DNA of 27,054 nt from a virus: the IMG/VR virus record IMGVR_UViG_3300032296_002536, positions 1-27,054 of that record, one strand, 5' to 3'. Each line of letters starts with the position of its first letter. Positions within the stretch are counted from its first letter, which is position 1. Below the pieces are notes generated by a model. That model saw only the letters and a program-made list of their open reading frames with translations, had not been told where the DNA came from and searched no databases. This document shows positions 1 to 27,054 of the stretch, piece by piece. The position numbers were made by a program, and so were the translations under genes.

Positions 1-422
1 ACTACATTTCTACAAGGGCCAAAGTAATTAGGGGACATCGTATTGTAGTCATCCCCTTGAAACACAAAGCCACTGTGAAGTCCTGTTGTGCGTCTATTCA
101 TGTCCCACCATATAGCATCTGCACCTAAGTAAGTGGTTCCCGCTGGGCCAACAAACCCTACGCTCTTTTTAGCTAAGGTTTCTTCTAGTATTTTCTTAAA
201 TACCGTTCTGTCGGAGAGAATTTCAATATCGTCATGGCACATTATTACGATATCTTCTCTGCCAGGATTAAGTATATCTAATCCGGTCTGGTAGCCCTCA
301 AACATAGAGGGTGCGTCGTATGAGACATGATATTTAATATCTGCTTCTATTAAATAACTAAGTAATTTAGGTAGTGTTTTACTAGGTTTAGTAGTACGAC
401 TACATATTATAGCATATATCAT
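1..422 (-). CDS. Glycosyltransferase-like protein, 5' part
   Basis: Reading the minus strand from an ATG at 422 gives an open frame of about 140 codons that runs off the left edge, so only the N-terminal part is visible. It starts MIYAIICSRT and contains an acidic motif IVIMCHDDIEIL, then GFVGPAGTTYLGADAIWW. Short N-terminal beta strands, a CHDD-type acidic (DXD-like) motif and a following GxxG...WW stretch are typical of small GT-A fold glycosyltransferase-like proteins found in many large phages. The family would transfer a sugar to DNA, virion protein or glycan; the acceptor cannot be told here. It diverges from the terminase gene with only 15 bp between start codons, so any shared promoter must overlap coding DNA. 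No good ribosome-binding site precedes the ATG. The fold assignment is fairly secure and the substrate is unknown. Confidence 0.75.
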   Translation of the reverse strand, partial: MIYAIICSRTTKPSKTLPKLLSYLIEADIKYHVSYDAPSMFEGYQTGLDILNPGREDIVIMCHDDIEILSDRTVFKKILEETLAKKSVGFVGPAGTTYLGADAIWWDMNRRTTGLHSGFVFQGDDYNTMSPNYFGPCRNV

Positions 423-437
423 ATATTGGAATAATAG

Positions 438-1985
438 ATGGATTTAAATAAAATTAAAGCAGAATTTGAAAAATGTCGGAAAGACCCCGTACACTTTATT
501 TGTAATTATATTAAAGTCGTACATCCGATCTTCGGACTGGTAAAATTTGATCTTTACCCTTTTCAACGTAAACTTATAAACGAGTTTAAATCTAATCGCT
601 TTAACATACTCCGTAAATTTAGACAGGCTGGATGCACTACTTTAGTTGCTGCTTTCTCGCTTTGGAAGTGTATGTTTACGGAGCATTATAAGGTAGTTAT
701 TTTGTCTAAGGATGATGATGCTTCAATGGAAGTTCTATCCAGGATGAAAACTGCCTATGATGAGCTTCCAGAGTGGCTGAAGCCTAGAGTTCTTAAAGAC
801 TCTGCACACGCCATGCGATTTGCTAACGGGTCAGAGATTAAATCTAAGTCTTCGTCAAAGCAGTCGGGACGTTCTGCTGCTGCTTCTTTACTGATTCTTG
901 ACGAGGCTGCGTTCATTGAGAACATTGATACAATTTGGACTGCTGCGTTCCCAATCATTTCAACTGGTGGTTCGGTTATAGCTCTTTCTACAGTAAATGG
1001 TGTAGGTAACTGGTTCCACAAACAATATGTTGGGGCTAGGCGCGGAGAAAACTCTTTCCATGCCATAGACATCAACTGGAAAGATCACCCACAATACTTC
1101 CGTCATGGCGGCTACGAGAAGATGTATGAAAAACTTATGGCGCAAGATCCGCCAGTCAACATAGACGAATGGGAAGTAAAAACCAGGGGATCCATCAGCC
1201 ACAAAGAATGGCTTCAAGAGTATGAGGCAGAGTTCCTTGGAACTGGCGATACGTTTATTGACGGTGAAATATTAAAACAATTAAAAGAGCAAATAAATGA
1301 AAATTATTCAACACGTTATAACAACCGTCTTCGTATCTGGAATGCTCCTCATCCTAGTCACGATTACGTTATTGGCGTGGATACTTCTATTGGTAGAGGC
1401 TTGGACTCCTCAGTGGCGCAAGTAATAAATCTATACAATGGAGAGCAAGTTGCAGAGTTTAGATCGGACAGAACTCCAATTAACGAGTTTGCGACAATGC
1501 TTGTTGAGATAGCCCGCGAGTACAACACAGCGTACATCATACCAGAGCGAAACCTTATTGGTCATAATTTAATCTATCAAATTAAGGAAATCGAGCAATA
1601 CGAAAACTTGTTTATGGACGATAAGCACGAGCCTGGGGTACAGGTTGCGGATGCCAATAGGCGACAAATGCTTGTAAATATGGATGAGGCAATAAGATTA
1701 AATAAAATTAAATTAAACTCAGAACGCACAGTAGATGAGCTTTTAACTTTTATTATTGACCAATCGGGGCGTTATACAGCCGACGTTAATTGCCATGATG
1801 ACTTAATTATGGCTTTGGCGTTAGCGATTCACGGTTTTAATGAGATAAGAGCCAATACCCCTATGATACAACATCGTCCAAATGACGATAATAAATTTAT
1901 TATGCCTATCTCCCAGTCTAAATATGTTATTAGAACTCCCGGTGGTTTAATACACGAAGAAGATCTTAAATGGCTACTAAGTTAA
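438..1985 (+). CDS. Terminase large subunit (T4 gp17-like)
   Basis: This is the DNA-packaging motor, with an ATPase that drives translocation through the portal and a nuclease that cuts the concatemer. The 515-aa protein has an adenine-binding Q motif (YPFQ, about residues 40-43) and a Walker A region KFRQAGCTT (60-68). Walker B is LLILDE (151-156) with catalytic E156, and the coupling motif is STVNG (184-188). The RNase-H-like nuclease has acidic residues D315 (VIGVDTS), E370 (IIPERN) and D454/D455 (CHDDLIMALALA). T4 gp17 is about 610 aa; the shortfall is N-terminal, because Walker A lies about 100 residues earlier than in T4. The usual Walker A lysine is replaced by Cys66, and Lys60 at the front of the motif may substitute, as in other deviant terminase P-loops. 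The gene overlaps the portal start by 16 bp. No small-subunit gene is visible. Confidence 0.96.
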   Translation: MDLNKIKAEFEKCRKDPVHFICNYIKVVHPIFGLVKFDLYPFQRKLINEFKSNRFNILRKFRQAGCTTLVAAFSLWKCMFTEHYKVVILSKDDDASMEVLSRMKTAYDELPEWLKPRVLKDSAHAMRFANGSEIKSKSSSKQSGRSAAASLLILDEAAFIENIDTIWTAAFPIISTGGSVIALSTVNGVGNWFHKQYVGARRGENSFHAIDINWKDHPQYFRHGGYEKMYEKLMAQDPPVNIDEWEVKTRGSISHKEWLQEYEAEFLGTGDTFIDGEILKQLKEQINENYSTRYNNRLRIWNAPHPSHDYVIGVDTSIGRGLDSSVAQVINLYNGEQVAEFRSDRTPINEFATMLVEIAREYNTAYIIPERNLIGHNLIYQIKEIEQYENLFMDDKHEPGVQVADANRRQMLVNMDEAIRLNKIKLNSERTVDELLTFIIDQSGRYTADVNCHDDLIMALALAIHGFNEIRANTPMIQHRPNDDNKFIMPISQSKYVIRTPGGLIHEEDLKWLLS

Positions 1986-3811
1986 ACGAAGGTTACACAC
2001 AATTCAATCCCAGTCGTGGGAGTATATCTAGCTGGTTCGGTTCGTGGTATTACCCCATCGGACGTACAGGTAAGTTCTTTGCTAAATTCTTAACTGGTCG
2101 CCCACAGCTAAATTTAGATCAAGACGGAACAACTCCGCTTACAATAGAGCCACCTGACCCACACCCGCTAGAGGGTGATACTGTACTTAGAAGAACTTCA
2201 GTTGGAAGTATTTCTCCGTTTAAGGCCACTCAATTAATTCCAGTTAATGAAGAAGAAATTGAGCGCAAGCGCAGATATCAAGAGTTTGAGGACATGGATG
2301 ATTACCCAGAAGTCGCCGCCGCTTTTGATATTTATGCTGATGATTCAACTCAAACAAACCTCGATGGAACGCACTGGGAGATTCAAACAGATGATCAGCT
2401 AATCAAAGATGAAGCTGAGACTTTCTTTGAAGATATCTCACTCCCTACGTTTATTTGGGATATCGTTAGAAACACCGTCAAATACGGTGACTGCTTTATA
2501 GAGCTTGTTGTAGATATTGATAACATCAAGCGTGGAGTTCAGAAGATAAAGATTCTAGATCCAAACTACATCTACAGAATCGAAAACAATTTTGGAATTC
2601 TTACAGACTTCCTGCAAGAAATTCCAATGCAGACAGATAATACTATCTTTGGAAAGATTGGTTCTACAACTGGACAAAGAATTGTTGTCCCACTTGATAA
2701 GAATCAGATTGTACACTTTAGAGTGTTTACATCTGACCCAACTTATTATCCCTACGGTAAGTCGATTGCGGCTGCGGCGCGATCCATCTATAAGTCGTTG
2801 AAGATGATGGAAGACGCGATGTTAATCTACCGATTGACGCGCGCCCCCGAGAGAAGAATATTCTACGTTGACGTTGGTAATCTCCCAGCCTCCAAGGCTG
2901 AACACTATCTTGAAATGCAAAAGAACAAGTTCAAGAAGGAAAAGTATTTTAATCGTAATACTGGAGAGATTGACGCTAGATTTAATCCAATGGCACAAGA
3001 CGAAGACTTCTTCGTTGCTGTCAATGGCAAGGGATCTGGAACCAAGATTGATACCCTCAAGGGTGCTGAAAATCTTGGAGAAGTCGATGACGTTAAATAC
3101 TTTAGAGATAAACTACTCGCTACTCTAAAGATTCCAAAAGACTACATTGTCGAGAAGGATCAGTCGCCAGAGCGTAAAGCCAATCTTAGCCAGCTTGATG
3201 TTAAGTTTGCTAGAGTTATTCTGCGTATTCAGAGATGCATTGAGATTGGCTTAGAAGCTGTTCTCAAGCGTCACCTTCTTGTCAAAGGATTCCCACCTTT
3301 ATCCGTTTCTAAGTTAAAGGTTAAACTGCCTGAGCCATCCGATATGTCTGCTAAGAGACAGTTGGACATTGATGAGCAGAAGGCTCGTCTAGTTCAAGCC
3401 GTTAAAGGTCTTAATATATTCCCATTAGAATATATTTACAAGACTTACTATCAGATGAATGATGAGGAAATAGATGAAATTAAAACTAAGCTTGAGGAAC
3501 AGTCTAAGGACCCAATTTTGGGAGCGATTGCTGCTAACCTTCCCCCCGGTACTCCAATGGGTCCCGTTCCTGGGATGGGCGGCATGGCTGGTGGTATGCC
3601 CCCCGGTGGTGCTCCTCCTGGGGCTATGGGGGCTGGCCCTGGACCTGGGGAAGCTGGTGGTCAAGAGCCTGCGGAAAATACCCCACCTACTCAAATGGAA
3701 GAAACCGACTACACTGACTTAACCAAGTTAATGTTAAGTGAAGGTTTAAGTGACGAAGCAATTAAAATTGTTAAAGATTTAGCTATTCAAAGGGAATTAA
3801 ATAAAATTTAA
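1970..3811 (+). CDS. Portal protein (T4 gp20-like)
   Basis: This forms the dodecameric ring at the head vertex that initiates prohead assembly and is the channel for the terminase. Family signatures include a YPEVAAAFDIYADDSTQ segment (about residues 110-126), the RAPERRIFYVDVGNLP motif of the T4-type portal wing/clip region, and a stretch ending DKLLATLKIPKDYI. At 613 aa it is about 90 residues longer than T4 gp20. The extra length is mainly a C-terminal Gly/Pro/Met-rich linker (about residues 520-570) followed by a short acidic and helical end. The start ATG lies inside the terminase 3' end (16-bp overlap), which implies translational coupling. The next gene follows after 39 bp. The identification rests on the clear portal motifs and the terminase-portal order. 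Confidence 0.95.
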   Translation: MATKLNEGYTQFNPSRGSISSWFGSWYYPIGRTGKFFAKFLTGRPQLNLDQDGTTPLTIEPPDPHPLEGDTVLRRTSVGSISPFKATQLIPVNEEEIERKRRYQEFEDMDDYPEVAAAFDIYADDSTQTNLDGTHWEIQTDDQLIKDEAETFFEDISLPTFIWDIVRNTVKYGDCFIELVVDIDNIKRGVQKIKILDPNYIYRIENNFGILTDFLQEIPMQTDNTIFGKIGSTTGQRIVVPLDKNQIVHFRVFTSDPTYYPYGKSIAAAARSIYKSLKMMEDAMLIYRLTRAPERRIFYVDVGNLPASKAEHYLEMQKNKFKKEKYFNRNTGEIDARFNPMAQDEDFFVAVNGKGSGTKIDTLKGAENLGEVDDVKYFRDKLLATLKIPKDYIVEKDQSPERKANLSQLDVKFARVILRIQRCIEIGLEAVLKRHLLVKGFPPLSVSKLKVKLPEPSDMSAKRQLDIDEQKARLVQAVKGLNIFPLEYIYKTYYQMNDEEIDEIKTKLEEQSKDPILGAIAANLPPGTPMGPVPGMGGMAGGMPPGGAPPGAMGAGPGPGEAGGQEPAENTPPTQMEETDYTDLTKLMLSEGLSDEAIKIVKDLAIQRELNKI

Positions 3812-3850
3812 GTATTAAAAATCCCTAGATACTTGTGATAAAAGGTTTTT

Positions 3851-5764
3851 ATGTTAACTAACTTATTTGAGTCGCGTAATAAGACTTTTCTGAACCTAGT
3901 AAAACTAGGTGATTATCTCGCTCGTTCACTGAGAGAGAATGTTGAACTTTTCAACGTAGAAGATAATACTGTAACTTATCTTAGTGAGTCAGGTCAAGCC
4001 ATTCGTGGTGAGTTTGATGACAAGGCTTTAAAATTAAACAACATTGTTATCGAAGATGCACGTTTGTTTGAAGATAAAGAAGTTTACTCTAAGTTAGTTG
4101 ACAAGAAGGTTAATGGCTTCCTTGCTGATATTCTTGAAAATGATCTTGAGAAAGTCCAGGAAAGCTTTGATTCAATACTTGGTCTTTGGGAGACAAGACT
4201 TCATTTTGACAGAGTGAAGGAGAGACTTGTAGCTAAGATTGAGAGATTTGATGAGCGCACTAAGATTGTTTCAACTGAAGAGTTTGATCGCGTTGTTGAG
4301 ATGAAAGATGATCTAGTGAAGATGCTTAAAGAGTCCTCTGGGTTTATTAATATTCCAGAGATCAGAAACACAATAAAGCTTTCCTCAGTGATCTCAAAGT
4401 CATTCAATACCCCAAGAATTACTTATGATTCATTGACCGAAGGTAAGACTTATGAGATTCCAGCTACAGTAAATCACACGCTATACGATCACCTTTGCAA
4501 GCACGAACTAATCACAAAGGAGCTTGTTGAGGCAAAGTCGAAGCTTGACACTGTATGGCTTACCAATGAGAAAGTTCAAAAGCTTCCAACATTCATTTAC
4601 GAGTCAAATGAGAACGTAATGAAGCTTCTGTCGGAGATCATTGTTGATGTTCCATACTTTGCTATGGCTACAAAGAAGCAAATCTCAAATCTGGTAGAGA
4701 ATAACCTTGATCTGCTCGTTGACACCAAGGCTGTCCCAGCCAAGGATGTTAAGGAGTTTGCTGCTAAGATCTTTGAGTTTAAGAAGCCAGTTAAAGAATA
4801 TGTCACTAGCTTACTAAATGAGAAATATGGTGTGAATGTTCAGAACCTAACTGACATTCCAACCTTTGACGCTCTTGTCAAGACCCATATAGTAATATTT
4901 GAGTCACTTGGCAAGCTTAGTCCAAAGAATTCAGTTCTGAAGAAGACTCTTTATGAATTTGCTGAGTCACTTAAGAACAAGAATGGTGTCGAAGCTATCG
5001 ACGTATCAGACTTCCTTGATTCTGTATTTAAGGATTGCGAATACGACAGCATTTTACACGAAACCAGTTTAATGAACTATCTTAATTTTGATAAGGTCGC
5101 TGATGATCTTGGAAAGATTGGACAAGTTCTAAAGATGATCCAAGCTGGCATGGGAATGGGTGCTGCCTCACCTGCTGCTGGTGGCGGAATGCCCCCTGCG
5201 GCCACAGGAATGGCTGCTGAGGTTCCCGAGGGTGAGGGTCAGTACGAGACTGATGGGGGAGAGGACGCTGGGATGGATATACTCCCTGACGAGGACGGGG
5301 AAGCTGGCGACGAGGTTCCTGCTATGGGTGCCGAGGATGCCGCCGCTGAAGTTCAAGGTGAGGAAGCCGCCGAGGAAATGGGCGACGAAGAGGGAGAGGA
5401 CAGCGGTAACCTAGAAGGCTATGAAGACGAAGCCGAATTTGTTGATAAGGATGAGCTTATTGACAATATGAGAGAGCTTGAGGAGCTTATTGCCATGCTA
5501 AAGTCTGATATGGGTGCCGATGAGGGTGAGGAAGAAGGCATGGAAGGCGAAATGGGAGAAGAGGGTGAGGAGTCCGAGGAGGAGGGTGGTGAGTTTGGAG
5601 ACGGTGACGGGGATGAAATGCCACCTATTGAAACCGGAGAAGGAGATGATGAGGTTCACATTGATGCTGAATCTCATAACAACGAAGACGAGGGTGAAGA
5701 GGAGGAGAGCGACGAAGAGCCTCCAGCAAAGCCAAAGAAGAAGAAAGGCAAGTCAGAAGACTGA
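3851..5764 (+). CDS. Large protein with extreme acidic C-terminal tail, possible prohead core/scaffold protein
   Basis: The product is 637 aa. Residues 1 to about 430 are mostly helical, charged and without Gly-rich breaks. From about residue 436 it becomes a Gly/Met/Ala/Pro linker and then a nearly 200-residue tail dominated by Glu, Asp and Gly. One helical insert in the tail contains DNMRELEELIAMLKSD. The protein ends in a basic patch, KPKKKKGKSED. I do not recognise a specific family. Its place directly after the portal is where T4-like genomes carry prohead core genes (gp67, gp68, gp21, gp22), several of them acidic or helical, so a core or internal scaffold role is inferred. The start is supported by AAAGG five bases upstream of the ATG. 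No consensus T4 prohead-protease site is obvious in the tail. It could instead be a portal-associated structural protein. Confidence 0.6.
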   Translation: MLTNLFESRNKTFLNLVKLGDYLARSLRENVELFNVEDNTVTYLSESGQAIRGEFDDKALKLNNIVIEDARLFEDKEVYSKLVDKKVNGFLADILENDLEKVQESFDSILGLWETRLHFDRVKERLVAKIERFDERTKIVSTEEFDRVVEMKDDLVKMLKESSGFINIPEIRNTIKLSSVISKSFNTPRITYDSLTEGKTYEIPATVNHTLYDHLCKHELITKELVEAKSKLDTVWLTNEKVQKLPTFIYESNENVMKLLSEIIVDVPYFAMATKKQISNLVENNLDLLVDTKAVPAKDVKEFAAKIFEFKKPVKEYVTSLLNEKYGVNVQNLTDIPTFDALVKTHIVIFESLGKLSPKNSVLKKTLYEFAESLKNKNGVEAIDVSDFLDSVFKDCEYDSILHETSLMNYLNFDKVADDLGKIGQVLKMIQAGMGMGAASPAAGGGMPPAATGMAAEVPEGEGQYETDGGEDAGMDILPDEDGEAGDEVPAMGAEDAAAEVQGEEAAEEMGDEEGEDSGNLEGYEDEAEFVDKDELIDNMRELEELIAMLKSDMGADEGEEEGMEGEMGEEGEESEEEGGEFGDGDGDEMPPIETGEGDDEVHIDAESHNNEDEGEEEESDEEPPAKPKKKKGKSED

Positions 5765-5776
5765 AAGGTTTAATAT

Positions 5777-8700
5777 ATGCCAGCAGGACCTCGTACTACT
5801 CCGTTCCCTGTAGTAGTACAGTTTAGTGATTCAACAAATCCGTTAATTCCAGTAAAATTGCTGGAATCAAGTTCACTATTAGTCCCAAGTTTATCTGCTG
5901 TAACAGTAAGTGCTACAACTTATTTAAACCTTCCAACTCTTGGAGGAGAAGTTACAAGCATCTATCAACTTGCCAGCACTGGCATACTAGAGTTAACTTC
6001 ATACTCAAGAAGTAATTTTGCAACCACGGGTCAGCTTCAGTCATACGTTCTAACTTCTACTAATAACAATCTAAGTTCGTTAGTAGCAAGCATTCAAACA
6101 TCTACTGTAGGTCTTTCAAGCACTTTAGAATCCCACTTAACATCTGCTGTTCACTGGACAAGATCACAGTTAGATTTTGATTATTTGAATTCTTCGGGAG
6201 ATACAGCCGACGCTGGATTCTACTTGAGTAGCGTTAGCGCAGTAAATCTATCTGCCACAAATTATTATAACCTGCCATCCACAACTCTAGTATGGAAGGA
6301 AGCTCAGGATATAGTTTTGTATGTTCACAATAAAACTACAGCTACAATATTAAAGGGCACGCCTGTAACGATTGTCGCTGGAACTGGCGGGGCAGGAGAA
6401 TTTCCAAGCGTAGAACCTTTATCTTCTGTTAATAATCATGTGCCAGACGCATATGGGCTTTCTAATCACGTTGCTGGGTTAGCACAAGAAACCATATTGG
6501 CTGATGGTGTAGGGCATATTATTATAGAAGGTATACTGGAGGGATATGGCGCAGGGAATCCGTTAAATACTTCAATGTTTGAAGTTGGAGATATGCTTTA
6601 TGTTAGCTCTAATGGACAAATATCAAACCAAAGACCGACTCCCCCTTATGAGATGCACCCAGTAGGGATCGTACTTAGAAAACACGCTGTAAATGGAAAA
6701 ATTATTGTAAAAATTGAAAACGCCCCTGAATTAAATGATATAGTCGGATTTAATTTATCGCAAAGCATACTTGATGGTGACATCATAGCCTACGATCTTA
6801 CGACCAGCACATTTAAGAATGTACAAGCATTAAATATTTCTGGAGCTAGTAAGTTCGGGTCTGTTTCAGCGACAACGTACCTTAATCTTCCAAACTTTGC
6901 AACGACTGCTACGAATGTAACAGCATTTGCAGGCACGGGTGTATTTGAGACTACATCGTATGCAAGAAATACTTACGCTACCACCGCATCCCTTGCAGGG
7001 TATGAGACAACAGCTTACGCTCGTAATAATTACTTAGTAACTTCAGTAAACGTAACCGCACTTAATGGCACTGGAGTATTTGAAACTACAGGGTATGCAA
7101 GAAATACCTATGCTACAACTGCATCTTTAGCAGCATACGAAACTACAGGATATTCTAGAAATAATTACGTTCTAACATCTACAAATAACGCATTAAGCGC
7201 ATCTTATGCTGCCCACTTAGCTTCTGCAACAGTTCACTTTACCGCAGCGTCTTTAACTAGCACTTATGAGACTACAGGTTATGCAAGGAACACTTATGCT
7301 ACGACTGCCCAACTAGGGACATATGAAACAACTGCATACGCTAGAAATAATTATGTTCTAACTTCCACAAACTCTAATCTAAGCTCAACAGTATCAAATC
7401 ACTTAGCGTCTGCTGTTCACTGGAACTTGACCACGTTAAATAGTTATTATTTAAATGCGTCTGGAGATTCAGTAACTGGAGCATTCATCTTTGGAAGCGT
7501 AACAGCTACAACGATTAGTGCTACAAACTTCTCCGGTGCATCGTTAAGCGGATCCCTAAGAGACGTAGCCATAACTACAACACCAACGACTGGGTATGTG
7601 TTAAAATGGAATGGCTCTCGATGGGCACCAGCAGCAGATGACTCTGGAACAGGGGGTGCCTCCGAACCTGGAGGTGGAGAAGGGGATGTTCAGTACAACT
7701 TTGGGGGAGGCTTTGGTGGAGCAGCAGTATTTAATTATAATGAGGCTGCCCAAAAATTAATAGTTCCAAACTTTAGTGCTACGAATATCAGTGCCACAAC
7801 GTACTTTAATTTACCAAGTGTAACAGCGTTAAATGGAACCTCAGTCTTTGAAACAACTGGATACGCTAGGAATACTTATGCTACGACAGCGCAGCTATCA
7901 AACTATGCTTTAACGGCTTCACTTGCTGCATACGAGACAACAGCTTACGCTCGCAACAATTACGTTCTAACATCCACTAACTCAGCTTTAAGCTCCTCTT
8001 ACGATAATCACTTAGCTTCTTCAATCGTACACTTCACCGCAGCGTCTCTTACTAGCACTTACGAAACCACAGGATACGCTAGAAATACTTATGCCACAAC
8101 GGCACAATTAGCTGGTTATGAGACCACTGCATACGCAAGAAATAATTATCTACTAACTTCAGTAAATGTAACTGCTCTAAATGGAACTGGTGTATTTGAG
8201 ACTACCGGATATGCTAGAAATACCTACGCTACAACTGCATCCCTAGCGGCATACGAGACAACTGGGTACGCGCGCAACAACTACGTTCTAACATCTACAA
8301 ATAGTGCATTAAGCTCATCTTATAATGCACACTTAGCATCATCCCTAGTTCACTTTACAGCAGCGTCCCTAACCAGTACCTATGAAACGACAGGGTATGC
8401 CAGAAACACCTATGCGACTACGGCTCAATTAGGGTCTTATGTTTTAACGTCTGTTAACGATGGGTTAAGCTCCTCATACAACAATCACTTAGCCTCCTCG
8501 ATAGTTCACTTCACAGCAGCTTCGTTGACTAGCACTTATGAAACGACTGGCTACGCTAGGGATACTTATGCTACGACTGCCCAGCTAGGTTCTTATGCAC
8601 TAACAGCATCTTTGGGTGCATACGAGACTACGGGGTACGCTCGTAACAACTATGTTTTAACATCTACAAACTCAGCCTTAAGCTCCTCATACAACAATCA

Positions 8701-10756
8701 CTTAGCCTCTGCCTCAGTTCACTTCACAGCAGCTTCACTAACCAGCATTTACGAAACCACAGGGTATGCTAGAAACACTTATGCTACTACGGCAGCATAT
8801 GCAACTACAGCTTCCCTTGCTACCTATGAAACAACTTCGTATGCTAGGAACAACTACGTCTTAACATCTGTAAACTCAAATTTAAGCTCGACTGTATCCA
8901 ATCACTTAGCCTCTGCGGTACACTGGCAGCTATCGACACTAAACAATAATTATGTTAATGCGTCTGGCGACTCTGTAACAGGGAGCTACTATTTCCAAAA
9001 TCTAAGCTCTTTAGCATTCAGTTCTAATATTGTGTCTGCCACTAAAGTATATCCAGCATCAGCAGCTAGAAGAAACTGGGTGTACTTTGGAGACCCCGTT
9101 GATGGATCTTTAACTCAAGCATCTGGTGGAATGTTTTGGTTTAGTGGAAATGCTAGATTAACTGGATTTCCTATTCCATCTGCAACATTATTCACCCATA
9201 GAGTAGCACTGGCAGCAGGCGACACCAAAACCGGAGTATTTTTTGGCGGATTCTCTGCAAATGCTGGGTTAGCTCCACAAGACGATATAAGAGAATATGA
9301 ACCTCCTGAATTTATACCGCTAACGTCTCCAACAAATAATTTAAACTTTATAGATACTTCAGGTGAATTATCTTATACTACAAATATAACATTAACAACA
9401 GATCAAGCTCTTAACGATCAATTAAATGTAGGATCTTTGAGTGCTGAGTTTGTGTATGTTAACTCTAACTTATATGCAAATGATATATCAGCAACTAATT
9501 ATCAAAACTTACCAAGCTTCGCAACTACAGCAACTAATGTAACATCCTTCGCAGGAACCGGAGTCTTTGAAACCACTGCATATGCGAGAACAAATTACTC
9601 TCTTACAAGCCATAATCACAGCTTTTCTGCTCTTAGTGGACTGTCAGATGTTCAAGTAACCTCAACTCCAACCACAAATTATGTATTGAAGTGGAATGGA
9701 TCTAAGTGGGCACCCGCAGTAGATAATACCGGCGGGGGAGAATTACCAAATGCATTTGCAATTATTGAAGATGAATCTGCGAACACTGTAGCAGCAGTGG
9801 GGGAAGATACTGTAAAATTTGTTAGCAGAAATAACGGAATTACGATAACTACTGACAATTCTCAGACTCCACAAGAAGTAATTTTTGAGGTCGCTGAGGC
9901 TGAAGTAATTCATAATAATTTATTTGGATTAACCACCGGAAACCCACACACTCAGTACGCTACATTATCAGGTGCTATATTTACAGGTCAAGTAAAAGCT
10001 CCTTCAATATCGGCTACAGATTACTACAATCTTCCATCAGGCACAGCCCTATGGAATGCCAGTCAGCTAGAGGGTGTAAACGTAACTTCTACAGCCCCAA
10101 CAACGGGCCAAGCCCTTGTATATAATGGATCGGAGTGGCAACCCTCATCTCTTCCCACCGGAGGAGCAGGCAGTACAAGTCCAGGAGGATTAGACAAAAG
10201 TGTTCAGTTTAATAATAATGGATCCTTTTCAGGTACTTCAGATTTCAACTACACTGCTAGTTCACAGACATTAATTGTTCCAACCATAAGTGCCACTACT
10301 TATCAGAATTTACCTAAAGATTGGACATTAGTTTTAAAGACTGCTGATCAAACAACAATAAGCAATACAACTTTAGTTGATGATACTCATTTAAATTTCA
10401 CTATGGAAGCTAATGAAACTTATGCCATAAGACTGGAAGCTTATTTTAATACAAATGCAACTGCTGACTTTAAGTATGGATTCAGGGGAACTCAAGCTGC
10501 AACAGATGTCCACCTAAGAAGAGATGCCATTGTTGGTGGTGGAACTGGCTATACTACGATAGCCATTTCAACTGCCTACAACACAGCGGGAACTGCTCTT
10601 ACTGGAACTGGCACAGATGGATATATTTCAATATCTGGGTTCATAGTAAATGGAGCCAATCCCAGTACCTTCTATTTTACATGGGCGCAGAATACAAGCA
10701 ACGCAACTAACTCCACAGTATTCAAAGGAAGCTACTTAGAGTATTGCAAGGTATAA
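5777..10756 (+). CDS. Long tail fibre protein 1, repetitive
   Basis: At 1659 aa this is the largest gene in the window and probably a trimeric receptor-binding fibre. In order it has: an N-terminal segment resembling that of the 952-aa fibre downstream; a first SVSATTYLNLP-type module; a beta-rich domain at about residues 172-325 with IVLYVHNKT and ILKGTPVTIV, of a kind recurrent in phage fibres; and a dense ETTxYARN repeat array (about residues 385-1060). A unique segment follows (about 1075-1180), then more NGSxW and VQFNNNGSFSG modules. A C-terminal beta-sandwich-like domain starts near DWTLVLKTAD (last about 140 residues) and is the likely tip. Composition is very rich in Thr, Ser, Ala and Asn and poor in Cys. 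The ATG follows AAAGG by eight bases. The next gene begins one base after the stop. Confidence 0.9.
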   Translation: MPAGPRTTPFPVVVQFSDSTNPLIPVKLLESSSLLVPSLSAVTVSATTYLNLPTLGGEVTSIYQLASTGILELTSYSRSNFATTGQLQSYVLTSTNNNLSSLVASIQTSTVGLSSTLESHLTSAVHWTRSQLDFDYLNSSGDTADAGFYLSSVSAVNLSATNYYNLPSTTLVWKEAQDIVLYVHNKTTATILKGTPVTIVAGTGGAGEFPSVEPLSSVNNHVPDAYGLSNHVAGLAQETILADGVGHIIIEGILEGYGAGNPLNTSMFEVGDMLYVSSNGQISNQRPTPPYEMHPVGIVLRKHAVNGKIIVKIENAPELNDIVGFNLSQSILDGDIIAYDLTTSTFKNVQALNISGASKFGSVSATTYLNLPNFATTATNVTAFAGTGVFETTSYARNTYATTASLAGYETTAYARNNYLVTSVNVTALNGTGVFETTGYARNTYATTASLAAYETTGYSRNNYVLTSTNNALSASYAAHLASATVHFTAASLTSTYETTGYARNTYATTAQLGTYETTAYARNNYVLTSTNSNLSSTVSNHLASAVHWNLTTLNSYYLNASGDSVTGAFIFGSVTATTISATNFSGASLSGSLRDVAITTTPTTGYVLKWNGSRWAPAADDSGTGGASEPGGGEGDVQYNFGGGFGGAAVFNYNEAAQKLIVPNFSATNISATTYFNLPSVTALNGTSVFETTGYARNTYATTAQLSNYALTASLAAYETTAYARNNYVLTSTNSALSSSYDNHLASSIVHFTAASLTSTYETTGYARNTYATTAQLAGYETTAYARNNYLLTSVNVTALNGTGVFETTGYARNTYATTASLAAYETTGYARNNYVLTSTNSALSSSYNAHLASSLVHFTAASLTSTYETTGYARNTYATTAQLGSYVLTSVNDGLSSSYNNHLASSIVHFTAASLTSTYETTGYARDTYATTAQLGSYALTASLGAYETTGYARNNYVLTSTNSALSSSYNNHLASASVHFTAASLTSIYETTGYARNTYATTAAYATTASLATYETTSYARNNYVLTSVNSNLSSTVSNHLASAVHWQLSTLNNNYVNASGDSVTGSYYFQNLSSLAFSSNIVSATKVYPASAARRNWVYFGDPVDGSLTQASGGMFWFSGNARLTGFPIPSATLFTHRVALAAGDTKTGVFFGGFSANAGLAPQDDIREYEPPEFIPLTSPTNNLNFIDTSGELSYTTNITLTTDQALNDQLNVGSLSAEFVYVNSNLYANDISATNYQNLPSFATTATNVTSFAGTGVFETTAYARTNYSLTSHNHSFSALSGLSDVQVTSTPTTNYVLKWNGSKWAPAVDNTGGGELPNAFAIIEDESANTVAAVGEDTVKFVSRNNGITITTDNSQTPQEVIFEVAEAEVIHNNLFGLTTGNPHTQYATLSGAIFTGQVKAPSISATDYYNLPSGTALWNASQLEGVNVTSTAPTTGQALVYNGSEWQPSSLPTGGAGSTSPGGLDKSVQFNNNGSFSGTSDFNYTASSQTLIVPTISATTYQNLPKDWTLVLKTADQTTISNTTLVDDTHLNFTMEANETYAIRLEAYFNTNATADFKYGFRGTQAATDVHLRRDAIVGGGTGYTTIAISTAYNTAGTALTGTGTDGYISISGFIVNGANPSTFYFTWAQNTSNATNSTVFKGSYLEYCKV
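6930..8960 (+). repeat. ETT-x-YARN repeat array inside fibre 1
   Basis: This in-frame protein-coding array contains 17 close copies of (Y/F)ETTxY(A/S)R(N/D). They largely alternate between a form ending NTYATTA and a form ending NNYVLTS. The copies are interspersed with NHLASxxVHF and ALNGTGVFETT units and one NFSGASLSGS/NGSRW interruption near 7530-7720. Another copy lies near 9570, and a diverged one occurs near the N-terminus (SYSRSNFATT). Two neighbouring units at 8465 and 8678, 213 nt (71 codons) apart, are almost identical in DNA, while others differ at many third positions. The array probably forms the elongated shaft of the trimeric fibre. Confidence 0.9.
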
Positions 10757-10757
10757 T

Positions 10758-11156
10758 ATGGAGACTAAGACTACAATATTATCAGCTAGCAGTTTTATTA
10801 ACTACAGTGAGCCAATCATTATAATTCAAGATTGTTCCGGTACAGAATTTTATGATATCTCAAGAATAGTTTGGAAATATAAATTTGGAACCAGCGGATT
10901 TGATTATAATGGTAAATTTATATTCCAAATAGCCGATGAGAGAATATCTACATTACAGGCAGACAGTTTGAGTTCCTTATCTAGTGTTGCCTGTGTGTCA
11001 AATGCAAACTTATGTGTCGATAGAGAATGCCCTAAAGTAACTTTAGGTGCCGGATTAAGACTTCATTTATCCGGCACCCCGCCAACTCAAGGTGATGGAG
11101 AAGTTGTTATAGAAACACATTTTTCTATGGACGATATAAATAGGATATATAACTAA
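10758..11156 (+). CDS. Unknown protein between the two fibre genes
   Basis: A 132-aa product that I do not recognise. It looks beta-rich, has no signal peptide or membrane segment, and carries a cluster of cysteines (CVSNANLCVDREC) in its second half plus one near the start (QDCSG). It starts one base after the fibre 1 stop and ends 21 bp before fibre 2, so it belongs to the fibre operon. Possible roles, by position only, are a fibre-tip or hinge subunit or a fibre-specific assembly factor. The start has only a weak AAGG sequence upstream. The open frame itself is well supported by the tight spacing on both sides. Confidence 0.7.
   Translation: METKTTILSASSFINYSEPIIIIQDCSGTEFYDISRIVWKYKFGTSGFDYNGKFIFQIADERISTLQADSLSSLSSVACVSNANLCVDRECPKVTLGAGLRLHLSGTPPTQGDGEVVIETHFSMDDINRIYN
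11135..11142 (+). promoter_or_regulatory. Candidate T4-type late promoter for fibre 2
   Basis: An exact TATAAATA, the T4 late -10 consensus, begins 43 bases before the fibre 2 ATG, inside the last codons of the 132-aa gene, in the right orientation. Several chance matches of this octamer are expected in DNA this AT-rich, and at least two others lie mid-gene (19805 and 24657), so the call rests only on its position. Confidence 0.3.
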
Positions 11157-11177
11157 AGATTAAACTATAATAATTTT

Positions 11178-14036
11178 ATGACTATTGGACCTAAGCCTAA
11201 TCCTAGACCTCTTATTCTTCACGTTGACAGTGAGACAGGTATTCCTTATAGACTCGCGGAATCAGATAGCTTAACTGTACCTAATTTAACTGTAACTAAT
11301 ATTAATGGTCAAAGCTATACCCCTGGAGTTGGCCCTGGAGGGATAGATCCAACAGCAATAAATGTAACTTCATTACAGGGCACTGGAACCTTTTTTTTAA
11401 CGGCTTTAACTGGTACGTTTGTCTTAACAGCTACCACAGGAGTTTTTGCTACTACAAGTTATGTAAATGATGAATTAGCCGATTATTGTGGCCCACTTAC
11501 AACTCCTGCTCCAGGCGATATTGCTTATTACGATGGTACTTGGCAAAAGTTAACTGTTGGATCAAATGGGCAATATTTAAAAGTAACAGCGGGATTACCA
11601 GATTGGGATGATCTTCCTGGTGGAATATCCACTCCTGTATCTATAGCTGATGGTGGAACTGGGAGAACAACTATGACTGCTGGTAGAGTTCTTTTCTCCA
11701 GGTCTGCTACCTCTGTTGATGATGATTCAAATTTAACATTTGATGGAACAACTCTAGCTACTAATACATTAACTCTTACAACACCTTTAAGTGTTGCTAA
11801 CGGTGGAACCGGAAATACCGCTGTTCCAACCGCTAATCAAGTGATATACTCGGATGGTACAAAATTAGTGTCAGAAGCAGGCTTTGAATATAATCCAACA
11901 ACAAATAAATTTTCCGTATGTGAGGTTGGATTAACAGTAGCTTTAAGTGTTGCTAATGGGGGAACAGGCGGAACAACCCAAGAAACAGCAAGAACTGGAT
12001 TAGGGCTTGGAACTATAGCGACTGAAAATTCTCCACTGCCTGCAAATAAAGGTGGAACTGGGACCACAACTGTCCCAGCTAACGGAAGAGTTCTTATCTC
12101 TGATGGTACAGCTTTTACTTCTGACTCAACTTTAACATTTGATACTGGAACAGATACTTTAAGTACTAATACATTAAATCTTACAAATGCTCTAGCAACT
12201 GCATATGGTGGAACTGGTAGAACATCATTTGTAACTGGTGCAATATATGCTAATTCTACTACTTCAATAGAATCACATCAAGGATTGACAGATTTAGCTG
12301 GGTTTGCTGATAATAATCCAGTTGGAAGTTATCCAAATATTTACCCTAACTATGCAGCAATTCCATTTGTTGGACTTACAGGAAGATATATTAGATTACA
12401 AACTGGAATGTCTATTGGCAATGGAGCAAATATTTATGGAAAGGTTCTAAGACTTTATGACCCTCTAGCCGGATCGACTCCAGATAATCTTGCAGAGCCA
12501 AGATGGGAATTTTTAGATGCTGCTGATGTAGGAGCACAACCAGCAAATGCTCAGTTAGATTTATTAGCTGCTTATGCTGACGCAGCAGCAACTGGAACTT
12601 TAGTTTATTCATATGATGGTAATTGGACTCCTTTGTATGCTAATCAAGCAGATGCTGGAAAAGTATTAAAACTCGTAGCAGGAGAGGGTTTCGTTTCTCC
12701 TACCTGGGGGGTAGATACGTTCACAGATAAAGCAAATATAAATTCAAGCTCTGTTACCCCTTCTGCGGTGTCTGCAACATATCAATATGGATCTCCTTTT
12801 GTATGGCAATATGGATTTGATGCAGGACTTGACGCTCAAGTAACTGCTACAAATGGATGGTGGGGTGGATTGCAGTTAAGCAGTTGGATTGGGGATGCTT
12901 TACTTCCTGAATTAGATAATTTCTACATAACAAATAAAACAGGATATTATCCAAGTGCAAACCTTAGTGTAGTTTCCTTGAGTGCTACAACTGTATCTGC
13001 GACTAATTATTTAAATCTAACAGGCACTTGGGACTTATCCACATTAAATAGTTACTATATTAACGTATCAGGAGACTCAGCCAACGCTGGATTCCATTTC
13101 TCATCTGTAAGTGCTAATGGTATGGTGCTGTCCGCTGCTGCTACGGCAAGTATTCCACTACAAGTTAGATTTGCAAGCGGATCTACAGCTAGCCATGCAG
13201 TATTTGCAAGTGCAGATGGAACTGAAATAGCCAGATTAAATCTACGAGGAACAAATAACTTGTTCCTTGGAAAGAATTCTGGAAATAGCTGGAGTACGGG
13301 ATCTAATAACGTAGCTATAGGTCATCAAGCATCTCAATTCCTGAGCACTGGAAGTGACACTGTAGCGATAGGATCTAATGCTAACTACAACTCTACAACG
13401 TCACAAAGAAATACTTCGATAGGATCTAACGCAGGATCGTATCCAGGAACGTCTACAGATAATGTAAATATTGGTTATTATGCTGGATATACTCAAAAAG
13501 GATCATTCAATGTATCAATAGGTCCAAACGTAAATTATAGTAATTTTGGGTCTGGAAATGTAGGCTTAGGGTATCAAGCTCTAACTCGCAATACCAGTGG
13601 AACAGGTAATATTGGAGTAGGTTATAGGGCAGGCTATGGATTTAGTTCAACTGCATCAAACAATATTGCCATAGGGCAAGATATAAACATAACTGAACCA
13701 ACTACTTTCTCAAATACAATTGTCATTGGAAGCGGTACAAACTCTACAGCTAGCAATCAAACAATAATTGGGCACCCTCAAACTTCATCAACAATTATTA
13801 GAGGTGCTGTGTCTGCTGCAAGTTATGTGAATGCTCCGACTACAAGTGGAGCATTTACTTCTGGAGATATTTTATACTATAATGGCAGTTTTTGGATCAG
13901 TCTACCTAAACCAACAAATCAAGCTGTTCTTATATTTCAATCTGGTGCATCTTATCCATCTTGGATAGAGGCAGATCCAGGGCTTGGAACTTATTCTCTT
14001 CAAAGTATAGATGGAACAATTCAGTGGGCTGGATAG
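11178..14036 (+). CDS. Tail fibre protein 2 with GGTG repeats and YadA-head-like repeats
   Basis: A 952-aa fibre, probably a second or alternative receptor-binding fibre. Its first 40 residues (MTIGPKPNPRPLIL...RLAESDSLTVPNL) parallel the start of fibre 1, suggesting a shared attachment segment. It then has five NGGTG-type repeats (residues about 160-350) of the kind common in phage fibres, and a SYYINVSGDSANAGF module also present in fibre 1. A left-handed-roll-like stretch with repeated N(V/I)AIG and AG motifs (about residues 700-875) resembles YadA/Hep_Hag head repeats. The C-terminus has NGSFW and a terminal LQSIDGTIQWAG. Its 3' end lies 10 bp from the end of a minus-strand gene remnant. 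No Shine-Dalgarno sequence is evident; the leader is AT-rich. Confidence 0.88.
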   Translation: MTIGPKPNPRPLILHVDSETGIPYRLAESDSLTVPNLTVTNINGQSYTPGVGPGGIDPTAINVTSLQGTGTFFLTALTGTFVLTATTGVFATTSYVNDELADYCGPLTTPAPGDIAYYDGTWQKLTVGSNGQYLKVTAGLPDWDDLPGGISTPVSIADGGTGRTTMTAGRVLFSRSATSVDDDSNLTFDGTTLATNTLTLTTPLSVANGGTGNTAVPTANQVIYSDGTKLVSEAGFEYNPTTNKFSVCEVGLTVALSVANGGTGGTTQETARTGLGLGTIATENSPLPANKGGTGTTTVPANGRVLISDGTAFTSDSTLTFDTGTDTLSTNTLNLTNALATAYGGTGRTSFVTGAIYANSTTSIESHQGLTDLAGFADNNPVGSYPNIYPNYAAIPFVGLTGRYIRLQTGMSIGNGANIYGKVLRLYDPLAGSTPDNLAEPRWEFLDAADVGAQPANAQLDLLAAYADAAATGTLVYSYDGNWTPLYANQADAGKVLKLVAGEGFVSPTWGVDTFTDKANINSSSVTPSAVSATYQYGSPFVWQYGFDAGLDAQVTATNGWWGGLQLSSWIGDALLPELDNFYITNKTGYYPSANLSVVSLSATTVSATNYLNLTGTWDLSTLNSYYINVSGDSANAGFHFSSVSANGMVLSAAATASIPLQVRFASGSTASHAVFASADGTEIARLNLRGTNNLFLGKNSGNSWSTGSNNVAIGHQASQFLSTGSDTVAIGSNANYNSTTSQRNTSIGSNAGSYPGTSTDNVNIGYYAGYTQKGSFNVSIGPNVNYSNFGSGNVGLGYQALTRNTSGTGNIGVGYRAGYGFSSTASNNIAIGQDINITEPTTFSNTIVIGSGTNSTASNQTIIGHPQTSSTIIRGAVSAASYVNAPTTSGAFTSGDILYYNGSFWISLPKPTNQAVLIFQSGASYPSWIEADPGLGTYSLQSIDGTIQWAG
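11648..12225 (+). repeat. NGGTG-type fibre repeats
   Basis: Five in-frame copies of a (D/N/K/Y)GGTG(R/N/G/T) motif, each followed by a stretch containing a short VLFS, VIYSDGT or VLISDGT strand. The DNA around them (ggtggaac) recurs with small changes. They belong to the beta-rich shaft of fibre 2. Confidence 0.8.
13255..13805 (+). repeat. YadA/Hep_Hag-like head repeats in fibre 2
   Basis: Successive 14- to 30-residue units carry NNVAIGHQAS, DTVAIGSNA, NTSIGSNAG, NVNIGYYAG, NVSIGPN, NVGLGYQAL, NIGVGYRAG, NIAIGQ, TIVIGSG and TIIGHP. The spacing and the hydrophobic-Gly pairs match the left-handed parallel beta-roll of trimeric autotransporter heads, a trimeric fold that is also used in phage fibres. 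Confidence 0.75.
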
Positions 14037-14046
14037 TAATTTGGTA

Positions 14047-14091
14047 TCAATCCTTAACCATATCCCCACGTTTAATAGAATTAAAGAGTCT
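14047..14091 (-). pseudogene. Remnant of a second UvsW.1-like gene 3' end
   Basis: On the minus strand, codons from 14091 down to a TGA at 14047-14049 read RLFNSIKRGDMVKD-stop. This aligns with the end of the intact gene just downstream, RLLSSMKRGDIIN-stop. The DNA is also alignable (atatccccacgtttaatag versus atatctcctcgtttcatag). Only the last 14 or so codons remain, and upstream of 14091 the similarity stops where the fibre remnant begins. Confidence 0.7.
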
Positions 14092-14150
14092 TACAAGTAG
14101 ATACTGACGGGGCTAATAATCCTGGAGCAATTAGTTGGGTTGCTAAGTAA
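14085..14150 (+). pseudogene. Remnant of a second fibre gene 3' end
   Basis: In the plus frame after a TAA at 14082, codons read RVLQVDTDGANNPGAISW and end VAK-stop (TAA at 14148). This resembles the current fibre 2 end, SLQSIDGTIQWAG-stop. There is no start codon or upstream coding for a full gene. It is best read as the last about 20 codons of a displaced fibre allele. It ends one base before the intact UvsW.1-like gene, the same convergent arrangement seen at 14036/14047. Confidence 0.65.
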
Positions 14151-14151
14151 T

Positions 14152-14388
14152 CTAATTAATAATATCTCCTCGTTTCATAGAGGACAATAATCTTGAAACG
14201 AGGTTATCTCTAATCCCCTCTAATTCCTTGATAGCATTACTCAGTGTGTTAAATGTGTCCAACCCAATTTGTTTTTCTTTTAACGACACTATCTCAGCGC
14301 ACACAGTATCCATGCTGTTCTTCTGAGTTTGCGTAAACTTGTAAAGTGAATCTAAAACAATGTTTGCTGGTTTCATAATTTTATCCAA
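14152..14388 (-). CDS. Small UvsW.1-like protein
   Basis: The 78-aa product is mostly helical and charged (SLKEKQIGLDTFNTLSN, then RLLSSMKRGD near the end). It starts within the last codons of the helicase gene (16-bp overlap), so the two are translationally coupled. In T4 the helicase gene uvsW is followed directly by uvsW.1, encoding a 76-aa protein. The same place, orientation and size are why I call this UvsW.1-like, although I cannot confirm sequence homology by eye. The role of UvsW.1 is not well defined; a function with the helicase is inferred. The 3' half of the gene contains a perfect 10-bp inverted repeat, and a broken second copy of its 3' end lies just beyond its stop. Confidence 0.7.
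   Translation of the reverse strand: MDKIMKPANIVLDSLYKFTQTQKNSMDTVCAEIVSLKEKQIGLDTFNTLSNAIKELEGIRDNLVSRLLSSMKRGDIIN
14168..14203. other. Stem-loop with 10-bp perfect stem
   Basis: CCTCGTTTCA at 14168-14177 is perfectly complementary to TGAAACGAGG at 14194-14203, with a 16-nt loop. It lies inside the last codons of the UvsW.1-like gene, close behind the convergent fibre operon. No T-run follows on either strand, so it is not a standard intrinsic terminator, but it could stop or stabilise convergent transcripts. Confidence 0.5.
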
Positions 14389-15746
14389 TTAATCTCATGG
14401 CCCTCTTTTCTGTAATGCTTGATTCTCTGCTTAGAGTGATCGTTCATGTATGGTATTTCATCCATAAAGTCGTACACCATTACGGATGACTTACCGTCCA
14501 TTTTACGCATACCACGACCAAGCCCCTGAATCGTAGGGATCTTATCCTTCAGACCTCTAGCATTGATGAGATGTGAAATCTCTTCGATGTTAATTCCTGT
14601 TTGCAATACTTTTGTTCCTATTAGGAATGCTGCATTCTTAGACTTGATAAATCTTTTGATAGCCTCTTTACGCTCAGAGATTGAGTTAACACCTTCCAAA
14701 GTGTATGAGTTAGGTATAGCTCTTCTAAGAATCTCAAGATGAGCTAGGTTCTTTACCAGTATACAAACTTTAGCTGTAGGATTATTGGCGGAAATTTTTA
14801 AGGCAAGATCAATAATGAGACGGTTACGTTTGTCTGAGTTTACAATAAACTTTTCATACAAGTTGGCGTAAGAATCTGTCATATCTTGCTCCGACAGATC
14901 ATCCTTGTACTCTATGATCTGTATAACAGGCTTTGCCAACTTCTGTTCGCTGATCAAATCCTGAGTGGTCTTGGTCGTAATGATGCTTCCGAACGCACCA
15001 CGGAGCGTTAGCTGACCAATGGGATCATCTGGAAGAGTAGCGGTAAATCCGAAACGGTAGTTAGCATTTGGAAAGCTTTGTATTGCAGCAACGGCAACCT
15101 CGCCACGACAGAATTTATGAACTTCGTCAACAATCAACACCTCTGATTCGTTTAGATGACTGTCAAATATCTTCTCAATACTTTGAACGGTTGACAGCAT
15201 TATTCTGCCGTTCTTGTAATCGCCGCCTAGATTGATCCCTACATCCTTGAATCCGCACTTCTTAGTTAAGTAGTCGAACGTCTGGGTAAGGATGCTTCTC
15301 TCGTCAAACAGTACGACTACCTTCTTATCTGGAAAGGCAGTAAGAAGTGATGCTAAGATTAACGTCTTGCCGGATCCAGTTGGGGATAGGATTAAGGCTC
15401 GTTCAGACTTTATTGCATCCCCAACTGCCTTCTCTTGATAATCGAATAGCTTAAACTCTTTTATGCTGGTCTGAAATGTTCGCTCAGACTCAGAAGAGCG
15501 TTCCCTTTCTATCTCAGGAGTGCAGTTAATCGCCGCAAGATCCTGCAATATCAATGGCAGCAGCCCAGTTTTGAATCGACCAGCGGGGGTAATAAATCTC
15601 TTCTTACCGTCCCACCCCCTGCGTCGATACGCGGGCGTAAACTGATATCCCTGGACGGGGAATGCCCACTTGTCTGATAAAACTTTTATTATTTGTGGGT
15701 TATCAGTTTCGATTAAGGAGTCTATAATACCAACCCTAATTTTCAT
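14373..15746 (-). CDS. uvsW: UvsW-type superfamily 2 helicase
   Basis: In T4, UvsW is an SF2 helicase that unwinds branched DNA and R-loops, rescues stalled forks and helps switch to recombination-dependent replication. This 457-aa protein has an N-terminal domain with YRRRGWDGKKR (residues 40-50), which matches the WDG signature region of UvsW. Motif I is SPTGSGKT (121-128), motif II is DEVH (207-210), motif III is TAT (235-237), the motif V region is GTKVLQTGINI (377-387), and motif VI is QGLGRGMR (407-414). T4 UvsW is about 503 aa, so this one is slightly compact but complete. It diverges from the gp26/51-like gene with a 30-bp gap carrying a palindrome. It is an isolated replication gene among virion genes. 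Confidence 0.93.
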   Translation of the reverse strand: MKIRVGIIDSLIETDNPQIIKVLSDKWAFPVQGYQFTPAYRRRGWDGKKRFITPAGRFKTGLLPLILQDLAAINCTPEIERERSSESERTFQTSIKEFKLFDYQEKAVGDAIKSERALILSPTGSGKTLILASLLTAFPDKKVVVLFDERSILTQTFDYLTKKCGFKDVGINLGGDYKNGRIMLSTVQSIEKIFDSHLNESEVLIVDEVHKFCRGEVAVAAIQSFPNANYRFGFTATLPDDPIGQLTLRGAFGSIITTKTTQDLISEQKLAKPVIQIIEYKDDLSEQDMTDSYANLYEKFIVNSDKRNRLIIDLALKISANNPTAKVCILVKNLAHLEILRRAIPNSYTLEGVNSISERKEAIKRFIKSKNAAFLIGTKVLQTGINIEEISHLINARGLKDKIPTIQGLGRGMRKMDGKSSVMVYDFMDEIPYMNDHSKQRIKHYRKEGHEINWIKL

Positions 15747-15748
15747 AC

Positions 15749-15763
15749 CTACTATTATAGTAG
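15749..15763. promoter_or_regulatory. 15-bp palindrome between divergent genes
   Basis: CTACTATTATAGTAG has perfect 7-bp arms around a single central T. It sits in the 30-bp gap between the uvsW start (15746, minus) and the gp26/51-like start (15777, plus). Read on the minus strand it contains TATAAT. It could be an operator or a compact bidirectional promoter element, since both genes must be started from this gap or from within each other. Confidence 0.45.
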
Positions 15764-15776
15764 ATATAGGAATTAT

Positions 15777-16520
15777 ATGTCAAACTTAGATAAATTTCAA
15801 CCCGATAGAGACTCCCGTTTAGAAAAGCTTTTTGGTGATATCCCGCTAGAGACAGATATTTTAATTCGTCTGCCCAGCGAAGGGAAGTTTTATACGGGGG
15901 GAAAGGCAGAAGTGCTTGTAAGTCCAATTAAATTTGAAGACGAAAAGCATATGTCAGTTAGCGTTAAGAATGGAGTAAATCCAGTTAATTTCCTACTGTC
16001 AAAGTGCGTCAAGGGGCTGGATCACAATAACCTACTCTTGATAGATAAGATGCTTCTTCTACTTAAGATTAGAGAGATATCCTACGGGGAAGAATATCCA
16101 GCCATGGTTATTTGCCCTAAATGTGATTCTGAAAGTGAAATTAAAATAAATTTAAATAACTTAATAGTTAAGCACATCCCAAATGATATAGAAGACCCTA
16201 GAGAGATAACTCTGCCAAAGCTAGGCAAGAAGGCTAAGGTTAGATTTCCAAGGGTGTCAGATGAGCAGTTTTTAAATAGCCAGGAGCAGATTTACTCTAA
16301 TATTTGGAGGTTCGTAATAGAGCTAGACGGGTCTACGGACCCAGTTTTTATTAGTAAAGCCATCCCAAGAATGCATATCCGAGACGTTAAGTTTATATTA
16401 AATAATATAATGCGTAACGATTTGGGCTTAGATCCAAAGTTTATCCTAGAGTGCGGAGTATGCGGAGGGGAGTCGGAAATCACCGTTCCAGTTAACGAAA
16501 ATTTTTTTTCAGTGACCTAA
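15777..16520 (+). CDS. T4 gp26/gp51-family baseplate hub assembly protein, short form
   Basis: The 247-aa protein matches the T4 baseplate protein family that includes hub protein gp26 and hub assembly factor gp51 (249 aa in T4). Visible signatures are the early RLPSEGKFY segment, the helical KMLLLLKIREISYGEEYP stretch, and two CxxC pairs, CPKC (113-116) and CGVC (226-229), which can form a zinc ribbon. The protein would act in hub or tail assembly and may be a catalyst rather than a virion part. The ATG follows ATAGGA by a few bases. Near the 3' end a run of eight T residues lies where a -1 frame opens, so ribosomes probably make a second, longer product (see 16496-16696). The short form stops at 16518-16520. 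Confidence 0.85.
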   Translation: MSNLDKFQPDRDSRLEKLFGDIPLETDILIRLPSEGKFYTGGKAEVLVSPIKFEDEKHMSVSVKNGVNPVNFLLSKCVKGLDHNNLLLIDKMLLLLKIREISYGEEYPAMVICPKCDSESEIKINLNNLIVKHIPNDIEDPREITLPKLGKKAKVRFPRVSDEQFLNSQEQIYSNIWRFVIELDGSTDPVFISKAIPRMHIRDVKFILNNIMRNDLGLDPKFILECGVCGGESEITVPVNENFFSVT

Positions 16521-16696
16521 CTGAAAAGATAAATATAGAAGACCTCCTTCTAGAAGCCTACATATTGGTAAGTAAATGCCATTTTACTTACCAGGATGTT
16601 AGAGTTATGACAAAGCTCGAAAGAGCAGTGTTCATAAAATTGTATACTAGGGATTTGGAAGCTCAGAAAAATGCTATTGAACAACATAAAAATTAG
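16496..16696 (+). CDS. Frameshift extension of the gp26/51-like protein
   Basis: The -1 frame is open from just after a TAA at 16493 to a TAG at 16694. It has no ATG until 16607. After slipping, the protein would continue FSDLTEKINIEDLLLEAY and on to LVSKCHFTYQDVRVMTKLER, ending EQHKN, about 60 added residues. This helical segment with FTYQDV and a following ERAxFIKLY pattern resembles the C-terminal parts of phage tail and baseplate assembly chaperones. Translation as a separate small protein from ATG 16607 would leave only 29 codons and waste the conserved-looking upstream part, so extension by frameshifting is preferred. The following gene starts inside it at 16671 (26-bp overlap). The region is otherwise an unexplained 150-bp gap in a genome with almost none. 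Confidence 0.72.
   Translation, partial: RKFFFSDLTEKINIEDLLLEAYILVSKCHFTYQDVRVMTKLERAVFIKLYTRDLEAQKNAIEQHKN
16502..16509 (+). promoter_or_regulatory. Putative -1 ribosomal frameshift site (T8) with overlapping hairpin
   Basis: In frame 0 the codons are AAT TTT TTT TCA, giving the slippery heptamer T TTT TTT, where both tRNAs re-pair perfectly after a -1 slip. The -1 frame has a stop at 16493-16495, so the site falls in a 24-nt overlap bounded by that stop and the zero-frame stop at 16518. TTTTCAGT (16506-16513) pairs with ACTGAAAA (16520-16527) around a 6-nt loop. This is an unusual position for a stimulator, since it overlaps the slip site. Confidence 0.7.
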
Positions 16697-17618
16697 TGAT
16701 CGGCACAATCGCCCAGCAGTCCTAGAGAAGGTGGGATTGCAGGCTATGTTCTTAGTTGATGGTCAGTATGCTGACCCCTATCAAATAAGTGCCGTAACTA
16801 TCTATTCAAGAACAGCAAATTTATCCCCCAGCACAGTTCTAGATTCAACTACTCAGTTGCTAGACTCTGACTCCAGCGGCGCGATAAAGATGAACTTCTG
16901 CAATTCATCTGTATACACTAGCAGCGTTGCATTTGATGCCTCAAATTACACTGGCGGCCAGACCGCTAGCGGAATTTACCGTACAGGCGTCGGAAGATAT
17001 GTCGTTGTGCTAGACGGAACTGTTACGTTAATAGGTAAGAACAACCTATTCGGTCTTGATTCAGCTATCCAAAACTCTGCTGCAAATACTGGCGACTATA
17101 TTGATGTTTGGACAATCAAGATGGCTGAAGGGTCAGACCTTCAGGTAGTGATTAATGATTTCACCCTGCGAAAGGGTGGATTCACGGTAATCACCGAGCC
17201 TTTGATGTTGAAGGCTAAGTCGAGATTGATCAACAACAAAGTAACACTTGGATCAAAAGTCGATATCAAGATTGGAACCAACATCGCTGTTGAGAACACA
17301 ATCATTGATGACGGAATAAAGAACTTACTCCGCGACAACGTAATAACCAGCGGCTCTGTTGAGATTGTTAAAATCAACGAGGCTGCCAACCTTCCTGCTA
17401 AGGTTACAGTTTCATCATTCGCTCAAACATCTGGCTTAACAACCATGTCAGCGGACAACGTGATGATTCTTACCTGGGACACCGCCACACTATCTACTCA
17501 CCCTGAAGTGCTTGCTGGCAACTTTGATTCCACGCGCGGGGTGTACGCTATCAGAGCTAAGTACAGTCTATTCAACGAAGTGTTGATTACAGATCCAATG
17601 TACTTAACCCTGACATAA
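16671..17618 (+). CDS. Virion-like structural protein, unknown
   Basis: The 315-aa product has no enzyme motif. It is beta-rich with many Thr, Ser, Val and Asn residues and few charges in its first half, as expected of a phage structural protein. Segments such as GVGRYVVVLDGTVTLIG and LMLKAKSRLINNKVTLGSKV look like beta-sandwich or tube-like strands. Its ATG overlaps the frameshift extension by 26 bp, so it is probably translated in series with the baseplate assembly gene, and a tail or baseplate role is inferred. GGAAG upstream may serve as the ribosome-binding site. Its 3' end overlaps the convergent primase gene by 32 bp. Family unknown to me. Confidence 0.7.
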   Translation: MLLNNIKISDRHNRPAVLEKVGLQAMFLVDGQYADPYQISAVTIYSRTANLSPSTVLDSTTQLLDSDSSGAIKMNFCNSSVYTSSVAFDASNYTGGQTASGIYRTGVGRYVVVLDGTVTLIGKNNLFGLDSAIQNSAANTGDYIDVWTIKMAEGSDLQVVINDFTLRKGGFTVITEPLMLKAKSRLINNKVTLGSKVDIKIGTNIAVENTIIDDGIKNLLRDNVITSGSVEIVKINEAANLPAKVTVSSFAQTSGLTTMSADNVMILTWDTATLSTHPEVLAGNFDSTRGVYAIRAKYSLFNEVLITDPMYLTLT

Positions 17619-18555
17619 TATCCCACTCGTTCATCTCAAACAAACGAGTAGTTTTAACTGCGGTGAGAAGGGCAGTTGGATCGACTGCCCAAGCTTCGTT
17701 CCAATCCTTATACTTCTTGGGAGGGAAGCAATAGTAGATTTGAGGCATTCTCATGTGTCTGCGTAGAAGCTCAAAGCTACGAAGACCATCAGTTCCAGCC
17801 CTATCATTGTCGTAAGCAACTACAATCTTGCCTTGATAGTACTTCAGTTGCTCTAACTGAGCTTTGGACACATGGCACGATATTGTGGTCGTGGCATTAA
17901 ATCCAGCTAGCTGCAAGGAGATGGCGTCGATTGCACCCTCACAAATATACAAGGGGTCTTTGCTGTCATACTTAAATGGGAATAAGATGGCAGAAGACTT
18001 AATACCTCTGAAGTTAAGATACTTAGGTTCCTGACCAAACAAGGATCTAGCCTGGAAGTAGTAGATGTTTCGCCCATTATCGTAGGGGATAATAAGTCGG
18101 TTACGATAGGGGCCATCAGTCGTGTAATAAAAGTCTCCAAAGTGCGTGATGCGCCGATCAATTAAGAACAGGGCGGCTGCACTGTTAACTTCGTCAAAGG
18201 AGGAGATGTCTACCCTGCTAAATGCCTGCGAGAAGTCCTCTGGGAGCCGTTCTGGCGGGCTTTCAGGGGCGGGGGCCTCTACCGGCTCAGAGAAGAATTC
18301 CTCGACCAGGAATCGCTTATAAGCGTCCTTATAGGAGATGTTCTCTAGGCGAGCAAAAAGGTGCAGGAAGTTACCCTTCTCACCAGACTTAAAACACTGC
18401 CAAAGCCCACTATCTAGGTTTACGGACATATGCCGCTTTGGATCGTGGTCTAAGAATAGGGAAGGTATCGTAAGTTCACGTTCGCCACTTATTAATTTAT
18501 ATTTTCCCTGAAACTTTTTAAGTAAGTAGTCTCTAATATAAGTTGAGGATATCAT
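17587..18555 (-). CDS. DNA primase (T4 gp61-like) with degenerate zinc ribbon
   Basis: This makes RNA primers for lagging-strand synthesis with the replicative helicase. The 322-aa protein (T4 gp61 is about 342 aa) has an N-terminal zinc-ribbon-like region (residues about 24-70). A Pro-rich linker (90-105) follows, then the RNA polymerase basic region RNRLIIPYDNGRN (151-163). The Toprim motifs are EGAID (206-210) and YDNDRAG (248-254, acidic D249 and D251). In the zinc region only Cys54 (LWQCFKSG) is present; the expected upstream Cys/His pair and the second Cys of CxxC are missing, although the flanking pattern IPSLF...GLWQCF...GEKGNFLHLF is kept. Its start codon shares CATG with the divergent nuclease gene, and its 3' end overlaps the convergent virion gene. 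Confidence 0.88.
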   Translation of the reverse strand: MISSTYIRDYLLKKFQGKYKLISGERELTIPSLFLDHDPKRHMSVNLDSGLWQCFKSGEKGNFLHLFARLENISYKDAYKRFLVEEFFSEPVEAPAPESPPERLPEDFSQAFSRVDISSFDEVNSAAALFLIDRRITHFGDFYYTTDGPYRNRLIIPYDNGRNIYYFQARSLFGQEPKYLNFRGIKSSAILFPFKYDSKDPLYICEGAIDAISLQLAGFNATTTISCHVSKAQLEQLKYYQGKIVVAYDNDRAGTDGLRSFELLRRHMRMPQIYYCFPPKKYKDWNEAWAVDPTALLTAVKTTRLFEMNEWDIMSGLSTLDL

Positions 18556-19357
18556 GTTTATAGACCGACTAAGTAGTTCAAAAAGTGACGTAATTGATCA
18601 ATGTTTGCTCAAGTACGACTATAGATATATAAGGAAGTTTCCTGGCTACCCATCAAAGAATGAGGACGCTTTGGACTTCGGAACTTACATACATAGAATT
18701 TTCGAGCTTGGGCATACTGAGAATCATATCTCCGAGCTAGAAAAAATAGCAGAAAACATTAAAAAAGATTACAAGGTGCCTCTGATCTATAAGGACAGAA
18801 TCACCCAATGCCTTCGTCACTTTTTAAGGTTCAATGGTGGGCTGGGAGAGACCATGGCAGTGGAGCATGAGTTCTCCGTAGACTTAGCAGAGGGTATTAA
18901 GTATAACGGCTTTATTGACCGCATCGTAAAGGGTCAGCAAGGCGGCATCTTAATCATCGACTACAAGACTTCTAAGAAAGAGAAGACGCGCATGGACCTC
19001 TCTCGGGACAAGCAGCTAATGGGATATGCCTTTGCTGTCTCCCAAGAGTTTAAGGTTCCTCTAAGCGAAATCTGGTGCGCTCACTATTACCCTCTAACGG
19101 ATAATCTTGTATCCGTAAAATACCCTCAATCGTCAATCAATATGTGGCGCGAGAAGGAAATCAACAAGGTCTGGAAGATCCGCAAGAAGAAGAAGGACGA
19201 GTTCCCAGCTATGCAGAATCAGTTCTGCGAGTGGTGTGAGTATAAACCAATGTGCCCTGCTTTCAACGACAACTGCACAGTTCAGACAAGACTGGAGGAG
19301 CAGGCTAAACTAAAGGCTCAGAAAGAAGCTGAAGATCTACCTAAAATCAATGGGTGA
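18554..19357 (+). CDS. PD-(D/E)XK nuclease, Cas4/RecB-like with putative Fe-S cluster
   Basis: The 267-aa protein has the RecB/Cas4 nuclease layout: SSSKSDVIDQC (Cys17) near the start, then GTYIH (His47), an acidic EHEF (Glu104) and GFIDR (Asp122). The core motif is ILIIDYKTSK (Asp136, Lys138), followed by QLMGYAF (Gln154). A C-terminal CEWCEYKPMC (Cys225, Cys228, Cys234) pairs with Cys17 as four likely 4Fe-4S ligands. Such enzymes resect or process DNA ends as exonucleases. Divergence from primase suggests a job in replication or recombination, or in degrading host DNA. The ATG at 18554 is preceded by TTGAGG. There are no Cas1, Cas2 or CRISPR repeats nearby, so a CRISPR adaptation role is not supported here. 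Confidence 0.9.
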   Translation: MFIDRLSSSKSDVIDQCLLKYDYRYIRKFPGYPSKNEDALDFGTYIHRIFELGHTENHISELEKIAENIKKDYKVPLIYKDRITQCLRHFLRFNGGLGETMAVEHEFSVDLAEGIKYNGFIDRIVKGQQGGILIIDYKTSKKEKTRMDLSRDKQLMGYAFAVSQEFKVPLSEIWCAHYYPLTDNLVSVKYPQSSINMWREKEINKVWKIRKKKKDEFPAMQNQFCEWCEYKPMCPAFNDNCTVQTRLEEQAKLKAQKEAEDLPKING

Positions 19358-19611
19358 TAAACCCCAATCTCAATAGCGTCAAAGAAGTTTCTAACTTGCT
19401 CGATGGAGTAACCGCACTTCTTTGACAGGTGCTTCGTCAGCGATTCCATCTTTATTGGCTTTCTGTCTTTTAAAGACTTTATAATCTTAGATTGAAATTC
19501 TTTAATAAACTTAGTACTGAATCTATATCTCCACTTATCTATGAAGTCATCACTTAAAGTAAAGTTTATTAAATCTATAAAGTCTACAATGTCTATATCA
19601 AAGTTAGTCAT
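19318..19611 (-). CDS. Small unknown protein
   Basis: The 97-aa product has an acidic, hydrophobic N-terminus (MTNFDIDIVDFIDLINF), then a basic helical middle (STKFIKEFQSKIIKSLKDRK). A segment MESLTKHLSKKCGYSIEQV could form a helix-turn-helix. It ends with YHPLILGRSSASF. Coding is supported by low Gly content, sensible amino-acid use and its fit between neighbours. It converges on the nuclease gene with a 40-bp overlap and diverges from the next gene across 70 bp. A small regulatory or DNA-binding role is possible; on size alone a late-transcription cofactor such as gp33 cannot be excluded, but nothing specific points to it. Confidence 0.6.
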   Translation of the reverse strand: MTNFDIDIVDFIDLINFTLSDDFIDKWRYRFSTKFIKEFQSKIIKSLKDRKPIKMESLTKHLSKKCGYSIEQVRNFFDAIEIGVYHPLILGRSSASF

Positions 19612-19681
19612 ATATAATACATATTAGAGAGGACTTTGATTAAATTTAAAAGCCTTTTTTAAATATTTCAAAAATATTACA
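19612..19681. promoter_or_regulatory. 70-bp divergent intergenic region, candidate promoter
   Basis: This is the longest gap between divergent genes in the window. It is extremely AT-rich and contains AATATTT and AAATATT arms (19662-19678) around a 3-nt loop, plus TTTAAAAG and an AGAGAGGA purine run. No clear -35/-10 pair or TATAAATA is present. It is the natural place for promoters of the 97-aa and 160-aa genes. Confidence 0.35.
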
Positions 19682-20164
19682 ATGATAAGGATCCCATTTT
19701 TTAGCAAGAAGCCACCTCCGGTAGTTGGATACGATGAGCCTGAGGATGAGGATGAGGAAGATGTATTGGATCCAGAAGAGGAAACAACTGATGGGCCTCC
19801 AGGATATAAATATAAAACATTCCCTAGAAGTCCTTTGACACTGCCTCCAGGGGAAATAGTTAAGCTAGTATATGCTGGTAGCGGAGACAAGACTGTATTG
19901 ATTACAGCAACAGAGCGTGGTCCTCGTGGAAACTTCTTGTCTACCAGAAACAATGATTTACTATGCTGTTTTGAGGTAGATTCTGAGTCACTTACATTTA
20001 AGCTTATCCTTAGGTTGTTTCATAAGAAACAAAATAGATGTCACTACAAGCTGATGCCAGGATTTTTAAAGTTTATATTTGGATTAAGTGCTTTTAAGAC
20101 TTTAAACATAATTAAAATAGGATCTATGGAAATCCTATTAAAAGACATTAAAATAAAGAAGTAA
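19682..20164 (+). CDS. Unknown protein with acidic/proline-rich N-terminus
   Basis: The 160-aa product is not recognised. Residues 1-12 are basic and hydrophobic (MIRIPFFSKK). Residues 18-40 are very acidic with prolines (DEPEDEDEEDVLDPEEE), and residues 45-95 look beta-rich (PPGEIVKLVYAG, KTVLITATERG). The C-terminal half is basic with paired Cys (LLCCFEV) and a FLKFIFGLSAFKT segment. It has no signal peptide and no evident membrane helix. It precedes the tail-core operon by 24 bp and may be its first gene. No good ribosome-binding site lies before the ATG. An antisense Ser-rich frame over its first half is rejected as a shadow. Confidence 0.6.
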   Translation: MIRIPFFSKKPPPVVGYDEPEDEDEEDVLDPEEETTDGPPGYKYKTFPRSPLTLPPGEIVKLVYAGSGDKTVLITATERGPRGNFLSTRNNDLLCCFEVDSESLTFKLILRLFHKKQNRCHYKLMPGFLKFIFGLSAFKTLNIIKIGSMEILLKDIKIKK

Positions 20165-20188
20165 GTATATAGTATAGAGGAATATTAA

Positions 20189-21937
20189 ATGGCTAGAGTA
20201 GGCTCCCAAGCAGTCAATGATTTAACAGACGAGCTTAAAAAGCTTTCAAAGATGTCTCAAGACCATCATAAAACTTTCAAAGGTTTTATGAGATTGTTCG
20301 GTCATTTTACTAAAAACTCTCAGTCATTCTTTAGAAGTTTTCAATCAGGTGGTGGACCTGGGGGGCCTGGGGGTGGAGGTGGGGGAGGTGGGGGAGGCGG
20401 TAGAGGTGGTGGAGGTGGTGGAGGTGGAGGCGGCGGGGGCGGCGGGGGTGGCGGGCTTGGCGGTGGCAATGATGATTCTAGACGTAGGGGATTTATTGAG
20501 GGGGTCATGCAGAGGACCGCTGGAACGGTTATCCAAGCTATTAAAACAATGGATGAAGTGCAAGTTCGTGCGATGGCAACGAACACATCCTTATCCAGAC
20601 TAGAATCACAACTCCCAGATGTTGGGATTAGAATTTCTACGTTAGCTAATGAAATCTTAGATTTTAGAGAAATGGGAGTTAGGAATCTTAGTGATTCAAC
20701 TCTAAAATTAGTTGGAACAATGAAACTGACTGGGCAGAGCACAGCATCTCTTCAGAAGTTTATTGGTAAAACTTCTATAGCATTGAATATGAACACCCGA
20801 GAAATTCAAGGCATGACAGCAGAGCTTGGTAAGACCGCAGTTGCTTATGGAATGAGCCAAGAAAAAATGTTTGATGTGGCTAGTACTCTTGCTGAGTCAT
20901 TAAAAATGTCTACAGTGTTTGGAAAGGGACAAACCACGACCGAGGCATTTGCAGAGATTGGTGCTTCCTTGGGCGATAGATTAACCTCAGAGCTATCTGT
21001 TGTTGGAGAGTTTCTAACTGGCGTTGGACAAGAATCTGCTGCTTTATTTGCAGGAGTAATTAACAATCAAAACAAATTCTTGATGGCTTCAAAAGAAGAG
21101 CAAAAGATGTTGATTAAAGATACGGTCAACACTTACATGAGAACTTTTGAAGCACAGACAAGAGGGATTGCTCCTACATCAGGTGGAAAGAGGCAAGTAC
21201 AGAATGTAATTGAGCGAATGGGTGGAATGCAAGTCTTTGAAGCGATGCGTGCAACCCAAAAAGGTTTTGAGGATGCTGTAACTGCAACTAAAGAAAATAC
21301 ACAAGGTTTGTTTTCTCTTAAAAGCATGGAAGAGAAATACATTCAATCAATTGAAAAATCTGCTGCTGCTCTAACAATAATTTCAGAAAACATTCCTAGA
21401 ACCGCAGCCCAAAATGTTGCGGGGGTAGCGGGAACTTTAGCTACAGGTGCGGGCATTGCTGGACTTGCGACTAACATTGGAACAAAAATAGCTCAGAGCA
21501 GAGGAGTTGCAGCAGCGTTAACTAGAGTTGCACCTGGATTAGCTGCGCGAATAGCTGCCCGAGCAGCCGCTGGAGCGGCGATAGGAAGTGTATTGCCTGG
21601 AATAGGAACTCTCATAGGTGCTGTCGGTGGTGTAGCGACCGCTGTTTGGGCTGGGGCTGAAATACTAGATGCAATGAAGCCCGATATAAAAGCCACTGCT
21701 GACCAAACTGCTAACATACCACCAAAACCCACAACCACTGCACCTGACCCTCAAAGACCAATAGGTATCTTAGATAGCTTGAACATGATGGTTAAATCTT
21801 TAACTCCTCAGGTGGATACTACAAATAAAGCTGGTGTGGATGTTCAGAAACAAGCTCTTGGAGTCTTAACCCAAATAAATGATAATCTGTCTAACATGAG
21901 AAGAGACCAGCCGTTAGCCATGAAGTTAAAGTACTAA
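20189..21937 (+). CDS. Tape-measure-like tail protein (T4 gp29 candidate)
   Basis: The 582-aa product is close in length to T4 gp29 (590 aa), the tape measure protein. It has a helical start, then a long Gly-rich linker (residues about 54-93, nearly pure Gly). A helical region with regular Ala/Met/Gln/Glu heptad-like spacing spans about 100-400, followed by two hydrophobic Gly/Ala segments (about 408-430 and 460-492) suited to membrane insertion. The C-terminus is short, Pro/Thr-rich and then helical. Helical body plus membrane-capable segments and its place directly before a tube-cap gene fit a tape measure. Fine sequence homology to gp29 is not something I can confirm by eye. GAGG nine bases before the ATG is one of the better ribosome-binding sites here. 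Confidence 0.65.
   Translation: MARVGSQAVNDLTDELKKLSKMSQDHHKTFKGFMRLFGHFTKNSQSFFRSFQSGGGPGGPGGGGGGGGGGGRGGGGGGGGGGGGGGGGGLGGGNDDSRRRGFIEGVMQRTAGTVIQAIKTMDEVQVRAMATNTSLSRLESQLPDVGIRISTLANEILDFREMGVRNLSDSTLKLVGTMKLTGQSTASLQKFIGKTSIALNMNTREIQGMTAELGKTAVAYGMSQEKMFDVASTLAESLKMSTVFGKGQTTTEAFAEIGASLGDRLTSELSVVGEFLTGVGQESAALFAGVINNQNKFLMASKEEQKMLIKDTVNTYMRTFEAQTRGIAPTSGGKRQVQNVIERMGGMQVFEAMRATQKGFEDAVTATKENTQGLFSLKSMEEKYIQSIEKSAAALTIISENIPRTAAQNVAGVAGTLATGAGIAGLATNIGTKIAQSRGVAAALTRVAPGLAARIAARAAAGAAIGSVLPGIGTLIGAVGGVATAVWAGAEILDAMKPDIKATADQTANIPPKPTTTAPDPQRPIGILDSLNMMVKSLTPQVDTTNKAGVDVQKQALGVLTQINDNLSNMRRDQPLAMKLKY
20345..20470 (+). repeat. Poly-glycine, G-rich low-complexity tract
   Basis: About 40 codons are almost all GGN, with many runs of four to six G residues on the coding strand. 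The complementary C-rich strand opens long spurious proline frames. The tract stands out sharply from the AT-rich surroundings and can in principle form G-quadruplexes in DNA and mRNA. Confidence 0.9.
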
Positions 21938-21941
21938 TACT

Positions 21942-23030
21942 ATGGTAGCCATAAACAAAATTATAAAGTCTCGATATCTCCCAGAAAGATCATATCTTTA
22001 TTACCAGTATCCTGATACTAATGAAAGGTCTATTGAATTTTATTTCCCTCTACTAGAGAACATAGACATTAGTGAGTCTCAAAGACCTAACTTGGGTGTG
22101 TACGATCTCCTTGGTAGACCGGGAAATCTATACTCCTACCACGGAGCAAAGTCTAGAGAGTTTAATTTACGTTTTAATATAACTCTACCAAATATTGCAG
22201 ATTATATTACTAACATTGGACTGCATGAACAGTTTGCAGATTCTTTTAGATATTTTTATAATGAAAGAGATAGAGAAAAAAGAAGACTTAAAAGAAACTC
22301 AGATAAAAATAACAAAAAAACACAAAACTTTGATTTAGATAGAGGAAATGAATTTGGGGTTCCATACTCTGAAAGAGCAGAGAATAGATACTCCTCTTTA
22401 CTTCCACCACCCACAGGTGCAGAGTTAGTTCTTCAGCAAATAGCAAAATGGACTAATAACGCTATTTCTGATTTTGAATCTTTTCTTGGATTAACTAAGC
22501 AAACTCCAAAACAAGCAAGAAACTCTATAGATTATTTAATTCTTTTAATAAACGTAATTAGAACTTCTACATTAAATAATTCAAGAAATACAAGTATGGG
22601 GCCGCCCACAATTTACATAAATCATGGAACTATGTATAACAACATTCCATGTATTTGTACAAACTACAACGTAAGACTTGTTTCTGAGAATGGATATCAT
22701 TTAACAACAATGACTCCTAAGCAAGTAGAAGTAACTATGAATTTGTCAGAAAATAGAGTTGGAGATTTTGGACTTTATCAACCATTTACTTTAATTCAAG
22801 GCGAGAATATAGTCGGCTGGGAGGCAATCATAGAAGAAAGAACTCTAGATCCTTGGAACAATAAATTTGGGGAGTATGATAGTGATGTTTCCTATAATGC
22901 AATAAGAGAGCAAGAAGAAGCTGCTGCTGCTGCTGCTGCATTAAAAGCAGGAGCAGGTAATAAAGGGAATTTAACAAATCAACAAATTTTAGATCTGGCA
23001 AGAGATCCAGTTTTTGGGGATAGCATATGA
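21942..23030 (+). CDS. Baseplate tail-tube cap/initiator protein (T4 gp48/gp54-like)
   Basis: The 362-aa product matches the length of T4 gp48 (364 aa) and follows the tape-measure candidate as 48 follows 29 in T4. The N-terminus has FYFPLLENIDISESQRPN and an LYSYHGAKSREFNLRFNITL strand-rich segment, as in tube-like folds of initiator proteins. Later, TIYINHGTMYNNIPCICTNY and TPKQVEVTMNLSENR, then FGLYQPF...GENIVGWE, give a second beta-rich region. An Ala-rich stretch (EEAAAAAAALKAGAG, about 326-340) precedes the end. A basic, Asn/Lys-rich insert (about 108-130) looks disordered. It starts 4 bp after the previous stop and overlaps the next gene by ATGA. Whether it is the gp48 or gp54 counterpart is not resolved. 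Confidence 0.7.
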   Translation: MVAINKIIKSRYLPERSYLYYQYPDTNERSIEFYFPLLENIDISESQRPNLGVYDLLGRPGNLYSYHGAKSREFNLRFNITLPNIADYITNIGLHEQFADSFRYFYNERDREKRRLKRNSDKNNKKTQNFDLDRGNEFGVPYSERAENRYSSLLPPPTGAELVLQQIAKWTNNAISDFESFLGLTKQTPKQARNSIDYLILLINVIRTSTLNNSRNTSMGPPTIYINHGTMYNNIPCICTNYNVRLVSENGYHLTTMTPKQVEVTMNLSENRVGDFGLYQPFTLIQGENIVGWEAIIEERTLDPWNNKFGEYDSDVSYNAIREQEEAAAAAAALKAGAGNKGNLTNQQILDLARDPVFGDSI

Positions 23031-23314
23031 AATATATAAATCACTATACTCAAGGCTCATTTAAACTTAATTACTTAGGTAAAGAAATTACGGTAAGTGA
23101 TTCCACAGCTTTATCAAATTTTATTTCAACACTCCAAAATTTAGAAGTAGATGTTATTACTATAGCTCCAGGCTATGAACATCGCCCAGATAGAATATCA
23201 GAACTGTTTTATGAAACACCGACAAAAGATTGGCTGATTATGATGTTCAATAATATTAAAGATCCATTTCAAGGTTTAAATGTGGGGGACACCCTATTAT
23301 TACCTAAGTTATAA
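23027..23314 (+). CDS. gp53-like/LysM-like baseplate protein
   Basis: The 95-aa protein ends in a pattern typical of T4 gp53 and LysM-like tail proteins: YEHRPDRISELFYETPTKDW, then LIMMFNNIKDPFQGLNVGDT and LLLPKL. In those proteins this pattern describes a domain where a Trp-containing helix is followed by an N..I.nP segment and a closing G..L.iP strand. T4 gp53 is about 196 aa, so this is a compact form. It shares ATGA with the tube-cap gene (start 23027, upstream stop 23028-23030) and is followed after 2 bp by the hub gene, so it is clearly part of the baseplate operon. Confidence 0.75.
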   Translation: MKYINHYTQGSFKLNYLGKEITVSDSTALSNFISTLQNLEVDVITIAPGYEHRPDRISELFYETPTKDWLIMMFNNIKDPFQGLNVGDTLLLPKL

Positions 23315-23316
23315 TT

Positions 23317-26022
23317 ATGACATCTAAAATAAGCACAGTTCTAAATCCAAATATATTCATTACAAACAACTATGAAATTGTAAAAGAATATTTCTTGCAA
23401 GATAATTATTTTAGAATTGAGCAGCTTCCACAGAGAAAGGGACAGTCTCTATTAATAACAGGTGGAGGCGGAAACAAATATTTACAATCTTTTGAGTTTT
23501 CTTATAATTACGACAATACAGACAAACTAAAAGTGTCTATGGAGTTTGTAGATACTGACGGAAATTTTGAGCAAGAGTTTTTTGGATTCAATTTAAATAA
23601 TGCTAAAACCTCAATAGCAAGCAGATTTAAACAACTTGCATCTACTAAAGCCTCCCAAAACACAGAAGCATTGGATAAATTTGATATAGAGAACTACATT
23701 AATAGTTATAACAGATTATTTGTTGCTTTTGGGTGCGGTAGTGATTTAAGAAATTGGAGTGATGTCCATGTAGTTATTGCTCATGATATTGCTGTAGATA
23801 TTTCTAATGGAATCAGAAAGTACAGATACACTTTTTTTCCAAGCACCTCAGCATTCTTCAAACCAAAGCTAATCTTTAATTTAGACTCTCCAAACCCACA
23901 AAGAGAATTTTTATTTACAGACAATATTGATGGCATCTTCTCTTATGTTGAAGCTAATGATACGGATAACACAAACGATGTTGTATACAAAGTTTTGAAG
24001 AAGTACATAAGTGATGTTACCATGGTAAAGCAAGACAATATAATTGTTGTCTTACCAAATTTAATTTCTGTTCTTAAGTTACCACCTGCTGAAATTTTTG
24101 AAAAAATGGGAATAGAAATTGAAATTTTAAAAAATTCAATAACGACTTTTGTTGATTCAATGAAGAAAAGACGAGGTATAAGAGCAGTTAATAATGCTCA
24201 ATTATCTCAGATTGAAGCAAATGCTCAACTTATCTCAGAAGACAAAACAGCATATGTGTTAAAAGCTAAAAAACCAAAATTAACTGATACATCTAATCCA
24301 GAGTTAAATCCAAATTTTCCTGATTTTTATTTTCCATTAAACAAAATAAACAGTTATCTAAAAGGTGCTTTAAATACTGTTGATAATTTAGTTGCTATAG
24401 AAGAGACGAATTCAAAAATATTAAAGTTTTTTGAATCTAAAAAGTTAATCAAAGATGCAAGCCAGAGATGCATTATTTTAGGATTTGAAGGCATGGTAAA
24501 TGAATATGTTTACAGAAACTATATCCCTGGGGAGGAGCTAAATAGTGTTCAACAAGCCGCAGAGCAAATACTAAAAGATTTTAAACCTAGTTTACAAATA
24601 ATGCCATCTAATGAGAAAACAATACTTTTAGATACAAAAAGTTATGGATTAGAATTTATAAATACAATATCAAGAAAAAAAACTTCTTCTAATTTTTTTG
24701 AAAAAACTGATTTAGATGAATTGGCTATAAATGAATATGGAAAAAAAGTTTCTGAAGCTTTTAAAGTGGAGGGAAATATATTTGAACTTTTTGATATTCC
24801 AGTATTTACTAATAATTTAAAAAATTCAAACATACTAGAAATAAATTTAACAGAAAGTTCAATGTATTTGGCTGGGATAAGCTTAACTCTTCAAAATAAC
24901 TTTCATAAATTTTACGTTTCAGAAGTTCAAAAAAATATAGAAAATGTAAGTATTGGGGGAGTCGCAGTAACCTCTATATTTGATGAATATTTAAAAATAT
25001 TAACTAGAGCCACCCAAGTAGAAGCTTATGATTCTAGTGGTAATGTTAGAACTCCAGATTTAAAGAAAGATTTTGAGTTATTAAAAAAAGCGTTAATTCA
25101 ACATTTTTTTATAGCTGGAAAATTAAATCAAAACCCTTTAAGGAAAGATGGGTCATTTAATTACTACAAAGCAGCCGGTTCTAGCGAAACAGGGACATTG
25201 CAGGATAATGAATTTGAAATCGTAAAAAAATCATTACCTTATGCACCTCAAGGATTTGCTGGGGTTGGTTTGGCTCAAAACGGAGATCTTACACTAATTG
25301 TAAAACCTGATGGATCTAGGTCTTATGATTATACCAACAAAGGAATTGAATCTGCCATAGCTAAAGAGTTAGGGTTTGATAGATTGCTTACCTCAGAAGA
25401 AATAGGAAACATTTTTGAAAAAGAAACAAATAGAAGAATTATAGATTCTTTTTTACAACTTATAGTTGCTAATGGAGGAAATTTTAATACTGATCTAGCA
25501 CTTTTAGCTCTTGCAATAAATACTGCAAATGACGGAGAATTCAATAAAGTAAACGCTAACTTTAACCTAAAACAAAAACAAGACAGAGTGTTTCAGTTTG
25601 CAGCAGTTCTTGGTGGCCTATTTAATATTAATAGTTCGCTAGATCCAGAGCAAGCTTTAAGAAATGTTGCAGTTTTTAAAAATAATGGAGTTTTATTTAC
25701 CCCTAAAGATTTTGGATTATCCCAAGAAGCCATTGCTGCGGAATTATTTAATCATTTAAATAGATACGGTTATAAAATAAATATTAAAACGCTTCCATTT
25801 TTTCATTTAACTTCTTTTAGAACTATGACTTATAAACCGTGTTACCTGTTCTCTAAGAAAATTTTATTAAATAATGATAGAACTAGAAAATTAACTGGTA
25901 ATGACTTAGACTTTTTCTCAGGAGCATATAATATAGCTGCGTTTAAGCACGTTATCTCAACTAAGGAGTGCTATTCAGAGTTCTTGCTAGAGAATGTTGC
26001 TGGAACAACTTACGACGTATAA
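23317..26022 (+). CDS. Large baseplate hub protein
   Basis: The 901-aa product carries hub-like features at both ends. Near the start there are strand-rich segments (YLQSFEFSYNYDNTDKLKVS, MEFVDTDGNFEQEFFGF). Near the end come LPFFHLTSFRTMTYKPCYLF and DFFSGAYNIAAFKHVISTKE followed by CYSEF, a pattern found at the C-terminus of gp27-type and related hub proteins that clamp the spike. The middle is long, helical and Lys/Asn-rich. T4 gp27 is only about 391 aa, so this is more than twice as long, with an extra central region of unknown role. It directly precedes the gp5-like spike gene, as expected for a hub. The gene looks more AT-rich than the head and fibre genes, with many A runs. There is no Shine-Dalgarno sequence before the ATG, only TTATAATT. 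Confidence 0.65.
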   Translation: MTSKISTVLNPNIFITNNYEIVKEYFLQDNYFRIEQLPQRKGQSLLITGGGGNKYLQSFEFSYNYDNTDKLKVSMEFVDTDGNFEQEFFGFNLNNAKTSIASRFKQLASTKASQNTEALDKFDIENYINSYNRLFVAFGCGSDLRNWSDVHVVIAHDIAVDISNGIRKYRYTFFPSTSAFFKPKLIFNLDSPNPQREFLFTDNIDGIFSYVEANDTDNTNDVVYKVLKKYISDVTMVKQDNIIVVLPNLISVLKLPPAEIFEKMGIEIEILKNSITTFVDSMKKRRGIRAVNNAQLSQIEANAQLISEDKTAYVLKAKKPKLTDTSNPELNPNFPDFYFPLNKINSYLKGALNTVDNLVAIEETNSKILKFFESKKLIKDASQRCIILGFEGMVNEYVYRNYIPGEELNSVQQAAEQILKDFKPSLQIMPSNEKTILLDTKSYGLEFINTISRKKTSSNFFEKTDLDELAINEYGKKVSEAFKVEGNIFELFDIPVFTNNLKNSNILEINLTESSMYLAGISLTLQNNFHKFYVSEVQKNIENVSIGGVAVTSIFDEYLKILTRATQVEAYDSSGNVRTPDLKKDFELLKKALIQHFFIAGKLNQNPLRKDGSFNYYKAAGSSETGTLQDNEFEIVKKSLPYAPQGFAGVGLAQNGDLTLIVKPDGSRSYDYTNKGIESAIAKELGFDRLLTSEEIGNIFEKETNRRIIDSFLQLIVANGGNFNTDLALLALAINTANDGEFNKVNANFNLKQKQDRVFQFAAVLGGLFNINSSLDPEQALRNVAVFKNNGVLFTPKDFGLSQEAIAAELFNHLNRYGYKINIKTLPFFHLTSFRTMTYKPCYLFSKKILLNNDRTRKLTGNDLDFFSGAYNIAAFKHVISTKECYSEFLLENVAGTTYDV

Positions 26023-26025
26023 TTT

Positions 26026-27054
26026 ATGGAAATATTAAAGGGAATTGTTGGGCCATACAAAGATCCTACTGAATCTGGTAGAATGAATGTACTATTTAAA
26101 GGTAGAAAGGGATATGTTGAAGTAATATACACCTCACCTTACTTTGCAAGATATTATCATGGAGTATTTGCTCCTCCAGCAGAGCACTCAGAAATATTAG
26201 CTTTCTATGATGGAACAAATTATTATTACTTATCAACTGTAGTCAATCATTCTGAGTTCATGGGCCAGACTGCCACAGAGGAAGATGGAAGCCCAGCTAA
26301 ACTATCGAGTGAGTACAATGCCTATACTCCCTCAGGAAATCCAGCGGTGATGACCTTTAAGAATGAGCAAGACGCTGGAATGAAGATTTCTAATTATTAT
26401 TACAAAGCATCCCCACCATCAACAGAGACTAAAATTGTAAGTAATGTATCAATAAAATCAAGCACTAATAACAGATTAATTCTTGGGGATGGGCCAGATT
26501 TAGATTGTGTGATGCTAAAAAATAAGCATGGGGACGGGCTTACTATTGGTTCTACTTTAACTGGGTTTGCTCCATTAAAAAATGTTCCATACTCAGAAAG
26601 ATCTGTAGTAATCAATACTTTAAATTCGCAAACTTGCGTTGTTGAAAATGGTGAGTATCAGATAAGAGTTAATGAGGGTAGAGATATTACTGTCCGTAAT
26701 GACTCTAAAGGTCTATATGGATTTTATATCCCAGATCCAACTGTAATAGGGGCAATCAACCCTGCCTTAATGTACGGTAATATTAACTTAATATCTAAGT
26801 GGAGAGACATCAATATCTTTACAGATAACCCTGTGCCTCTTCCTAACAGTAATATTTTTATATCTACGCAAGGTGGAGTCGTTCAAATTAGTTCTGGCGG
26901 GGGAGTTAAAATATTCTCAAACAACCCTGGGTTTAAAGTAACTGTTCAGTCTGCGGGAGGCATAGACCTGCTCTCAACCGTGGGGGACATTAACATTGAA
27001 GCTACTACAGGAAATGTTAATATTAAGGGTGGCATAAATACTAACGTAGAGGGA
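26026..27054 (+). CDS. gp5-like central spike protein, 3' end missing
   Basis: The frame opens at ATG 26026, three bases after the hub stop, and stays open for 343 codons to the window edge. Residues 1-75 form an OB-fold-like domain: LKGIVGPYKDPTESGRMNVL, then GYVEVIYTSPYF and GVFAPPAEHSEIL, as in the N-terminus of gp5 and other spike proteins. A linker to about residue 125 and a beta-rich middle follow. Residues about 250-343 show short regular repeats (NINLISKW, NIFISTQGG, VQISSGGG, VKIFSNNPG, DINIEATTG, NVNIKGG) typical of the triple-stranded beta-helix needle. I see no lysozyme-type catalytic domain between the OB fold and the needle, unlike T4 gp5. It is the last gene of the tail-core operon in view. 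Confidence 0.82.
   Translation, partial: MEILKGIVGPYKDPTESGRMNVLFKGRKGYVEVIYTSPYFARYYHGVFAPPAEHSEILAFYDGTNYYYLSTVVNHSEFMGQTATEEDGSPAKLSSEYNAYTPSGNPAVMTFKNEQDAGMKISNYYYKASPPSTETKIVSNVSIKSSTNNRLILGDGPDLDCVMLKNKHGDGLTIGSTLTGFAPLKNVPYSERSVVINTLNSQTCVVENGEYQIRVNEGRDITVRNDSKGLYGFYIPDPTVIGAINPALMYGNINLISKWRDINIFTDNPVPLPNSNIFISTQGGVVQISSGGGVKIFSNNPGFKVTVQSAGGIDLLSTVGDINIEATTGNVNIKGGINTNVEG

Follow-up and report, generated by a model that had tools for sequence, protein, structure and literature searches.

According to PMC5009743, the low-level frameshift between genes G and T of phage lambda is conserved widely, with T4 as the exception. For T4-like phages, tail assembly chaperones (TACs) were assigned by Vladimirov, Gautam and Davidson (2022, Virology 566:9-15), as that work is cited in PMC10885494 and PMC12846349; the latter credits to it the poly-T -1 sites in T4-like TAC-N genes, and the former the observation that some T4-like phages have one short gene and one longer, fused gene. 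For decades the T4 proteins gp26 and gp51 themselves have been listed as hub proteins, or as chaperones whose action is unknown. In its abstract, the 2022 study reportedly mentions T4 genes 26 and 51 and states that several T4-like groups retain frameshifting. Another described case is that of the TACs of the Vandenendeviridae and Andersonviridae, with a GTTTTT slip site and a -1 ORF that is open in every genome (PMC12846349).

The gene studied here lies in a 27,054-nt stretch of viral DNA, referred to in its entirety as the window. Judged by comparison with its relatives, it very probably encodes the tail assembly chaperone of a phage of the T4 superfamily, with a -1 slip on T_TTT_TTT giving a 247-aa short and a 306-aa long form. 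As far as the T4-like TAC-N/TAC-NC proteins (Vladimirov 2022; T4 genes 26 and 51) are described in the papers citing that work, the locus shares with them the PF12322 family, the short and long forms, and the poly-T -1 site; T4 itself has two paralogous genes, whereas the window has one gene in two frames. The original prediction knew of no report for this T4-type family, but the idea appeared in print in 2022 (Vladimirov et al., via PMC10885494 and PMC12846349), and since T4-like TACs with poly-T -1 sites are, on the testimony of these two papers, already on record, the window represents a new deep group of known frameshifted chaperones. With the Vandenendeviridae and Andersonviridae, which are other phage families, it has in common a poly-T run for a -1 shift where TAC-N ends and a -1 ORF open throughout its relatives. 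Compared with lambda gpG/gpGT, its N-domain is larger and carries two CxxC pairs. Lambda slips on a heptamer of the GGG AAA G type, unlike T_TTT_TTT of the window.

Results

The ORF of the predicted short form (TAC-N, gp26-like; 247 aa) occupies positions 15777-16520 of the plus strand, with an AGGA Shine-Dalgarno-like sequence at 15768-15771 (+), 5 nt before its ATG. Its 3' end reads, in zero-frame codons, AAT TTT TTT TCA GTG ACC TAA, the stop being TAA 16518-16520. In the -1 frame, a TAA at 16493-16495 is followed by an open stretch over 16496-16693, which TAG 16694-16696 closes; at the frequency with which stops occur in this frame within the gene, a clear -1 frame of 57 codons would arise by chance with a p of about 4e-4. 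A T8 run is present at 16502-16509, within which the zero-frame codons define the canonical heptamer as T_TTT_TTT (16502-16508, +), the proposed site of a tandem -1 slippage of tRNA-Phe. Joining of the frames there would give a long form of 306 aa (244 + 62), with base 16508 read twice and a gp51-like C-terminal domain of 62 aa (TAC-C; 16508-16693, +), recognized by its phrog_634 match and its alignment with relatives. All the coordinates first given for the end of the 247-aa frame, the limits of the -1 frame, and the T8 run proved correct when the sequence was read again.

The 247-aa protein matched PF12322 (T4_baseplate) with 57.7 bits against a cut-off of 24.5 (E = 1.8e-15) and phrog_150 ('baseplate hub') with E = 9.9e-18, and PF12322 was matched by all 31 relatives scanned. 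The early assignment to the gp26/51 family thus stands, while the term 'baseplate gene' used with it is an inherited annotation, for which tail assembly chaperone is a better fit. T4 gp26 (208 aa) and gp51 (249 aa), products of divergently transcribed neighbouring genes, both match PF12322 and gp51 additionally matches phrog_634; as judged from these profiles, the two are paralogues within the PF12322 family and gp51 is the long form. Among the phrogs profiles, 'baseplate hub assembly catalyst' (gp51) was weakly matched by the -1 frame of the window. The window's own C-domain matched phrog_634 weakly (E = 0.0095); 23 of 33 C-domains of the family matched that profile when each was scanned singly, and in a profile comparison the -1 domain aligned on gp51 residues 205-247 with E = 0.0008 at a probability of only 25%. 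From the gp26/gp51 and phrog_634 matches we infer a likeness to gp26 for the short product and to gp51 for the frameshift product; homology to a short gp26 and a long gp51 is also what characterizes the T4-like TACs. PF10109 (Phage_TAC_7) was matched by one relative. The AF2 model of the short form had a pLDDT of 84 and gave no significant match to the PDB in Foldseek, the HK97 chaperone 2ob9 appearing only below significance (E = 2.2). Sequence searches of the PDB returned nothing relevant, a tblastn search of named phages with the C-domain yielded matches at chance level only, and a scan of genome contigs found a single relative.

The two CxxC pairs of the 247-aa protein, at residues 113-116 and 226-229 (C113/C116 and C226/C229), are invariant across the window's branch, which suggests a zinc-binding site in the chaperone. 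This branch is deep and uncultivated, at most about 29% identical to the named phages found, and the portal protein of the window is at most about 35% identical to those of named phages, which marks the window as a distant T4-type phage.

The gene of SP-15 and LIS04 is flanked by the tail tube gene and by one whose protein matches tape measure families, the classic place of a TAC. In the window a candidate tape measure protein, the presumed client, is encoded at 20189-21937 (+; phrog_794 tail length tape measure, E = 2.2e-4), about 3.5 kb downstream of the chaperone gene and not adjoining it. The homology to gp26/gp51, together with the gene position in SP-15 and LIS04, points to a tail assembly chaperone that is produced in a short and a long form. 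Elsewhere in the window, 5777-10756 and 11178-14036 encode very long Thr/Ser/Asn-rich proteins of 1659 and 952 aa, the former with ETTGYARNTYATT-type repeats; both are probably fibre-like structural proteins.

A search with the short protein, blind to frame, yielded nine close relatives, and all nine had GAAAATTTTTTTTC and a -1 ORF of matching length. No other stretch of the gene is invariant over as many nucleotides as these 14 (16497-16510, +) when the window and the close relatives are compared. A profile search gave 80 related IMG/VR loci with 35-100% protein identity; N NNT TTT TTY was present at the gene end in all 80, and in all 80 the -1 frame was open for 51-61 codons beyond the zero-frame stop. 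On this conservation of heptamer and -1 ORF, the family would make slip-joined short and long forms sharing their N-terminus, as does the lambda-type G/GT chaperone. The first codon of the site ended in T and the first Phe codon was TTT in 67 of 67 distinct proteins, which are not phylogenetically independent; elsewhere in the same genes, TTT served for 351 of 468 Phe and AAT for 582 of 844 Asn. T_TTT_TTY with a -1 extension was also found in the named T4-type phages phiAS5, LG08, VmeM-32, and P-SSM5.

Runs of about T8 can slip polymerases, and the window carries T8, so that the long form could be the product of transcriptional slippage of RNA polymerase instead of a ribosomal event. The run length, however, was T8 in only 19 of the 71 distinct loci, compared with T7 in 13 and T6, followed by C, in 39. 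Since all three lengths occur, the conserved unit is the ribosomal heptamer and not a long homopolymer: the frame-phased NNT TTT TTY is kept and the length of the run is not, which makes polymerase slippage improbable. Homopolymer runs are also prone to sequencing errors, and an error in the T run had been named at the outset as a way in which the two frames might have been split. The same break turned out to be present in all 80 independent contigs and in the named isolates, with T6C, T7, and T8 runs alike, which excludes such an error in the run.

The -1 frame beyond the zero-frame stop bore 741, 208, and 1105 substitutions at its codon positions 1, 2, and 3, respectively, in 11 close sequences, and its dN/dS between the window and close sequences was 0.06-0.24. 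By these measures the -1 frame evolves as protein and is under purifying selection, which speaks against a decayed in-frame fusion gene; such decay, or a sequencing or assembly error, is hardly conceivable as the source of the arrangement. The 62-aa domain is thus protein-like, as had been thought of the approximately 60 added residues, and the aligned C-domains share LxxLLLEAYILV...FTYxDVxxMTRxERxxF.

The -1 frame could also be a separate, translationally coupled gene, like the small 'gp51' annotated in cyanophages, and P-SSM5, phiAS5, and Pseudomonas phage Cygsa01 are indeed annotated with a small gp51 gene of their own. As expected from the window, where the frame lacks an early start, an ATG in the -1 frame, either upstream or no more than 20 codons beyond the slip site, was found in only 7 of the 71 distinct loci; a start preceded by a Shine-Dalgarno-like motif was found there in 2 of 71, as opposed to 64 of 71 at the gene's own start. 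Separate start codons with ribosome-binding sites were therefore not a feature of these homologues, separate initiation of the -1 product is unlikely on this count, and a separate gene would have no need of an invariant NNT TTT TTY. We consider a coupled gene very improbable, more so than polymerase slippage, and a frameshift joining the two parts remains the preferred reading. In P-SSM5 and phiAS5 the tiny 'gp51 hub assembly catalyst' genes (L023:3693-3866 and L027:3762-3884) are the shifted-frame parts, the junctions read AGT TTT TTC and GAT TTT TTC, and the -1 frames are open; the 'gp51' next to gp26 in this cyanophage and this Aeromonas phage is probably a misannotated fragment of a frameshifted gene. 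The C-part of Cygsa01 (L026:3309-3482) begins at TAATG, a junction that lacks a good heptamer, and perhaps this chaperone is a truly split version, as some phages may have.

No stimulator at the usual distance of 5-9 nt past the slip site was conserved among the relatives compared. A stable 10-bp hairpin, GTAAGTAAA...TTTACTTAC (16567-16592, +), lies about 58 nt past the slip site, inside the -1 coding region, in a stretch with a folding z of -5.4 in the window. It is kept in close relatives, with 96.4% of cells paired and one compensatory change, and its covariation did not rise above that of shuffles (54/500); it may have a putative role in frameshifting. A stimulatory structure directly past the slip site was rejected, as the strong fold of the window is mostly that of the distant hairpin, with the covariation just given. 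The Shine-Dalgarno-like GGAGGGGAG, about 30 nt upstream of the slip site, was also discarded as a stimulator, as it is not kept in the consensus of relatives.

In a sister branch of the SP-15 type (loci L011, L012, L013, L015, and L099-L134), the +1 and not the -1 frame was open, for 42-90 codons beyond the stop, at all 30 readable loci. The site is mostly TTY TTT CGT, while a minor type ends AAT CCC AGT, and L113 and L114 had no clear shift site. Among 31 sequences counted, TTT_C was present in 23 and TTT_CGT in 17; CGT accounted for only 45 of the 337 Arg codons elsewhere in the genes of this branch. Bacteria are known to be prone to +1 shifts on the tetranucleotide UUU_Ynn, and the site of influenza A reads UCC_UUU_CGU (PMC5009743). 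Set beside this PA-X site, the SP-15-type branch has the UUU_CGU codons and the +1 direction in common with it, in unrelated genes and by convergence. A -2 shift would be formally possible at some T6 sites of the branch, but not at TTC TTT CGT. When 53 sequences were placed on a tree, they clustered almost perfectly by decoding type, with 4 changes versus 19.4 in shuffles; LR756511 (-1) was nested near the +1 branch, and T4 gp26 and gp51 were joined (98/82) on long branches. These data leave us somewhat short of persuaded, though not far from it, that a single chaperone family shifts at the same place in different directions, by -1 on T_TTT_TTY in the window's branch and several named T4-type phages and by +1, mostly on TTT_CGT, in the SP-15 branch, with two genes in T4, and that the +1 class is previously unreported; a literature search of limited extent found no +1 class of T4-type chaperone. 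If the direction does differ between branches, selection would preserve the production of two forms even as one decoding route replaces another.

Discussion

Both frames and the slip site are conserved at this locus, the -1 frame is under selection at the protein level, and both parts are homologous to gp26/gp51. The programmed -1 frameshift with the logic of lambda G/GT, as originally predicted, is thus strongly supported by comparative sequence. We infer from it the slippage itself, some efficiency of slippage, and a chaperone activity, which would be combined as follows. Most ribosomes would stop at 16520 and release the 247-aa short form, while a minority, whose P and A sites each hold a tRNA-Phe on T_TTT_TTT, would slip back by one base and read 62 further residues in the -1 frame to give the 306-aa long form. 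If the two forms work as lambda gpG and gpGT do, the N-domain common to both would coat the tape measure protein, while tail-tube subunits would be recruited by the C-domain, present only on the rare long form. T4 would produce the same short form from gene 26 and the long form from its paralogue, gene 51.

With the locus and its relatives, the frameshifted T4-type chaperones gain a large uncultivated group. These sequences also support the view that T4 gp26 and gp51 represent one chaperone, the former in its short and the latter in its long form. The +1 sister branch, if true, would provide a direct test of how the direction of a shift is exchanged while its product is kept.
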